Shown here one piece after another: positions 1 through 64,000 of a DNA stretch of 64,000 bases (position 1 is its first letter; each line of letters opens with the position of its first letter). Source of the stretch: Streptococcus sp. 29892 (GTDB lineage: Bacteria; Bacillota; Bacilli; Lactobacillales; Streptococcaceae); the NCBI RefSeq assembly GCF_032594935.1, contig NZ_CP118734.1:896001-960000 (forward strand), in the 5' to 3' direction. The position numbers and the translations under genes are program-made. The notes beneath the pieces were generated by a model. That model saw only the letters and a list, made by a program, of their open reading frames with translations. It was not told where the DNA came from and ran no database searches.

Positions 1-2
1 TA

Positions 3-2561
3 ACTCTGGATAAGGCACAGGCAGACCATGAAACTGCTTACTACAATATGGAGAAAATCCTTCCATTCTACAACAAGGAACTCCTTGTTTACTATGGAAA
101 TAAGATTGCGACAGATGACAAACTCAACAGAGTTCGTTTGCTTGATGTTGTTCCAATGAAGAATGATGCCTTTATAGCAGATGTGCATACTGAAAAAGCT
201 AATATCAACAGAATCATGCTCCATTATGCGGATGGAACGGTGGATTATAAGGCGGTTTCATACCTTGAAGATTTCAAGAATAACCATGTGGTAGAATACA
301 CCATTGCTGGTACGGACTTGATTTACACGCCGGAGTCCTTCTTGAATGATAGAAGTTCTCTTGTAAATGATTTGGTAAGCAGCTTGTCTACAGTGGTTCT
401 GGATTCAGATGCTATGAAAGCCGTTGTCAATTATCCAACTAAATTGGATGCCAACCGACAAACTGGGACAGCAAAAGATTTCTACTTTGGCGAAAGTTTT
501 GACCAAGTTAAGGCTAACCTAGAGAGTAATGTACGTAAGATTTTGGTTGCTAGCCTAAACGGTCAAGGTCAGGCAGCGGAAGATTATATTAAAGAGAAAA
601 TTACCAATAATAAGGAAGCCTTTCTTCTCGGTTTGACCTACTTGAACCGTTGGTATGATATCAATTACGGGGATGTGAATACCAAAGAATTGACCATTTT
701 TGAGCCTGATTTCTTCGGAAATGATGCTGCCTCTGCCTTGGATATGATTTTGGCAATTGGCAATGGTGGCTATGAGGTTCTTCGTGCCCATAACAACGTA
801 ACGACCTACTCATCCATTATTGGTAAGCAAAATAACAAGGCTAGTCTATTCGACATGGTGGAAGCCTACCGTAAACTCTTCTTGCCAAATCTATCAGACA
901 ATGACTGGTTTAAACAAACAACCAAGGCCTATATTGTTGAGAGTAAATCACAGGTTGCAGAAGCGGCAGCCAAGCAAGAAAGTGCTGAGAAACATAGCAA
1001 GTACGCACTTGCTGTTTACGATAAGATTACCAATCCAGCTTGGGAATACCGTCAGATGCTCTTGCCTCTATTGACCCTGCCGCAAGAGGACATCTTCATC
1101 ATCAGCAACATGAACACCTTAGCAGTAGGTTCCTATGAACATTATGTAGATGACTATAAAGATCCTGTCAAGCGAGATAGTGTCCGTCAGTTGGTCGATA
1201 AGGCGGCTGAAATGCAGCGGGACAATGCTGACTTCTGGTATAAGATCCTTGATGAAGAAAATCGTGACAAGCTCTTCCGCACAGTGCTAAATAATGAAGG
1301 CTTCCTAATGAATGGCCCAGATGGTCAGAAAGTCTATCGTAATTTACTCGCCGATGTGGATGCTATTCAAGATTACTATGGCCCGATTAACAAGTGGTAT
1401 GCAGAGGGTGGAACCAAAACTGCCTATGCAAACGGAAAAGAAACCTTCTATGTCCTCTATAATATGCTAGACAATTATGGGACAACTCTCTATACCCATG
1501 AAATGGTGCATAACCAGGATGGAAGTACCTATCTTAAAGGATATGGTCGCCGGATGGGACAAGGAATGGAAGTATATGCAGATGGCTTGCTCCAAAACGT
1601 ATCTTCTGTCGATCGAACAATCCTTGGTTTCAATGCTGTCTTCAATAGTGACGCTGCTAATCGTGTGCACGTCGGAGATCCGACTGCTCGTTTCAACAGC
1701 GAAGCGGACTTTAACCAGTATTTCCACAATCAATTTGATGTTCTCTATCTACTAGACTACATCGAAGGAATGACTGTCCTTGAAAAGCCCAATACCGTTA
1801 AGAAGGACTGGTTCCTCAAACTGGAAAATTACTACATTCAAGAAAATGGCAAAGATACCCATGCTGGTAACCGAATGGCGACCCTGACAGAGGAAGATGC
1901 TGCTAAATTGACTACGTTTGATGACCTAATCAATGGAAGTATCATTGATCGCTATGGCTATCAAAGTGCTAAATACGACCAAAACTTACAACGTAATGGC
2001 TACTACAGCGTTCCGATGTTTGCAGGTAACTATTCAGCCTTGTCTAATCCAAATGGCTCACCAGGTGACTTTATGTTCCGTCGCATGGCCTTTGAGCTAA
2101 TTGCTGCCAAAGGTTACACAGATGGTTTCATACCATATGCATCTAATCAGTTGTCTGATTATGCCATGAGCCAAAACTCTATTACTTATGATACGTGGAA
2201 CAAGAAAAATACAGGCTTGATTACAGATAAACACGTCTTTGACCAAGTCTTTAATGGCCAGTATGCAAGTTGGGAAGAGTTCAAGAAAGCCATGTTTATG
2301 GAGCGTGTGGATAAGGCCCAAGCAGGTAAATTGAAACCATTCACTATTCAGTATGAATTAGGTGTTGCAAACTCAACGAAAGAAGTAAGTATTGCGAGCT
2401 ATGATGACCTTCAAAGATTGATTAGAGAAGCGATTGATGCGGATATTGAAAATAAATCCTATGGTAGCGATAAGAGCCGATTATCAACTTTGAAAATCAA
2501 GATTTATCAAGCCTTGATGCAATCAACAAACGACTTTAGAACATCTATTTTCAATCCATAA
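3..2561 (+). CDS. Zinc metalloprotease, M26/Zmp family, C-terminal part (5' end outside window)
   Basis: The frame is open from the window edge, so this is the C-terminal ~850 residues of a larger protein. The zinc signature HEMVH (codons 1497-1511) is followed about 20 residues later by GMEVYADG, which supplies the third ligand Glu, as in streptococcal ZmpB/ZmpC/IgA1-protease-type peptidases. These are large surface enzymes whose N-terminal sorting and repeat regions would lie upstream. A rho-independent terminator follows directly. It is not part of the B12 block and probably marks the older chromosome on the left. The exact Zmp subtype and substrate cannot be told from this half. Confidence 0.85.
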   Translation, partial: TLDKAQADHETAYYNMEKILPFYNKELLVYYGNKIATDDKLNRVRLLDVVPMKNDAFIADVHTEKANINRIMLHYADGTVDYKAVSYLEDFKNNHVVEYTIAGTDLIYTPESFLNDRSSLVNDLVSSLSTVVLDSDAMKAVVNYPTKLDANRQTGTAKDFYFGESFDQVKANLESNVRKILVASLNGQGQAAEDYIKEKITNNKEAFLLGLTYLNRWYDINYGDVNTKELTIFEPDFFGNDAASALDMILAIGNGGYEVLRAHNNVTTYSSIIGKQNNKASLFDMVEAYRKLFLPNLSDNDWFKQTTKAYIVESKSQVAEAAAKQESAEKHSKYALAVYDKITNPAWEYRQMLLPLLTLPQEDIFIISNMNTLAVGSYEHYVDDYKDPVKRDSVRQLVDKAAEMQRDNADFWYKILDEENRDKLFRTVLNNEGFLMNGPDGQKVYRNLLADVDAIQDYYGPINKWYAEGGTKTAYANGKETFYVLYNMLDNYGTTLYTHEMVHNQDGSTYLKGYGRRMGQGMEVYADGLLQNVSSVDRTILGFNAVFNSDAANRVHVGDPTARFNSEADFNQYFHNQFDVLYLLDYIEGMTVLEKPNTVKKDWFLKLENYYIQENGKDTHAGNRMATLTEEDAAKLTTFDDLINGSIIDRYGYQSAKYDQNLQRNGYYSVPMFAGNYSALSNPNGSPGDFMFRRMAFELIAAKGYTDGFIPYASNQLSDYAMSQNSITYDTWNKKNTGLITDKHVFDQVFNGQYASWEEFKKAMFMERVDKAQAGKLKPFTIQYELGVANSTKEVSIASYDDLQRLIREAIDADIENKSYGSDKSRLSTLKIKIYQALMQSTNDFRTSIFNP

Positions 2562-2567
2562 TCTATT

Positions 2568-2600
2568 GAAAGAAGTCAACCCAGGTTGGCTTCTTTTTCT
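2568..2600 (+). terminator. Intrinsic terminator of the metalloprotease gene
   Basis: GAAGTCAACC and GGTTGGCTTC form a ten-pair stem (one T-G pair) with a two-base apex, followed by a T-rich tail. It lies a few bases past the stop codon. Confidence 0.85.
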
Positions 2601-2679
2601 TATTTTTAGATAGATTATTTCGAGCTTTGGGTTTGGAATAGTAAATATTAAAATTGTTTATACAATTCAAGCAAAACCC

Positions 2680-2710
2680 TTGAAAAATGAGGGGGGGGGG
2701 GTGATATACT
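2680..2710 (+). promoter_or_regulatory. Candidate promoter with a G11 tract as spacer
   Basis: TTGAAA (2680-2685) and TATACT (2705-2710, preceded by TGA as an extended -10) are separated by 19 bases that contain eleven consecutive G (2691-2701). Losing two G would give the ideal 17-base spacer. This geometry suits slipped-strand phase variation of promoter strength. No protein gene follows before the terminator at 3037-3097, so the product would be a non-coding RNA of about 380 bases or a read-through transcript. Confidence 0.4.
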
Positions 2711-3036
2711 AGTAGTGGTATTTTATATATCGTCCTTTCTAGCTAGGGTAAAAGCTGCAAGATTGTCTACTAGAAAATGATTGTTTACCAATCAAATGAT
2801 TTATTAAAGATAACTCTCCCCCCCAAAAAAATCTAACTATCACTAAGAAAATTTTATCAGGAAAATAATTGGTTTCTTGTAGATTTTTTGCAGAAAATGG
2901 CAGGGTCAATCTAGCCTAGATGGACCCTATCAAACCTAGCGAAGATAAGTAGCTCTTATTCAGATGTGACTAGTAGTTATAATGGAAGAGCTTGTAATTT
3001 GGTACGATTTACAATAAAATCCAATTTAATGAAAGT
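2711..3036. other. Non-coding stretch, no gene recognised
   Basis: No convincing reading frame. It holds a C7 tract (2818-2824) that could pair with the upstream G tract, and an imperfect hairpin at 2902-2928 (AGGGTC..GACCCT arms, one mismatch, no T tail). It also holds a segment near 2931-2949 that is nearly the same as part of the minus-strand small-RNA promoter region near 36138-36157. A possible -10 TATAAT with a poor -35 is present near 2980. Confidence 0.4.
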
Positions 3037-3097
3037 AAAAGGCTCTCTATTCTCCAGTCAGGTATTGCTGTCTTGGTAAGGAAGAGCCTTTTTATCT
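3037..3097 (+). terminator. Long-loop intrinsic terminator
   Basis: AAAAGGCTCT (3037-3046) pairs with the complementary AGAGCCTTTTT arm (3083-3093) across a loop of about 36 bases and ends in a T-rich run. It would end any transcript begun in the preceding non-coding stretch. Confidence 0.6.
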
Positions 3098-3124
3098 TGT
3101 TAATACCATGTAGAATGATATAAT
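3097..3124 (+). promoter_or_regulatory. Promoter of the GNAT gene
   Basis: TTGTTA (3097-3102), a 16-base spacer and TATAAT (3119-3124), about 33 bases before the start codon at 3158. Confidence 0.6.
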
Positions 3125-3157
3125 ATAAAATGTACTCTTAAAAGTTTGAGGTAGTAT

Positions 3158-3664
3158 ATGTTTATCAAAGATATGGAAACCGAGAAGGAAATTCAAGGCA
3201 AGGCTTATGTTCATTGGAAGGCTTGGCAGGAGGCCTATGCTGATTTGTTACCGCAGGATTTTCTCCAAAAGACCTACACCTTGGAACGGTGTCAAGACTG
3301 GGCTGTCCGTTATCCTCAAAATATCCTGGTGGCACTGGTGGATGAGCAGGTGGTTGGCTTTGCCTGTTACGGTGCCAGCAGTCAGGAAGATTTACAGAGG
3401 GCTGGCGAGCTTTATGCCCTTTATGTACTGGCGGATTATTACGATCAAGGAATTGGCTACCGGCTTATGCAGGCGGCCTTGGAAAAATTGCAGAGCTACC
3501 ATCGGGTTTCTCTTTGGGTATTGGAGGGGAATGCGCGTGCGATTGCCTTTTATGAAAAGGTTGGCTTCCGTTTTGATGGTCTAAAGAAAATTGTCAATCT
3601 AGGAGCAGAGCGAATAGAATACCGAATGGTCTTAGAATTACCAGGTGGAAATTCAAAAGAATAA
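3158..3664 (+). CDS. GNAT-family N-acetyltransferase
   Basis: A 168-residue protein with the GNAT fold. The acetyl-CoA binding segment is DYYDQGIGYRLM (about 92-103), matching the Q/RxxGxG/A pattern, and the C-terminal NARAIAFYEKVGFRFDG is the usual motif B. It is expected to acetylate a small molecule or protein amine; the substrate cannot be inferred. GAGGT lies before the ATG. It is a single gene with its own promoter and sits outside the B12 block. Confidence 0.85.
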   Translation: MFIKDMETEKEIQGKAYVHWKAWQEAYADLLPQDFLQKTYTLERCQDWAVRYPQNILVALVDEQVVGFACYGASSQEDLQRAGELYALYVLADYYDQGIGYRLMQAALEKLQSYHRVSLWVLEGNARAIAFYEKVGFRFDGLKKIVNLGAERIEYRMVLELPGGNSKE

Positions 3665-3675
3665 TATAACAAATA

Positions 3676-3704
3676 TTGAATAACCCGCTTTGATGTGCTA
3701 TAAT
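3676..3704 (+). promoter_or_regulatory. Promoter of the mutarotase-like gene
   Basis: TTGAAT (3676-3681), a 17-base spacer and TATAAT (3699-3704), with TGC just before the -10. The start codon is at 3729. Confidence 0.7.
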
Positions 3705-3728
3705 AAGGCTGAATCAAGGAGGGTTTTT

Positions 3729-4634
3729 ATGATTTTACTGACCAATAATCGTTTACGTGTTGAAATTTCTGAACCAGGCGAACGGCCAAATGATACTTTT
3801 CGTTTTGATCGAGCAGGCTTTATTTCAGATGTTACACTGGATGGCGATACACACTTTGGTGCTAATGAGCCTATGAACCTACGGCATTTATCGTCTGGTG
3901 GTAGAGGGCTGTGCTGCGAATTTTCAGGAGATTTTTCTGCTGGGGCTCAAGTTGGTGACTATTTCCCTAAATTAGGTGTGGGCTTGATTAAGCAGGATAG
4001 TGAACTAGGTTACCAATTTGCCCATAAATACGATGAGGTCATTCCCTATCCTGTCACCTACAGCCATACGGAAACTTCTGCTACATTTTTTACAGAAGCG
4101 GTAGCTTGTTTGGGAATTGCTGCTGAGATTGAAAAGACTATTCGGATCGAGGAGAATGCTCTTATTTTAGAAGCCACAATCACCAATGTTGGCGACAAGG
4201 CATTTGAAACAGAAGAATATTGCCATAATTTCTTGAGTATCGACGGTATGGCTATTTCACCGGATTACCATCTGGACTTGCCAGATATGAATGATCTGGG
4301 TCATGATCGCTTAGAAGGTTTTGGTGGCTATGACCATAACAACTTTATTGCGGATGGGAAGGCCATCACCTTCGAAAAATGTGAAACGGATGTTTCCCTC
4401 AGTGTTCTTAGCACCGATAAGGCAAACCTCGGTGATACATTTACTTGGAAACTCAGTCATAAGGGAGCTCAAGCAAGTATTACAGGTATTGATAGTGTCA
4501 AACCGACCAGCTTACTCCTATGGGCGACAGACCACATTGTCAGTCCAGAAATTATTCAGACCATTAGGCTTTCGCCGGGGCAAAGTCATAGTTGGACCCG
4601 TCGCTGGGTTTTTGAAGCCAATCCTCGTTGGTAG
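3729..4634 (+). CDS. Aldose 1-epimerase (mutarotase)-like protein
   Basis: About 301 residues. I chose the ATG at 3729 because AAGGAGGG (3717-3723) lies just before it, although the frame stays open further upstream. The sequence resembles the galactose-mutarotase-like beta-sandwich family. Signs of this are the N-terminal NNRLRVEISEPG strand pattern, the LRHLSSGGRG segment and the central EEYCHNFLSIDG. Proteins of this group act on or bind sugars; which sugar is unclear. It has its own promoter and terminator. Confidence 0.65.
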   Translation: MILLTNNRLRVEISEPGERPNDTFRFDRAGFISDVTLDGDTHFGANEPMNLRHLSSGGRGLCCEFSGDFSAGAQVGDYFPKLGVGLIKQDSELGYQFAHKYDEVIPYPVTYSHTETSATFFTEAVACLGIAAEIEKTIRIEENALILEATITNVGDKAFETEEYCHNFLSIDGMAISPDYHLDLPDMNDLGHDRLEGFGGYDHNNFIADGKAITFEKCETDVSLSVLSTDKANLGDTFTWKLSHKGAQASITGIDSVKPTSLLLWATDHIVSPEIIQTIRLSPGQSHSWTRRWVFEANPRW

Positions 4635-4642
4635 TGTTCAGT

Positions 4643-4669
4643 CAAGGCTAGTCGGCCTTGGCTTTTTTT
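4643..4669 (+). terminator. Intrinsic terminator after the mutarotase-like gene
   Basis: CAAGGC and GCCTTG arms with a short loop, followed by seven T. Confidence 0.85.
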
Positions 4670-4753
4670 GATAGAATAGATGTACTTGGTTTCTATTGTT
4701 GTTTGTGACAGAGAAAAATTGATTGACTGATTTGTTTTGAAATGTAAGGAGTT

Positions 4754-5224
4754 ATGATGGCTAGAAAAGAAATGGTCACACTGACCAATATGTGTTTGAT
4801 TGAGGATAAAGATGGGAATGTAGTAGTGCAAATTCGGGATCCTGAACGCTATCGTTGGGCCGGAGTTGCATTCCCAGGTGGTCATATAGAAGAACGTGAA
4901 AATTTCCATGACTCTGTTGTTCGCGAAGTTGAGGAAGAAACGGGATTGACCATTACAAATGCTCGCTTGGTTGGTGTCAAACATTGGCCTGATAAGGAAG
5001 GCCATCGCTATCTAGTTTTTCTCTATAAGGCAACGGAGTTCACTGGCACTCTTCATTCAACGGAAGAGGGGGAAGTGCGGTGGGTCAAGAAATCGGCCCT
5101 TCCTCAGATGAATTTGGCCTATGACTTGTTAGAAATCCTGAAGGTTATGGATAATCCTGAATTGTCTGAGTTCTTTTACACCCAAAAAGGAAGCGATGGG
5201 GATTGGGATAGGAATTTTAGGTAG
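4754..5224 (+). CDS. Nudix hydrolase (MutT/8-oxo-dGTPase-like)
   Basis: A 156-residue protein with a complete Nudix box: GGHIEER-E then REVEEETGL (about residues 37-60), matching GX5EX7REUXEEXGU. These residues bind Mg2+ and hydrolyse a nucleoside diphosphate linked to another moiety. The N-terminal half (TLTNMCLIEDKDGNVVVQ) resembles the MutT-type 8-oxo-dGTP group common in streptococci. AAGGAG lies at the ideal distance from the first ATG. It is a stand-alone gene just left of the B12 block. Confidence 0.85.
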   Translation: MMARKEMVTLTNMCLIEDKDGNVVVQIRDPERYRWAGVAFPGGHIEERENFHDSVVREVEEETGLTITNARLVGVKHWPDKEGHRYLVFLYKATEFTGTLHSTEEGEVRWVKKSALPQMNLAYDLLEILKVMDNPELSEFFYTQKGSDGDWDRNFR

Positions 5225-5243
5225 GGTTGCTTGATTTTTTGAG

Positions 5244-5272
5244 TTGACGAAGACTTGAATATAGTATATACT
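5244..5272 (+). promoter_or_regulatory. Promoter of the pduV-cobD-pduX-cobT-pduO run
   Basis: TTGACG (5244-5249), an exact 17-base spacer and TATACT (5267-5272). The predicted transcript begins near 5280 and enters the dual-hairpin leader. Confidence 0.8.
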
Positions 5273-5291
5273 ATACTTGTTAATATATAAA

Positions 5292-5358
5292 AGGCAAAGG
5301 GGCCTGTTGTTCGCAATGAAGCGGAAGTTTTGGAACAACGGGCTAACTTTGCCTTTTT
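5292..5358 (+). promoter_or_regulatory. Dual-hairpin antiterminator/terminator leader (EutV/ANTAR target) no. 1
   Basis: Hairpin P1 is AGGC-AAAGGG-GCCT (5292-5305). Hairpin P2 is TTCGC-AATGAA-GCGGA (5310-5325). Both have six-base loops with A at position 1 and G at position 4, the feature known to be recognised by EutV. P2 also fits the core GCAANGRRGC. The competing terminator uses AAAAGGCAAAG (5289-5299) against CTTTGCCTTTTT (5347-5358), with inner pairing of GTTGTTC (5306-5312) and GAACAAC (5333-5339), so P1 and P2 cannot coexist with it. Binding of the ANTAR protein should allow read-through into the cobalamin genes. Confidence 0.8.
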
Positions 5359-5422
5359 ATTTCTAATAGTATTTTAGGAAATTGAATTTCCCCTTTGACA
5401 AATAGCTTGAAAGGATGATTGT

Positions 5423-5872
5423 ATGGGACTTGAATCAAAAAAAATTATGTTTGTAGGCCCAGTAGGTGTTGGGAAAACGACACTAACACAACGTTTGAAG
5501 GGGCTTGATATCACCTATTTTAAAACACAAGCTATCCAATTTTATGATTCTATCATTGATACACCTGGTGAATTTTTACAACATAGACGATACTACAATG
5601 CTTTATCTGTAACAGCTGCAGAGGCAGAAGTGATAGGCTTACTAGCTTCAGCAACAGCCACAATGCAGACTTTTCCACAAGGATTCTCTTCTTTGTTTAA
5701 CAAACCAGTGATTGGCATTATCACCAAGGTTGATTTAGTAACAGACCCTAGCAGCCTTGAGAAAGCTAGAGCACAATTACGTGCAGCAGGTGCCAAGGAA
5801 ATCTTTGAGGTGTCTTTAGAGGATAATACAGGTATTGAAGCGATTCAATACTATTTGACAAAGGAAAGTTGA
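5423..5872 (+). CDS. pduV: PduV/EutP-family small GTPase-like protein
   Basis: A 149-residue P-loop protein with Walker A GPVGVGKT (12-19), DTPGE (46-50) and TKVD (101-104), the G1, G3 and G4 motifs of the EutP/PduV family. In Salmonella PduV is associated with the outside of Pdu microcompartments; its exact role is unsettled. Here it opens a run of cobalamin genes, not the shell genes, and lies behind an ANTAR-controlled leader. AAAGGATG precedes the ATG. Whether it is better named eutP cannot be decided. Confidence 0.8.
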   Translation: MGLESKKIMFVGPVGVGKTTLTQRLKGLDITYFKTQAIQFYDSIIDTPGEFLQHRRYYNALSVTAAEAEVIGLLASATATMQTFPQGFSSLFNKPVIGIITKVDLVTDPSSLEKARAQLRAAGAKEIFEVSLEDNTGIEAIQYYLTKES

Positions 5873-5881
5873 GGTGATGGG

Positions 5882-6976
5882 ATGAAGGTAGAACATGGAG
5901 GAAACATGAATCAGCTTGCCTCTGATTTTGGTTTTCGCCCAGAGGATTGCTTAGATTTTTCTGCTAATATCAATCCATTAGGTCTTTCAGAAAAAGTAAA
6001 ATCAAAGATAATAGAAACTTTAGATAGCTTAGTTCACTACCCTGATGTGACCTACTCACAGTCCAAGGCAGCCTTGGCTGAATATCATTCTTGTCCGACC
6101 CAGCAAATCCTTCTATCGAACGGGGCAGTAGAAATCTTTTATGAATTGGCTAGGTATGTGAAGCCAAAGAAGATACTGCTTTTAAGTCCGACATTTATGG
6201 AGTATGAAAAAGCATTTAAGCAGGTTGGTTCAGATATTATATATCATGTATTAGAAGGACCTCATTACAGTTGGACGTTTGAATCCATCTTACCTAACTT
6301 GGAAAACCTATCATCTGGAGATTTGGTATTGATTTGTAATCCAAATAACCCAACAGGGACCTTGGTACCAACGGATACATTATTATTGGTAGCAGAATTT
6401 CTTCGACTAAAAGGAGCCTATTTGGTCCTTGACGAAGCCTTTATGGATTTTCTTACTGATAGTGATGCCTATTCCATGGTGGCTCATTTGAAGGATTATC
6501 AAAATGTCATTGTTGTTCGGTCTTTGACAAAATTTTATGCTATTCCTGGCTTGAGGTTGGGCTATGCCTTATCAAGTAATACAGAATTGATTGCTGCTAT
6601 TGATGAAATGCGACCACCTTGGACCATCAATGCTTTGGCAGATGCTTTAGCACCTGTTATTCTCAAGGATGACCAGTATCACCGTGCCACAGAAGAGTGG
6701 CTCAAGAGTGAGCAGGAATTCCTTTATAAAGAATTGACTGCTTTGCCCGATTTGCAAGTCTTGCCACCGACTGTCAATTACATTTTCTTTGAATACGAGG
6801 GAAATGAAAGTCTGAGAGAGCTTTTAATACAAGAAAAAATATTTATTCGTTCCTGCCATAATTACCATCATCTGAACGACCGCCACTATCGAGTAGCCAT
6901 TCGATCAAGAGAGGAAAATTGTCGTTTGATTGAGGCTTTTAGATCTGTGTTAGGAAAGTGTGATGGCCATGTCTAG
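5882..6976 (+). CDS. cobD: L-threonine-O-3-phosphate decarboxylase
   Basis: A 364-residue class I/II PLP enzyme. The N-terminal HGGN and FSANINPLG stretches are typical of CobD, and the PLP lysine is K217 in SLTKFYAIPGLRLGY. CobD makes (R)-1-amino-2-propanol O-2-phosphate, the linker attached to cobyric acid by CbiB. pduX next door supplies the threonine phosphate substrate. GAGGTGAT at the end of the previous gene serves as ribosome site. The end overlaps the start of pduX, which points to translational coupling. Confidence 0.92.
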   Translation: MKVEHGGNMNQLASDFGFRPEDCLDFSANINPLGLSEKVKSKIIETLDSLVHYPDVTYSQSKAALAEYHSCPTQQILLSNGAVEIFYELARYVKPKKILLLSPTFMEYEKAFKQVGSDIIYHVLEGPHYSWTFESILPNLENLSSGDLVLICNPNNPTGTLVPTDTLLLVAEFLRLKGAYLVLDEAFMDFLTDSDAYSMVAHLKDYQNVIVVRSLTKFYAIPGLRLGYALSSNTELIAAIDEMRPPWTINALADALAPVILKDDQYHRATEEWLKSEQEFLYKELTALPDLQVLPPTVNYIFFEYEGNESLRELLIQEKIFIRSCHNYHHLNDRHYRVAIRSREENCRLIEAFRSVLGKCDGHV

Positions 6977-7835
6977 GAACAAATGGTTTTCCTGTCCAGG
7001 TTCATGTGGGGAATTGTTTCAGGGTGTTAAGGATGGTCAAGAATTTTTGCTGACTTACGGTATCAATCGCAAGTCCTATGCAAGGCTTATCAGAGAGGAG
7101 GAAGAAACGGAATTTGCAATAGGAGAAAAGGTTGTCAAGGTCTTGGATTATCTTGATCCGATAGAGGATGGATGGAAGCTAGAAAAGAAGTCCAGTCTTC
7201 CAATCGGTAAAGGAATGTCCAGTAGCACGGCAGATATGCTGGCAAGCCTACAAGCCTTAGCCTATGTTCAAAATAGGCATTTGACTGCTGAAGAAGTGAC
7301 CAAGTTCTGTTGTCAGATTGAGCCAACAGATTCGATTGCCTTTGCTGACTGGACGGTCATCAATCCCTTGAGCGGTCAGATACTGTTTCAGACGGATTGG
7401 AAACCAGAACTTTATGTCTATATTCTAGAACCTAGAAAGACCGAGTGGACAGTTGAGTTAGCTAGAATGACAGAATGTCCTACTTATCCAGTCCAAGCAT
7501 CAGAAGGGTTATTGGAAATGTTTCAGCAGGCATGTCAGTCAAAAAATGAACTTCTTTTGGGTCAGATTGCGACAGCAAGTGCCCTATTAAACAACACTCG
7601 GCTACCAAAGCCTTATTTGGCGGACATAATAACCCTGGTGAATCAATTAGGTTTACTTGGAGTTAACGTCGCTCACAGCGGAACGGTAGTGGGAATATTG
7701 ATGACTAAAAGTCAATTACCATTGATATCAGTTATCGAAGCAAATTTTTCTAAGGGAGAAATTGGTAAGTATTATGACCAACGCTATCTTTCAAGGATTT
7801 GTTTCGAAGGTGTTAAAAGGGTGAAAGGAGGTTAA
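6963..7835 (+). CDS. pduX: L-threonine kinase (GHMP family)
   Basis: About 290 residues. The N-terminus SCPGSCGELFQG and the GHMP ATP-binding loop PIGKGMSSST (about 80-89) identify PduX, which phosphorylates L-threonine to the CobD substrate. Start candidates are GTG 6960, ATG 6963 and ATG 6969. I prefer 6963, seven bases after AGGA, overlapping the cobD stop. The cobD-pduX pair makes the nucleotide-loop linker without needing imported aminopropanol. Confidence 0.9.
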   Translation: MAMSRNKWFSCPGSCGELFQGVKDGQEFLLTYGINRKSYARLIREEEETEFAIGEKVVKVLDYLDPIEDGWKLEKKSSLPIGKGMSSSTADMLASLQALAYVQNRHLTAEEVTKFCCQIEPTDSIAFADWTVINPLSGQILFQTDWKPELYVYILEPRKTEWTVELARMTECPTYPVQASEGLLEMFQQACQSKNELLLGQIATASALLNNTRLPKPYLADIITLVNQLGLLGVNVAHSGTVVGILMTKSQLPLISVIEANFSKGEIGKYYDQRYLSRICFEGVKRVKGG

Positions 7836-7836
7836 G

Positions 7837-8901
7837 GTGGTAGACTTACATGAGATATTGAGGGAGATCAAGCCTCTAGATAAACATGCAATTGAGAAGG
7901 GGAAGAAGATTTGTGATCAATTAGCCAAGCCCTTAGGTGCTCTGGGTAAAATGGAAACAATATATGCCCGTTTGTATGCTATGTTTCAAGGAGCTATAGA
8001 CATATCTAAACAGATTGTGCTAGTCTATGTGGCTGATAATGGTGTCGTTGCCGAAGGTATTTCTGCCAATCCACAGGAAACGACCTATGTCGTAGCCCGT
8101 AATATGCTAGAAGGAAAAACAGGTCTGTGCGCCATTTCAAGACATGTAGGCTCAGATGTCAGGGTAGTTGATATAGGGTGCATGAAAGATGTTCATACCG
8201 ACCAAGCTTGTAAGGTTAGGAGAGGGACGGGGAATATCTTGAAAGAGCCTGCTTTGACTAGAGAGCAAGCTGTTGAAGCCATAATGGTTGGCTACAGGGA
8301 AACCCTATCCTGTATTCAGAAAGGGTATAAACTTTTTGGTACAGGAGAGATGGGAATTGGCAATACGACAACCTCGGCAGCAGTAATCAGTGCTATTTTA
8401 AATCTTGAAGCCAGTCAAGTGACTGGTTACGGGGCTGGCTTGACAGAAGGGATGAAATCCCATAAAACACAAGTGATTGCTTCAGCGGTTGCTCGCCATG
8501 CTCCCTACAGGGATGTTCTGGACATTGCTGCAAAAGTTGGTGGATTAGATATGCTGGGTATGGTAGGGACTTACTTGGCCTGTGCTCATCATCAACTTCC
8601 CTGTGTAGTGGATGGTCTAATCTCTATCACTGGTTTGCTGATTGCCAGTAAATTAAATAGTCATGTTTTAGATTACTGCTTTGCTTCCCACCTTTCCACA
8701 GAGCCTGCCTATCGGTTGGTTTGTGAGCACTTGGGACTAGATCCCATGCTCTTGATGGATATGAGATTGGGTGAGGGATCGGGTTGTCCTCTAGCCTTCT
8801 TTTTAATGAGTAATGCAGTTTATACTATTGAAGAAATGCCTACATTTTCTGAGGGAAAATTGAGTAGGAATGATTACATCGACATTCGTCAATCAAAATA
8901 G
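7837..8901 (+). CDS. cobT: Nicotinate-nucleotide:dimethylbenzimidazole phosphoribosyltransferase
   Basis: A 354-residue CobT. It has the GTGEMGIGNTTTSAA segment (about 168-182) and RLGEGSG near 310-316, whose Glu corresponds to the catalytic base of the family. It makes alpha-ribazole phosphate from nicotinate mononucleotide and a lower-ligand base. It starts at GTG behind AAAGGAGG. No bluB or bza genes are visible in the window, so the base used must be salvaged, or may be adenine or another purine. Confidence 0.92.
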   Translation: MVDLHEILREIKPLDKHAIEKGKKICDQLAKPLGALGKMETIYARLYAMFQGAIDISKQIVLVYVADNGVVAEGISANPQETTYVVARNMLEGKTGLCAISRHVGSDVRVVDIGCMKDVHTDQACKVRRGTGNILKEPALTREQAVEAIMVGYRETLSCIQKGYKLFGTGEMGIGNTTTSAAVISAILNLEASQVTGYGAGLTEGMKSHKTQVIASAVARHAPYRDVLDIAAKVGGLDMLGMVGTYLACAHHQLPCVVDGLISITGLLIASKLNSHVLDYCFASHLSTEPAYRLVCEHLGLDPMLLMDMRLGEGSGCPLAFFLMSNAVYTIEEMPTFSEGKLSRNDYIDIRQSK

Positions 8902-8916
8902 AAAGTGAGAATACAA

Positions 8917-9525
8917 ATGCAGTTATATACAAAAACAGGTGACAAAGGACTAACTAAACTGGTTGGTGGTCAGAGTGTCGCAAAAGATGCGGAGCGTGTC
9001 AATGCTTACGGTACCATTGATGAATTAAATTCTTGGATTGGTTATATCGTTACTAAAATGGACCCCGCAGATGCCTTAAAGGATGAATTGTTGCAACTCC
9101 AGCATTACCTTTTTGACTGTGGTTCGGATTTATCTACGCCTCACGGTGTTTATCCTTATAAGGTTGACAAAACCATGGTTGATTGGATTGAGGAAAGGAT
9201 TGATACTTACGCAGATGTTCCACCAGCGCTCGAAGTTTTTATCTTACCAGGAGGACATGAAATTGCTGCTATGATCCACATAGCACGCACTATTGCTAGA
9301 CGTGCGGAGCGCCATATTGTAGGTACCATGTGGACAACGGAAATCAATAAGGATGTCTTGGTATTTGTAAACCGTCTTTCAGACTATTTCTTTGCCTTGG
9401 CGCGTGTGATCAATTTTACCCACCAGCAGCCAGATATTGCTTATGAAAGAGGTGCAAAAGTCTTTCATAATATAACAAAAGCTGATGTGGAGCGTTGGGC
9501 TAAGGCTAGGGAAGAAGTAAGATAA
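8917..9525 (+). CDS. pduO: ATP:cob(I)alamin adenosyltransferase, PduO type, copy 1
   Basis: About 202 residues. The N-terminal YTKTGDKGLT is the ATP-binding motif, RVNAYGTIDELNS follows, and VNRLSDYFFALAR lies near the end. It transfers the adenosyl group to Co(I) corrinoid to make coenzyme B12. The frame is open from GTG 8905, but the family N-terminus begins at ATG 8917. It lacks the C-terminal heme-binding domain of full-length PduO; a free-standing relative of that domain is encoded at 55963-56457. A second copy lies at 25970-26554. Confidence 0.9.
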   Translation: MQLYTKTGDKGLTKLVGGQSVAKDAERVNAYGTIDELNSWIGYIVTKMDPADALKDELLQLQHYLFDCGSDLSTPHGVYPYKVDKTMVDWIEERIDTYADVPPALEVFILPGGHEIAAMIHIARTIARRAERHIVGTMWTTEINKDVLVFVNRLSDYFFALARVINFTHQQPDIAYERGAKVFHNITKADVERWAKAREEVR

Positions 9526-9534
9526 GAGCATTTT

Positions 9535-9548
9535 TGAAACCGTTTTAA
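9535..9548 (+). promoter_or_regulatory. Candidate CcpA site (cre) before the cbi promoter
   Basis: TGAAACCGTTTTAA matches the cre consensus TGWNANCGNTNWCA at all but one fixed or restricted position. It ends nine bases before the -35 of the cbiA promoter, a position where CcpA could act as repressor or activator. Confidence 0.5.
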
Positions 9549-9556
9549 TTTACATA

Positions 9557-9585
9557 TTGACATAATGCTCTATAAAGTGTAGAAT
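9557..9585 (+). promoter_or_regulatory. Promoter of the long cbi-hem-cob run
   Basis: TTGACA (9557-9562), a 17-base spacer and TAGAAT (9580-9585). The transcript should start near 9592, just before the antiterminator leader. Confidence 0.8.
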
Positions 9586-9602
9586 GATTTTATAAGAAAA
9601 TC

Positions 9603-9682
9603 ATTTGACACAACGGCGTGTTAAATCAATTGAAGTGAGCAACGGGGCTACAAAAAATAGTGATATTTTTTGTGGCCTTTTT
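9603..9682 (+). promoter_or_regulatory. Dual-hairpin antiterminator/terminator leader no. 2 (before cbiA)
   Basis: P1 is a nine-pair stem (9603-9611 with 9618-9626) closing loop AACGGC. P2 is AGC-AACGGG-GCT (9638-9649). Both loops have A1 and G4, and P2 fits AGCAANGRRGCU. The terminator pairs GGCTACAAAAAATA (9646-9659) with TATTTTTTGTGGCC (9664-9677) and ends in five T. It uses the 3' side of P2, so P2 and terminator exclude each other, as in the EutV dual-hairpin mechanism. Confidence 0.85.
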
Positions 9683-9705
9683 ATGTTTTAAAAAGGTGGC
9701 AATAC

Positions 9706-11061
9706 ATGAAACAATTTATGTTAGCAGGTGTTTCTAGTGGGGTTGGAAAAACAACTGTCACTCTAGGTATTTTAAAAGCCTTGACTGAGAAAGGCTTACG
9801 TGTACAACCTTACAAGGTCGGTCCAGACTATATTGATACCGCTTATCATAGTCGAATAACGAAGAGGGTTTCTCGGAACTTAGACAGCTTTATGATTCCT
9901 GATAAGGCTGCCTTGGACTGGTCGTTTAGAAAGTGGCATAAAGATGCTGACATTGCCCTTGTTGAAGGGGTAATGGGTCTATTTGATGGTCTTGGTACGG
10001 ATAAAGACTGTGCCTCATCGGCTGCGATTGCTAAGAAATTAGATATCCCTGTTGTCTTGATTATCGATGGGAAAGCAACTTCAACATCGGCAGCGGCTAT
10101 GGTTCATGGTTTCTCAACTTTTGATCAGGATTTGACAATTGCTGGAGTGATTGTCAATCGAGTTGCTTCACAAACTCATTATGAATTGATAAAAGGCGCT
10201 ATTGAACGCTATACGGATGTGGAAGTTTTAGGCTACTTTCCTAAAAATATTCAGGTAGAATTGCCCTCACGCCATTTGGGGCTAGTTCCAGATGTTGAAA
10301 TGGAAAACTTGGAGAAACATTTTTCTATCTTAGGTCAATTGGCTCAAGACCATATTGACTTAGATCGCTTGCTTGAGAAGGTAGATATAGCAGGTGAAGA
10401 ACCGTCAAATCCATTCAGCATTCCAAAACAATTCCCTCTAAAAATTGGCTATGCTCTTGATGATGCCTTTCATTTTTACTATGAGGATAATCTGGATTTG
10501 TTAAGGGAATATGGGGTGGACTTGATTCCCTTTAGTCCCCTTAATGACAAAGAATTACCTGAAGCAGATGCTTACTATTTTGGAGGAGGTTTTCCGGAAG
10601 TCTATGCAAAAGAATTGATGGAAAATGTTTCCTTCCGCCAATCTGTTCTGAAGGCCCACCAAGAAAATAAACCTATTTATGCAGAATGTGGTGGCCTGAT
10701 GTATCTTGGCAAGGAACTACAGACTGGAGAGGGGTCTTATGACATGGTAGGGATATTTGATGGTGTCAGTGTTATGACAGACCGGCTAAAAAGCTTTGGT
10801 TATTGTCAAGCTAAGACTCAGGTTAGGAGCTTGTTTGGTCCAAAGGATACGGTTGTCAGGGGTCATGAGTTTCACCATTCTGTATTTCAGACTAATGAAC
10901 CGACCGTTTTGCAACTAGAAAAAGTTCGAGATGGCCAAGTTGTTTCTAGCTGGACAGGTGGCTATCAAACTGGTAAAACCTTTGCTAGCTATCTGCATGT
11001 TCATTTTTATCAAAATCAGGCTTTGTTGGAAAATTGGCTTCAAAGTATTTGTGAGGGATAG
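9706..11061 (+). CDS. cbiA: Cobyrinic acid a,c-diamide synthase
   Basis: About 451 residues. It has an N-terminal P-loop synthetase domain (GVSSGVGKTT near residue 10) and a C-terminal class I glutamine amidotransferase domain with nucleophile Cys in YAECGGLMYLG and His in LHVHF. It amidates side chains a and c of cobyrinate. I chose ATG 9706 behind AAAAGGTGG; an in-frame GTG at 9670 lies inside the leader terminator and is not a credible start. First gene of the long run. Confidence 0.93.
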   Translation: MKQFMLAGVSSGVGKTTVTLGILKALTEKGLRVQPYKVGPDYIDTAYHSRITKRVSRNLDSFMIPDKAALDWSFRKWHKDADIALVEGVMGLFDGLGTDKDCASSAAIAKKLDIPVVLIIDGKATSTSAAAMVHGFSTFDQDLTIAGVIVNRVASQTHYELIKGAIERYTDVEVLGYFPKNIQVELPSRHLGLVPDVEMENLEKHFSILGQLAQDHIDLDRLLEKVDIAGEEPSNPFSIPKQFPLKIGYALDDAFHFYYEDNLDLLREYGVDLIPFSPLNDKELPEADAYYFGGGFPEVYAKELMENVSFRQSVLKAHQENKPIYAECGGLMYLGKELQTGEGSYDMVGIFDGVSVMTDRLKSFGYCQAKTQVRSLFGPKDTVVRGHEFHHSVFQTNEPTVLQLEKVRDGQVVSSWTGGYQTGKTFASYLHVHFYQNQALLENWLQSICEG

Positions 11062-11064
11062 CTT

Positions 11065-12012
11065 ATGTATTTACTAGCTATATTCATTGCGGTTCTGTTG
11101 GATTGGTTGCTGGGGGATCCCTATAGTTGGCCTCATCCAGTCAAGCTAATTGGGAATTTTATTAGCCTATTTTTGAAAGGTCAGCCTAATAGTCCAAAAG
11201 GAAAATATGTCTACGGGTTCTTCTTGTGGTTGACTACGGTTGGTCTGACAGCAGGTATGAGCTACCTCTTGCTCAGAGCATTTGCTCGTTTTTCGCCAGT
11301 GCTTTACTGGGTTTTATGGATATACTTGGCTTATACTTCTTTGTCGACAAGGTGTTTAGCCATGGAAGCCTTGAAGGTCTTGAAAACGTTAAAGACGGGG
11401 ACTATCGAAGATGCTCGTTATCAGGTCAGTATGATTGTTGGGCGAGATACTAGTCAACTGACAGCGGAGGAAATCAGCAAGGCCACCATTGAAACAGTGG
11501 CTGAAAATACCAGTGACGGCGTTATCGGACCATTGCTCTGCTTGTTTATTGGTGGTCCAGTTTTGGCCATGGCTTATAAGGCAGTTAATACCTTGGATTC
11601 TATGGTTGGATATAAGACGGAAAAATACCGGCAAATTGGTTTTGTGTCAGCCAAGCTGGATGATCTAGCAAACCTGATACCTGCGAGGATCACGTGGATT
11701 TGCTTGATGATTGCTAGTCATATTCTAGAATTGGATAGTAAAAATGCATGTCTAATCGGCTTTAGGGATCGTTACCAACACGCCAGCCCTAATAGTGCCT
11801 TTTCAGAAGCTGTAGTGGCAGGTGCCTTGGGTATTCAACTTGGTGGCGCCCATATTTACCATGGTGAGTGGGTTGACAAGCCGACCATTGGTGATGCGGT
11901 TCGTCCTGTTGAGTTTACTGATATTCAAACGACCATTCAAATGCTCTATATGAGTACAACCGTTTCATTGTTGCTATTTAGTGCCGTATATTTGTTACTG
12001 ACGATTATTTAG
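11065..12012 (+). CDS. cbiB: Adenosylcobinamide-phosphate synthase
   Basis: A 315-residue membrane protein. The N-terminal LDWLLGDPYSWPHPVKLIG is typical of CbiB/CobD-type synthases, and TVAENTSDGVIGPLL and YKAVNTLDSMVGYK are family signatures. It joins the aminopropanol phosphate made by CobD to adenosylcobyric acid. It starts four bases after cbiA stops. Confidence 0.93.
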   Translation: MYLLAIFIAVLLDWLLGDPYSWPHPVKLIGNFISLFLKGQPNSPKGKYVYGFFLWLTTVGLTAGMSYLLLRAFARFSPVLYWVLWIYLAYTSLSTRCLAMEALKVLKTLKTGTIEDARYQVSMIVGRDTSQLTAEEISKATIETVAENTSDGVIGPLLCLFIGGPVLAMAYKAVNTLDSMVGYKTEKYRQIGFVSAKLDDLANLIPARITWICLMIASHILELDSKNACLIGFRDRYQHASPNSAFSEAVVAGALGIQLGGAHIYHGEWVDKPTIGDAVRPVEFTDIQTTIQMLYMSTTVSLLLFSAVYLLLTII

Positions 12013-12021
12013 GAGACTTAC

Positions 12022-12705
12022 ATGACCTATATTCAAAATCCATCCTCTATTGAGGAAACAAGCTTTAAAATTATTCAATCGATTATTGATGAGGAGCATC
12101 CAGATTATCAATTTCAAACGGAGATGGAGGAGTCTATCATCAAGCGAGCAATTCACACTTCAGGCGATTTTGATTATCTCTATACTTTAAAATTTACTCA
12201 TGATGTCAATCAAAAGATTGTAGAAGTATTGAAAAACAAGGGGACCTTGGTGCTGGATTCCAGTATTTCACTTAATGGGATAAACAAACGTGTTTTAGAT
12301 CAAATGGGGGTGAATTATACCTGCTTGATCAACGATGAAGATGTTGCTCTACTGGCTAAAGAAAAAGGTATCACACGGGCCATGGCTGCTGTTGAAGTGG
12401 CAGCTAAGATTCCAGGTCCAAAAGTCTATGCCTTTGGTGGTGCTCCAACAGCCCTATCCTACTTATTAGAATTGGTTGAGGCAGGGCAGATGGAAGTTGA
12501 TGCAGTTATTGGTGTCCCAGTTGGCTTTATCAATGTTGAGGAATCTAAGTCAGACTTGCTTGCGTCACCTCTTCCTGCTATTGCGACCCTTGGTCGAAAG
12601 GGTGGTAGTACCATTGTGGTAGCTATAATAAATGCCATCATCTACCAGTTAAAAGAAGTCTTGACTGGTGATTATATTCGTTACTCAACACCGACAAGTA
12701 AATAG
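12022..12705 (+). CDS. cbiC: Cobalt-precorrin-8 methylmutase, copy 1 (catalytic His kept)
   Basis: A 227-residue CbiC. It moves the C11 methyl group to C12 to form cobyrinate. The catalytic His is kept in RAIHTSGDFDYL (about residue 47), and the C-terminal GVPVGFINVEESK and GRKGGST are family signatures. In the other conserved stretch it has GGAPTA where the family usually shows GNAPTA. A second, divergent copy follows directly. AGGAG precedes the ATG. Confidence 0.9.
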   Translation: MTYIQNPSSIEETSFKIIQSIIDEEHPDYQFQTEMEESIIKRAIHTSGDFDYLYTLKFTHDVNQKIVEVLKNKGTLVLDSSISLNGINKRVLDQMGVNYTCLINDEDVALLAKEKGITRAMAAVEVAAKIPGPKVYAFGGAPTALSYLLELVEAGQMEVDAVIGVPVGFINVEESKSDLLASPLPAIATLGRKGGSTIVVAIINAIIYQLKEVLTGDYIRYSTPTSK

Positions 12706-12714
12706 GAGATGACT

Positions 12715-13410
12715 ATGGTCTATATAACAGATGCCCATAAAATTGAAGCAGCAAGTTACCAAAAAATTCAGGAAATCATCACTAAAGAACATTCGGATTT
12801 TGTATTTAAAAACCCCTATCAGGAGGCTGTTTTAAAGCGAGTTGTTTTTACTAGTGCTGATTTTGATTACCTGTATAATATACAGTTTTCCAATCATGCC
12901 ATTGAGGAAATAGTGAAGGTCTTGAAAAATAAGGGAACCATTTTCACTGATACGACGATGGTTTTGGGAGGTTTCAATAAAAAATTATTGGATAGGCTTG
13001 GTGTCGCTTATCGTTGCTTGGTGAATGAACCAGAGATTTTTAAAGAAGCCAAGGAAAAGGGAATTACGCGATCAATGGCTGCAGTAGAGCACGCGGCAAA
13101 AGTCGAAGGGCCGAAACTCTTTGTTTTTGGGAATGCTCCAACTTCTATATTTAAGGTCTTGGAAATGGTCGAGGCAGGTCAAATGGAGTCTGTTCCAGTC
13201 ATAGGTGTTCCAGTTGGATTTGTTGGAGCTGCAGAGTCTAAATTGCAACTCCATGAAAGTTCCTTGCCGGCTATAGCTGCACTTGGTAGAAAGGGTGGCA
13301 GTACCATTGCAGCAGCCATTGTTAATGCCATACTCTATCAGTTGAAAGCTGAGGATAAGGAGGGACAACTCTTCTCACCTTCAGGAAAAGGCTATTGTCA
13401 GGGTAAATAA
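12715..13410 (+). CDS. cbiC: CbiC paralogue, copy 2 (catalytic His replaced by Phe)
   Basis: About 231 residues, clearly homologous to copy 1 along its length. The motif is RVVFTSADFDYL, with Phe where the proton-donating His of the mutase should be. It keeps the usual GNAPTS and GVPVGFVGAAESK stretches that copy 1 has partly changed. I prefer ATG 12715, six bases after AGGAG; the ATG at 12709 is too close to it. It may be an inactive partner in a heterodimer with copy 1, or have another role. Nothing in the frame looks decayed. Confidence 0.85.
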   Translation: MVYITDAHKIEAASYQKIQEIITKEHSDFVFKNPYQEAVLKRVVFTSADFDYLYNIQFSNHAIEEIVKVLKNKGTIFTDTTMVLGGFNKKLLDRLGVAYRCLVNEPEIFKEAKEKGITRSMAAVEHAAKVEGPKLFVFGNAPTSIFKVLEMVEAGQMESVPVIGVPVGFVGAAESKLQLHESSLPAIAALGRKGGSTIAAAIVNAILYQLKAEDKEGQLFSPSGKGYCQGK

Positions 13411-13411
13411 A

Positions 13412-14536
13412 ATGGAAGAATATGTTTATGTTGATGGAAAAAAATTAAAAAGAGGCTTTACGACGGGGACCTGTGCAACAGCAGCAACAGTTGCAGCTTT
13501 GAACATGATTTTACAACAGGAAATCGAGGAGAAAGTTACTGTAAAAACAGCTTCAGGTGTCCAAGTTACTATGGATGTTCACAAGCCTTCCTTTGATGAA
13601 CAATCGGCTACCGCAGCTATTCAAAAAGATGGCGGCGATGATGCCGATGCGACCCATGGATTATTGATTTTTTCAACAGTTACCTTATTGCCTCATCAGA
13701 CAGAAATTGAAATTGATGGAGGTGAGGGAGTCGGTCGGGTGACAGAAGTTGGTCTGGCCAATGCAGTCGGTATGGCAGCTATAAACCCAACTCCGCGAAG
13801 GATGATTGAGGAGCATGTTCGTGACTTGATAGGTCCAGATTGCGGGGCTAAGGTCTTGATATTTGTTCCTGGAGGTGAGGAAGTTGCCAAGGCGACTTAT
13901 AATTCGCGGCTAGGCATTCTGGGAGGTATTTCCATTTTAGGTACCACAGGGATTGTCAACCCCATGTCTGAAGATAGTTGGAAGGCTGCTATTACAGTCG
14001 AGTTGTCCATGCTTTATAATAAGGGTTATCGTTCTGTTGTCCTATCGCCTGGAAAATATGGTGAAGCCTTTGGAATGGATGGTTTAGGCCTACCCAAAGA
14101 GCAAATTGTCAATATGAGCAATTTTGTGGGGCACGTTCTGAAAGAAGTTCAGAGAATTGGATTTACAAAGGTACTGATGGTTGGGCATATGGGCAAGTTA
14201 GTCAAGGTTGCATCAGGCACCATGTCTACGCATAGTAAGGATTCTGATGGACGTATTGATACCTTAATAGCTAATTTAGCCCTCATGGGTGCTCCTTTGG
14301 AAATGTTACAGAAGGTAAATACATGTTTGACAACAGATGCAGCAGCAACCATTATCAAAGAATATGGTTATGAAGGTATTTATCAGATTTTAGCAGACAA
14401 GATTAAGGCTAAGACAGAGCGGTTGCTCAAGTACCGTCAACCTGCGGTAACCATTGATGTAGTCTTATTTGGTACGGAAGATGGCTACCTAGCTTCAACC
14501 AAAAGCTTAGCGGAAATTCAGGAGGAATGGTCATGA
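13412..14536 (+). CDS. cbiD: Cobalt-precorrin-5B C1-methyltransferase
   Basis: A 374-residue CbiD with the hallmark N-terminus GFTTGTCATAA and later GGEEVAKATYNSRLGILGG and LVGH-like VLMVGHMGKLVKVASG. It methylates C1 during ring contraction in the anaerobic pathway. The stop overlaps the cbiE start as ATGA. Confidence 0.93.
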   Translation: MEEYVYVDGKKLKRGFTTGTCATAATVAALNMILQQEIEEKVTVKTASGVQVTMDVHKPSFDEQSATAAIQKDGGDDADATHGLLIFSTVTLLPHQTEIEIDGGEGVGRVTEVGLANAVGMAAINPTPRRMIEEHVRDLIGPDCGAKVLIFVPGGEEVAKATYNSRLGILGGISILGTTGIVNPMSEDSWKAAITVELSMLYNKGYRSVVLSPGKYGEAFGMDGLGLPKEQIVNMSNFVGHVLKEVQRIGFTKVLMVGHMGKLVKVASGTMSTHSKDSDGRIDTLIANLALMGAPLEMLQKVNTCLTTDAAATIIKEYGYEGIYQILADKIKAKTERLLKYRQPAVTIDVVLFGTEDGYLASTKSLAEIQEEWS

Positions 14537-15144
14537 TAGATGTGATTGGCATTGGTCCAGGAAATCCGGTCTATTGCCTGGTTGGTCAATTGGACCGTTG
14601 TGAGCAGGCAGACTATATCTTGGGGAGTGAGCGCCATTTAGAAGTTCTTCCTGCTAGTCTTAGGGAGAAAGGGGTTATAGCTCCTAAAAAACTGAAGGAC
14701 TTAGAGGCTTTATTGGAAACATATCCCGTAGAAGCTTCTATTGTTTACTTGGTTTCAGGAGATCCCTTGATTTACGGTTTGGGCAAGTGGATGTCTGAAA
14801 AATTTCCTGGTCGTGTTAGGATATTGTCAGGGATTAGCTCCATGCAATACTTAGCTAGCAAGGTATGTTTGCCTATGAATGATGCCTATTTAACCAGCAG
14901 CCATGCCAAACTCCCAAACTTTGATTTGATCATGAGTTTGCCCAAGGTCTTCATGGTGACAGATGCCCATGTTGGTCCCTATCAAATTGCTCAGGAGGTC
15001 CTCAAAAGGGGACTTAAACGGAAAATCATTATCGGTGAACATCTGAGCTACGAAGATGAGGAAATCAGTATTCTAGCAGCGGAAGATGTTGTTGACCGTG
15101 ATTATAAAATGAATGTGGTGGTAATTGTAGATGAAGGATACTGA
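14533..15144 (+). CDS. cbiE: Cobalt-precorrin-7 C5-methyltransferase
   Basis: About 203 residues of the tetrapyrrole methylase family: GIGPGNP near the N-terminus and VSGDPLIYGLG for AdoMet binding. The ATG at 14533 sits inside the cbiD stop (ATGA) with AGGAGGA seven bases ahead; the ATG at 14527 touches that site and is less likely. CbiE and CbiT are separate proteins here, not a CobL-type fusion. Confidence 0.9.
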   Translation: MIDVIGIGPGNPVYCLVGQLDRCEQADYILGSERHLEVLPASLREKGVIAPKKLKDLEALLETYPVEASIVYLVSGDPLIYGLGKWMSEKFPGRVRILSGISSMQYLASKVCLPMNDAYLTSSHAKLPNFDLIMSLPKVFMVTDAHVGPYQIAQEVLKRGLKRKIIIGEHLSYEDEEISILAAEDVVDRDYKMNVVVIVDEGY

Positions 15145-15694
15145 ATTTATTCGAACCAAGGTCCCTATGACCAAATCAGAGATTCGTGCCATTAGCATTG
15201 ATAAACTAGATTTAACACATGCTAAACGGATGCTGGATGTGGGATCTGGGACTGGTAGCGTTACGATTCAAGCAGCTTGTAGCTATCCTCAATTAGAAGT
15301 GGTAGCTGTGGAGCAAAATCCTGATGCCTTGGCCCTAACAAGACAAAATATTGAAAAGTTTCAGTGCCAAAACATCACTCTGCATGAAGGGAAGGCACCG
15401 ATTGAACTACAGGGTCCATTTGATGCCATTTTTGTCGGAGGGACTGGTGGAAACATGCAGGAAATTTTTGACTGGTGTCAGAAACTTCTCCTTCCAGGAG
15501 GCAGGTTGGTCTTGAATTTTATACTTTTGGAAAATGCCTTAGAGGCAGCCCAGATTGCTGAAACAATGGATTGGGAAGACCTAGAGCTCACCTCAGTACA
15601 GGTTGGCAACTGGACTGGTTTAGGAAAAGGTCATTATTTTAAACCACAGAATCCAACAATTGTGGTTTCTTGTCAAAAAGCTAAAAAGGAGTAG
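15131..15694 (+). CDS. cbiT: Cobalt-precorrin-6B C15-methyltransferase (decarboxylating)
   Basis: A 187-residue Rossmann methyltransferase with [15 protein letters not shown] as AdoMet motif I and [12 protein letters not shown] further on, typical of CbiT. It methylates C15 and decarboxylates the C12 side chain. It overlaps the end of cbiE by 14 bases. Confidence 0.92.
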
Positions 15695-15699
15695 AGAGA

Positions 15700-16473
15700 A
15701 TGTCGAAGGTACATTTTGTTGGTGCAGGTCCTGGTGATGTGGAACTGATTACCTTGAAGGGTTATAAGCAGTTATCACAGGCAGATGTTGTGATTTATGC
15801 AGGTTCCTTGGTCAATCCAGCCCTCTTGGATTACTGCAAGGAAGGTGCAGAAATTTATGATAGTGCTGGGATGCATTTGTTGGAAATTATTGATGTCATG
15901 GAGGCAGGGGTCAAGGCAGGCAAGGAGGTTGTCCGATTACAGACTGGCGACTTCTCTATTTACGGCTCTATCCGTGAACAGATTGAGGAGATGAAGAAGC
16001 GAGGGATTGCATTCGATTGTACCCCAGGTGTCAGTTCCTTCTTAGGAGCTGCTTCAAGTATTGGAACAGAATACACAGTGCCTGAAGTTTCCCAAAGTGT
16101 CATCATTACCCGTATGGCAGGTCGGACACCTGTTCCAGAGCGTGAATCTTTACGAAGCTATGCCCAGCATCGTACTTCAATGGCTATTTTCCTGTCTATT
16201 CAAGGCATTGAAAAAGTAGTGGAAGAATTGGTTCAAGGTGGCTATCCTACCACTACACCTGTTGCGGTCATCTATAAGGCGACTTGGCCAGAGGAGAAAA
16301 AGGTTTTTGGCACACTCGAAACGATTGCAGAGAAGGTCAAAGAAGCGGATATCAGTAAGACGGCTCTGATTCTGGTTGGTGATTTTCTAGGACAGGAGTT
16401 TTATTATTCAAAACTTTACCATGAAGAATTTGAACACGAGTATCGCCATGGGAAAAGTAGCCATGCCCAGTAA
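15700..16473 (+). CDS. cbiF: Cobalt-precorrin-4 C11-methyltransferase
   Basis: A 257-residue tetrapyrrole methylase: [26 protein letters not shown] and [14 protein letters not shown] are typical of CbiF/CobM. AGGAG lies before the ATG. It methylates C11. The 3' end slightly overlaps cbiG. Confidence 0.93.
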
Positions 16474-17509
16474 GGTTGCCCTTGTTGCCCTAACAGAAAC
16501 TGGCAAAGAAACGGCTCTAAGGTTGAAAAGCAAGTGGGCACGTCCCTGTCATATCTACAGCCTAGCTAAATTGGCAGATAATCAGGTGACAGGTTTTGAT
16601 AAGCGTCCTACTCAGGCAATAGCAGAGCTCTTTCAACAAGTGGACGTTCTGGTCTGTATCATGGCGACCGGAATTGTTGTCCGTGCTATTGCTCCTGTTG
16701 TTCAGGACAAAGCAGCAGACCCAGCCGTCATTGTCCTAGATGAAAATGCGACAAATGTCATTAGTCTACTAAGTGGTCATCTGGGTGGAGCCAATGAAGT
16801 GACTAGGGAAATCGCTACTCTTCTAGAAGCTAATCCAGTCATTACAACGGCAACGGATGTTCAAAATGTTGTTGCCCTGGATACCCTTGCCAAATCCGTC
16901 AATGGTTGGCGATCTGACCTACGCCCCTTGGTTAAGGAATTTAATGGATTGTTAGCAAATCGGGAAAGGGTCTATTTTTACCAAGAAAAACCTTGGATAG
17001 AAGATGTGCGGGGCTTAAGCCTTCTTGAAGTCAATCAAGTGGAAGAAGTCCTAGCTGGAGATGCCCCTCTTATTCTCTTGCAGACAAAGGAAATGACCAG
17101 CAAACGTGAACATCTTGCTGTCATTTATCCTAAGCCCTATGTACTTGGAGTTGGGGCACGAAAAAATGTATCCTCTGAGATTTTTTATCGGAACTTTCAA
17201 GAATTTTGTCAGGAACAAGGAATTGAGCAAACCGAAATTGCGAGGATTGTCAGTATTGACGTCAAGAAGGATGAAGAGGCCATTTTGGATTTAGCAGAAC
17301 GACTATCTTGTCCTTTTGATGTATATAGCAAGGAGGACTTAGAGAAGGTTGCTGACAAGTATCCTTGTTCGGATTTCGTGAAAAAAACAGTTGGGGTAGG
17401 AAGTGTGGCGCTTGCTAGTGCAGACCTTGCCAGCGATGGCCAGGTTCTAACAAATCGATTTGCAAAAGATGGGTGTACCTTTGCTTTAGGTAAAGTCCCT
17501 GTAAACTAA
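16463..17509 (+). CDS. cbiG: Cobalt-precorrin-5A hydrolase
   Basis: About 348 residues. CbiG opens the delta-lactone and releases the C20 fragment as acetaldehyde. It has [31 protein letters not shown] and the C-terminal [11 protein letters not shown] region. The start is uncertain. ATG 16463 gives the usual short N-terminus ([14 protein letters not shown]) and overlaps cbiF by 11 bases; ATG 16448 is also possible, and the frame is open from 16421. Confidence 0.88.
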
Positions 17510-17529
17510 TAGATATAAAGGAGAATGCT

Positions 17530-18255
17530 ATGCTCTATGTGATTGGCTTAGGTCCAGGTAAAGAGGAACTAATGTCTGGAGAAGCCCTCAAGGCTATCGA
17601 GGATTGCGAAATTATTGTTGGTTATTCAACCTACATGCGTTTGATTTTGCATTTGGTAGAAGGTAAGGAATTAGTGGCGACAGGTATGCGGAAAGAAATT
17701 GAACGCTGCCAAAAAGCTATTGATTTGGCTCTGGAAACGGGTAAGAATGTCGGTGTTGTATCCAGTGGTGATGCAGGTGTCTATGGTATGGCTGGACTAA
17801 TTCTAGAGCTGATTGGTGATGATTCTGACTTGGAAGTCAAGGTGATTCCAGGTATTACAGCTAGCTTGGGTGCTGCAGCAATTATGGGTGCTCCCTTGAT
17901 GAACGACTTTTGTCATATCAGTCTTAGTGACTTGATGACCCCCATGCCTGTTATTGAAAAACGTCTTCATGCCGCTGCTCAGGGAGATTTCGTCATCTGT
18001 CTCTACAATCCACGTAGTAAGGGGCGGCCGGACCATCTATCCAAGGCCCTTTCAATTATTGCTGAGTACAAATCACCAGATACCATTGTGGGCATTGGTA
18101 AGGACATCGGTCGAAAGAAAGAGGAGTATATCTTAACGACGATTAAAGATTTAGATGAGTCCTTGGTTGATATGACAACCATTGTCATCGTTGGAAACAA
18201 AGAAACCTATATTAAAAATGGCCGTATGGTTACACCTAGAGGATACACTCTATGA
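17530..18255 (+). CDS. cbiH: Precorrin-3B/cobalt-factor-III C17-methyltransferase
   Basis: A 241-residue tetrapyrrole methylase with GLGPGKEELM, VSSGDAGVYGMAGL and CLYNPRSKGRP, the signature of CbiH/CobJ. It carries out the C17 methylation linked to ring contraction. AAAGGAGAA precedes the ATG; the stop overlaps cbiJ. Confidence 0.92.
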   Translation: MLYVIGLGPGKEELMSGEALKAIEDCEIIVGYSTYMRLILHLVEGKELVATGMRKEIERCQKAIDLALETGKNVGVVSSGDAGVYGMAGLILELIGDDSDLEVKVIPGITASLGAAAIMGAPLMNDFCHISLSDLMTPMPVIEKRLHAAAQGDFVICLYNPRSKGRPDHLSKALSIIAEYKSPDTIVGIGKDIGRKKEEYILTTIKDLDESLVDMTTIVIVGNKETYIKNGRMVTPRGYTL

Positions 18256-19031
18256 TGAAATTACTTTTGGGAGGGACTTCGGACAGCACAGAAATTTTGG
18301 CTCTGCTAAATGATCTAGGTATCGAGGTAACAACATCGGTGGTGACAGACTATGGGAAACATCTGGCATCCAAATTTGGTCAACCTGTCATTCAAGGTCG
18401 ATTGACTGCAGAGGATATGGTCCGCTTTGTCCAAGAACACAAAGTGGATGAAATCATTGATGCTACCCACCCTTTTGCAGATTTGGTTTCCAAGGAGGCG
18501 ATGAGAGCAGCAGAGCTTGCTGGCATTTCTTACCTGCGGTATGAGCGGAAGGAAACAGATGACTTGACGGGAGCCCTAGTGGTACATTCCACAGAAGAAG
18601 CCATATCCTTGATAAAAGAAAAAGGTTACCCTACTGTTTATTTGGGAACTGGAAGTAAAACCTTGCCACTCTTTGTTAATGGTTTACCTGATGTGCGAAT
18701 TGTGGCCCGTGTTCTTCCAACTTCTGAGGTTTTGCTGGCTTGCGAGCGATTGGGCATGGTTGCGGATCAAATTGATGCTATTAAGGCACCCTTTTCCAAG
18801 GAATGCAACAAGGAACTGATTTTACGGTCCAAGGCTCAAGCCTTTGTTTCCAAAGAAAGTGGCAGTATTGGTGGTATTCGTGAGAAAATCACAGGTTGTC
18901 AAGAATTGGGTGTTGATTGCATTATCATCGCAAGGCCTAAGGTGGACTATCCTAAGAAGGTGTCTTCCGTAGAAGAACTAAAAGATTATTTACAAATAGA
19001 AGCATTTCAAAACGAATGCCCAATAGTTTAA
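18252..19031 (+). CDS. cbiJ: Cobalt-precorrin-6A reductase
   Basis: A 259-residue protein with LLLGGTSDSTEIL at the N-terminus, IDATHPFA and the late KESGSIGGIREKI, all typical of CbiJ/CobK. It reduces the macrocycle with NADH. The start overlaps the cbiH stop as ATGA, with another ATG one codon later. Confidence 0.9.
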   Translation: MMKLLLGGTSDSTEILALLNDLGIEVTTSVVTDYGKHLASKFGQPVIQGRLTAEDMVRFVQEHKVDEIIDATHPFADLVSKEAMRAAELAGISYLRYERKETDDLTGALVVHSTEEAISLIKEKGYPTVYLGTGSKTLPLFVNGLPDVRIVARVLPTSEVLLACERLGMVADQIDAIKAPFSKECNKELILRSKAQAFVSKESGSIGGIREKITGCQELGVDCIIIARPKVDYPKKVSSVEELKDYLQIEAFQNECPIV

Positions 19032-19048
19032 CAGTGAAAGGAGTTAGA

Positions 19049-20503
19049 ATGACAGGATTTGTAAGTTTGCTAGGTGCGGGACCTGGTGATGTTGAACTGA
19101 TAACGGTCAAGGGGGCTAGAAGATTGCGTGAAGCAGATGTTCTGGTTTATGACCGCTTGGTCAATCAGGATTTGTTTTCCTATCTATCAGATAAGTGTCA
19201 GCTGATTGATGTTGGAAAGAAACCAGGAATGCCTTGCATTCGGCAAGAGGAAATTGAGCGAATTCTTATTGAAAACGCTAGGGAAAATAAGCGGGTTGTC
19301 CGACTGAAAAGTGGAGATCCTTATATCTTTGGGCGAGGCGGGGAAGAAGCTCAAGCCTTGGTAGAGGCTGGAATTCCTTTTGAAATTGTTCCAGGAGTGA
19401 CATCGGCCATTGCAGGTGCCACTTATGCTGGAATCCCAATGACTTTTAGGGATAAGGCAACCAGCTTCCATGTCTTTACAGGTCATTTGCAGGATGAAAT
19501 GGAAAGTCTAAACTGGGCAGCTATTAGTCAGCTTAAGGGAACCCTGGTCTTCTTAATGGGGATGAAACATCTATCCGTCATCACACGAGAACTTGTTAAC
19601 AATGGTTTTTCTAAGAATACACCTGTAGCGATAGTAGAATGGGCAACCCATCCAAGCCAGCGCTCGATAGACGGAACCTTGTCTACCATTGAAGAACTGG
19701 CCCTGAAAGAAGATATGAAGGCACCTTCTATCATTGTTGTTGGGGATGTAGTTTCATTTAGAAAGGAATTGAATTTCTATGAACATCTTCCTTTGCATGG
19801 TAAACGAATCTTTTTACAGGATTCAACAACCGGGAAATTGCCAGTCTACTTAAAAGATGATGGAGCGACCTTGGTTAAATTCCCAAGTCGTACACAGGTT
19901 AATAAGCTTTCCTTTGATTTGCCAGATTGGTCCCAAGTTGATGGAATGGTATTTACTGATACGCAGAGTTGGATTTTATTCTTATCTCGTTTGAGGGAGG
20001 ATGGAATTGACCTACGCAGCCTTTCCCATATTCAGTTTGCGGCCATTGGTCATCATACTGCTAAGACATTGGAAGAAGCAGGGATTTTATTAGTAGCAAA
20101 AGGAACACAAAGTAAGGATCCTTCTATTAAGGACTTACTGGAAAAGACTGATGCTTCTTGGTATTTGGTGGCTCCAGAACACAAGCTGGCAGATTTGAGA
20201 AGCTTATATGACTTCCCTGTCCTTGTCACCCATAGTCTTGCATTTGATAAGGAATTAAGACCTCAAGATTGGACCAATCTTGACTGTGTTTGCTTGCCAA
20301 ATTCAGTTGCTGCGGCTAATTTTGTGACTCTTGTGGAAGAGACAGGATTAGACCTTCAAGAACTGCCAATTATCGTTATGGGAGAAACAACACGAGATAA
20401 ACTGGTGGAAGCAGGCTATTCAAGGATTATTGAAACAGACCAGCCAACCATTTTGGCTATTCGAGACAAGTGTCGTGACATTCTGATAAAGGAGAACCTA
20501 TGA
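19049..20503 (+). CDS. cobA-hemD: Uroporphyrinogen-III methyltransferase fused to uroporphyrinogen-III synthase
   Basis: About 484 residues in two domains. Residues 1-240 are [41 protein letters not shown] and TFRDKATSFHVFTGH. It methylates C2 and C7 of uroporphyrinogen III to precorrin-2. Residues about 250-475 look like HemD, which closes and inverts ring D. Such fusions are known in Firmicutes. A separate hemD also lies at 29158-29880. The ATG at 19049 follows AAAGGAG; an earlier in-frame ATG overlaps cbiJ. Confidence 0.9.
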   Translation: MTGFVSLLGAGPGDVELITVKGARRLREADVLVYDRLVNQDLFSYLSDKCQLIDVGKKPGMPCIRQEEIERILIENARENKRVVRLKSGDPYIFGRGGEEAQALVEAGIPFEIVPGVTSAIAGATYAGIPMTFRDKATSFHVFTGHLQDEMESLNWAAISQLKGTLVFLMGMKHLSVITRELVNNGFSKNTPVAIVEWATHPSQRSIDGTLSTIEELALKEDMKAPSIIVVGDVVSFRKELNFYEHLPLHGKRIFLQDSTTGKLPVYLKDDGATLVKFPSRTQVNKLSFDLPDWSQVDGMVFTDTQSWILFLSRLREDGIDLRSLSHIQFAAIGHHTAKTLEEAGILLVAKGTQSKDPSIKDLLEKTDASWYLVAPEHKLADLRSLYDFPVLVTHSLAFDKELRPQDWTNLDCVCLPNSVAAANFVTLVEETGLDLQELPIIVMGETTRDKLVEAGYSRIIETDQPTILAIRDKCRDILIKENL

Positions 20504-21267
20504 CAAAAGCTATTTTATTGGTGAGTTTTGGAACAACTCATCCAGAAACGAGACAAAAAACGATTGGTGCCTGTGAACAGGCCATCAAGGAGGCCTTTCC
20601 GCAGTATGCGGTTTATCAGGCTTATACTTCTACAGTCGTTTTGAGACGTATCAAGGAAAATGAGGGACTAGAGATTCCAACTGTTAAACAAGCCTTGGAA
20701 CAAATGAAAGACGAAGGAATTCGGGAAGTTTACATTCAGCCATTACACATTATTGCGGGGTCTGAATTTGAAAAAATCTTGAATCAATCACAAGAATTTC
20801 AATCTTATTTTGACATCATAAAAGTTGGTCAGCCCTTGCTCCACAGTGAAGATGACTATCAGCAAGTCAAGCAAGTTCTGATGGACCAGTACGGCCATTT
20901 TGGTGAAAAAGCAGCTACTGTTTTAATGGGCCATGGAAGCCAACACAATGCCTTTGTGGCCTATGCGGCATTAGATCATATGTTGACTGGTAGTCCGGTG
21001 CACATTGGTTGTGTGGAAAGCTATCCTCCTGTTGAGCAGATTGAGGAGAAATTAAAATCTAAGGGAATCAAAGAAGTTCATTTGGCACCCTTCATGCTGG
21101 TAGCTGGTGAACATGCGACCAATGATATGGTGTCAGATGATGAAGATTCTTGGAATACCTATTTCAGTCAACGGGGTTATGAAGTGATTCCACATTTGAT
21201 TGGTCTAGGCGAGTATCCAGCCATTCAAGATATGTATATCCAACATCTACACAAAATCATTGACTAG
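20500..21267 (+). CDS. cbiK: Sirohydrochlorin cobaltochelatase
   Basis: A 255-residue CbiK-type class II chelatase. The two histidines that hold the metal lie in MGHGSQHNAF and AGEHATNDM. It inserts Co2+ into sirohydrochlorin, committing the route to the anaerobic (early-cobalt) pathway. Overlaps the previous stop. Confidence 0.92.
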   Translation: MTKAILLVSFGTTHPETRQKTIGACEQAIKEAFPQYAVYQAYTSTVVLRRIKENEGLEIPTVKQALEQMKDEGIREVYIQPLHIIAGSEFEKILNQSQEFQSYFDIIKVGQPLLHSEDDYQQVKQVLMDQYGHFGEKAATVLMGHGSQHNAFVAYAALDHMLTGSPVHIGCVESYPPVEQIEEKLKSKGIKEVHLAPFMLVAGEHATNDMVSDDEDSWNTYFSQRGYEVIPHLIGLGEYPAIQDMYIQHLHKIID

Positions 21268-21276
21268 GAGTAACTT

Positions 21277-21972
21277 ATGGCACGATTTTATGGAATTGGG
21301 ATTGGTCCTGGTGATAGTGAGTTGGTAACAGTAAAAGCTAGTCGTATTCTTGGTGAGCTTGATATTCTCTATACTCCAGAAGCCAAAAAAGGAGCGAAAA
21401 GTTTAGCGCTTGAGATTGCTGGACCCTATCTTAGTGAAGAATTGATGATCAAGCAACGACATTTTCCAATGGTAAGGGATAAGTCGCATAAAGAAGGGCA
21501 ATGGCTGGATATCGCTGAAGAAATTGTTGCAGATGTCCAAGCAGGTAAGAATGTTGGTTTCATTACTCTAGGGGATCCAATGGTATTCAGTACCTATAGC
21601 TATCTATTAGACATTATCGGGCATCGTATTGAAACCAAGACCATACCGGGGATAACGTCATATAACAGTATTGCAGCTGAAGTCGGTTTGCCCTTGGTCA
21701 TGGATGAGGAATCATTTGCAGTTGTTCCAGCAACTGCGGATGTACAGCACTTGGAGGCTGTATTAAGGACACATGAAACGGTTGTTATTATGAAGGTGGC
21801 TAATCATCTTGCTGAAGTACTTCCCTTGTTAAAGCAGTTTGATTTGCTTGATAAAACGGTTCTTGTTAGTCGTTCTAGTACCGATCAACAAGAGATTCGA
21901 CATGGGGTAGCAGATCTCTCTCCTGAAGAAAAGCTATCTTATTTCTCAACTATGTTAGTCAAAAAACATTAA
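21277..21972 (+). CDS. cbiL: Cobalt-precorrin-2 C20-methyltransferase
   Basis: A 231-residue tetrapyrrole methylase with [30 protein letters not shown] and [12 protein letters not shown], typical of CbiL. AGGAG precedes the ATG. It methylates C20 before ring contraction. Confidence 0.92.
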
Positions 21973-21992
21973 AAAAAATAAAGGAGAATAAC

Positions 21993-22715
21993 ATGAAAAA
22001 GTTATTGAATCTTTTAGCACTTGTTGCTTTACTGACCCTAGTTACAGCTACACCAGTAGCAGCCATGCACATTATGGAAGGCTATTTACCTCCTGCTCAT
22101 GCCCTGCTCTGGTTTGGAATATTTGCACCATTTTTCCTGTATGGTTTGTTCCAATTGAAAAAGTCGGTCCAGAAAAATCCTGAAAGTAAGGTGGGATTGG
22201 CTCTATCAGGTGCCTTTGTCTTTATCCTTTCAGCCCTAAAAATTCCATCTGTAACAGGTTCAACATCGCATCCAACAGGTGTCGGCTTTGGTACAGCTAT
22301 GTTTGGTCCGAGTGTCATGGTTGTTTTAGGAACGATCTGTTTGCTCTTCCAAGCTCTCTTCTTGGCCCATGGTGGTTTGACGACCTTGGGAGCAAATGGA
22401 TTTTCAATGGCAGTTGTTGGACCATTTGTTGGTTACTTTGTTTATAAATTAGCCCTGTCTATGAAAGTCAATCAGCGCGTGGCTATTTTCCTCTGTGCTT
22501 TTATAGCTGACCTGGCAACTTATTTAACTACTTCGCTACAATTATCATTGGCCTTTCCAGATGCACAAGCAGGTGTCTTTGGTGCTGCAATGAAATTTAT
22601 GGGGGTCTTCATGGTTACACAAATTCCAATTGCCATCATTGAAGGTCTTTTGTCAGTAGTCCTGTATAACTTAGTTGTAGCCAATGCTAAAAAAGAAGAA
22701 GTAGGAGTGTTCTAA
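21993..22715 (+). CDS. cbiM: Cobalt ECF transporter, substrate-specific subunit
   Basis: A 240-residue membrane protein. A cleavable hydrophobic leader ([16 protein letters not shown]..) precedes [10 protein letters not shown], the conserved CbiM/NikM N-terminus whose His near the mature start binds the metal. Several membrane helices follow. It takes up Co2+ with CbiNQO for the cobaltochelatase encoded just upstream. Confidence 0.93.
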
Positions 22716-22716
22716 G

Positions 22717-22998
22717 ATGAAAAAGCAAAATATTCTCTTATTGTTGACTTGTGTTCTGATTGCTGTTGGTGCCTTTTTCTTAGCACCTAAAGACGCCGAG
22801 TTTGGGGGTTCGGATGGCGGTGCTGAAGTAGCCATTACAGAGGTTAATCCAGATTATGAACCATGGTTCGCTTCAATTTATGAACCAGCTAGTGGTGAGA
22901 TTGAGAGCTTACTCTTCACTCTACAAGGTAGCATTGGTGTGGGTATTATTACCTATGTATTGGGTTATCACAAGGGAAAGAAATATGTTAATCATTGA
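22717..22998 (+). CDS. cbiN: Cobalt ECF transporter, CbiN subunit
   Basis: A 93-residue protein with two membrane helices flanking an extracellular loop that contains FGGSDGGAE, the usual CbiN pattern. It helps load metal into CbiM. Overlaps the start of cbiQ by 14 bases. Confidence 0.9.
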   Translation: MKKQNILLLLTCVLIAVGAFFLAPKDAEFGGSDGGAEVAITEVNPDYEPWFASIYEPASGEIESLLFTLQGSIGVGIITYVLGYHKGKKYVNH

Positions 22999-23650
22999 TC
23001 AATACGCCTACCAGAATCGATTGGTAGGGCTATCTCCCAAAGTAAAATTAGGGATTTACCTATTGTTGCTAGGAATTTCTTTTACAGGAATTCCTAGCCT
23101 GCAATGGGCTATTATAGTGGCCTTATTCCCAGTGACTTGTTACCTAGCAAAGTTACATTGGAAAACATATGTAAAATGGCTATTGTTAACCCTGCCTTTT
23201 GTTTTTATCAGTTTAGTAACCATGGCCGTGAGTTTTCAAGAATCTCCATCAAAGAATCTTATTCTAGCCTTACCTTTGTGGAAGGGCTATGCAGTTATCA
23301 CTCGTGCTAGTCTAGATCAAACCATTGCTGTGTTTGTGAGAAGTTATGCTTGTTTGATGTCTACCTACTTTTTTGTTCTCACTGTACCATTTAGACAGTT
23401 GATTGACTTGTTAAGAAGTTTTCGCATTCCAAATGAATTATTAGAAGTTATTGTCTTTATGTATCGCTTTATCTTCATGTTTTTGGAAGAATTTCTTGTC
23501 ATGCGAGATACACTTGATTTGAAATTTGGTTTTGGAACAGTCAAGCAGAGCTATCAAACTATGGGTTTGTTGGCTAGTCAATTATTTACTAGATTGATGA
23601 GAGCAAATCGACAGATCAATGATATGTTAGAATTTCGCTTTGATCCTTAG
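22985..23650 (+). CDS. cbiQ: Cobalt ECF transporter, transmembrane subunit
   Basis: About 221 residues. It begins MLIIDQYAYQNRL with several membrane helices and a LEEFLVMRDTL coupling region typical of the EcfT/CbiQ family. The reading frame is open well upstream inside cbiN, but the family N-terminus begins at ATG 22985 behind AAGGGAAAG. Confidence 0.9.
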   Translation: MLIIDQYAYQNRLVGLSPKVKLGIYLLLLGISFTGIPSLQWAIIVALFPVTCYLAKLHWKTYVKWLLLTLPFVFISLVTMAVSFQESPSKNLILALPLWKGYAVITRASLDQTIAVFVRSYACLMSTYFFVLTVPFRQLIDLLRSFRIPNELLEVIVFMYRFIFMFLEEFLVMRDTLDLKFGFGTVKQSYQTMGLLASQLFTRLMRANRQINDMLEFRFDP

Positions 23651-23659
23651 GAGGTTATC

Positions 23660-24508
23660 ATGCTAAGTGTGGAGAATATCAGTTACACCTATAATCTAGA
23701 CTTTGGAAAGGTCCTCGAAGATGTAACTATGGACTTTGATAAGGGGCAAATCGTCGGTGTTTTAGGAGCAAATGGCTCTGGTAAGTCTACTCTGATGAAA
23801 GTTATCATGGGCCTCTACCAACCACAAGATGGAAGGGTGTATTACCAACAGAAATCGCTTGTCTATTCTAAAAAAGCACTGTATGCCTATCGCCAAGAGG
23901 TCGGAATTGTTTTTCAAGACCCTGAACAACAGTTGTTTTACTCAGTGGTGGAAGATGATGTGGCCCTGGCCCTTCGTAATCTCTCCTATCCAGAGCCAGA
24001 AATAAAGGAGCGTGTGGATAAGGCGTTAAAAGATATGCATATCGAACATTTGCGAAATCGCCCTGTTCACTATTTGAGTTTTGGTCAGAAGAAAAAGGTG
24101 GCGATTGCAGGTGTTTTAGCCTTACAACCCAAGTATTTACTTCTGGATGAACCGACTGCAGGTTTAGATCCGCGTGGTCGGAATCATATGATGTTTCTGA
24201 TGAAAAAATTGGCCAAGCAAGGAACAAAAATTATCTTGACCAGTCATGATATGGATTTGATGTATGATTGCTGCGACTACGTTTACCTACTTGATAAGGG
24301 GAAATTAGTCTTGGAAGGCGAAGTAAGCAGTGTCTTTTTAGAGGAGGAAATCTTAGAGAAGGCCCGCTTATCTTTACCTTGGCTAGTAAAATTACATCTA
24401 GCAATGGGACTCCCATTGGCAGAAAATGAACAGGAATTTTTTGAAAGGTTAGGAAAAGACTATGGCAAAATCATTGATGATTCAAGGAACAGCTTCGGAT
24501 GCCGGTAA
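23660..24508 (+). CDS. cbiO: Cobalt ECF transporter, ATPase
   Basis: A 282-residue ABC ATPase: Walker A GANGSGKST, signature LSFGQKKKVAIA and Walker B YLLLDEPTAG. It powers CbiMNQ. AGGAGG lies before the ATG. The 3' end overlaps cbiP by 47 bases in another frame. Confidence 0.92.
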   Translation: MLSVENISYTYNLDFGKVLEDVTMDFDKGQIVGVLGANGSGKSTLMKVIMGLYQPQDGRVYYQQKSLVYSKKALYAYRQEVGIVFQDPEQQLFYSVVEDDVALALRNLSYPEPEIKERVDKALKDMHIEHLRNRPVHYLSFGQKKKVAIAGVLALQPKYLLLDEPTAGLDPRGRNHMMFLMKKLAKQGTKIILTSHDMDLMYDCCDYVYLLDKGKLVLEGEVSSVFLEEEILEKARLSLPWLVKLHLAMGLPLAENEQEFFERLGKDYGKIIDDSRNSFGCR

Positions 24509-25949
24509 GAGTATTATCGTAGCAGGGCTATGTCGTATTTTTAAGCAGGATGGCCTGCGGGTTGTGCCCTTCAAATCACAGAATATGGCCCTTAATTCGT
24601 ATATCACCAAAACAGGTCAGGAAATGGGACGGGCCCAGGTCTTTCAAGCGGAGGCTGCTCAGGTTGAACCAGATGTTCGGATGAACCCTGTTCTTCTCAA
24701 ACCGACCTCAGACCGAAAATCTCAGGTTGTTTTCATGGGCCAGGTCCTAACGGATATGGATGCGGTCGAGTACCATGAATTTAAGCAGGAGTTGCTTCCC
24801 AAGATTAAAGAAGTTTATGAGGAACTGAGTGCTGAAAATGATATAATATTGCTTGAGGGAGCAGGTAGCCCAGCTGAGATCAATTTGAACGACCGAGATA
24901 TTGTTAATATGGGTATGGCTAGATTGGTTGATGCACCGGTTATCTTGGTAGCGGATATTGATAAGGGTGGTGTCTTTGCTTCGATTTATGGGACAATCAT
25001 GCTCATGCCAGAGGAAGATCGCCAACGAATCAAGGGAGTAATTATCAATAAATTCCGAGGTGACGTTGCCCTGCTTCAGTCAGGAATCGACATGATTGAG
25101 GACTTGACCAAAGTTCCTGTTTTGGGTGTAGTCCCTTATGCCCAGCTCAACATTGATAGTGAAGATAGTGTTGCTCTAGTTCAAAAAAGCCGGAAATATA
25201 ATCCTCAAAAAGACTTGGATATTGCCATTATCAATCTGAATAGGATGTCCAATTTTACAGATTTTAATAGTCTAGAAATGCAGCCTGACGTGTCTGTTCG
25301 CTATGTCAGACCAGGTGATGAGCTTGGTCACCCAGATCTCGTGATTTTACCAGGAAGCAAGAACACCATTGAGGATATGGTTTATTTGGTCGAGTCGGGC
25401 TTGGATAAAGAAATTCATCGTTGTTTCCAAGAAGGAAGTGCTATTTTTGGTATTTGTGGTGGCTACCAGTTACTTGGTCAACACTTGTCGGATCCCTTAG
25501 GGGTTGAGTCCAGCATTCAGGACATACCTGCTCTGGGGCTTTTAGGCACAACCACTATCTTCCAAGCCAATAAGTGTACCACTCAGGTCCAAGCTCGACA
25601 AGGTGACTACTGCTTAGAAGGTTATGAAATCCATATGGGGGAAACCTGTTTGGGTGATGGTGTTCAAGCATTTTCAACCATTGTTTTGCAAAATGGCGAG
25701 GCGACGGAGCGTCAGGATGGAGCTATTGGACATGGTGGTCAGGTTCAAGGGACCTATCTACATGGTATTTTCGACAATCTGGCATGGACCCGTGATTACC
25801 TAAATCAATTAAGAATTAGAAAAGGCTTGCCAACTCTTGACCAGCAAGTAGAAGCCATTCAGACCATAAAGGATAGAGAGTACGATAAGTTAGCAACTAT
25901 TTTGAGAGAATCCTTGGACATGGCAGCTATCTATGACATCTTAGCTTGA
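24462..25949 (+). CDS. cbiP: Cobyric acid synthase
   Basis: A 495-residue protein with a P-loop synthetase domain (IQGTASDAGKS at the N-terminus) and a C-terminal glutamine amidotransferase domain with Cys in FGICGGYQLLG and His in GTYLHGIF. It amidates side chains b, d, e and g. It starts inside the end of cbiO, with AGGAAAAG ahead of the ATG. Confidence 0.93.
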   Translation: MAKSLMIQGTASDAGKSIIVAGLCRIFKQDGLRVVPFKSQNMALNSYITKTGQEMGRAQVFQAEAAQVEPDVRMNPVLLKPTSDRKSQVVFMGQVLTDMDAVEYHEFKQELLPKIKEVYEELSAENDIILLEGAGSPAEINLNDRDIVNMGMARLVDAPVILVADIDKGGVFASIYGTIMLMPEEDRQRIKGVIINKFRGDVALLQSGIDMIEDLTKVPVLGVVPYAQLNIDSEDSVALVQKSRKYNPQKDLDIAIINLNRMSNFTDFNSLEMQPDVSVRYVRPGDELGHPDLVILPGSKNTIEDMVYLVESGLDKEIHRCFQEGSAIFGICGGYQLLGQHLSDPLGVESSIQDIPALGLLGTTTIFQANKCTTQVQARQGDYCLEGYEIHMGETCLGDGVQAFSTIVLQNGEATERQDGAIGHGGQVQGTYLHGIFDNLAWTRDYLNQLRIRKGLPTLDQQVEAIQTIKDREYDKLATILRESLDMAAIYDILA

Positions 25950-25969
25950 CCGTTAGGAAGGGAAAATGT

Positions 25970-26554
25970 ATGCGAATTTATACAGGATATGGAGATAGTG
26001 GGAAAACCCGCCTTTATGGTGGTGACCGAGTTTCCAAGACCCATGAGCGCGTGGAAGCTTACGGGACTATGGATGAGCTGTGTTCACTGCTAGGAAGAAT
26101 AGTTGCGGAGATGAGGGAATACCCAGAATTGGACGACCTTCGACTGGAGTGCGAGCAAATCCAGCAGCAGCTCTTTGATTGTGGCAGTGACCTAGCTACA
26201 CCAAGGGAATTACGGCCCTACAAGCAGGAAGAAGCTACTGTAAATTGGCTGGAAGAACGTATGGATGCCTATATGAAACAGCCTCCTCAGTTGGAGAAGT
26301 TCATCATACCAGGTGGGCATTTGATTGCCAGTTCTCTCCACATGGCAAGAACACTTACCAGAAGGCTTGAACGCCGCATGGTAGCCTTAATGGAGATAGA
26401 AGAAAAGGTAAATCCAGTCGGTCTTGTCTATATTAACCGTTTATCAGACTACTTTTTTGTCCTCGCTCGCCTGGTTAATTTTAGACTAGGGGTAGCTGAT
26501 ACGGTCTATGAACGCAGTTCTAAGATTTTTCGAAGTCGGAAAAAGGAGGCATGA
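25970..26554 (+). CDS. pduO: ATP:cob(I)alamin adenosyltransferase, PduO type, copy 2
   Basis: About 194 residues, paralogous to the protein at 8917-9525. It has RVEAYGTMDELCS and INRLSDYFFVLARLVNF. The N-terminal ATP motif is changed to YTGYGDSGKTRLYGG. The ATG at 25970 has AGGAAGGG before it. It sits after cbiP, where adenosylation normally occurs in de novo synthesis. Copy 1 sits in the pduX-cobT run. The two may serve synthesis and reactivation, but the sequence does not prove that. Confidence 0.88.
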   Translation: MRIYTGYGDSGKTRLYGGDRVSKTHERVEAYGTMDELCSLLGRIVAEMREYPELDDLRLECEQIQQQLFDCGSDLATPRELRPYKQEEATVNWLEERMDAYMKQPPQLEKFIIPGGHLIASSLHMARTLTRRLERRMVALMEIEEKVNPVGLVYINRLSDYFFVLARLVNFRLGVADTVYERSSKIFRSRKKEA

Positions 26555-26556
26555 CC

Positions 26557-26991
26557 ATGTACCCAGTTATGATTAACATAAAGGGAAAAAAGGTAGTTGT
26601 GGTAGGCGGAGGCAAGGTTGCTTCCAGAAAAATCAAGGGCTTGTTAGATGAGGGTGCTTTGGTGACTGTTATCAGCCCAGACCTGCATTCAAGTATTGAT
26701 GCTACACAAGTGACCTGGCTTGCTAGATCCTATCAAAAAGGAGATTTAGAGGGTGCAACATTAGCCTTTGCCTGTACCGACCAAGCCAGTGTCAATCTGC
26801 AAGTGATGGAGGATGCCGATCCTAGTCAGTTGGTCAACAATACTGGTGACAAGAACCATTCTGATTTTTATAATGTAGCAATGGCCAAGGGAAAAAATTT
26901 TTCTGTCATGATTTCAACAAATGGTGCTTCTGCTGCCTATTCAAAGGCCATACGTCAGAAAATCGAAGCACTGTTAGAAGAGTTAGAATGA
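26557..26991 (+). CDS. Precorrin-2 dehydrogenase (Met8/SirC/CysG N-domain type)
   Basis: About 144 residues. KKVVVVGGGKVASRK is the NAD-binding loop of the CysG N-domain and Met8 family, and TNGASAAYSKAIRQKIE closes it. It oxidises precorrin-2 to sirohydrochlorin, the CbiK substrate. The protein ends after the dimerisation helices and lacks the longer C-terminal part of Met8, so metal insertion is left to CbiK. I prefer the second ATG (26557), seven bases after AAAGGAGG. Confidence 0.85.
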   Translation: MYPVMINIKGKKVVVVGGGKVASRKIKGLLDEGALVTVISPDLHSSIDATQVTWLARSYQKGDLEGATLAFACTDQASVNLQVMEDADPSQLVNNTGDKNHSDFYNVAMAKGKNFSVMISTNGASAAYSKAIRQKIEALLEELE

Positions 26992-27006
26992 AAAGGTTAG
27001 TATGTT

Positions 27007-28266
27007 ATGGACCTATTATATGTTGGATTGACCCATCAAAATACACCGTTTAGTTTGTTGGAGAGGGCACACTTTTCCGACGAGGAAGTGGACCAGGCCT
27101 TACGGGCCCTCAACCAAGAGAAAAGTATTTTTGAAACGGTCATTGTATCGACCTGTAATCGAACAGAGCTGTATCTAGTAGTGGACCAGCTCCATACGGG
27201 ACGCTATTATGCCAAACGATTTTTACTGAACTGGTTTCAGCTGGAAGCGAAAGAAGTAGATCCCTGTCTGATTTTCAAAGAAGCCGATCAGGTCTTGGAA
27301 CACCTACTGAGAGTGTCCATTGGCCTGGAATCGAAGATTTTAGGAGAAACTCAAATTCTAGGTCAGTTGAAACGGGCCTTTGCCAGAGCTCAGACAGTTG
27401 GGACGACTGGAGTTATCTTAAATCAAGTCTTCAAGCAGGTCATGACCTTTGCCAAACGAATGCATGAAGAATACCGCATCAATGCTCGACCGATTTCCAT
27501 AGGCTTAACAGCGGTGCAAATGCTAGAGCAGACGGATTTTGACTATTCTGGAAAAACGGTAGCGGTTATCGGCCTGGGTGAAATCGGCCAACTGGTGACC
27601 AAATACTTGCTGAAAAAACCTTTTGAACAAATCCGCTTGGTCAATCGGACAGTTTCAAAGGCCCAGTATTTTCTACAGGACCAACGTGTGCAGGCTTTTA
27701 GCTGGGACCAGCTAGAAGCAGCGGTTGCGGATGCGGATGTTGTATTCTCGGCTGTAAAAGTAGGTGGCTACATTCTTTTTCCAACCATGCTAAAAGAAAG
27801 TGTTATCGCCTTTGACCTTTGTCTACCTAGGACCGTTCATCCCAGTGAACAGATGACCCTCTATACGATCGAGAATCTCAGCAATCAACTGGAAGTCTAT
27901 CATGAAGAAAGAAGAGAAATTGCCAATCAGATTGTTTTGGAAATAGAGGATGAGTTGGTCAAATACCAAGAGTGGCAAGCGCAGTTGGGAATTGTTCCGC
28001 TTATTCGTGAATTGAGGGAAAAAGCCTTGCAGATTCATGCAACATCTTTAGAAAGTATCAATCGAAAAATACCTGATTTGACCGAAAGGGAACAGAAACA
28101 AATTTCCAAACACATGAAGGGGATTGTCAATCAGTTGATTAGAGAGCCCATTTTACAACTCAAGGAGATGTCTGTCGGGGAAAGGTCTGACTATGATATT
28201 GCCTTGGTCTGTAAACTTTTTGGCTTAAAAGCAGACAGATTAGGAGAAGATTATGACAATAATTAG
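27007..28266 (+). CDS. hemA: Glutamyl-tRNA reductase
   Basis: A 419-residue GluTR with the active-site Cys in VSTCNRTELYLV and the typical LLRVSIGLESKILGETQILGQ region (split here: SIGLESKILGETQ). It makes glutamate-1-semialdehyde. It is the first of five hem genes that feed uroporphyrinogen III into the cobalamin run. It overlaps hemC. Confidence 0.93.
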   Translation: MDLLYVGLTHQNTPFSLLERAHFSDEEVDQALRALNQEKSIFETVIVSTCNRTELYLVVDQLHTGRYYAKRFLLNWFQLEAKEVDPCLIFKEADQVLEHLLRVSIGLESKILGETQILGQLKRAFARAQTVGTTGVILNQVFKQVMTFAKRMHEEYRINARPISIGLTAVQMLEQTDFDYSGKTVAVIGLGEIGQLVTKYLLKKPFEQIRLVNRTVSKAQYFLQDQRVQAFSWDQLEAAVADADVVFSAVKVGGYILFPTMLKESVIAFDLCLPRTVHPSEQMTLYTIENLSNQLEVYHEERREIANQIVLEIEDELVKYQEWQAQLGIVPLIRELREKALQIHATSLESINRKIPDLTEREQKQISKHMKGIVNQLIREPILQLKEMSVGERSDYDIALVCKLFGLKADRLGEDYDNN

Positions 28267-29161
28267 AGTGGGAACTCGGCAAAGTCAGCTAGCACTGACT
28301 CAGACCAATATGGTTGTAGATGCCCTTAAGACCTTACACCCCGATGTTGAGTTTGAACTGGTTCCTTATAAGACGACAGGTGACAAGCTAGTCCACGTCA
28401 GTCTTCAGAAAATCGGTGGAAAAGGTGTTTTTGTTAAAGATATTGAGAAGGCACTGGTGGAAAAAGAGATTGACATTGCAGTCCATAGCTTGAAAGATGT
28501 TCCTGGGCTACTAGCTGAGGGATGTGTCATTGGGGCCAGTCCTGAGCGTGAGGATGTGCGTGACTGTTTAATTTTCAAAGAAGCTGGTATGACCTTGGCT
28601 AGCTTGCCAGCTGGATCAGTAGTAGGAACTAGCAGTCTTCGCCGTCAAGTTCAGCTCGAGGCTGTTCGGCCTGATCTGGTCTACAAGTCCTTGCGTGGAA
28701 ATATCGATAGCCGTATCCAAAAGGTCCGAGACGGCCAGTATGATGCCATTGTCTTAGCAGTTGCGGGAATCAATCGACTTGGCTGGACCAGCCAGGCTGA
28801 CTTGGATATTGAATATTTGGACGAATCCATTTGTCTTCCTGCTATTGCCCAGGCAGCTCTGGGAATCGAATGTCGGGCGGATGACCAGCAAGTATTGGAT
28901 ATCTTATCTGGCATAAACCATCCTGAAACAGCCATCTGTGCAGGCATTGAGCGGGAATTTTTACGAGGAATGGGTGCTGATTGCACCTTCCCAATTGCTG
29001 CCTTGGCCAAGCAGGTTGGAGCTGACTATCAGTTAGAAGTCATGCTGGCAGACCGTGAGAAAAACTGCCACCGCATCAGACTCTCTGGTCCAGACGGTTT
29101 CCAGTTAGCTAAGGAGGCCGTGGAGAAACTCAATCAGCTAGGGGTTGAGCCAGCAAGATGA
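28253..29161 (+). CDS. hemC: Hydroxymethylbilane synthase
   Basis: A 302-residue protein. N-terminal RVGTRQSQLALTQT, VHSLKDVP and the cofactor-binding Cys in GADCTFPIAA are all present. It links four porphobilinogens through a dipyrromethane cofactor. It overlaps hemA (14 bases) and hemD (ATGA). Confidence 0.93.
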   Translation: MTIIRVGTRQSQLALTQTNMVVDALKTLHPDVEFELVPYKTTGDKLVHVSLQKIGGKGVFVKDIEKALVEKEIDIAVHSLKDVPGLLAEGCVIGASPEREDVRDCLIFKEAGMTLASLPAGSVVGTSSLRRQVQLEAVRPDLVYKSLRGNIDSRIQKVRDGQYDAIVLAVAGINRLGWTSQADLDIEYLDESICLPAIAQAALGIECRADDQQVLDILSGINHPETAICAGIEREFLRGMGADCTFPIAALAKQVGADYQLEVMLADREKNCHRIRLSGPDGFQLAKEAVEKLNQLGVEPAR

Positions 29162-29880
29162 CAGCGACGATTGTAGTAACAAGAGATGGGGTTATAGATG
29201 TGGACCTGCAAGCAGCTTTGGAAAATGTTGGCTTCCAGCTAGTAATTGTTCCTCTGATAGCTTTTCAGGCCCATCCCCTACCTCAACAAGTCCAGCAGGA
29301 GTTGGAAAAGGCTGATTGGTTGTTCTGCACCAGTGCGACAGCTTTTGAGTGCTTTCTGCCCTATCTCCCCTCTGCCATACAGATTGCCAGTATTGGCGAG
29401 CAGACCAGTCGTTCCATCAGGGAAGCAGGACGGTCAGTGACTTTTGAGTCCACTAGTCAGTATGGAAAAGATTTTGTAGAGGAGTGGCTGGCCCTTGGCT
29501 TAGAAAGGCAAACGATCTTGCTGCCTCAGAGTCATTTGGCCAATCCTCGCATCGCAGAGCGTTTGAGGCAAGAAGGGCATTCTGTGCTGGCTTGGGAGAT
29601 GTATGACACGGTTGCCCATCAGGCAGGTCAGGCTCAGCTGGCTACTTATCTGAACATAGATAGGGTTATTTGGACCTTTGCTAGTCCATCTGCCTGGCAC
29701 AGTTTTACAGAGGTAGTAAAAAAGCTCCCTGCCAGCCATAAAATAGCAGTCATTGGAAGGACAACAGCTCAGGCAGTGATGGACTCTGGTTATGAGGTAG
29801 ACCTAATGCCAGACAGGCCTTCTATCACTGCCATGCTAGAAACCATAATGGATAAGGAGAAACGATATGGTATTTTTTAG
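29158..29880 (+). CDS. hemD: Uroporphyrinogen-III synthase, free-standing
   Basis: A 240-residue HemD-like protein: TIVVTRDG at the start, [16 protein letters not shown], and [15 protein letters not shown] near the end. Position between hemC and hemB supports the call. The cobA fusion at 19049-20503 carries a second HemD domain, so one of the two seems redundant or specialised. Confidence 0.85.
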
Positions 29881-30841
29881 ACACAGACGTCTGAGAAGGA
29901 CAGAAGGGATTCGCGATTTAGTCAGGGAAACCCAACTACTGACCACAGACTTGATTTATCCTATTTTTGTGAAAGAAGGTCTTGAAGACAAGCAGGAAGT
30001 AGCTTCCATGCCAGGAGTCTATCAATTCCCCTTGCATCAGTTAGTGGATGAAATAGCAGAAGTAGAAAAATTAGGGCTAAAGAGTATCATTCTATTTGGC
30101 ATTCCCAAGGAAAAAGATGAGATTGGTAGCCAGGCCTCTTGTGAAACAGGCATTGTTCAGGAAGCGATTCGCCTAATCAAAGAACACTTCCCTCAGCTTG
30201 TCGTGATCGCAGATACCTGCTTGTGTGAATTTACCAGTCATGGACATTGTGGTTTGTTAAAAGGTCAGGAGGTTGACAATGATACTTCCTTGACACGCTT
30301 GGCAGAAGTTGCTATTAGTCAAGCAAGAGCGGGGGCGGATATCATTGCTCCATCCAACGCCATGGACGGCTATGTTGAGGCTATTCGTCAGGGACTGGAT
30401 CAGGCAGGTTTTGAAGATATTCCCATCATGTCCTATGCCATTAAGTTTGCCTCTAGCTTTTACGGACCGTTTCGCGATGCTGGTGAGAGTGCTCCAAAGT
30501 TCGGCAATCGGAAGACCTACCAAATGGATCCAGCCAATCGTTTAGAAGCATTGAGAGAGGCACTGAGCGATGAGAAAGAAGGTGCTGACTTTCTCATGGT
30601 CAAGCCAGGCCTAGCCTTCTTGGATATTCTGCGGGAGTTACGGCAGGAAACAAAACTTCCCTTAGTTGCCTATAATGTCAGCGGAGAATATGCCATGATT
30701 AAAGCTGCAGCTCAAAATGGCTGGATTGATGAGAAGGCGGTTGTTCTTGAAACCTTGACAGGATTTAAGCGGGCAGGTGCAGACTTGATTATCACCTACT
30801 TTGCCAAAGACGTAGCCTACTATTTGAAAGAGGAAGGATAA
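29867..30841 (+). CDS. hemB: Porphobilinogen synthase (ALA dehydratase)
   Basis: A 324-residue protein. The zinc-binding cysteines are in [14 protein letters not shown]. The two Schiff-base lysines are in [17 protein letters not shown] and [11 protein letters not shown]. It joins two aminolevulinates. It overlaps hemD by 14 bases. Confidence 0.94.
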
Positions 30842-30842
30842 G

Positions 30843-32132
30843 ATGATGCAGACTCAACAATCTAAGTTCGCATTCGAACAAGCCCAAGCCGTTTTTCCAG
30901 GCGGAGTCAATAGTCCTGTCAGAGCCTTTAAGGCAGTTGAAGGAAATCCAGTATTTATCGACAGGGCCAAGGGTGCCTATCTTTATGATGTGGATGGAAA
31001 TCGCTACATCGACTACGTTCTATCCTGGGGACCAATGATTCTAGGTCATGCAGAAGATAGAGTTATTGAAGCGGTCAAGTCAGCCGTGGAATGCGGCACC
31101 AGTTTTGGAGCACCAAGTCCCTTGGAAACTCGTTTGGGCCAGCACCTGCAGGAACGAATTCCCTATCTGGAACGGATGAGAATGGTCAGTTCGGGAACGG
31201 AAGCTACCATGAGTGCTATTCGCTTGGCACGTGGAGTAACCCGGAGGGATAAAATTGTTAAATTTGTTGGCTGTTACCATGGTCACAGTGATTCCTTCCT
31301 CGTTCAAGCAGGGTCAGGGGTTGCCACCTTTGGCTTGCCAAATTCCCCTGGGGTGACAGAAGCAACTGCTCAAGATACCATTACGTTACCTTATAATGAT
31401 AAGGCCAGCCTTCAGACCTGTTTTGAAGAAATGGGTTCAGACATCGCCTGTGTCATTATCGAAGCAGTGGCGGGAAATATGGGGCTGATTCAGGCGGACC
31501 ATGACTTTATCCATGTTATTCGAGAGCTCACCAGTCAATACGGTGCCTTGTTTATCATCGACGAAGTGATGACAGGTTTTAGGGCTAGTTATACTGGAGC
31601 TACTGGCTTGTACGGTGTGGAGCCAGACTTGTTGTGCTTTGGTAAGGTTGTTGGCGGAGGTTTCCCAATGGCACTCTTTGGAGGTAAGAAGAAGTACATG
31701 GACTATATCGCTCCCATGGGGGCAGTCTATCAGGCAGGTACCTTGTCAGGAAATCCCATCGCTATGACAGCTGGCTATGAAACCTTAGTGTCCTTAACAC
31801 CAGAAATCTTCAAGGATATGGAAGGACGAACCAGTCAGCTTTGCCAAGGCTTGAAAGAGTTAGCTGTCAGGTATCAGATTCCCTTACAGGTTGTACAAGT
31901 TGGCACCATGTTTGGATTTTTCTTTAACGAGCGACCTGTTCGAAATTTTGAAGATTCCAAAGCCAGCGACCAGGAAGTCTTTGCTCGTGTCCATGCAGGC
32001 TTACTCAAACAAGGGATCTACCTAGCACCTTCCCAGTATGAATCAAATTTCATGTCCGCAGCTCATACCAAGGAAGATATTGATCAGACCTTGCAGGCCT
32101 TTGATACTGTTTTTGGAGAAATATATGGGTAA
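30843..32132 (+). CDS. hemL: Glutamate-1-semialdehyde 2,1-aminomutase
   Basis: A 429-residue PLP enzyme with [15 protein letters not shown] near the start, [15 protein letters not shown] and the PLP lysine in [17 protein letters not shown]. It makes 5-aminolevulinate. Two ATG codons in tandem could start it. It overlaps cobU by eight bases. No hemE/hemH-like genes follow, so the block stops at the cobalamin branch point. Confidence 0.94.
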
Positions 32133-32709
32133 AATTGTCTTGGTAACTGGAGGAGCTCGAAGTGGCAAATCGCAGTTCACAGAAGAGCAAATCTGGGAGA
32201 AAAATCGTGTTTGTTATATAGCGACAGGAATGAGTTCAGGCACCGACAGTGAATGGCAGGAGCGAGTCCGACTTCACCAAGAACGCCGTCCAGCTGCTTG
32301 GACCACCCATGAACAGTTTGCGAATCTGGGATCCTGGTTGAAAGACCAAACCTACGATTATTACTTGCTGGACTGTGCCACCATGTTGACCACCAATCTC
32401 CTCTTTCAGCTGGTTGAAATCTATTTCCCTGAGAAAATAGCCATGGAGGATACCAACTTCCTAAGCAAGGAAGAACAGGCTTTTATCAGCCAACAAATCC
32501 ATGCTCAATGGCAGGACATCCTACTTGCTCATAGGGCAACAGAGAGTCAGCTCTATATTGTTACCAACGAAATTGGACTGGGCATTGTTCCAGATACCAA
32601 GTTGGGACGGTATTTCCGCGATCTGCTTGGACAGGTAAATCAGTTTTTAGCGAAGGAGGCGAGTGAGGTTTATCTGGTGATTTGTGGCCTTGCTCAACGC
32701 TTAAAATGA
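32125..32709 (+). CDS. cobU: Adenosylcobinamide kinase/guanylyltransferase
   Basis: About 194 residues, beginning [18 protein letters not shown], which is the CobU P-loop. The His that becomes guanylylated lies in VRLHQERRP. It activates adenosylcobinamide to its GDP derivative. The ATG at 32125 overlaps hemL; a longer frame upstream is inside hemL and not credible. Confidence 0.92.
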
Positions 32710-33428
32710 TAGATGCACTGATTATTTACACACAATTTTTTAGTCGGATTCCCATCAACAAGGAAGTGGACATTGCCCATATCCAGAAAGGAGTTCCCTA
32801 CCTGACCCTATTTGGCCTCTTGCTAGGGAGTATTACAGGACTGTTTTATTTTCTAGCTCAGCTAGTTTTACCAGGGATAGTCGCGTGGTGCCTCAGTTTT
32901 CTCTTTGATGTCTTACTGACAGGTGGGTTTCACTTAGATGGCTTGGCAGATACTGCAGATGGACTTTTTTCCTCGCGAAAAAAGGAGAGAATGCTGGAAA
33001 TCATGAAGGATAGTCGTATCGGTAGCAATGGTGTCCTGGCCTTGATTCTTTACTATGCTCTGATGCTGGTGGCCTATCCTTATCTTCCTGAGCCGACCTG
33101 GTTTATAGTGGCAGCCTTGGCGATGATTGGGAAGGTTGGACTAGCTCTGCAACTTTACCACATGCGCTATGCACGGGCTGAAGGTGGTACGGGCAATTTT
33201 TTCTCAGGCACGACAAGTGGTCAAATTTTCCTTTCTCAGCTCTTGCCACTAGCCAGCTTGGTTTATGTCTTTAGTTATAAAGGTTTGCTTGCCTACGGCC
33301 TTGTCTTGCTCGGTTCACAGGTCTATCGGCGGTTTGTCTACCAAAAAATTGACGGCCACACGGGTGATACTTTAGGAGCCTTTGTAGAAGTGGCTCAACT
33401 CCTATTTATTATTGGGTTAATCATATGA
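32706..33428 (+). CDS. cobS: Cobalamin (5'-phosphate) synthase
   Basis: About 240 residues with multiple membrane helices and the signature GGFHLDGLADTADGLFS, followed by MKDSRIGSNG. It joins adenosylcobinamide-GDP and alpha-ribazole (phosphate). The start overlaps the cobU stop as ATGA and the end overlaps cobC the same way. Confidence 0.93.
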   Translation: MIDALIIYTQFFSRIPINKEVDIAHIQKGVPYLTLFGLLLGSITGLFYFLAQLVLPGIVAWCLSFLFDVLLTGGFHLDGLADTADGLFSSRKKERMLEIMKDSRIGSNGVLALILYYALMLVAYPYLPEPTWFIVAALAMIGKVGLALQLYHMRYARAEGGTGNFFSGTTSGQIFLSQLLPLASLVYVFSYKGLLAYGLVLLGSQVYRRFVYQKIDGHTGDTLGAFVEVAQLLFIIGLII

Positions 33429-34030
33429 AAATCTACCTTATGCGTCACGGTGAAACCGATTTAAACAAGAAAAGATGTTTTTACGGAAACTTGGATGTTT
33501 CTATCAATCAAAGAGGCAGGGAGCAGGCTCTGGTTTTACATACTTTAATGCAAGATATTCCTGTTGACAAGGTCTATGTCAGCTCTTTAAGACGCAGTCA
33601 GGAAACAGCTCAACTTGTCTTTCCAGTTAGTATTCCAATTCCATTAAAAAACCTAGATGAAAAAGGTTTCGGATTGTGGGAAGGCTTGACTGCTGACCAG
33701 ATTCAAGAACAATTTCCGCTGGAATGGGAGGCCTGGTTAGCTGAACCATTTACCTACAGACCACCAGAAGCGGAAGCTTTTGGGGAATTTCAAGACCGTG
33801 TTTGGAATGAAGTTGACAGATTGGTCAATGAACACCCAGGGCACTCACTGGCTCTTGTTGCTCACTTAGGTGTTTTAAGGCTGATTTACCAACGTTTAGT
33901 AGATCCATCGGCACTATTTTGGGATATTGATTTCCCACAAGGAACCGTGACTGTTGTTGAAAAAAAAGAAACATATTTTACTGCATATCTTTTAGGAAAA
34001 GAGGTTGTAGATGGTAAAAACAATTCATGA
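33425..34030 (+). CDS. cobC: Alpha-ribazole/cobalamin 5'-phosphate phosphatase
   Basis: A 201-residue histidine phosphatase with RHGETDLN (catalytic His near residue 8) and a second His in LVAHLGVLRL. In this place, after cobU and cobS, CobC is the natural call. It removes the last phosphate of the nucleotide loop. Confidence 0.88.
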   Translation: MKIYLMRHGETDLNKKRCFYGNLDVSINQRGREQALVLHTLMQDIPVDKVYVSSLRRSQETAQLVFPVSIPIPLKNLDEKGFGLWEGLTADQIQEQFPLEWEAWLAEPFTYRPPEAEAFGEFQDRVWNEVDRLVNEHPGHSLALVAHLGVLRLIYQRLVDPSALFWDIDFPQGTVTVVEKKETYFTAYLLGKEVVDGKNNS

Positions 34031-35114
34031 TGCCGTACAAATTACGGATTACATTCACACTAGAAATCGAGTGGTGCTGGCTCCCATGACCTTGAGTGTT
34101 TGTCAACCGGGAGGCTATGTGTCACAAGATGATATTGATTTTTATGCTCGTCGTGCTGGCCAAGTAGGTATGGTCATTACAGGTAGTGCCTATGTCCATG
34201 CACAAGGTCAGGCGTTCAGGGATAGCTTTAGCGTCGCGGAAGATGATAAGATTGAAGGTTTGTCCCGCTTGGCTCACGCCATCAAGGAAAAAGGAGCTTT
34301 GGCAATCTTACAAATCTATCATGGTGGCCGCATGGTTCCTCCAGTCCTGATTGAAGGAAAACCCGTAGCCCCTAGTGCCATTATTGGTTCTCATGGCAAT
34401 GTAGTGGAGCCACGTTCCCTGAAGCATTTGGAAGTAGATGAGATCTTACAAGCCTTCCTTGATGCAACTAGGAGGGCCATAAAAGCAGGTTTCGATGGGG
34501 TAGAGTTACATGGAGCTAACACCTATTTAATCCAGCAATTCCTTTCTCCCCATTCCAATCGACGGCAAGATAAGTGGGGAGGCAGTCTGAATAACCGTAT
34601 GCGGTTTGCCAAGACCTTAGTTAAGCAGGTGAAAAAACTAGTCAAAGAAGAGGCAGATAGACCATTTTTGGTTGGTTATCGTTTCTCCCCAGAAGAGATT
34701 GAAGATCCAGGGATTGAATTATGGGATAGTTTACAGCTGATAGAGCAGCTAATTGCAATGGGGGTAGATTATCTTCATCTCTCCTTAAGTCATGTTTTCC
34801 GACCTTCCCTGCGGAATCCTGAAGCACCAGAGCCGATCATTCACTCAGTCATTAAAAAAATCAATGGACGGGTTCCTTTGATTGCAGTTGGTGGGGTTCA
34901 GACTAGTCAAGATGTGGAAGAAATTCTCGCAGAAGATATCCCACTCTTCTCTGTTGGTAAGGCCATGTTACTAGATCCCGACTGGCCAATCAAGGTTTCT
35001 CAAGGACGGGAGTATGACATCATTACCCGCTATCGAGATGAACTGCAAGAAGAGCTGAAACTTCCAACAGCATTTGTCAATTCCTTACGGGATTATTTGG
35101 AAGGCAACCAATGA
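34011..35114 (+). CDS. NADH-dependent flavin oxidoreductase (Old Yellow Enzyme family)
   Basis: A 367-residue TIM-barrel flavoprotein with ELHGANTYLIQQFLSPHSNR and WGGSLNNRMRF, typical of the OYE-like NADH:flavin oxidoreductases. It lacks the iron-sulfur and C-terminal domains of dienoyl-CoA reductases. It overlaps cobC by 20 bases and so belongs to the cobalamin run. No OYE has an accepted step in the pathway; a role in reducing corrinoid cobalt or making free reduced flavin is only a guess. Confidence 0.8.
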   Translation: MVKTIHDAVQITDYIHTRNRVVLAPMTLSVCQPGGYVSQDDIDFYARRAGQVGMVITGSAYVHAQGQAFRDSFSVAEDDKIEGLSRLAHAIKEKGALAILQIYHGGRMVPPVLIEGKPVAPSAIIGSHGNVVEPRSLKHLEVDEILQAFLDATRRAIKAGFDGVELHGANTYLIQQFLSPHSNRRQDKWGGSLNNRMRFAKTLVKQVKKLVKEEADRPFLVGYRFSPEEIEDPGIELWDSLQLIEQLIAMGVDYLHLSLSHVFRPSLRNPEAPEPIIHSVIKKINGRVPLIAVGGVQTSQDVEEILAEDIPLFSVGKAMLLDPDWPIKVSQGREYDIITRYRDELQEELKLPTAFVNSLRDYLEGNQ

Positions 35115-35168
35115 CTATTTAGAATTGGTCATCTTTTGTCTTAGAAAACTATCATAAAGGAGTAAAAG

Positions 35169-35750
35169 GTGAAAAAAACATTTGAAACACGCAAGCTATA
35201 TTTCGGATTCCCAGTATTCTTTCTGGGATATAAAGATGATGTTCATGGATACAATATAACAACCTCAAGTTCTGCTTATTCTTTGGGCAGTATGATGGTT
35301 ATTGGCATGAGGACAAAGGGAAATGCAGTAACTGAAATCAGTAAACATGGTCACTTTACTGTCAATATTCCTAGAGAAGAGTTGATTGAGGAAGTGGAAC
35401 TTGCTGGTTTTAATAGCCGAAAAGATAAATTTTCCTTGACTGGTTTGACTTACACAGTTGGTGAAACAGTCGATGCTCCTTTAGTAAATGAGTGCCCAAT
35501 TTCTATTGAGTGCGAAGTTGTTGAACTTGTGGAATGTGGTAAGTTGACCAACATTATTGGAAAAGTGACGCGCAGAGTAGTAGAAGAAGACTTGCTTGAT
35601 GAAAATGGTGATTTTAAGGGCCATGAATTTTCGCCGATCAGCTATATCGGTGATGGTTCAGGTCGGGACTATCGTTTCTATAATGAAAAATCCTTACGAA
35701 TGGGGACTCTGATCAAAAAACGAAGAGAAGCAGAAGCAAAGTCGGATTAG
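35169..35750 (+). CDS. Flavin reductase-like FMN-binding protein
   Basis: A 193-residue protein of the flavoredoxin/flavin-reductase split-barrel family: PVFFLGYKDD, NITTSSSAYSLG, GHFTVNIP and CPISIECEVVELVE. It starts at GTG behind AAAGGAG. As the last gene after the OYE homologue it might supply electrons to reduce cob(II)alamin before adenosylation, which is an inference from position alone. A two-way terminator follows at 35761. Confidence 0.75.
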   Translation: MKKTFETRKLYFGFPVFFLGYKDDVHGYNITTSSSAYSLGSMMVIGMRTKGNAVTEISKHGHFTVNIPREELIEEVELAGFNSRKDKFSLTGLTYTVGETVDAPLVNECPISIECEVVELVECGKLTNIIGKVTRRVVEEDLLDENGDFKGHEFSPISYIGDGSGRDYRFYNEKSLRMGTLIKKRREAEAKSD

Positions 35751-35754
35751 AACA

Positions 35755-35788
35755 AGAAAAAACCACCTTTGAAAAATCAAGGGTGGTT
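35755..35788. terminator. Bidirectional terminator between the cob run and the minus-strand RNA
   Basis: AACCACCTTTGA (35761-35772) pairs with TCAAGGGTGGTT (35777-35788). On the minus strand it ends in a run of T (plus-strand A, 35756-35762), so it mainly ends the riboswitch RNA. On the plus strand the tail is weaker (TTTGTAGTTT). Confidence 0.75.
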
Positions 35789-35832
35789 TGTAGTTTATGT
35801 TAAGAAAGCATTTATACATCTTTGTATAGTCT

Positions 35833-35889
35833 GTTAAGCATCATTGATTAACTGTGGCTTTCCCGATTATCGGCCCTGCTCCGTTGCAG
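35833..35889 (-). promoter_or_regulatory. Dual ANTAR hairpins inside the riboswitch RNA
   Basis: On the minus strand the first hairpin is CTGC-AACGGA-GCAG (35889-35876), fitting GCAANGRRGC. The second is GTTAATC-AATGAT-GCTTAAC (35852-35833), with one mismatch in the stem. Both loops have A1 and G4. About 23 bases lie between them. They mimic the mRNA leaders and could bind the ANTAR regulator. Confidence 0.72.
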
Positions 35890-35974
35890 TAAGGTAGTTT
35901 TTCTACCTTTAGAAAATGAAAGGTACTTCACGTAGAGCCAATAATGGAAAATACCGCAGTAGATGCGCTATCCA

Positions 35975-36115
35975 AACTGACATCACACCTTACATCGAGG
36001 CGTGAGATCTACTAAAATTTGAAACCAAAGACCTGACTTAAAGCAAAGCTTATCACAGTGGCGGGACCGCGTTGGATTTGCACCAAACTTCCATGTTTTC
36101 AAAAGTACTAAAATC
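35975..36115 (-). promoter_or_regulatory. Cobalamin riboswitch aptamer
   Basis: Read on the minus strand: GGAAGTTTGGTGCAAATCC, then GCGGTCCCGCCACTG with the B12 box GCCACTG at 36062-36056, then AAGTCAGGTCT, and near the 3' end GATGTAAGGTGTGA, matching the GTAAGGTG element of adenosylcobalamin aptamers. Edges are approximate. Confidence 0.88.
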
Positions 36116-36131
36116 AATTCCTAGCATCATC

Positions 36132-36160
36132 ATTATAACTTATCTTCGCTAGTTTGACAA
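36132..36160 (-). promoter_or_regulatory. Promoter of the riboswitch RNA
   Basis: On the minus strand, -35 TTGTCA (36160-36155), a 17-base spacer and -10 TATAAT (36137-36132). Transcription should begin near 36125. Confidence 0.75.
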
Positions 36161-36410
36161 CTAATTTGTATCAAAATGATGGAAATTGAGAAGCTCTCTC
36201 CATCCATAACTCGCTTTGCTATAGGAGAGCATTTTGTCGTTCATCAAGGCAGATTTTGATGGAAATATAAAAAAGAAGATGAATGCTGGGTAGCTTGAAA
36301 ACTAGTCATAGATAGAAGTACTGAACGAGGGGCACAGGTTCATAGGTAGTCATTTAGGTAAGGGTGCAAGGGCAAAAAAGTTAATAAAAATATCAAGAAA
36401 AATCATTATT
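36161..36410. other. Intergenic stretch between divergent promoters, no gene recognised
   Basis: No convincing coding frame on either strand and no repeat that I recognise. It separates the minus-strand riboswitch RNA promoter from the plus-strand alcohol dehydrogenase promoter and may be the remains of older sequence. Confidence 0.4.
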
Positions 36411-36414
36411 TCTG

Positions 36415-36443
36415 TTGATATGTTAATGGCTTTATGTTATAAT
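36415..36443 (+). promoter_or_regulatory. Promoter of the alcohol dehydrogenase gene
   Basis: TTGATA (36415-36420), a 17-base spacer and TATAAT (36438-36443). The leader begins near 36450. Confidence 0.78.
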
Positions 36444-36450
36444 TTTTTCG

Positions 36451-36548
36451 TGGTACAAAGGCGTACTAATCAATAAGCAATGTAGCTATATGAAACGACT
36501 ATAACTTAATGGAGAGTTCTAGTCTGGTTTTCATATGGCTTATTTTTA
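36451..36548 (+). promoter_or_regulatory. Dual-hairpin antiterminator/terminator leader no. 3
   Basis: P1 is TGGTAC-AAAGGC-GTACTA (36451-36468). P2 is AGC-AATGTA-GCT (36476-36487), a short stem. Both loops have A1 and G4. The terminator pairs TAGCTATATGAAA (36483-36495) with TTTTCATATGGCT (36528-36540), followed by TATTTTTA, and it uses the 3' side of P2. Read-through should need the ANTAR protein. Confidence 0.8.
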
Positions 36549-36576
36549 TGGAAAAGTTACATAGAAAGGAGAAGAA

Positions 36577-37713
36577 ATGTACAAGATTTTCTATAAAACA
36601 GAATTGTGCATAGGTGAGGGTGCTCTAGAACAGCTAAGAAGTTATAAGAATGAGCACATCTTGGTTGTTGCAGATCCCTTCCTAAAACAAACTGGTCAGT
36701 TGGACAGTGTATTAAGTTATCTGGATTCAAGCAATCAGTGTCATGTTTTTGATGATATTGTACCAGACCCACCGATTGAAACCATAATTGCTGGTATTCA
36801 GTCTGTGGGTGGTCAACAAATCAGTATCATCCTTGCGATTGGCGGTGGTTCAGCTCTTGATGCAGCCAAGGCAATTTACTACTTTGGTAAAAAAATGGCT
36901 GTGTTTACAGATGTGACTTTAATTGCTATCCCAACAACCAGCGGTACTGGTTCGGAAGTGACGGAATTTGCCGTCATTACTGACAGGCAAAAAGAAATCA
37001 AGTATCCTTTGGTTTCAAGAGAAATACTACCCGATGTAGCCATTTTAGATTCCTGTTTAGTATCATCTCTACCAGGAAACATTACAGCAGATACGGGGAT
37101 GGATGTCCTGACCCACGCTATTGAAGCCTATGTTTCGACCAAGGCAACAGATTTTTCAGATGCTCTAGCAGAAAAAGCCATTAAATTAGTTTTCGAATAC
37201 CTACCTAAAGCCTACAAAAATGGAAACGATTCAGTGGCTCGTGAAAAAATGCATGTTGCGTCAACTCTGGCAGGCATGGCCTTCAATACCGCATCCTTGG
37301 GGATCAACCATGGCTTAGCCCATGCTACAGGAGCAAAATTCCATATCCCTCATGGACGAGTAAACAGTATTCTAATGCCATACGTCATCCAGTATAATGC
37401 CAATATCAGTGCTCGTGGACTAGGTGACGGTGATAGAGCAACAGCTATCCGATACCAAGAGATTGCTAAACTAATTGGTTGCAGTGCTACTAGTCCTGTT
37501 TTGGGTGTTCGACAGCTGATTGACGCTGTGAAAAAATTGCAACGAAAACTGGATTTGCCGATGACCTTACGGGAGTATGGTGTTTCTGTTAGTGATTTTA
37601 ATCAGTACAAGGAAGAAATTGCAGCAGCAGCGGTAGTAGATAAGTGTACTGCTACAAATCCACGACAACCGAGCACGGAAGAAGCTTTGGTAGTTTTGGA
37701 AAATGCTTTCTAG
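36577..37713 (+). CDS. Iron-containing alcohol dehydrogenase (EutG/PduQ type)
   Basis: A 378-residue group III alcohol dehydrogenase with GGGSALDAAKAI for NAD binding and the metal-binding stretch HGLAHATGAKFHIPHGRVN. It reduces acetaldehyde or propionaldehyde to the alcohol and regenerates NAD inside the compartment. It is the only such gene in the window, so it probably serves both substrates; eutG or pduQ would both fit. AAAGGAG precedes the ATG. It has its own antiterminator leader. Confidence 0.88.
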   Translation: MYKIFYKTELCIGEGALEQLRSYKNEHILVVADPFLKQTGQLDSVLSYLDSSNQCHVFDDIVPDPPIETIIAGIQSVGGQQISIILAIGGGSALDAAKAIYYFGKKMAVFTDVTLIAIPTTSGTGSEVTEFAVITDRQKEIKYPLVSREILPDVAILDSCLVSSLPGNITADTGMDVLTHAIEAYVSTKATDFSDALAEKAIKLVFEYLPKAYKNGNDSVAREKMHVASTLAGMAFNTASLGINHGLAHATGAKFHIPHGRVNSILMPYVIQYNANISARGLGDGDRATAIRYQEIAKLIGCSATSPVLGVRQLIDAVKKLQRKLDLPMTLREYGVSVSDFNQYKEEIAAAAVVDKCTATNPRQPSTEEALVVLENAF

Positions 37714-37720
37714 AATTATG

Positions 37721-37749
37721 TTGATAATTACCCTACTTCATGTTATAAT
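37721..37749 (+). promoter_or_regulatory. Promoter of the shell gene and ANTAR regulator
   Basis: TTGATA (37721-37726), a 17-base spacer and TATAAT (37744-37749), preceded by TGT as an extended -10. No terminator hairpin lies between it and the regulator gene, so the regulator should be made without antitermination. Confidence 0.75.
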
Positions 37750-37790
37750 ATACTAACTAGGGTGTTATCCAAACTTCTATTTGAGGGAAG

Positions 37791-38144
37791 GTGGACAAAC
37801 TGGAAGAAAAACAGAGAATGATACAAGAGTATGTACCAGGGAAACAGATAACCCTGGCCCATCTCATTGCAAATCCTGATGAAGTTATTTATGAAAAACT
37901 TGGTTTGCTGGTCGATAAAAAAGGAGCTATTGGCATACTGACGATTACTCCTAGTGAAGCTTCCATCATTGCGGTAGATCTTGCGACCAAGGCGGCAGAT
38001 GTTCAGATCGGCTTTGTTGATCGATTTAGTGGCTCTGTTGTCATGACAGGAGATGTTTCATCTGTTGAGGCTGCTCTAGTAGCTGTGTTACAAGGCTTGG
38101 AGGAAATTCTTCATTTTTCAAGTACAGTTGTAACGCGGACATAA
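37791..38144 (+). CDS. eutS: BMC-domain shell protein, EutS/PduU type
   Basis: About 117 residues of the circularly permuted BMC-H class: IIQEF-like [20 protein letters not shown] at the N-terminus, then [17 protein letters not shown] and [18 protein letters not shown]. It forms hexamers in the compartment shell. It starts at GTG close behind GAGGGAAGG; an internal ATG at 37818 would remove only nine residues. It sits with the regulator, apart from the other shell genes. Confidence 0.88.
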
Positions 38145-38163
38145 GCTTTCAGAAGAGGTAGGT

Positions 38164-38739
38164 ATGAAAGGTAGAATACTAATAGCAGACAAGGATCCAA
38201 TGGTTAGACGTGAAGTTAGAGAACTATTGGAAAAGGCTGATTTCGAAGTTGTGGCAGAGGCTAGTGATGGCTTTGAAGCAATAGAATTAAGTCAAAAATA
38301 CCGTTCGGATTTAGTTGTGATGTCTATCCAGCTACCTCTATTAGACGGTTTGACAGCCTGTAAAAAAATATTGGATGACAATCTGGCCTATAGTGTTCTC
38401 TTGTTAACTACCCAAAGTGATGAACAGTATATCGAGAAAGCCAAAAGATATGGTGTTAGTGGTTACTTAGTAAAACCTCTTGATGCTAAATCATTGATTC
38501 CTATGGTGGAAGTATGTATAGCAAGAGGTAGACAATTTCAGCACTTGACCAGTGAAATGGCTAAATTGACGAAGAAAATCAATGACCGTATCATCATTGA
38601 AAAAGCAAAAGGCTTATTGATGTCCCGTGATCATCTATCAGAATCAGCAGCCTTTAAGCATATTCGAACCATCAGTATGCAAAAGCGAGTTCCCATGGTG
38701 GAAATTGCTAAATTGTTGGTTATGCATGATGAGTTTTAA
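38164..38739 (+). CDS. eutV: ANTAR-domain response-regulator-like antiterminator (EutV-like)
   Basis: A 191-residue protein. Residues 1-120 form a receiver domain: ILIADKDPMVRREV with acidic D9 and D11, and K in GYLVKPLD. Residue 54, the phosphoacceptor Asp in active receivers, is Ser (LVVMSIQLPLLDG). Residues about 130-190 are an ANTAR RNA-binding domain (IIEKAKGLLMSRDHLSESAA.., ending IAKLLVMHDEF). It should bind the dual-hairpin leaders and block their terminators. No EutW-type histidine kinase gene is present in the window, which fits loss of phosphorylation control. Confidence 0.88.
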   Translation: MKGRILIADKDPMVRREVRELLEKADFEVVAEASDGFEAIELSQKYRSDLVVMSIQLPLLDGLTACKKILDDNLAYSVLLLTTQSDEQYIEKAKRYGVSGYLVKPLDAKSLIPMVEVCIARGRQFQHLTSEMAKLTKKINDRIIIEKAKGLLMSRDHLSESAAFKHIRTISMQKRVPMVEIAKLLVMHDEF

Positions 38740-38812
38740 TAATAGATATACAATACAGTGAACCAAGTCCTGTGATAGTAAGCAGTATTACAGGATGCTA
38801 ATCGAATAGAAG

Positions 38813-38902
38813 AGGCTGACAATGATGTAAGCCTAAAAGCAATGACGCTTGAAGAGTGGTAATAGACGAGTTCTATTAGCATTTCTTTAAGTGTCTTTTT
38901 TT
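38813..38902 (+). promoter_or_regulatory. Dual-hairpin antiterminator/terminator leader no. 4 (before eutA)
   Basis: P1 is AGGCTGAC-AATGAT-GTAAGCCT (38813-38834, one stem mismatch). P2 is AAGC-AATGAC-GCTT (38837-38850). Both loops have A1 and G4. The terminator pairs GACGCTTGAAGA (38844-38855) with TCTTTAAGTGTC (38884-38895), twelve pairs with two wobbles, then seven T, and it takes the 3' side of P2. No strong promoter is visible just upstream, so it may act on transcripts from the regulator gene. Another hairpin (CCTGTGATA/TATTACAGG) lies at about 38769-38794. Confidence 0.85.
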
Positions 38903-38914
38903 GGAGGTAAGGTG

Positions 38915-40348
38915 ATGTCCGATAAGATTTTAAGTGTTGGCATTGATATTGGTACTGCTACGACCCAACTGGTGTTATCTGAATTGACTGTGGAGAATAT
39001 TGCCTCCGTTTTCACTATTCCACGTGTCTATATAACAGATAAGAAGGTTCTATATAGGAGTGAAATTATCTTTACTCCCATCTTTGAAAATCTTTTGATA
39101 GATGTTGAGTCTATAAAAGAATTTGTCCGCTTGGAATACCAAAAAGCAGGTATTTCTAAAGATATGATTCAGATGGGGGCTGTCATCATAACGGGTGAAA
39201 CAGCTAGAAAGGATAATGCTAGTCAAGTCTTAGAGGCTTTGAGTGGCTATGCTGGTGATTTTGTTGTTGCTACTGCTGGTCCAGACTTAGAGAGTATTAT
39301 CTCTGGAAAGGGAGCTGGTAGCTATCAGTACTCTCAGGAACATCACACTTCTGTAGCAAATATTGATATTGGTGGTGGAACATCCAATATCTCTGTTTAC
39401 CGAGAGGGTGATTTGATTGATACAGCGTGCTTTGATATTGGTGGCAGGCTTGTAAAAATTGAACCTAATAGTCACAAAATTACCTATATTGCTCCAAAAC
39501 TTCAAGAAATTATTAGCCAAGAAAAATTACAATTGGCAGTAGGGGCTCAACTTAATGGTCCAGATTTAGAACGCTTAATAGGTATTTTAGTATCTGTACT
39601 GGAGCAAAGTTTGGGTCTAGATACAAATAGTCCATACTATGAGTTACTTCAGACTAATCATGGTTTGAAACTAGATTATCCTGTCAAGTGTGTTTCGTTC
39701 TCAGGGGGAGTAGCTGATGCTATTTTCCAAGCAGATCCTTCTGTTAGTGATTTTCACTATGGTGATATAGGGATACTACTTGGAAAAGCGCTAGCACAAT
39801 CGAAAATATTTTCAGACAAGAAGGTAATTGAGTCAGTTGAAACCATTCGGGCTACAGTAGTTGGTGCTGGTAGTCATACGACAGAGGTAAGTGGGAGCAC
39901 GATTACCTACATTTCGAAAATTTTGCCAATCAAGAATATCCCAGTTTTAAAATTATCTAGTCAAGATGAGATGGGTTCTAAGCAAATGCTGGCAGAAGCT
40001 ATTAAGGAAAAAAGCCGTTGGTTCATGCTTGAAAATGAAGTGCAGGAATTAGCGCTGGCCTTAGATGGTATAAAGAGTCCAAGTTTTGTCAGGGTACAAG
40101 AATATGCTCAGGCTATTCTGGAAGGGATGAAAGATAGTATTGACCGAGGAATTCCTTTGTTGGTTGTTGTCAAGGAAGACATGGCAAAGGTACTTGGTCA
40201 AAGCTTGTTTGCATTGTTGCCTAAAGATTATCCCTTTGTTTGTATCGATTCAGTTGATGTGCAAAATGGAGATTACATTGATATTGGCAATCCGCTAATC
40301 GAAGGGTCAGTTTTACCAGTCGTTGTAAAAACCCTCGTATTTAGTTAA
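38915..40348 (+). CDS. eutA: Ethanolamine ammonia-lyase reactivating factor
   Basis: About 477 residues with an actin/Hsp70-like ATPase fold: [17 protein letters not shown] at the N-terminus and [16 protein letters not shown] in the middle. EutA exchanges damaged cobalamin in EutBC at the cost of ATP. I chose ATG 38915, seven bases after GGAGG; the in-frame GTG at 38891 lies inside the leader terminator. Confidence 0.92.
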
Positions 40349-40378
40349 GTAGTCAATATCAAAAGGAGGATAAATTTA

Positions 40379-41752
40379 ATGATATTAAAAACGAAGTTAT
40401 TTGGTCGAGTCTATGAATTTCATTCTGTTAAAGAAGTCTTGGCCAAGGCTAATGAATTCAAATCAGGAGATCATTTGGCTGGCGTTGCTGCAGAGTCTGC
40501 AGAAGAACGTGTAGCAGCTAAGGTTGTCTTGGCTCAGCTCAAACTTTCTGATTTGTTTAATAACCCAGTTGTCCCTTATGAAGAGGATGAAGTAACGCGC
40601 ATTATCATTGACGATGTTAATCTTCGAACCTATGAAAAAATCAAAAACTGGACGGTTGAAGAACTGCGTGAGTGGATTCTTGATAATAAAACAACAAATA
40701 TTGATATTCAATGGTTGTCACGTGGTTTAACTTCAGAAATGGTTGCAGCTGTTGCTAAGCTCATGACAAACTTAGACTTGATTGTAGCAGCGCAAAAGAT
40801 TGTCATTACTAAGACTGCAAATACTACCATTGGTGTTCCAGGTACCTTCTCATCTCGCTTGCAGCCTAACCACACGACGGATGATCCTGATGGAATCATG
40901 GCTTCAACAATGGAAGGCTTTGCTTATGGCTGTGGAGATGCCTTGCTTGGTTTGAACCCAGTTGATGATTCGGTAGAAAGTACCAAACGGATTTTGCATA
41001 AATTCAATGATTTTATTGAAGAGTATAAAATCCCAACTCAGCATTGTGTGCTGGCCCATGTTACAACACAGATTGAAGCCATGAATCAGGGGGCTCCAAC
41101 TGGATTGGTCTTCCAGTCAATTGCAGGTTCTGAGAAAGGAAATACAGCCTTTGGTTTTGATGCTAAAATCATTCAAGAAGCTCGTGACACAGCCTTGAAA
41201 GTAGGTACAGCAGCAGGTCCAAACGTTATGTACTTTGAAACAGGTCAGGGATCAGAATTGTCCTCAGATGCCCATCATGGAGCTGACCAAGTAACTATGG
41301 AAGCACGTTGTTATGGTTTTGCCAAACGTTTTGATCCATTCCTTGTTAATACTGTAGTTGGTTTCATTGGTCCAGAGTACCTCTACGATTCCAAACAAGT
41401 TATTCGTGCGGGTTTGGAAGACCACTTCATGGGTAAATTGACAGGTATTTCAATGGGATGTGATATCTGTTACACCAACCATATGAAAGCTGATCAAAAT
41501 GATGCTGAAAACCTACTTGTTCTCCTTGGTGCTGCAGGTGTCAACTATATTATGGCTATTCCACATGGTGATGATATCATGTTGAACTACCAAACAACTG
41601 GTTATCATGAAACCGCTACCATGCGTGACTTGTTAGGCAAGCGTCCAATCAAGGAATTTGAAATTTGGATGGAAAATATGGGCTTGATGAAAGATGGTCA
41701 TCTGACTGAAATTGGTGGTGACGGATCAGTCTTTATGAAGTCAAAAATATAG
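40379..41752 (+). CDS. eutB: Ethanolamine ammonia-lyase, large subunit
   Basis: A 457-residue TIM-barrel subunit. It begins MILKTKLFGRVYEFHSVKEV and has NTTIGVPGTFSSRLQPNHTT and GCDICYTNHMKADQND, typical of EutB. With EutC and adenosylcobalamin it splits ethanolamine into acetaldehyde and ammonia. AAAGGAGG precedes the ATG. Confidence 0.95.
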   Translation: MILKTKLFGRVYEFHSVKEVLAKANEFKSGDHLAGVAAESAEERVAAKVVLAQLKLSDLFNNPVVPYEEDEVTRIIIDDVNLRTYEKIKNWTVEELREWILDNKTTNIDIQWLSRGLTSEMVAAVAKLMTNLDLIVAAQKIVITKTANTTIGVPGTFSSRLQPNHTTDDPDGIMASTMEGFAYGCGDALLGLNPVDDSVESTKRILHKFNDFIEEYKIPTQHCVLAHVTTQIEAMNQGAPTGLVFQSIAGSEKGNTAFGFDAKIIQEARDTALKVGTAAGPNVMYFETGQGSELSSDAHHGADQVTMEARCYGFAKRFDPFLVNTVVGFIGPEYLYDSKQVIRAGLEDHFMGKLTGISMGCDICYTNHMKADQNDAENLLVLLGAAGVNYIMAIPHGDDIMLNYQTTGYHETATMRDLLGKRPIKEFEIWMENMGLMKDGHLTEIGGDGSVFMKSKI

Positions 41753-41764
41753 GAGGAAGTTACT

Positions 41765-42658
41765 GTGAATGAACTAGAATTAAAAGAAATGATTCGTTCC
41801 ATTTTGAATGAAATAACTGAAACGCCAGTTGTACCAGAAAAAATGGACACGCCTTCCTCTTCACATCAACCGAAGCAAGAAGATAGCCAAATTGAAGATG
41901 GAATCATTCCTGATATTACCGAGGTGGATATTCAGAAACAATTCCTTATTCCAAACGCGATCAATGAAGAGGCTTATCGCAAGATTAAACAATTCACTCC
42001 AGCTCGTTTAGGTTTGTGGAGAGCAGGAAATCGCTATAAAACACAAACAATTCTGCGCTTTAGAGCAGACCATGCTGCAGCTCAAGACGCAGTATTCTCC
42101 TATGTCGCAGAAGATTTTGTCAAAGAGATGGGCTTTATTCCTGTCCATACCAAGGCTTCTTCTAAGGACGAATACCTAACGCGACCTGATTTGGGAAGAA
42201 TTTTCCCAGAAGATCAGCAGGAAATTATCAAAAACAGCTGTAAGAAGAATGCCAAAGTTCAAATTGTTGTAGGTGATGGATTGAGCTCGTCAGCCATTGA
42301 AGCAAACGTAAGAGATTTCCTTCCAGCTTTGAAGCAAGGTTTGAAAATGTTTGGTCTAGAATTTGATGAAGTACTCTTTATCAAACACTCTCGTGTTGGA
42401 GCTATGGATCACATTGCAGAATTAACAGGTGCAGAAGTTGTTTGTATCTTGATTGGCGAACGTCCAGGATTGGTAACAGCAGAATCTATGAGTGCATACT
42501 TGGCCTATAGACCAACGATGGGGATGCCCGAATCACGTCGGACTGTTGTATCCAATATTCACAAAGGTGGAACTCCTGCGGTAGAGGCAGGGGCATATGT
42601 TGCGGAAATCATTAAAAAGATTTTGGACAATAAAAAATCAGGTGTTGATTTGAAATAA
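41765..42658 (+). CDS. eutC: Ethanolamine ammonia-lyase, small subunit
   Basis: A 297-residue subunit. It has an N-terminal amphipathic helix ([15 protein letters not shown]) typical of compartment-targeting peptides, then a polar linker and a cobalamin-binding core with [33 protein letters not shown] and [17 protein letters not shown]. It starts at GTG behind AGGAGGAAG. Confidence 0.94.
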
Positions 42659-42673
42659 AAAGGAGGTCCTATT

Positions 42674-43327
42674 GTGATAAACGAACGTTTGGGAGCATCT
42701 GTTCTTAGTGCTCTACTTATTTCCAATGTTGATGCCAGTCTGGCTGCTTCTTTGGAGTTAAAACCTCATCATCGAAGTTTGGGAATTATTACTTCAGATT
42801 GTGATGACGTAACCTATGTTGCACTGGATGAAGCAACCAAGTCTGCAGATGTTGAAGTGGTTTACGCTAGAAGTATGTACGCGGGTGCTGGGAATGCATC
42901 AACTAAATTGGCTGGTGAAGTCATTGGTATCTTAGCAGGTCCAACTCCGGAAGAAGTTCGGAGTGGCTTGGATGTTGCCATTTATGAAATTGAAAATGGC
43001 GCAAGCTTCTATAGTGCTAATGATGACAATACTATCCCATATTTTGCTCATTGTGTTTCCCGTGCGGGTTCATATCTTTCACAAGGTGCAAATGCCGACG
43101 AGGGAACTGCTATTGCCTACTTGATTGCACCGCCAGCCGAAGCCATGGTTGGACTTGATGCAGCTTTGAAAGCTTCAGATGTGACCATTGGTGCTTTCTA
43201 CGGTCCACCAAGTGAAACAAACTTTGCTGGAGGTCTATTGGTGGGTTCTCAATCAGCTTGTAGGGCTGCCTGTGATGCCTTTGCAAGAACAGTTATCTCT
43301 ATTGCAAGCAATCCTAAGAATTATTAA
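42674..43327 (+). CDS. eutL: BMC-T shell protein EutL
   Basis: A 217-residue tandem-BMC protein with GIITSDCDDVTYVALDEATK and AYLIAPPAEAMVGLDAALKA, characteristic of EutL trimers whose central pore can open and close. It starts at GTG behind AAGGAGG. Confidence 0.92.
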   Translation: MINERLGASVLSALLISNVDASLAASLELKPHHRSLGIITSDCDDVTYVALDEATKSADVEVVYARSMYAGAGNASTKLAGEVIGILAGPTPEEVRSGLDVAIYEIENGASFYSANDDNTIPYFAHCVSRAGSYLSQGANADEGTAIAYLIAPPAEAMVGLDAALKASDVTIGAFYGPPSETNFAGGLLVGSQSACRAACDAFARTVISIASNPKNY

Positions 43328-43339
43328 AAGGGGGATTAG

Positions 43340-44002
43340 ATGGCTAAAAGAGCACTAGGACTAATTGAAGTAAGAGGGTATCTAGGTGCTGTTGTAGCTG
43401 CCGATATAGCTGTAAAAGCAGCCAATGTCTCCATTATCAATATTGAGAAAATCAAATCTGGTTTGAATACCGTACATATTACAGGAGATGTTGGCGCTGT
43501 AAAAGCAGCAGTAGCTGCTGCAGTCGCAGAACTCGAAAATAAATCTTTTTATCGTGGTAGCCATGTCATTGCTAGCATGGATGAGCAGACTGAAAAATTG
43601 ATCAGGGCTGAGAAGAAACTCAAAAAAGAAGAGCCTCTTCCAGTCGAAGAGCGAGCTATTGCCGTAGAGCAAGCTGTGCCTCTCGCACAATCGAAGGAAG
43701 AGGTTGCTATTTCTGCAAATCTTGTAGCTAGCCCTGAGCCATCAGAAAGGACAGAGCTAGTTAATGAAGAAGCTACTGAAACTACGGAAATAGCGGAAAT
43801 GCCTACAAGCATAGAAGTGGAAGCGATCGAAACACCTTTTGTTCCTAAGTTTTCACAAACAGAGCTGGAAAAATTAAAAGTTGTCAAACTCAGAAGCATT
43901 GCCTACCGTGAAAAAGATATTCAATTAAGCAAAAAAGAAATAAAATTTGCTAACAAGCGTCAGCTTGTCCAAGCCTTGATGGAACTCTCAAGAAAGGAGT
44001 AA
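43340..44002 (+). CDS. BMC-H shell protein with long tail and C-terminal SAP/Rho-N-like module (EutK-like)
   Basis: A 220-residue protein. Residues 1-90 are a BMC-H domain (ALGLIEVRGYLGAVVAADIA). Residues about 91-175 form a Glu/Ala/Thr-rich linker. The last 40-45 residues (from LEKLKVVKLRSIAYRE to ANKRQLVQALMEL) look like a helix-extension-helix of the SAP or Rho-N kind. E. coli EutK likewise has a small C-terminal domain suspected of nucleic-acid binding. The shell role is secure; the tail's role is not known. Confidence 0.8.
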   Translation: MAKRALGLIEVRGYLGAVVAADIAVKAANVSIINIEKIKSGLNTVHITGDVGAVKAAVAAAVAELENKSFYRGSHVIASMDEQTEKLIRAEKKLKKEEPLPVEERAIAVEQAVPLAQSKEEVAISANLVASPEPSERTELVNEEATETTEIAEMPTSIEVEAIETPFVPKFSQTELEKLKVVKLRSIAYREKDIQLSKKEIKFANKRQLVQALMELSRKE

Positions 44003-44008
44003 TACTGA

Positions 44009-45514
44009 ATGTACTTAGAAGATAAGGATTTAGTATCAATACAGGAAGTTCGCAACCTTGTTCGCCAAGCAAAAAATGCTCAACGTGAACTAGCGCAGAT
44101 GTCCCAAGAACAGATTGATACGATTGTCAAAGTCGTTGCAAAAGCTTGTTACGATGAGCGTGAACGACTGGCTAAGATGGCTGTTGAAGAAACTGGATTT
44201 GGTCGCTGGCAGGATAAAGTTATCAAAAATACAGTGGCTTCAAAGGTGCTTCTGGAGCATATCAAGAATATGAAGACTGTAGGTATCTTGCGCGAAGATA
44301 CAGAGAAAAAGATTATCGAAGTTGGTGTACCAGTTGGTGTGATTGCTGGTCTGATTCCTTCGACAAACCCGACCTCTACTGTCATGTATAAAGCCCTCAT
44401 CTCCTTGAAGGCTGGAAACAGTATTGTATTTTCTCCACACCCAAGCGCCTTGAAGTGTATTGTTGAAACAGTGGAAATTATTAAACGCGCTGCTAAAACA
44501 GCTGGCTGTCCAGATGGAGCCATCAGTGTTATCGAAAAAACTTCCATTGCGGCAACTAATGAGCTCATGCGCCACAAAGATACAAATCTTATTTTGGCAA
44601 CGGGTGGTACAGCTATGGTAAAAGCAGCTTATTCATCTGGAACTCCTGCGATTGGTGTAGGACCTGGTAATGGACCAGCCTTTATCGAACGGAGTGCGGA
44701 TATTCCAACAGCTGTTCGTCATATTATTGAGTCTAAAACCTTTGATAATGGTGTGATTTGTGCCTCTGAGCAATCTGTCATTGTTGAAGAGGACATGAAA
44801 GACATTGTCATCGCAGAATTTAAAAAGCAAGGTGCTTACTTCTTACCACCTGCTGATGCTAAAAAATTGGGAGAATTTATCATCCTTCCAAGCGGTGCAA
44901 TGAATCCGAAAATGGTTGGTAAGACACCTCAAATCATCGCTGAGCGGGCAGGTATCTCTGTACCGGCTGACGCAAGAGTCTTGATTGCAGAAGAGTGTAG
45001 AGTTGGAAAAGATGCACCATATTCTATGGAAAAATTGGCTCCAATTCTTGGTTTCTATACTGTTAAAACATGGGAAGAGGCTTGTGATTTAAGTATTAAA
45101 ATTCTGCATCATGAAGGGGTTGGACATACCCTATCCATCCACTCTAAGAATGATGAGATTATTCGTGAGTTCGCCCTGAAAAAACCAGTTTCCCGTCTAT
45201 TAGTCAATACACCTGCAGCTCTTGGTGGTGTTGGTGGCACAACAGGTTTGTTCCCAGCCTTTACCTTAGGCTGTGGGGCAGTCGGAGGAAGTGCCACATC
45301 TGATAACGTTAGTCCACACAATCTTTATAATATCCGTCGTGTTGCTTACGGAACATCTGAATACACAGATTTCTTAAAAGCTGAAAATCTAATGGATAGT
45401 TATAGAGGGACAACAACTGATACAAATATAAGCTCAGGTCCAACTTCAAGTACCAACGAAGATGAGCTTGTTGAATTACTTGTAAAACAAGTATTAGCTA
45501 AATTAGGTCAATAA
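44009..45514 (+). CDS. eutE: CoA-acylating aldehyde dehydrogenase (EutE/PduP)
   Basis: A 501-residue enzyme with catalytic Cys in DNGVICASEQS and ASVMYKALI-like STVMYKALISLKAGNS. It turns acetaldehyde or propionaldehyde into the acyl-CoA. The targeting helix is at the C-terminus (DELVELLVKQVLAKLGQ, behind a Ser/Thr-rich linker), not the N-terminus as in Salmonella PduP. It is the only such gene in the window, so it presumably serves both pathways. Confidence 0.92.
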   Translation: MYLEDKDLVSIQEVRNLVRQAKNAQRELAQMSQEQIDTIVKVVAKACYDERERLAKMAVEETGFGRWQDKVIKNTVASKVLLEHIKNMKTVGILREDTEKKIIEVGVPVGVIAGLIPSTNPTSTVMYKALISLKAGNSIVFSPHPSALKCIVETVEIIKRAAKTAGCPDGAISVIEKTSIAATNELMRHKDTNLILATGGTAMVKAAYSSGTPAIGVGPGNGPAFIERSADIPTAVRHIIESKTFDNGVICASEQSVIVEEDMKDIVIAEFKKQGAYFLPPADAKKLGEFIILPSGAMNPKMVGKTPQIIAERAGISVPADARVLIAEECRVGKDAPYSMEKLAPILGFYTVKTWEEACDLSIKILHHEGVGHTLSIHSKNDEIIREFALKKPVSRLLVNTPAALGGVGGTTGLFPAFTLGCGAVGGSATSDNVSPHNLYNIRRVAYGTSEYTDFLKAENLMDSYRGTTTDTNISSGPTSSTNEDELVELLVKQVLAKLGQ

Positions 45515-45539
45515 AAAATAATTTTTGGAGGTCATAACA

Positions 45540-45833
45540 ATGGCAAGTGCAAATGCATTAGGAATGGTAGAAACACGCGGCTTGGTTGGCGCAATCGAAG
45601 CAGCAGATGCAATGGTCAAAGCAGCAAACGTTACCCTTGTAGGTAAAGAACAAGTTGGTGGTGGTTTGGTGACTGTCTTGGTTCGTGGTGATGTTGGTGC
45701 GGTTAAAGCTGCGACAGATGCAGGTGCAGCAGCAGCAGAAAATGTTGGTGAATTAGTATCTGTACACGTTATCCCACGTCCACATTCAGAAGTAGAAGTA
45801 ATTTTACCTCAAGCTAAAAAAGAAGAAGAATAA
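45540..45833 (+). CDS. eutM: BMC-H shell protein EutM/PduA type, copy 1
   Basis: A 97-residue major hexameric shell protein: [37 protein letters not shown] and [10 protein letters not shown]. The ATG at 45540 follows GGAGG. It differs from copy 2 at residue 3 (Ser against Asn) and by a short QAKKEEE tail. Confidence 0.93.
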
Positions 45834-46123
45834 AAAATCGGAGGAAATAACAATGGCAAACGCAAACGCATTAGGAATGGTAGAAACACGCGGCTTGGTT
45901 GGCGCAATCGAAGCAGCAGATGCAATGGTCAAAGCAGCAAACGTTACCCTTGTAGGTAAAGAACAAGTTGGTGGTGGTTTGGTGACTGTCTTGGTTCGTG
46001 GTGATGTTGGTGCGGTTAAAGCTGCGACAGATGCAGGTGCAGCAGCAGCAGAAAATGTTGGTGAATTAGTATCTGTACACGTCATTCCACGTCCACATTC
46101 AGAAGTAGAAGTAATTTTACCAA
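45540..46123 (+). repeat. Tandem duplication of the eutM coding sequence
   Basis: The segments starting at 45540 and 45853 (offset 313 bases) are almost the same for about 270 bases, with a few differences at codons 3-5 and near the 3' end (gttatccca against gtcattcca). Confidence 0.92.
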
Positions 46124-46128
46124 AATAG
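45853..46128 (+). CDS. eutM: BMC-H shell protein EutM/PduA type, copy 2
   Basis: A 91-residue near-identical copy of the preceding gene. Even silent sites agree over most of the length, so the duplication is recent or kept uniform by gene conversion. GGAGG precedes the ATG. Two copies may simply raise the dose of the main facet protein. Confidence 0.93.
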
Positions 46129-46140
46129 CGAATAAGTGTA

Positions 46141-46178
46141 CTGGCTACCTAGATGTGTAAAAGGATTTGGGTAGCCAG
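46141..46178 (+). other. Strong hairpin after the eutM pair
   Basis: CTGGCTACC (46141-46149) pairs perfectly with GGTAGCCAG (46170-46178). It is followed by TTGATTAAAAAA, not a T run, so it is more likely an RNA-stability or partial-attenuation element that keeps shell mRNA high relative to downstream genes. Confidence 0.55.
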
Positions 46179-46210
46179 TTGATTAAAAAATCGTTAAAGG
46201 ATGTGAGTGT

Positions 46211-46855
46211 ATGTCGGTTTTTACAGAAGTAAAGATTAGAAAGCTGCTCAAGGAGCTTTCTATTGCTGACGGAGGAGTTTTCCAGTTAGGTGAACATGAA
46301 AAACTGACTCCATCAGCAAGAAGTTACTTGAATGACCATCATATTCGAGTGGTCCAAACGCGTTCCAATAATCAGCAACTTACGACATCTCCACAAGCGA
46401 TACATCAAAAAGTAACTACTTTAGAAGATTCAGCAATCTATCCAATATTGTTTCGTCTGACGACACTTTATCCACATTTTCTTAAAAGTAAACGTGAACT
46501 CTATCTTTCATTCGAACAATCAAAATTTGAGAAAGTTAGCAAAGTATTGACAATGATTGAAGGTATGGTATCTGGTCAGATACTGGATGAACTTCACGAT
46601 TATGATGAACTATTCCCGTCGGTGACAGAACTAGAAGAATATAGTCAGCAAAGGGAACTGGATTTTACAAAGCTTTCCTTAACCTGTGCTGTAACTAACT
46701 GGAAACTAGCTCTGTACGAAACTTACATAGCCTTAGCTACGCTTGAACAGGAGCTATCGCTGATAGGTTCTCGAGAAAATGATGTATATTTGGCTAAGCT
46801 AACTCATTTATTGCATTCTACTCAGATTTTCCTATGGATGACAATGGATGAGTGA
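46211..46855 (+). CDS. eutT: EutT-like cobalamin adenosyltransferase
   Basis: A 214-residue protein. The N-terminus (FTEVKIRKLL.. and LTPSARSYLNDHHIRV) and the helical core (HFLKSKRELYLSFEQSKFEK) resemble EutT. It lacks the Cys-rich metal motif (HX11CCXXC) seen in the enterobacterial enzyme. If active it would be the third corrinoid adenosyltransferase here, acting in or near the compartment. AAAGGATG precedes the ATG. The call rests on patterns and position. Confidence 0.65.
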   Translation: MSVFTEVKIRKLLKELSIADGGVFQLGEHEKLTPSARSYLNDHHIRVVQTRSNNQQLTTSPQAIHQKVTTLEDSAIYPILFRLTTLYPHFLKSKRELYLSFEQSKFEKVSKVLTMIEGMVSGQILDELHDYDELFPSVTELEEYSQQRELDFTKLSLTCAVTNWKLALYETYIALATLEQELSLIGSRENDVYLAKLTHLLHSTQIFLWMTMDE

Positions 46856-46874
46856 AAGGTAAGGTGTGATTAGA

Positions 46875-47504
46875 ATGGAAATAAAAGAGCTAATTGATAA
46901 GATTGCTACAAGAGTTCAGGATGAATTAGAAGGAAGTTTTGAAATTGAGGCGAGTGGACGCCATATCCACCTTTCTCAAGAAGATTTAGAAACCTTATTT
47001 GGAAAAGATTATTCTCTAACCAAAGCTAAAGATTTATCCCAACCTGGACAATTTGCTTGTAAAGAACGTTTGACAATTTTAGGTCCAAAAGGTTCCTTCC
47101 AAAATGTGGTGATACTCGGTCCTGTTCGTGGTGCTACACAAGTTGAAGTATCGTTGACAGATTGCTTGAAGCTAGGTGTCAATGCTCCTATTCGAGAGAG
47201 CGGACAGATTGAGGATACTCCAGGAATTGTCTTGATAAATGGAAGTAAGGTAGTATCTCTGGATAAGGGATTGATTGTTGCTAAACGTCATATTCATATG
47301 ACCCCAGAAGATGCTGCTAAAGCTAATGTAGTGAATAAGGAAATTGTGCAAGTACAAGTAGGGGGAGAAAGAGGGCTGATTTTTGATGATGTAGTCATCC
47401 GAGTTCACCCTAAGTTTGCAACTTATATGCACATTGACTATGATGAAGCCAATGCTTGTGGATATAAAAAAGGAATGCGTGGTCGCATTATCAAAAAAGG
47501 ATAG
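46875..47504 (+). CDS. pduL: Phosphate propanoyl/acetyltransferase
   Basis: About 209 residues. ASGRHIHLSQEDLETLFG and KRHIHMTPEDAAK are the two metal-binding His motifs of PduL. The N-terminal helix MEIKELIDKIATRVQDEL resembles a targeting peptide. It converts acyl-CoA to acyl phosphate and recycles CoA. I favour ATG 46875; GTG 46866 touches the ribosome site. Confidence 0.9.
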   Translation: MEIKELIDKIATRVQDELEGSFEIEASGRHIHLSQEDLETLFGKDYSLTKAKDLSQPGQFACKERLTILGPKGSFQNVVILGPVRGATQVEVSLTDCLKLGVNAPIRESGQIEDTPGIVLINGSKVVSLDKGLIVAKRHIHMTPEDAAKANVVNKEIVQVQVGGERGLIFDDVVIRVHPKFATYMHIDYDEANACGYKKGMRGRIIKKG

Positions 47505-47527
47505 AGATGGTTTAGAAAGGATTAAAA

Positions 47528-48148
47528 ATGGATAACTTAGAATTTTTAGTTCAAGAGATTACCAATCGCCTTCTAGACCGTCTGAATAGTAGTTCCCATC
47601 AAATCAGTCTGTATCTTATCGGTGATAAATCAGTAGGCGGTTTCTTAGATGGAGAGTATCGTATTGTAGAAGGTATTGATGAGGCAGAGCATATCATTGC
47701 AAATGGTTTGCCCTTAGAGTCCCTCTTGCGAATTGCTCAGCTTTGTCCCAATAGTTTAGAGGAGATGGAAGTTGTTACTAGTTTGTTAGCAGGTAGAAAG
47801 GTCTTGGTTTCAAAGGAATCATTTGCCATAGACTGCTATAGACAGTCAGCTAAGAACTTACTCTTCCAAGAACTACTTCAAAGAAAATTGAAACTGGAGC
47901 AATATGGTGTGCAGTTTTACTCACAGAAAGACTTGCCAGCCTTATTGAAACAAGAACATATGGAGGTTCAATCCACTCATCAAACTCCTGAGAAAAATGT
48001 TTCAAAGAAGGTCAAACTCATTACAGAATCTAGGCTGAGAGCTTTAGAATTGGAAGATGATGGAGTATTTCATGTTGAAAAGGGAACCATTATAACAGCC
48101 TTGGCGCGCGACTATCTAAATCGTCGTAGAATAACAATCATAGAATAA
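47528..48148 (+). CDS. BMC-associated protein of unknown function
   Basis: A 206-residue protein resembling the ethanolamine-locus hypothetical family of Firmicutes. The N-terminal helix NLEFLVQEITNRLLDRL looks like a targeting peptide. The C-terminal 45 residues (ITESRLRALELEDDGVFHVE, then TALARDYLNRRRI) resemble the N-terminus of EutT-like and EutQ-like proteins (LTPSARxYL), as in the gene at 46211. No catalytic residues are recognised. Confidence 0.65.
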   Translation: MDNLEFLVQEITNRLLDRLNSSSHQISLYLIGDKSVGGFLDGEYRIVEGIDEAEHIIANGLPLESLLRIAQLCPNSLEEMEVVTSLLAGRKVLVSKESFAIDCYRQSAKNLLFQELLQRKLKLEQYGVQFYSQKDLPALLKQEHMEVQSTHQTPEKNVSKKVKLITESRLRALELEDDGVFHVEKGTIITALARDYLNRRRITIIE

Positions 48149-48161
48149 AAGGAGAGAGAGT

Positions 48162-48440
48162 ATGTTTGTTGGAACAGTAAAAGGGAGTCTTTGGGCTACT
48201 AGAAAAGATGAGAACTTAAATGGATTGAAGTTTTTAGTGGTCGAGCGCCAACTAAATGAACAACAAACAGATCCATCTTTGGTTGTTGTCGCAGATTGCA
48301 TCGGTGCTGGGGAAGGTGATCAGGTAATGGTGACTACAGGCAGTGCAGCTAGAGTTAGCTTGAATAGAGAAAATGTTCCTGTTGATATGGTCGTTGTCGC
48401 AATTATCGACAAAGTTGAGTACACAGCTGATGCAGAATAA
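48162..48440 (+). CDS. eutN: BMC-P pentameric vertex protein
   Basis: A 92-residue EutN/PduN/CcmL protein: MFVGTVKGSLWATRKDENL at the N-terminus and VVADCIGAGEGDQVMVTTGSAAR. It caps shell vertices. It is the only vertex gene in the window, which argues for one compartment type. AAAGGAGAG precedes the ATG. Confidence 0.93.
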   Translation: MFVGTVKGSLWATRKDENLNGLKFLVVERQLNEQQTDPSLVVVADCIGAGEGDQVMVTTGSAARVSLNRENVPVDMVVVAIIDKVEYTADAE

Positions 48441-48467
48441 ATTCACTAGAAAGTGAGAAGGGGAATT

Positions 48468-49565
48468 ATGAGTATAAATGAAATCATCATCTACATCATG
48501 GTCCTATTTATGTTGGCCGGTGCAGTTGATAAATGTATCGGAGGGAAATTAGGACTTAGTGAAAAATTTGAGGAAGGTATCATGGCCATGGGGGCTTTGG
48601 CACTTTCGATGGCCGGTATTATGGTTGTTGCACCATTATTAGCGGATATTCTCAAACCAATTATTGTCCCACTATATGGCATGGTTGGAGCAGACCCATC
48701 TATTTTTGCTACAACGTTCATTGCTAACGATATGGGTGGAGCACCATTAGCTCTTAGTCTAGCTGATGATCCAGTAGTTGGAAACTTTGCTGCCTATGTA
48801 TTAGGTTCTATGATGGGGCCAACTATCGTATTTACTATCCCAGTTGCCTTGGGAATCATCGAGAAAGATGATCGTCCACTATTAGCTAGGGGTATTTTAT
48901 ACGGCTTAGTGACAGTTCCGGTGGGTTGTTTAGTTGGAGGATTCTTGGTTCCAGGCTTATCTGCAGGAACATTAATGATTAACCTCATTCCAATAGTGAT
49001 TGTTTCTGCATTGATTTTTGTCGGTCTATTATTAGCACCAAATGGAATGATAAAAGGATTTGAGATTTTTGGTCATATCATTGTAGTGATTGCAACTCTC
49101 GGTTTGGCCTTTGGTGCAGCACAGCTATTGACAGGCAATGAATGGTTAAATAGCCTTTATCCGAGTGGAGCTGAAACTCTTATGGAAGCCTTTGGTGTAG
49201 TTGGTTCCATTGCAGTGACCTTAGCAGGAGCCTTTGGTTTAGTAGCTATCTTTACAAAGGTTGCCAACAAACCACTCTCAGCAATTGGTAAATCTCTTGG
49301 TATGAATGAAGTCGGTGCAGCAGGTCTAGTCGCATCTTTGGCCAACAATATTGCCATGTTCCAAATGATGAAAGACATGGACAAACGAGGTAAGATTATT
49401 AACGTTGCCTTTGCTGTATCAGCATCATTTGTTATCGGCGATCACTTGGGCTTCACAGCAGGTCAAAATCCAGATATGATTCTTCCGATGATGGTCGGAA
49501 AATTGGTTGGTGGTGTAACAGCAGTCCTACTTGCTTTTGTGCTCACTAAAAAAGAAGCTGAGTAG
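48468..49565 (+). CDS. eutH: Ethanolamine permease
   Basis: About 365 residues, highly hydrophobic, with about ten or eleven membrane helices. FIANDMGGAPLALSLA and FGVVGSIAVTLAGAFGLVA are typical of EutH. It takes up ethanolamine, mainly at low pH in known cases. The start at ATG 48468 follows AAGGGG. Confidence 0.92.
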   Translation: MSINEIIIYIMVLFMLAGAVDKCIGGKLGLSEKFEEGIMAMGALALSMAGIMVVAPLLADILKPIIVPLYGMVGADPSIFATTFIANDMGGAPLALSLADDPVVGNFAAYVLGSMMGPTIVFTIPVALGIIEKDDRPLLARGILYGLVTVPVGCLVGGFLVPGLSAGTLMINLIPIVIVSALIFVGLLLAPNGMIKGFEIFGHIIVVIATLGLAFGAAQLLTGNEWLNSLYPSGAETLMEAFGVVGSIAVTLAGAFGLVAIFTKVANKPLSAIGKSLGMNEVGAAGLVASLANNIAMFQMMKDMDKRGKIINVAFAVSASFVIGDHLGFTAGQNPDMILPMMVGKLVGGVTAVLLAFVLTKKEAE

Positions 49566-49576
49566 AGGAGGACTTT

Positions 49577-50029
49577 ATGAGTGACATCAATCGTAGCCAG
49601 ATAGAAGAACTGGTTAGAAAAATTTTATTAGAAAGTTTTGTAGCTGGAGATGCCTTTAAAAAGTCTAGTTCGACAGGTATTATTTCACTAAGCCTGCCTC
49701 ATATTGAGGTTAGACCTGAGGATCGTTTAGACACAGGCAATAGCAAGGATGTGGTCTATACCCGTGACCTCCTAACTTTGGAAGAAAGTCCTCGTCTGGG
49801 ACTTGGCTTAATGACAATGGAAAAAACAACATTCCCATGGCATCTTGACTATGATGAAGTGGATTATGTCATTGAAGGACAATTGGATATTATTACTGGC
49901 AATGAGGTGATGACCGCGGGTCCTGGTGAAATTCTCTTTATTCCTAAGGGAAGTGATATTCAATTTTCTGTCAAAGATATGGCAAGGTTTATCTATGTAA
50001 CCTATCCTGCGGATTGGCAAAATCAATAA
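49577..50029 (+). CDS. eutQ: EutQ-like cupin protein
   Basis: A 150-residue protein. The N-terminal helix SQIEELVRKILLESF looks like a targeting peptide, and a cupin barrel follows (FPWHLDYDEVDYVIEGQLDI, GPGEILFIPKGSDIQF). EutQ of Salmonella has reported acetate kinase activity. It closes the eut part of the run. Confidence 0.85.
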   Translation: MSDINRSQIEELVRKILLESFVAGDAFKKSSSTGIISLSLPHIEVRPEDRLDTGNSKDVVYTRDLLTLEESPRLGLGLMTMEKTTFPWHLDYDEVDYVIEGQLDIITGNEVMTAGPGEILFIPKGSDIQFSVKDMARFIYVTYPADWQNQ

Positions 50030-50046
50030 AAATTTTTAAAACAAAA

Positions 50047-50060
50047 TGTAAGCGTTATCG
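50047..50060 (+). promoter_or_regulatory. Candidate cre site before pduB
   Basis: TGTAAGCGTTATCG fits the CcpA consensus TGWNANCGNTNWCA except for the last base. It lies between eutQ and pduB with no clear promoter beside it, so it could act as a roadblock. Part of it overlaps a small hairpin ATCGC-ATTAG-GCGAT. Confidence 0.45.
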
Positions 50061-50105
50061 CATTAGGCGATGTAAATGAAAACAAAAAAATAGAGGAAGA
50101 TTATT

Positions 50106-50807
50106 ATGGCAAACAAATGTAATGTTACCGAATTTATTGGTTCAAACCCTATTGGTGATACTATTGGATTGGTGATTGCAAATGTCGATCAACAAGTACT
50201 CAGTGCGATGAAGTTGGAAAAATCTTACCGTTCACTTGGTGTGGTAGGTGCTCGTACTGGTGCTGGTCCTCACATTATGGCTGCAGATGAAGCAGTAAAA
50301 GCAACCAACACAGAAATTGTTAAAATTGAATTACCACGTGATACCAAAGGTGGTGCTGGTCACGGTAGCTTGATTATCTTTGGTGGTGATGATGTTTCAG
50401 ACGTGAAACGGGCGGTAGAAGTAACTCTTGGTGATATTGCTCGTACATTCGGTGATGTCTATGCCAATGAAGCAGGGCATATCGAATTGCAATATACTGC
50501 TCGTGCTAGCCATGCTTGTCAAGCGGCTTTCGGTGCAGAAGTTGGTCGTGCCTTTGGTCTCATTGTAGGTGCACCAGCAGCAATTGGTGTTGTAATGGCT
50601 GATACAGCTGTAAAAGCTGCAGATGTTGATGTAATCGGATATGCTTCTCCAGGAAATGGAACAAGTAATTCAAATGAAACCATTCTCTTCATCAGTGGTG
50701 ATTCTGGTGCTGTTCGTCAAGCTGTGATTTCTGCACGTGAAATCGGTAAAGAATTATTAGGTACGCTTGGTGATACTCCAGTTAACTCTCAACCTTCATA
50801 CATCTGA
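50106..50807 (+). CDS. pduB: BMC-T shell protein PduB
   Basis: A 233-residue tandem-BMC protein: EFIGSNPIGDTIGLVIANVD, GVVGARTGAGPHIMAADEA and IVGAPAAIGVVMADTA. In Salmonella, PduB joins the shell to the enzyme core. It is the only pdu-type shell gene in the pdu part; pduA, pduJ, pduK and pduT counterparts are missing here. Confidence 0.93.
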   Translation: MANKCNVTEFIGSNPIGDTIGLVIANVDQQVLSAMKLEKSYRSLGVVGARTGAGPHIMAADEAVKATNTEIVKIELPRDTKGGAGHGSLIIFGGDDVSDVKRAVEVTLGDIARTFGDVYANEAGHIELQYTARASHACQAAFGAEVGRAFGLIVGAPAAIGVVMADTAVKAADVDVIGYASPGNGTSNSNETILFISGDSGAVRQAVISAREIGKELLGTLGDTPVNSQPSYI

Positions 50808-50826
50808 TAGATAGGGAGAAAGAAAT

Positions 50827-52488
50827 ATGAAATCAAAACGTTTTGAGGCATTAAGTAACCGCCCAATCAACCAAGACGGATTTGTAACAGAGTGGGTTGA
50901 AGAAGGTCTTATTGCAATGGAAAGCCCCAACGATCCAAAACCAAGTATCAAAATTGTCAATGGTAAAGTGGTTGAATTGGATGGGAAGCCAAAAGAAGAA
51001 TTTGACTTGATTGATCAGTTTATTGCAAACTACGGTATTGATTTGGCTCATGCAGAAGAAGTAGTGAAGATGGACTCGAAAGAAATTGCCAATATGATTT
51101 TGACTCCTTCTGTACCTCGTTCTGAAATTGTTAAATTGACCAAGGCTATGACTCCAGCTAAAATTGTTGAAGTTGTCAGCCACATGAACGTAGTTGAAAT
51201 TATGATGGCTGTTCAGAAAATGCGTACCCGCAAACAGACAGCTACTCAATCACACGTTACTAACGTAAACGATAACCCTGTTCAAATTGCAGCGGATGCG
51301 GCAGAAGGTGCCCTTCGTGGATTTGCAGAGCAAGAAACAACAGTTGCGGTTGCTCGCTACGCCCCATTCAACGCCCTAGGGATTATGATTGGTTCTCAAG
51401 TTGGTCGTCCAGGCGTATTGACCCAATGTGCCCTGGAAGAAGCAACTGAGCTGGACCTTGGTATGAGAGGATTTACAGCCTACGCTGAAACCATTTCTGT
51501 TTATGGTACTGAAGATGTCTTTACAGACGGTGACGATACTCCGTGGTCTAAAGCCTTCTTGGCATCTGCCTATGCTTCTCGTGGTCTGAAGATGCGTTTC
51601 ACATCAGGTACTGGTGCCGAAGTGCAGATGGGGCAAGCAGAAGGCAAATCCATGCTCTATCTTGAAGCTCGTTGCTTGTATATTACAAAAGCAGCTGGTG
51701 TACAAGGTACCCAAAACGGTTCTGTATCTTGTATCGGTATTCCTGCGGCCGTTCCAAGTGGTATCCGTGCAGTCATTGCTGAAAACTTGATTGCTACCAT
51801 GCTTGACTTGGAATGTGCTTCTTCAAATGACCAAACCTTTACTCACTCAGACCTTCGTCGCTCTGTCCGCACCTTGATGCAATTGGCACCAGGTACAGAC
51901 TTTATTAACTCAGGTTACTCTTCTACACCAAACTACGACAATATGTTTGCTGGCTCTAACTGGGATGCAGAAGACTACGATGATTATAATATCTTGCAAC
52001 GTGACTTGCGTGTTGATGGTGGTTTGCGTCCAGCTCGCGAAGAGGAAGTTGTTCAAGTTCGCCGTAAAGCAGCCAAAGTTATGCAAGCCCTCTTCAAAGG
52101 TCTTGGTTTACCAGCTATTACAGATGAGGAAGTTGAAGCAGCTACCTACGCCCATGGTTCAAAAGATATGCCAGAGCGTGACAAGGTTGAAGACATCAAG
52201 GCAGCTGTTAATCTCTTAGAACGCGGTGTACAAGGCGTAGACCTCATTAAAGCCCTTGCCAATAATGGTTTCCCAGATGTTGCCAATGAGCTTGTAAATC
52301 TCTTCAAACAACGTGTTGCTGGAGATTTCTTGCAAACATCAGCAATCTTTGACCGCAATTGGAATGTTATCTCTGCAATCAACTCACCAAATGACTATGT
52401 CGGTGTCGGCACAGGTCACCGTCTGGTTGGAGAAGAGTGGGAAAAAGTGAAGAACATTCCAAATGCCATTGATCCACGTGATATCTAG
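50827..52488 (+). CDS. pduC: Propanediol dehydratase, large subunit
   Basis: A 553-residue TIM-barrel subunit beginning MKSKRFEALSNRPINQDGFV, with QIAADAAEGALRGFAEQE and CASSNDQTFTHSDLRRS, typical of B12-dependent diol/glycerol dehydratases. It converts 1,2-propanediol to propionaldehyde; glycerol is also possible. Its strong codon bias suggests high expression. Confidence 0.95.
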   Translation: MKSKRFEALSNRPINQDGFVTEWVEEGLIAMESPNDPKPSIKIVNGKVVELDGKPKEEFDLIDQFIANYGIDLAHAEEVVKMDSKEIANMILTPSVPRSEIVKLTKAMTPAKIVEVVSHMNVVEIMMAVQKMRTRKQTATQSHVTNVNDNPVQIAADAAEGALRGFAEQETTVAVARYAPFNALGIMIGSQVGRPGVLTQCALEEATELDLGMRGFTAYAETISVYGTEDVFTDGDDTPWSKAFLASAYASRGLKMRFTSGTGAEVQMGQAEGKSMLYLEARCLYITKAAGVQGTQNGSVSCIGIPAAVPSGIRAVIAENLIATMLDLECASSNDQTFTHSDLRRSVRTLMQLAPGTDFINSGYSSTPNYDNMFAGSNWDAEDYDDYNILQRDLRVDGGLRPAREEEVVQVRRKAAKVMQALFKGLGLPAITDEEVEAATYAHGSKDMPERDKVEDIKAAVNLLERGVQGVDLIKALANNGFPDVANELVNLFKQRVAGDFLQTSAIFDRNWNVISAINSPNDYVGVGTGHRLVGEEWEKVKNIPNAIDPRDI

Positions 52489-52500
52489 GAGGTAATCATT

Positions 52501-53166
52501 ATGACAACCATCAATGAGGACGTACTACGTTCCATTATTGCAGAAGTAATCAAGGAAGTTGGCCTGACAAATCCTACTCCTGCAACTCAAACTACTACAA
52601 CTACCAAGAAAGAAGTCCTGCCAGAAAAGGCTGTTGTTCGCACCATTGGCGTTGCCAAACCAAGTCAATCTGTTGATGAAGTGGTTATTGCAGTTGGTCC
52701 TGCTTTTGGCACACAACAAACCAAGACCATGGTTGATATCCCTCATACCGAAGTGTTACGACAAGTGATTGCAGGTATTGAAGAAGAAGGGCTGAAAGCG
52801 CGTGTTGTCAAGGTTTATCGCTCATCAGACGTTGCCTTTGTGGCAGTAGAAGGCGACCACCTATCTGGTTCAGGCATTTCAATCGGTATTCAGTCTAAGG
52901 GAACAACAGTTATTCACCAAAGAGATTTACCACCATTGAGTAACCTAGAACTCTTCCCACAAGCACCACTCTTGACAGCTGATACCTATCGTTTAATTGG
53001 TAAAAATGCTGCTAAATATGCCAAAGGTGAAACACCAAACCCAGTTCCAACCTTGAATGACCAAATGGCTCGTCCTAAGTACCAAGCCTATTCAGCCTTG
53101 CTTCATATCAAAGAAACCAAGCTTGTTGAAAAAGGTCGTCCAGCTGATGAAATTGAATTGATTTAA
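52501..53166 (+). CDS. pduD: Propanediol dehydratase, medium subunit
   Basis: A 221-residue subunit. The N-terminal helix [18 protein letters not shown] is the targeting peptide, then a Thr-rich linker, then the core with [17 protein letters not shown] and [20 protein letters not shown]. Confidence 0.95.
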
Positions 53167-53190
53167 GAAAATCTTCAAGGAGAAATCGAA

Positions 53191-53697
53191 ATGAGTGAAT
53201 CAGTAGAACTATTAGTAAGAAAAATCTTAGAAGAGATGAATGGACACGACAAACCTGTAACCAGTGGTCTACCAAAAGGTACAGAAGCTACTGCAGCAGA
53301 CTATCCGATTGCACAAAAACACCCAGACTGGATTGTTGTTGGTGATAACAAGAAATTTGAAGACATTACCTTGGAAAATATTGTCAATGGTAGTATCACT
53401 TCAAAAGACTTGCGGATTAAGCCAGAAATCCTCTTAAAACAAGGTGAAATCGCACGTAATGCAGGTCGTGAAGCTATCGAATACAATTTCTCACGCGCGG
53501 CAGAATTGACCAAGGTACCAGATGAACGTGTATTGGAAATCTATAATGCCCTTCGTCCGTACCGTTCTTCTAAGCAAGAACTATTAGACATCGCAAATGA
53601 ACTTGAAAATGTCTATGGCGCGAAAATCTGTTCAGGATTTGTCCGTGAAGCAGCAGAACACTATGAACGCCGTAAGAAACTAAAAGGTGATAACTAA
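53191..53697 (+). CDS. pduE: Propanediol dehydratase, small subunit
   Basis: A 168-residue subunit with N-terminal helix SVELLVRKILEEM, then DYPIAQKHPDWI and GREAIEYNFSRAAELTKVPD. AAGGAG precedes the ATG. Confidence 0.95.
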   Translation: MSESVELLVRKILEEMNGHDKPVTSGLPKGTEATAADYPIAQKHPDWIVVGDNKKFEDITLENIVNGSITSKDLRIKPEILLKQGEIARNAGREAIEYNFSRAAELTKVPDERVLEIYNALRPYRSSKQELLDIANELENVYGAKICSGFVREAAEHYERRKKLKGDN

Positions 53698-53724
53698 TCT
53701 GAAAATCGAAAGGAGGAAGAAGGA

Positions 53725-55578
53725 ATGAAGTATATTATCGGTATTGACATTGGAAATTCATCAACTGAGTCTGCCTTAGCTCAGCTATACGATAATGGAA
53801 CCGTCCAGTTTCTGTCCTCTGCGATTGCAGATACAACTGGTATCAAGGGAACAAAAGAAAATGTTCATGGCATATATCAGTCCCTGAAATTACTCTTAGA
53901 ACCAACCAATCTTAGTATCAAAGATATTTCTTTAATCCGTATCAATGAAGCAACTCCCGTAATTGGAGATGTTGCTATGGAAACCATTACGGAAACTGTC
54001 ATTACAGAATCTACCATGATTGGCCACAACCCAAGGACACCAGGTGGACTTGGGTTGGGGGTTGGTTATACCGTTGACATCTTGGACTTGATCAATAAGC
54101 CAATGACAGATAGCTATATCGTTGTGGCTTCTAAGCAAGTGGATTTTGATGCAGTTGCTCAACTTATCAATGCCTATGTTTCAAGAGGATATAAGATTGT
54201 CGGTGCAGTCTTGCAGGCTGATGACGGTGTCTTAGTTAATAATCGCTTGGAGAAAAAGATACCGATTGTAGATGAAATTTCCTATATAGATAAGGTGCCT
54301 TTAGGAATGTTGGCGGCGGTTGAGGTTGCAGAAGTTGGTAAAGTTATTTCCCAACTCTCCAATCCTTATGGTATTGCGACGGTCTTTCAGCTTGATGCAC
54401 AAGATACTAAGCAGGTCGTTCCGATTGCCCGTGCCCTGATTGGAAATCGTTCAGCCGTTGTCATCAAAACACCAAAAGGAGATGTTCAAGCAAGGACAAT
54501 TCCTGCAGGGACTATCAAGATTATTGGTCAGCAACAGAACACCAGCGTGGATATTTCAAAAGGTGCAGAAGCCATTATGGACCATGTTTCCCGTATTCAA
54601 CATATCGAAAATGTTCTGGGTGAAGCAGGCACAAATGTGGGTGGTATGCTTGAGAAAGTCCGGCTTACCATGGCAAATTTAACTGAGAAACAACTGGATC
54701 AGATTAAGATTCAGGATATTCTGGCAGTGGATACTTTTGCTCCTATCACCGTAAAAGGCGGTCTTGCCGGAGAATTTTCAATGGAGCAGGCCGTTGGAAT
54801 TGCCTCCATGGTTAACTCTGACAGATTACAGATGTCCCTTATTGCTCAGGAAGTTGAAAAGGAATTGGGTGTCCCTGTTGAAATCGGGGGAGCTGAGGCC
54901 CACTCAGCTATTCTTGGAGCTTTAACAACACCAGGTACTAGTCAACCAATGGCTATTCTAGACCTTGGGGCTGGTTCCACAGATGCCTCCATTATTAACC
55001 AAAAAGGGGATATCCAAGCTGTTCACCTAGCTGGTGCTGGTGATATGGTCACCATGCTCATCAATACGGAGTTAGGTCTTGAAGATAGGCATTTGGCAGA
55101 GGATATTAAAAAATACCCCCTTGCCAAGGTAGAAAGTATTTTCCATATTCGTCACGAGGATGGTAGTGTCCAATTCTTTGACAAGCCTTTGAGCGGAGAT
55201 TTATTTGCCCGAGTAGTCATCGTCAAAGACACCGGAGAATTAGTACCTCTTGACACAGACTATTCTATCGAAAAAATCAAGATTGTTCGCCAGACAGCCA
55301 AAGAAAGAGTCTTTGTGACCAATGCCATTCGGGCCTTAAAGACAGTCAGTCCGACGCAGGACATCAGGGACATTCCATTTGTGGTTATAGTAGGTGGTTC
55401 AGCCTTAGACTTTGAAGTACCGCAGTTGATAACCGATGCCCTATCTCAGAGCAATATCGTGGCAGGTCGAGGAAATATCCGAGGAGCTTCTGGACCAAGA
55501 AATGCAGTAGCAACAGGTTTGGTACTTTCATACTGTAAAGAAGAGTGGGGTGATGCTTATGTTCTATCAAGCAACTAA
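53725..55578 (+). CDS. pduG: Diol dehydratase reactivase, large subunit
   Basis: A 617-residue Hsp70-like ATPase: IIGIDIGNSSTESALAQL, NPRTPGGLGLGVGYTVDIL and AILDLGAGSTDASIIN. With PduH it swaps damaged cobalamin from PduCDE. AAAGGAGG precedes the ATG. Confidence 0.95.
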   Translation: MKYIIGIDIGNSSTESALAQLYDNGTVQFLSSAIADTTGIKGTKENVHGIYQSLKLLLEPTNLSIKDISLIRINEATPVIGDVAMETITETVITESTMIGHNPRTPGGLGLGVGYTVDILDLINKPMTDSYIVVASKQVDFDAVAQLINAYVSRGYKIVGAVLQADDGVLVNNRLEKKIPIVDEISYIDKVPLGMLAAVEVAEVGKVISQLSNPYGIATVFQLDAQDTKQVVPIARALIGNRSAVVIKTPKGDVQARTIPAGTIKIIGQQQNTSVDISKGAEAIMDHVSRIQHIENVLGEAGTNVGGMLEKVRLTMANLTEKQLDQIKIQDILAVDTFAPITVKGGLAGEFSMEQAVGIASMVNSDRLQMSLIAQEVEKELGVPVEIGGAEAHSAILGALTTPGTSQPMAILDLGAGSTDASIINQKGDIQAVHLAGAGDMVTMLINTELGLEDRHLAEDIKKYPLAKVESIFHIRHEDGSVQFFDKPLSGDLFARVVIVKDTGELVPLDTDYSIEKIKIVRQTAKERVFVTNAIRALKTVSPTQDIRDIPFVVIVGGSALDFEVPQLITDALSQSNIVAGRGNIRGASGPRNAVATGLVLSYCKEEWGDAYVLSSN

Positions 55579-55939
55579 GCCAGTTATTCTTATTTACAAG
55601 TTGGGAAAGGTGCCTGAAGACAAGTTGACTCAGTTAGAGCTTGGTATGGAGGAAGAAGGAATTCCATTTTTAAAAGAAACTATAGAACTTTCTTCGGAAA
55701 GTATCGTTTCTCTGGCCCATCAAGCTGCTCAGTCCTCACCACTCTCGGTTGGTTTAGCTATCAATGAAAGAGAAATTGTTCTCCATTATCGAAATTTACA
55801 AACGGAACAGTTTTTCTATCGTTTAAGTGACTATCCAAACCAGTCTAATCGTGTCTTAAGGATTTTAGGGACTAATGCAGCTAAACTTGTTAAAGGAACT
55901 CCATTGATACAGGATTCTGCCTTGGAAACATCCTTTTAG
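55559..55939 (+). CDS. pduH: Diol dehydratase reactivase, small subunit
   Basis: About 126 residues. ELGMEEEGIPF, AAQSSPLSVGLAI and GTNAAKLVKGTPL match PduH. GTG 55550, ATG 55553 and ATG 55559 are all possible starts. I chose the last for its distance from GGGGTG. It overlaps pduG by 20 bases. Confidence 0.9.
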   Translation: MFYQATKPVILIYKLGKVPEDKLTQLELGMEEEGIPFLKETIELSSESIVSLAHQAAQSSPLSVGLAINEREIVLHYRNLQTEQFFYRLSDYPNQSNRVLRILGTNAAKLVKGTPLIQDSALETSF

Positions 55940-55962
55940 AAATAGGTAATCGGAGAGAAAAG

Positions 55963-56457
55963 ATGACACAAAATCAAATCGATGAAATCCTGCTTCAAAG
56001 AATCATTCAAAAATGTCAAGAGCTCTTAGAAAAAAAAGATGATTTACACAGCATAAATCTCTATGACCTAGCTTTTGATATTGTAAATCGTGCCAGAGAA
56101 AAAGCACAGGAATTGAAAGTACCTGTTGTGATTACCCTGGTGGATGCAGGTGCTCATGTAATCCTATCCTATCGCATGGAAGATTCCCTTTTGGTTAGCT
56201 ACGATATGGCCTATAAAAAAGCCTACACAGCTGTTGGCATGAAAATGCAGTCAAAAGACCTAGCTCTATTAACAAAACCCAACCATTGGCTCTTTCAACT
56301 AGAAACAATGTCAGAAGGTCAGATTGTTAGTTTAGCAGGTGGAATTCCTATTTATTCCAAGGGACGGATTATCGGAGCAATTGGTATCAGTGGCGGCAAC
56401 GCCATAGAAGATCAAACAATTGCCGAGTATGCAATTGAAGAAATAAATCTAAAATAA
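55963..56457 (+). CDS. Heme-binding HbpS/GlcG-family protein (PduO C-domain-like)
   Basis: A 164-residue protein of the DUF336 family: VVITLVDAGAHVILSYRMED, SYDMAYKKAYTAVGM and GGIPIYSKGRIIGAIGISGG. In Salmonella this fold is the heme-binding C-terminal domain of PduO. Here it is separate from both PduO-type adenosyltransferases and lies between pduH and pduF. It may help cobalamin reduction or redox sensing; the role is not proven. Confidence 0.85.
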   Translation: MTQNQIDEILLQRIIQKCQELLEKKDDLHSINLYDLAFDIVNRAREKAQELKVPVVITLVDAGAHVILSYRMEDSLLVSYDMAYKKAYTAVGMKMQSKDLALLTKPNHWLFQLETMSEGQIVSLAGGIPIYSKGRIIGAIGISGGNAIEDQTIAEYAIEEINLK

Positions 56458-56478
56458 TATTAGAAGGAGATTCTCACG

Positions 56479-57201
56479 ATGGAGAAATACATTGGTGAAT
56501 TTTTAGGAACAATGGTTCTGATAGCCTTTGGTACAGGCTTCGGATCCTCAATTAGTTTAAAACACGCCCTATCCAAAAATATGTCCCCTAGTTTCCTAAC
56601 TGTAATCTTTGCCTGGGGCTTTGCCGTAATGTGCGGTGTTTATGTGGCGGGCTTCTTTGAAACAGGTGGGCACCTAAATCCCGCAGTCACAATCGCTTTT
56701 GCCTTAGGTGGCTTGTTTGACTGGAGTATGGTGGCAGGTTACATCATTGCACAAATTCTCGGTGCCTTTACTGGTGCAGCAATCGTTGTTTTGCATTACT
56801 ATCCACATTTCCAAGCAACAACAGCTGAGGAAGGGAATTCAGTCGGTATTTTTGCCACTGGTCCAGCTATTCCAAACACAACCTTTAACTTCTTGAGTGA
56901 AGTAATCGCGACCTTCTTCTTCATTTTCGTTTTGTTATTGATGAATACTGCAGGTTTTGCAGTAGGTCTTGCTCCTGTTGTAGTTGCTTTCCTAGTTATG
57001 GCCATCGGTCTTTCATTTGGTTCAACAACGGGTTATGCCATCAACCCTGCGCGTGATTTCGGTCCTCGTTTGGCCTATGCCCTCTTACCTATTCCAAATA
57101 AGGGCGGAGCGAATTGGGGCTATGCTTGGATTCCAATTGTAGCACCAACTGTCGGTGCAACTCTAGCTGTATTCGTATTTAAAGCCTTGGGAATGGGCTA
57201 A
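56479..57201 (+). CDS. pduF: Propanediol diffusion facilitator (aquaglyceroporin)
   Basis: A 240-residue MIP-family channel with both NPA boxes, GGHLNPAVTIA and GYAINPARDFGPR. The Asp after the second box marks the glycerol-facilitator group. It admits 1,2-propanediol or glycerol. AAGGAG precedes the ATG. Confidence 0.9.
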   Translation: MEKYIGEFLGTMVLIAFGTGFGSSISLKHALSKNMSPSFLTVIFAWGFAVMCGVYVAGFFETGGHLNPAVTIAFALGGLFDWSMVAGYIIAQILGAFTGAAIVVLHYYPHFQATTAEEGNSVGIFATGPAIPNTTFNFLSEVIATFFFIFVLLLMNTAGFAVGLAPVVVAFLVMAIGLSFGSTTGYAINPARDFGPRLAYALLPIPNKGGANWGYAWIPIVAPTVGATLAVFVFKALGMG

Positions 57202-57243
57202 TCCCTCTCTCATTGTAAAATGTGATTAAAGAAAGGACGAGTA

Positions 57244-58434
57244 ATGAGGAAAATTTTTGCAATCAATGCTGGTAGTTCATCTTTAAAATTTCAATTATTA
57301 GCCATGCCTGCTGAGGAAATCATCGCTAAAGGTATATTTGAAAGAATTGGAGAACCGGAATCGGCATTTACTTTGGTTTACCAAGGACAAAAGGAGACAG
57401 AAAAACTAGTTCTTTCAAGTTATAAAGAGGCAGTAAACTATCTATTAAAAAGATTAGATGAAAAAGGTATTATACAATCTTTAGCAGATATTGCTGGAAT
57501 TGGGCATCGTGTGGCCCATGGTGGTGATTATTTTAAGGCATCGGCTTTGGTTGACGAAAGTGTCTTGACAAAGATTGATGAATTGTCCTTCTTAGCTCCA
57601 AGTCATAATCCAGCAAACTTAGAGGTTATTAAAGCCTTCAAGGAGCTTTTGCCAAATACTCCAAATGTGGCAGTTTTTGATACAGCCTTTCATCAAACCT
57701 TAAGCGAGGAATACTACCTTTACCCTCTACCTAGAAAGTATTATGACAAATACCGTTTACGCAAATACGGTTTCCATGGCACCAGCCATAAATACATTTC
57801 TTTAATTACCAAGGAAGTATATAGACAGCAAGCTCTTGATACGGATCAGTTGAAGGTCATCAGTTGTCATCTTGGCAATGGAGCAAGTATCTGTGCCATT
57901 AAGGGGCAACAATCCATCAATACTTCCATGGGCTTCACTCCTTTAGCAGGGCTGATGATGGGCTCCCGAAGTGGTGATATTGACCCAGCCATTCTTCCTT
58001 TCCTAATGGAAGAAGAAGGCTTGACCCCTAGTCAAATCACAGCCATTCTGAATAAAGAGTCTGGACTATTAGCTGTTTCCGAAATTAGTAATGATTTGCG
58101 AGATATCGAGGAAGCGTATCATAAAGGCTATTCTCAAGCCATCACAGCAATTGAAATGTTTACCAATCGAATTGCTCATACCATTGCGACCTATATGGTA
58201 GATTTAGGTGGAGCAGATGCCATTGTTTTCACAGCAGGAATAGGTGAAAATTCCAGATTGATACGTGAGAAAGTCGCAGAAAAACTTTCTGTTTTCGGTG
58301 TGAAACTTGATCATGAAGCAAATGAAAGTAGTAAAAAACTGATTAGTAAAGACGATTCCAGTATCAAGTTATTTGTGCTTCCAACCAATGAAGAACTAAT
58401 GATTGCAAGAGATACAATGGAATTGATCTCATAA
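57244..58434 (+). CDS. ackA: Acetate/propionate kinase
   Basis: A 396-residue kinase: INAGSSSLKFQLL, GIGHRVAHGGDYF, KYGFHGTSHKYIS and NTSMGFTPLAGLMMGSRSGD. It makes ATP from acetyl or propionyl phosphate supplied by PduL. It is the last gene of the pdu part and could be named pduW. A strong terminator follows. Confidence 0.92.
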   Translation: MRKIFAINAGSSSLKFQLLAMPAEEIIAKGIFERIGEPESAFTLVYQGQKETEKLVLSSYKEAVNYLLKRLDEKGIIQSLADIAGIGHRVAHGGDYFKASALVDESVLTKIDELSFLAPSHNPANLEVIKAFKELLPNTPNVAVFDTAFHQTLSEEYYLYPLPRKYYDKYRLRKYGFHGTSHKYISLITKEVYRQQALDTDQLKVISCHLGNGASICAIKGQQSINTSMGFTPLAGLMMGSRSGDIDPAILPFLMEEEGLTPSQITAILNKESGLLAVSEISNDLRDIEEAYHKGYSQAITAIEMFTNRIAHTIATYMVDLGGADAIVFTAGIGENSRLIREKVAEKLSVFGVKLDHEANESSKKLISKDDSSIKLFVLPTNEELMIARDTMELIS

Positions 58435-58451
58435 AATTACATATTTCCTCC

Positions 58452-58485
58452 ATTCTAGCCCTAATGAAAGGGCTAGAATTTTTTT
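58452..58485 (+). terminator. Intrinsic terminator ending the pdu run
   Basis: ATTCTAGCCCT (58452-58462) pairs perfectly with AGGGCTAGAAT (58469-58479), followed by a run of T. It marks the right end of the B12-dependent block. Confidence 0.92.
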
Positions 58486-58531
58486 GTTTGAATAAAAAAT
58501 AAAAAAATCGCATAAAAATACAAAATAATTG

Positions 58532-58560
58532 TTGACAAGTGTATAAAATTACTATATACT
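58532..58560 (+). promoter_or_regulatory. Promoter of the binding-protein gene
   Basis: TTGACA (58532-58537), a 17-base spacer and TATACT (58555-58560). Confidence 0.8.
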
Positions 58561-58590
58561 AGATATATCTTTTGAAAAGAGGAAGAAAAT

Positions 58591-58620
58591 ATGGAGAAAA
58601 TTACTTTCAAGGTCCGATGA
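58591..58620 (+). CDS. Possible nine-residue leader peptide
   Basis: ATG..TGA encodes MEKITFKVR with AGAGGAAG seven bases ahead of the ATG. It lies in the 5' leader between the promoter and the lipoprotein gene. There is no run of one amino acid to suggest attenuation. It may be translated or may be chance. Confidence 0.35.
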   Translation: MEKITFKVR

Positions 58621-58673
58621 TTCATTAGGAAAAATGACATCGTTTCAATAAAGAAGGAAAAAGAGGATAAAAA

Positions 58674-59483
58674 ATGAAAAAACTATTTACTTTAGCAGCT
58701 ACCTTGTTAGCTGGATTTACACTAGCAGCTTGTTCTTCAACTAGCTCATCTTCAAGCCAATCAACACTCGAGAAAATTAAAGAAAAAGGAACCTTGGTTG
58801 TAGCGACAAGTCCTGACTATGCACCATTTGAATTCCAAACGCTTGTTGATGGCAAAAACGAAGTTGTTGGAGCAGATATTATGCTGGCACAAAAAATTGC
58901 GGATGAGCTCGGTGTGAAGTTGGAAGTATCAGCCATGAGCTTTGACAACGTTTTGAACAGTGTCCAATCTGGCAAGGCTGACATTGCAATCGCTGGTCTA
59001 TCTTACTCTGAAGAACGTGCAAAAGTTTTTGACTTCTCAGAAAGCTATTACCAAATCGCTGACGTCCTACTTGTTAAGAAAGAAAATGCTGAAACCATCT
59101 CAAGTGTTGATGCTCTTGCAGGAAAATCCTTGGCTGTTCAAAAAGGTTCTACCCAAGAAACCTATGCTAAAGAAAAAATGGCAGATGCAAAAATTATTTC
59201 ATTGACACAAATGGGTGAAGCGGTTAATGAATTGAAGACAGGTAAGGTAGAAGCTGTCTTGATGGATTCACCAGTTGCGGCAGGTTATGTTTCACAAAAC
59301 AGTGACCTTGCTATTGCATCAGCACAGTTTCCAACCATTGATGAGAACTCAAAAGTTATCGCCCTTCCAAAAGGAAGTGCAGATTTAAAAACTGAAATTG
59401 ACAAGGTAATTGCAGAAGTAAAAGCAAGTGGCGAATTTGATACCTTCCTTGAAAAAGCAGCAACCTATACAGCTGTTGAATAA
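58674..59483 (+). CDS. Amino-acid-type ABC transporter substrate-binding lipoprotein
   Basis: A 269-residue protein with a signal peptide and lipobox LAAC (Cys 20) followed by a Ser-rich linker. The family-3 binding-protein fold shows TLVVATSPDYAPFEF, GADIMLAQKIADELGVKLEV and FDFSESYYQIADVLL. It binds a polar amino acid or a similar solute outside the cell. No permease or ATPase gene lies beside it. AAAGAGG precedes the ATG. Confidence 0.9.
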   Translation: MKKLFTLAATLLAGFTLAACSSTSSSSSQSTLEKIKEKGTLVVATSPDYAPFEFQTLVDGKNEVVGADIMLAQKIADELGVKLEVSAMSFDNVLNSVQSGKADIAIAGLSYSEERAKVFDFSESYYQIADVLLVKKENAETISSVDALAGKSLAVQKGSTQETYAKEKMADAKIISLTQMGEAVNELKTGKVEAVLMDSPVAAGYVSQNSDLAIASAQFPTIDENSKVIALPKGSADLKTEIDKVIAEVKASGEFDTFLEKAATYTAVE

Positions 59484-59491
59484 GTCAGACA

Positions 59492-59521
59492 AACAATCAT
59501 CGGAAACGGTGGTTGTTTTTT
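59492..59521 (+). terminator. Terminator of the binding-protein gene
   Basis: AACAATCATCG pairs with CGGTGGTTGTT (two wobbles) around a GAAA loop, then six T. Confidence 0.85.
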
Positions 59522-59526
59522 CATGC

Positions 59527-59558
59527 AAAAAAGAATGAAGTTTTTGAACTCCATTCTT
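59527..59558 (-). terminator. Terminator of the glycogen genes
   Basis: On the minus strand, AAGAATGGAGT (59558-59548) pairs with ACTTCATTCTT (59541-59531), followed by six T. It faces the preceding terminator. Confidence 0.85.
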
Positions 59559-59566
59559 ACATGCTT

Positions 59567-61405
59567 TTATTTCACCCGTTCTAGATAGAAACTTGTCAAG
59601 CGTGGAACGGTTATTGTAGCCCCATTTTCATCTGGATAGAGGCTGAATGTTTCCATTGGAATGGCATTAGAAGAGAAGACCAGTTTGTATTCGCTATCAG
59701 TAGGCAAATCCAAGTGGACGTCAAATAATTCTTGGTCGTTAAAATTATGAATGGTCAAGATTTCTTGGTCATCACTCATGCGTGAAAAGGCATATAGACT
59801 AGCTTCGCTATCAATTTTCACCCACTTAAATCCTTTATCGTAGGCTTGATAATCATACTTCCAAAAAGCGTCATGTTCGCGATAGAAAGTAGACAGGGTC
59901 TTCATCATCTGGTAGAAACTAGAGTGAGTTGGATAAGTTAGTAAATTCCAATCCATTTCAGTGTATTCATGCCATTCACGGATGTGGCCCCATTCATTGC
60001 CCATAAAGAGTAATTTCTTACCTGGATGAGCAAAATAGAAGCTGTAGTAAACACGTGCCAAATGAAACTTGTCTTCGTAATCTCCATTCATTTTATCAAT
60101 GATAGATAGTTTTCCATGAACCACTTCATCATGGGACAATGGCAAGAGAAATTGTTCATTCTGGTTGTAGTACATGCCGAAAGTGATTTCATTTGAATGG
60201 TATTTACGATAGACGGACGGACGTTCAACAAATTTCAAGGTATCATTCATCCAGCCCAAATCCCATTTCATATCAAAACCGATACCACCTTCTTCAAGAG
60301 GATGGGTGACTTTAGGATAACTTGATGAATCTTCCGCAATCATCATGACACCCTTATAGTCGGTGTGAACCATGGCATTGACACGCTTGATAAAATCAAT
60401 CGCCCCATGGTTAATCTTGTCATCTTCCGTTTCCCCACGCCAGTAGAGCAGGTAGGACAGGGCATCCACCCGAATGCCGTCAAAATGGAAGTTTTCCAAC
60501 CAGTATTTGAGATTAGATAGAAGGAAAGAACGCGTCAAGCCCTTACCTAAATCAAAGTTTGCTGTTCCCCACTGGTGATTTTCGCGGTCTTGCTCATTCG
60601 GATATTCATATAGCCAACTACCGTCAAACTGATAAAGACCATGGGCATCCTTACAGAAATGAAGTGGAACCCAATCCAGAATGACCCCAATTCCAGCCTG
60701 GTGACATTGGTCAACCAAATACTTGAGTTCATCTGGCTTGCCATAGCGACTGGTAGGGCTGTAATAACCTGTAACCTGATAGCCCCAAGATGCATCTAGC
60801 GGATGCTCAGTGATTGGCAAGAGTTCAATGTGAGTGTAGTTATTTTCCTTGACGTGTTCAATGAGAAGCGGAGCAATTTCCTTATAGTTATAAAAGGCTT
60901 CTAGTGGTGCACCACCCTCATTTTTATTGACAAATTTCTGTTTCCAGGAACCCAAGTGAACTTCATAGATAGAAACAGGTTGCTCCTTGAAATCGTAATC
61001 GACGCGATGGTACATCCAAAGATCGTCTTTAAACTTGTATCGCGGATTGTAGGTTGTAGAGGCAGTATTGGGACGTTCTTGGCTGAAAAATGCATAAGGA
61101 TCAGCCTTGTAGATTTCCCGACCATCGTGGGTGATAATCACATACTTGTAGTCCTCGAAAGATTTCAAACCTTCAACATAAAGCTGATATACACCGTCAA
61201 TTTCATGCTGTAGGGGATGGGTTCGTTGCCAGTCATTAAAGTTTCCAACCAAGAAAACTTCTCTAGCATTTGGAGCATAGACACGGAATTGAGTGCCAAG
61301 GATTTTATTGCGCTCCTTCACCAAATGAGCACCCATTTTTTCATAAAGAGTAGTATGCTCACCGGAATTCATATAGTATAAATCCAAATCAGTAAATTCT
61401 GTCAT
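59567..61405 (-). CDS. glgB: 1,4-alpha-glucan branching enzyme
   Basis: A 612-residue GH13 enzyme. An N-terminal carbohydrate-binding fold (GTQFRVYAPNAREVFLVGNF) comes first. The barrel then has nucleophile Asp in GIRVDALSYLLYW, acid Glu in MMIAEDSSSYP and transition-state Asp in LSHDEVVHG. It adds alpha-1,6 branches to glycogen. It is last in the glgD-glgA-glgB order. AGGGAG precedes the ATG. Confidence 0.94.
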   Translation of the reverse strand: MTEFTDLDLYYMNSGEHTTLYEKMGAHLVKERNKILGTQFRVYAPNAREVFLVGNFNDWQRTHPLQHEIDGVYQLYVEGLKSFEDYKYVIITHDGREIYKADPYAFFSQERPNTASTTYNPRYKFKDDLWMYHRVDYDFKEQPVSIYEVHLGSWKQKFVNKNEGGAPLEAFYNYKEIAPLLIEHVKENNYTHIELLPITEHPLDASWGYQVTGYYSPTSRYGKPDELKYLVDQCHQAGIGVILDWVPLHFCKDAHGLYQFDGSWLYEYPNEQDRENHQWGTANFDLGKGLTRSFLLSNLKYWLENFHFDGIRVDALSYLLYWRGETEDDKINHGAIDFIKRVNAMVHTDYKGVMMIAEDSSSYPKVTHPLEEGGIGFDMKWDLGWMNDTLKFVERPSVYRKYHSNEITFGMYYNQNEQFLLPLSHDEVVHGKLSIIDKMNGDYEDKFHLARVYYSFYFAHPGKKLLFMGNEWGHIREWHEYTEMDWNLLTYPTHSSFYQMMKTLSTFYREHDAFWKYDYQAYDKGFKWVKIDSEASLYAFSRMSDDQEILTIHNFNDQELFDVHLDLPTDSEYKLVFSSNAIPMETFSLYPDENGATITVPRLTSFYLERVK

Positions 61406-61473
61406 AGCAATCTCCCTTGTGGAAAAGGAGTGGACCTTGGTCGCACTCCCCTTCAGTTTGTTACAAATCTTAT

Positions 61474-62919
61474 CTAGCCACTGATTTCACGGTAGAGCCA
61501 GATGTATTTTTCAGCAGAAGCAGTCCAACTGAAATCACGTTCCATGGCCTGTTTGACCATAGTGTACCAGTCTTCTGGACGGTCATAGTAGGTCTGTAGA
61601 GCCAAATCATAGACTTGACGCATATTGTAGGCATCCCGACCACCAAATGTAAAGCCGGTACCTTCTTTGCTGTCAATATGATAAGGTGTCACCGTATCTA
61701 CCAAACCACCTGTTTCACGAACCAATGGAAGTGTACCATAGTGCATAGAAATTAACTGGCTGATACCACATGGTTCAAACATAGATGGCATGAGGAAAAG
61801 GTCACTTGCTGCATAAATTTGGTGGGCAAGCGGTTCATTATAGCCACGGTAGAAGGCAAATTTTTCAGGATAGGCATGTTTGAAATGGTTAAAGGCATTT
61901 TCAACATCCGCTTCACCATTCCCCAAGATAACAAATTGGACATGGGCTTGAAGAAGATGGCTGAGTACCTCAGTCAAGAGGTAGAAGCCTTTCTGCCAGG
62001 TCAAACGAGAAACGATACCAATCATCAGGACATGTTCATCCTGTGGAAGTCCGAATTGCGCTTGTAAAGCCAATTTATTGGCTTTCTTATCTCCGATTGT
62101 TTCAAGGTTATAGTTCTTCACAAGATAGTGGTCTGTCTGACTGTCCCAGCTATCGTAATCAATCCCATTGACAATACCGACCAAATCATGCTTGCGAAGC
62201 TCTAGGACGTGTTGCATATTTTCGCCAAATTCTTCGGTCAAAATTTCACGCGCATAGGTATCTGAAACAGTTGTGACCTTGTCAGCATACAAGATACCCA
62301 ATTTCATAAAGGAAATGCACTCGTCATGGAAACGAGCAATCCCATCTAAGTAGTAGCTGTAGTCCATTCCCAGAGCAGACCAAAGGGCTTGTTTATGGAA
62401 AATGCCTTGGAAAGCTAGATTATGGATGGTGAAGACATGCTTGATAGCACGGAATTCCTCACGGTAGCTGTAGAAAGTACGGCAGAGGAATGGAAGTGCA
62501 GCAGTATGCCAGTCATGTGTATGAATGACATCTGGGAAGAAATCCAAGGCTTCCAATAGACGACAGGTTGCATGCTGGAAAAATCCGAAACGCATAGCAT
62601 CATCGTCATAGCCATAAAGCTCATCTCGCTCAAAGAAATCACGGTGTTCAATGAAATAGAAAGTAACACCATCGATTACTTGGCTGTAAACATTAGCCAT
62701 GGACTGAATGTCGCCTGCACGAACATCAAAACTGGACACATAGTCAAAATCAGCATGGTTATTGATAGCAATTTTCTTATAGAGTGGTAGAACCACACGG
62801 ACATCCAACCCCTGTTTTACCAATTCTTTTGGCAAGGATCCGATAACATCGGCCAAACCACCAGTCTTGATGAATGGAAGTCCTTCAGATGCAACAAAGA
62901 GAACAGATTTTCTTGTCAT
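61474..62919 (-). CDS. glgA: Glycogen synthase
   Basis: A 481-residue GT5 enzyme: KTGGLADVIGSLPKEL (ADP-glucose-binding Lys), THDWHTA, GIVSRLTWQKG and MPSMFEPCGISQL. It extends glycogen from ADP-glucose. It begins eight bases after the glgD stop. Confidence 0.95.
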   Translation of the reverse strand: MTRKSVLFVASEGLPFIKTGGLADVIGSLPKELVKQGLDVRVVLPLYKKIAINNHADFDYVSSFDVRAGDIQSMANVYSQVIDGVTFYFIEHRDFFERDELYGYDDDAMRFGFFQHATCRLLEALDFFPDVIHTHDWHTAALPFLCRTFYSYREEFRAIKHVFTIHNLAFQGIFHKQALWSALGMDYSYYLDGIARFHDECISFMKLGILYADKVTTVSDTYAREILTEEFGENMQHVLELRKHDLVGIVNGIDYDSWDSQTDHYLVKNYNLETIGDKKANKLALQAQFGLPQDEHVLMIGIVSRLTWQKGFYLLTEVLSHLLQAHVQFVILGNGEADVENAFNHFKHAYPEKFAFYRGYNEPLAHQIYAASDLFLMPSMFEPCGISQLISMHYGTLPLVRETGGLVDTVTPYHIDSKEGTGFTFGGRDAYNMRQVYDLALQTYYDRPEDWYTMVKQAMERDFSWTASAEKYIWLYREISG

Positions 62920-62927
62920 GATTTCTC

Positions 62928-64000
62928 CTAGATGATTTGATGTGCTTTGATGTAGGCTGGATTTGCTTCACTGCCCTTAATATCTGTAGAATGAACAATC
63001 TTTGTCGACTTGTCAATGATGGCATTTTCAATGGTAGTACCGTTCTTGATAGTTACACCATTGAGAATGATAGAGTTTTTAACGACAACCCCTTCTTCAA
63101 TAATCACATCACGGTCAATGACGGAGTTTTCTACCTGACCATTGATGTTGGCACCGTTGGCAATTAGGCTACGTTTGACTTCTGCCAGAGGGCCATAGAG
63201 AGTAGGTGAAGAATCGCTTGTTTGCGTATGAATTGGCCAGTCATTCTTGAAAAGAAGTTTACGAGTATCACGGTCAATCAAATCAATCTGTGTTTTGAAG
63301 AAAGATTCCACATTGTTGATACAAGCTACAAAGTCACGGTGTGCATAGCCCATGATTTTGTATTGATCCACTGTATCACGAAGAATATCTTTCAACCAAT
63401 AGAGTGATGAAACCTTGTTGGCACGTTTGATCAACTCGATAAAGGTCGTGCGTTTCATGATGTAAGCTTCTAATGAAACAGGACGGTTTTTGTACTTGCC
63501 GTGGTTTTCTTCAAAAGCAACGACACGTTTGTTATCGTCAAATTTCAGGGTTTGGCAACCGATGAAGTTTTCTTTAGCATCGGTGATATTCTTGTAGAGA
63601 ACTGTAATATCCGCCCCTGTTTTCTCATGCTCTTCCATGACGTTGGTAAAATCTTGGCTGTAGATGAAGTAAGAAGGTGCAATCAACACATATTCTTTGG
63701 TTGAATTTTCAATGAAATGAAGGTTGTCAGAAAAGGCATTGATATCATGTTGATAAACAGAGTTTGGATCTGTCACACTGTTGAGCAAACGAAGAGAGCC
63801 ACGTTTACTGTTGATGTTGTAGTGTTTACCTGTACCAACGTGCTGGATAGTTGAGCGCATACGAACAGGCATATAAACTTGGAACTCTGTAATACCTGAG
63901 TTTGACATGTTTGATAGAACGAAGTCAATTAGTCGATAGCGTCCCAAAAAACCAAAGGCTTGTACGCCACGATGTTCCATTACGTCACCAAAGTGTACAT
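62928..64000 (-). CDS. glgD: Glucose-1-phosphate adenylyltransferase regulatory subunit, 5' end outside window
   Basis: At least 350 residues of a GlgC/GlgD protein. GVQAFGFLGRYRLIDFVLSN is the start of the nucleotidyltransferase fold, and a left-handed beta-helix (VIDRDVIIEEGVVVKNSIIL) makes up the last third. The frame runs to the window edge, so the usual N-terminus lies beyond it. The substrate loop departs from the catalytic GlgC form, hence glgD, with glgC expected just outside. Confidence 0.85.
   Translation of the reverse strand, partial: VHFGDVMEHRGVQAFGFLGRYRLIDFVLSNMSNSGITEFQVYMPVRMRSTIQHVGTGKHYNINSKRGSLRLLNSVTDPNSVYQHDINAFSDNLHFIENSTKEYVLIAPSYFIYSQDFTNVMEEHEKTGADITVLYKNITDAKENFIGCQTLKFDDNKRVVAFEENHGKYKNRPVSLEAYIMKRTTFIELIKRANKVSSLYWLKDILRDTVDQYKIMGYAHRDFVACINNVESFFKTQIDLIDRDTRKLLFKNDWPIHTQTSDSSPTLYGPLAEVKRSLIANGANINGQVENSVIDRDVIIEEGVVVKNSIILNGVTIKNGTTIENAIIDKSTKIVHSTDIKGSEANPAYIKAHQII

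Follow-up and report, generated by a model that had tools for sequence, protein, structure and literature searches.

A free-standing adenosylcobalamin riboswitch RNA in Streptococcus predicted to sequester the antiterminator EutV on an ANTAR dual site

The closest described relatives of the RNA analysed here are EutX and Rli55, which the accessible part of PMC4438229 describes for Enterococcus faecalis and Listeria monocytogenes only. E. faecalis EutX lies near eutG, its regulator is EutV, and it consists of an adenosylcobalamin (AdoCbl) aptamer followed by an ANTAR dual hexaloop, with one further single hexaloop according to the available portion of PMC8934654, in which each isolated hexaloop is also reported to bind EutV. 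ANTAR dual sites are defined, in the accessible sections of PMC3369931, by a pair of hairpins, each with a six-base loop that has A at position 1 and G at position 4 (A1/G4), and by a short linker, 5-12 nt in the E. faecalis eut leaders; induction was poorer with eutP linkers of 3 or 14 nt. A reversed EutX occurs in the eut locus of S. sanguinis (PMC5821096).

The RNA studied here lies in a stretch of 64,000 nt of Streptococcus sp. 29892 DNA (NZ_CP118734.1, positions 896,001 to 960,000; hereafter the window), where it adjoins ethanolamine (eut) and vitamin B12 genes. On the minus strand, within 35757-36160, we found in order a promoter-like site, an AdoCbl aptamer, a hairpin (S0), stem A (holding hairpins X and H1), two hairpins (H2-H3) inside stem B, and a terminator. 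The predicted sigma-70-type promoter (36132..36160, minus strand) was located as first described, with TTGTCA at 36160-36155, TATAAT at 36137-36132, a spacing of 17 and 11/12 matches, in a scan that gave 4 promoter-like sites in 35700-36600 against a chance expectation of 2.7. A similar site is present in relatives: the best upstream promoter-like site scored at least 8/12 in 33 of 34 homologues and at least 9/12 in 29 (scanned without a chance control), with a spacing of 17 in 30, 16 in 2 and 18 in 2. The predicted intrinsic terminator (35757..35789, minus strand), a hairpin of −14.8 kcal/mol with a U-rich tail, had likewise been proposed at the outset.

The aptamer (35975..36119, minus strand, including a terminal hairpin that we call P13) had been recognized in the preliminary description by its GCCACTG, which lies at 36062-36056. 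It matched the RF01482 covariance model over its full length, 1-149, at 120.1 bits (cut-off 50, E = 1.6e-22). The RF00174 model, which that description had proposed for the search, scored only near its cut-off, exceeding it in 3 of 6 genomes. Each of 26 genomes searched, out of 34, contained exactly one RF01482 match, namely this aptamer. The sequence that follows the aptamer has a more stable predicted fold than any of 200 shuffles (z = −6.8). No minus-strand ORF of at least 80 aa was found between 30523 and 40463, in agreement with the claim that no gene lies downstream in that direction, and the neighbouring gene at 35169-35750 is on the plus strand. The RNA is indeed divergent to eut, on the opposite strand, in the orientation already published for S. 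sanguinis (PMC5821096).

Three hexaloop hairpins follow, all on the minus strand. H1 (35876..35889, ctgc-AACGGA-gcag) is a single hexaloop hairpin with an A1/G4 loop, also returned by RNAalifold. H2 (35833..35852, gttaatC-AATGAT-Gcttaac, loop 35845-35840) and H3 (35813..35828, tatac-AAAGAT-gtata, loop 35823-35818) are the first and second halves of an ANTAR dual site with a 4-nt linker. The six-base A1/G4 loops of H1 and H3 had been correctly noted at the outset, but these two hairpins had been paired with each other. They are too far apart to be a dual site, which is ruled out; H2-H3 fits, and H2 had been overlooked because its stem carries one mismatch beneath the closing C-G pair. Another hairpin, ttttct-AAAGGT-agaaaa, was considered as a partner of H1 at 9 nt and dropped: it matched in 6 of 34 rows and is absent in G260. 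A dual site was present in 32 of the 34 streptococcal homologues, in a scan without shuffle control that tolerated G at position 1 of one loop and one stem mismatch. Decoy linkers were 2-7 nt, some of them shorter than the E. faecalis eut leader range of 5-12 nt; linker length varies with the number of stem pairs counted. The A1/G4 dual hexaloop is common to the known ANTAR leaders (eutP, eutG, eutS and eutA of E. faecalis; nasF; amiE); in contrast to these, the decoy H2-H3 precedes its terminator and does not overlap it.

Of 284 genomes of the genus, 34 have the RNA, and the same 34 have a EutV homologue. Together with the combination of aptamer and ANTAR hairpins in a free-standing unit that has a promoter-like site and a terminator, this upholds the assignment to the EutX/Rli55 design; both this kind of RNA and its reversed orientation are known. 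E. faecalis EutX was compared by description, and the sequences compared were Vagococcus and Listeria loci. On that basis, the window RNA has the parts, the position near eutG and the regulator of E. faecalis EutX, but is opposite to eut, shows no strong post-aptamer terminator in the scan and is predicted to refold between S0 and stem A. Compared with the E. faecalis EutV and EutW pair, the window EutV is without Asp54, EutW was not found, and the predicted regulon includes the B12-synthesis operon. With Rli55 the RNA shares its hexaloop hairpins and its nature as a free-standing AdoCbl riboswitch RNA beside a eut locus, although at the Listeria immobilis locus the aptamer is followed by a clear U-rich terminator, and the window RNA has none such. 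The genomes that we took to carry the reverse-oriented EutX of S. sanguinis (G185, G187 and others) have the same orientation, stems and dual site, but keep Asp54 in EutV and a EutW match (split in G184 and G194). A literature search covering few subscription papers found no report of a kinase-less EutV, of a streptococcal cbiA ANTAR leader or of the S0/A switch. The S. suis sRNA name rss03 was considered for this RNA and rejected, the accessible part of PMC12005413 containing no cobalamin link.

In most of the loci whose gene order was inspected, the RNA is directed away from eutG. G030 and G031 differ in that it is encoded on the same strand, following the flavin reductase gene at the end of the B12 operon; in G031 (L071 2350-2498) it is on the eutV contig, about 39 kb from eutV, and in G030 (L074 3415-3563) on a different contig, so that it goes with the B12 genes rather than with eut. 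In G033 and G176 (L068 6274-6422, L069 2424-2569), the two homologues in which the scan found no dual site, the aptamer shares the strand of eut, is followed by a terminator and a eutS gene, and may be an ordinary cis riboswitch.

Dual sites elsewhere in the window define the predicted EutV regulon. The window contained 6 duals, compared with 0-2 in each of 10 block shuffles, under a rule set after the window had been inspected. Four plus-strand leaders combine a dual hexaloop with a terminator: before eutP (5292..5356, loops 5296 and 5315), before cbiA and the B12-synthesis genes (9604..9688, loops 9612 and 9641; CbiA/CobB), before eutG (36451..36545, loops 36457 and 36479) and before eutA (38813..38900, loops 38821 and 38841). 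A fifth dual, intragenic at 50346, is without a terminator. The gene behind the 5292..5356 leader was identified as EutP. The gene cbiA is the first of the B12-synthesis run, and the dual hexaloop of its leader overlaps the terminator; its listed TTG start at 9670 falls within the terminator, and the true start is therefore probably at about 9706. An ANTAR leader precedes cbiA in 23 of the 23 genomes that have the gene (26 of 34 searched; no cbiA match in G232, G033 and G176), a count that depends on the rule, being 11 of 23 with a linker of at most 13 nt and A at loop position 1 and 23 of 23 under looser rules. The cbiA leader linkers are 9-18 nt, and 6 of the 23 (13-18 nt) exceed the 5-12 nt of the E. 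faecalis eut leaders. By eye, we also noticed a promoter-like site (TTGATA...TATAAT, 37720-37755) before eutS, with no terminator seen, which may allow basal expression of EutV irrespective of the eutG leader.

The fold of the RNA was assessed on an alignment (A2) of 21 of the 34 RNAs, from which 9 near copies and 4 RNAs of other layout (G030, G031, G033 and G176) had been excluded. Unguided, RNAalifold returned stem A, X, H1, H2 and H3, and did not return S0 or stem B. In the consensus structure 97.5% of cells were paired, compared with 32-45% in slid versions. Eight pairs changed on both sides (reached in 9 of 500 shuffles) and the covariation score was above 500 of 500 shuffles, values that may be inflated because the sequences are related and the structure was derived from the same alignment. 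S0 (35945..35974, minus strand), directly 3' of the aptamer, pairs TGGA 35974-35971 with TCCA 35948-35945 in predicted folds, shows weak covariation, and is exclusive with stem A. Folding and alignment place the 5' strand of stem A (TTTTCCATTATTGGC) at 35937..35951 and its 3' strand (GCCGATAATCGGGAAA) at 35859..35874, both on the minus strand. The latter overlaps the 5' strand of stem B (GAAAGC, 35857..35862, minus strand), which pairs around H2-H3 with GCTTTC 35809-35804 (3' strand, 35804..35809, minus strand) according to a permutation test and constrained folding. When strands were permuted in 12 of the 34 RNAs, with H2 of G031 placed by hand, equally good pairings arose in 35 of 5000 permutations for stem B, 103 of 5000 for H3 and 267 of 5000 for S0, the last a weak result. 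Between S0 and X lies a TCTACG motif (35931..35936, minus strand; alignment A2), complementary to GTAGA 36012-36008 in the aptamer; its TCTAC is invariant in 21 of 21 A2 rows and present also in G031. GUAGA/UCUAC and GUACUU/AAGUAC are candidate pairings of the aptamer with the TCTACG region, both sides being nearly invariant.

The preliminary description had suggested switching by refolding between two exclusive stems, 35891-35909 and 35904-35925. Both are present in the sequence, but not as a conserved exclusive pair. The first is hairpin X (35891..35909, minus strand, AAGGTAG/CTACCTT), which is conserved, with both-side changes in 4 of 4 counted pairs, and lies inside stem A. The second was rejected as a switch; on inspection it is intact in 3 of 4 window-clade A2 rows (G000, G063 and G259) and was not seen in other rows. 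The idea of refolding is itself favoured by constrained folding, with S0 against stem A as the predicted conserved pair of exclusive stems. Exceptions to this layout are G232, which is without stem A, and G031, in which stems A and B do not overlap.

S0 was tested in sets of 10 and 16 of the 34 RNAs, several of them close relatives. In transcripts ending at UCUAC, ahead of the stem A 3' strand, its probability was 0.70-1.00 in 10 of 10 species with the aptamer omitted and 0.46-0.98 with the aptamer. Once the tail was extended to the end of H1, S0 persisted in most; the exceptions were G277 (0.05-0.12) and, with the aptamer, G085 and G028 (0.50). It was at most 0.03 in 10 of 10 once the stem A 3' strand existed. 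When three S0 pairs were locked, the mean probability rose for stem B (0.00 to 0.88, with an increase in 15 of 16 sequences), for H2 (0.24 to 0.78, 13 of 16) and for H3 (0.51 to 0.69, 9 of 16), with no drop of more than 0.1 in any of the three. H2 and H3 were both at least 0.5 in 12 of 16 sequences with the lock, compared with 1 of 16 without it, and two control constraints elsewhere in the RNA had zero effect. As exceptions, H2 reached only 0.06 in G085 and 0.03 in G016, and H3 was at most 0.11 in G085, G160, G054 and G016. Forcing the stem A 5' strand to be single raised H2 in 6 of 16 and stem B in 10 of 16, and lowered H2 in G028, G160 and G054; no H2 release was seen in the window sequence. 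The lock results therefore suggest that S0 displays the dual site and that stem A tends to hide it. In free folding, stem A had a probability of 0.80-1.00 in 20 of 21 sequences, whether or not the aptamer was present. Folding with and without the aptamer had been proposed as a check, and across the 21 sequences, with the aptamer free or omitted, hexaloop exposure did not change consistently. With stem A dominant either way, no ligand effect is predicted, and the state favoured by AdoCbl is not given by folding.

The aptamer, promoter-like site, dual site, terminator, conservation and co-occurrence with EutV can be read from the sequences, and from them we consider it likely that an AdoCbl riboswitch RNA, free-standing and about 370 nt long, sequesters EutV on H2-H3 and H1, that AdoCbl picks between two folds, and that this RNA is probably the main input to EutV in the clade. 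The choice of fold by AdoCbl is the step that we infer. The ANTAR antiterminator EutV would be captured by the dual site H2-H3 and by the single hairpin H1. In one fold, S0 would form, stem B would close and H2-H3 would be displayed, holding EutV; in the other, stem A would form and H2 would be masked, leaving EutV available for antitermination in the eutP, eutG, eutA and cbiA leaders. By analogy with EutX, AdoCbl would end sequestration which, with cbiA in the regulon, would amount to positive feedback on B12 synthesis.

No refolding would be needed if the RNA worked as established for E. faecalis EutX and Listeria Rli55 (PMC5821096), with AdoCbl causing the polymerase to stop at a weak terminator just past the aptamer, so that the decoy part is left unmade. 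We take this possibility seriously, although we would sooner doubt it. The scan of the 34 streptococcal homologues showed no strong terminator shortly after the aptamer, as had been claimed for the window, but 20 of them, the window included, have a weak candidate at aptamer position 167-172, a hairpin of −6 to −13 kcal/mol followed by 8 nt with 5 U, which may allow weak termination. Among the 14 homologues in which that candidate is missing, some have weak candidates elsewhere before H2, whereas 8 of the 34 (G260, G194, G006, G203, G147, G141, G232 and G033) lack any candidate upstream of the dual site or final terminator. In L. immobilis, by contrast, a clear U-rich terminator immediately follows the aptamer (TTTTATTT, −15.1 kcal/mol). 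The missing strong U tract is nevertheless not decisive, because 3 of 4 Vagococcus loci likewise gave no early terminator in the same scan.

The refolding model could also hold with the opposite sign, AdoCbl stabilizing S0 so that the decoy is shown, EutV is removed and feedback on B12 synthesis is negative. We regard this as unlikely, though not far-fetched. AdoCbl riboswitches normally repress B12 genes in cis, and with the cbi operon in the predicted regulon and a sole RF01482 match, the inverted sign would supply this usual repression; S0, moreover, adjoins the aptamer on its 3' side and, being the less stable of the two states, would need help. However, B12-dependent ethanolamine use would then be shut off with B12 present, and the studied homologues have the opposite sign (PMC5821096). 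With the sole RF01482 aptamer in a predicted trans decoy and the B12 operon under the decoyed antiterminator, the sign of B12 feedback becomes a yes/no experiment.

EutV itself is altered in this clade. The window EutV (38164..38739, plus strand; domain match and alignment) has an ANTAR domain (PF03861, 61 bits) and a receiver domain in which Ser54 takes the place of the phosphoacceptor Asp54. RNA-contact residues R142, K147, K149, E160 and M172 are kept; Y164 is changed to F and K143 to I. At residue 54 the 7 clade genomes have Ser (in 5) or Ala (in 2), compared with Asp in 27 of 27 others; across 80 loci from named genomes it is Asp in 77 and Ser in 2 (S. suis), with L133 unscored. PF12282 as a probe for EutW matched nowhere, controls included, and an actual EutW protein was therefore used as the single query (E 1e-10). 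It gave no match in 7 of 7 clade genomes and a match in 27 of the 34, lying between eutV and eutA in the loci with gene order listed. In the window, the corresponding eutV-eutA gap (38739-38891), the place of eutW in EutW-positive streptococci, holds only the eutA leader with its ANTAR site; this gene order was listed for 4 of the 7 clade genomes (the window, G063, G259 and G260). Some EutW matches are split (G184 and G194, two pieces) or contain stops (G030) with Asp54 of EutV kept, which may reflect decay or assembly error. The clade is one branch (support 100/96; tree of 33 rows, G030 left out), EutV has no stops in 7 of 7 clade genomes, and its dN/dS, computable in 6 of 8 within-clade comparisons, is 0.03-0.10. 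From these sequences, the loss of EutW and Asp54 is read as one loss and EutV as still under purifying selection, that is, as a conserved protein minus its phospho-switch. The accessible text of the E. faecalis EutV structure paper (PMC8934654) names Asp54 as the phosphorylation site and reports that unphosphorylated EutV, a dimer in the crystal and largely a monomer in solution, retains the ability to reduce termination in vitro; a EutV that works without phosphorylation is therefore plausible. Since no kinase was found and Asp54 is lost, EutV would no longer be switchable via phospho-Asp54, and the RNA is probably its main dedicated input.

EutV minus Asp54 might instead respond to some different signal, such as phosphorylation on Ser/Thr or binding of a ligand, the RNA being a mere modulator; Ser54, present in 5 of 7 clade genomes, might accept a modification, but the residue is Ala in the other 2, and we hold this distinctly improbable. 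That the parts are relics of a decaying system with an inactive RNA, as EutW not found and Asp54 lost in 7 of 7 and changes at residue 10 (6 of 7) and residue 83 (7 of 7) could suggest, is very hard to reconcile with the low dN/dS and intact reading frames of EutV and with a dual site and a cbiA leader in 7 of 7 clade genomes.

For the S. suis group, we tentatively propose, as a reading that could well be wrong, that a two-component system has become a one-input RNA circuit. A kinase-less, phospho-dead EutV would be governed mainly by a B12 decoy that refolds and does not terminate early, the same regulator would serve B12 use and B12 synthesis, and the sole AdoCbl riboswitch would act on the B12 operon in trans by sequestration, possibly with positive feedback. 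A lineage without EutW and Asp54, yet with EutV, its leaders and the RNA, is a natural setting in which to ask whether a riboswitch decoy suffices to run an antitermination regulon.

Two further observations concern other genes of the window. Two PduO-type adenosyltransferase genes (8905-9522 and 25946-26551) belong to the same B12 gene run. At the window start, an ORF at 48-2561 matches the C-terminal part of ZmpC-like zinc metalloproteases and is far below the length of the family model.
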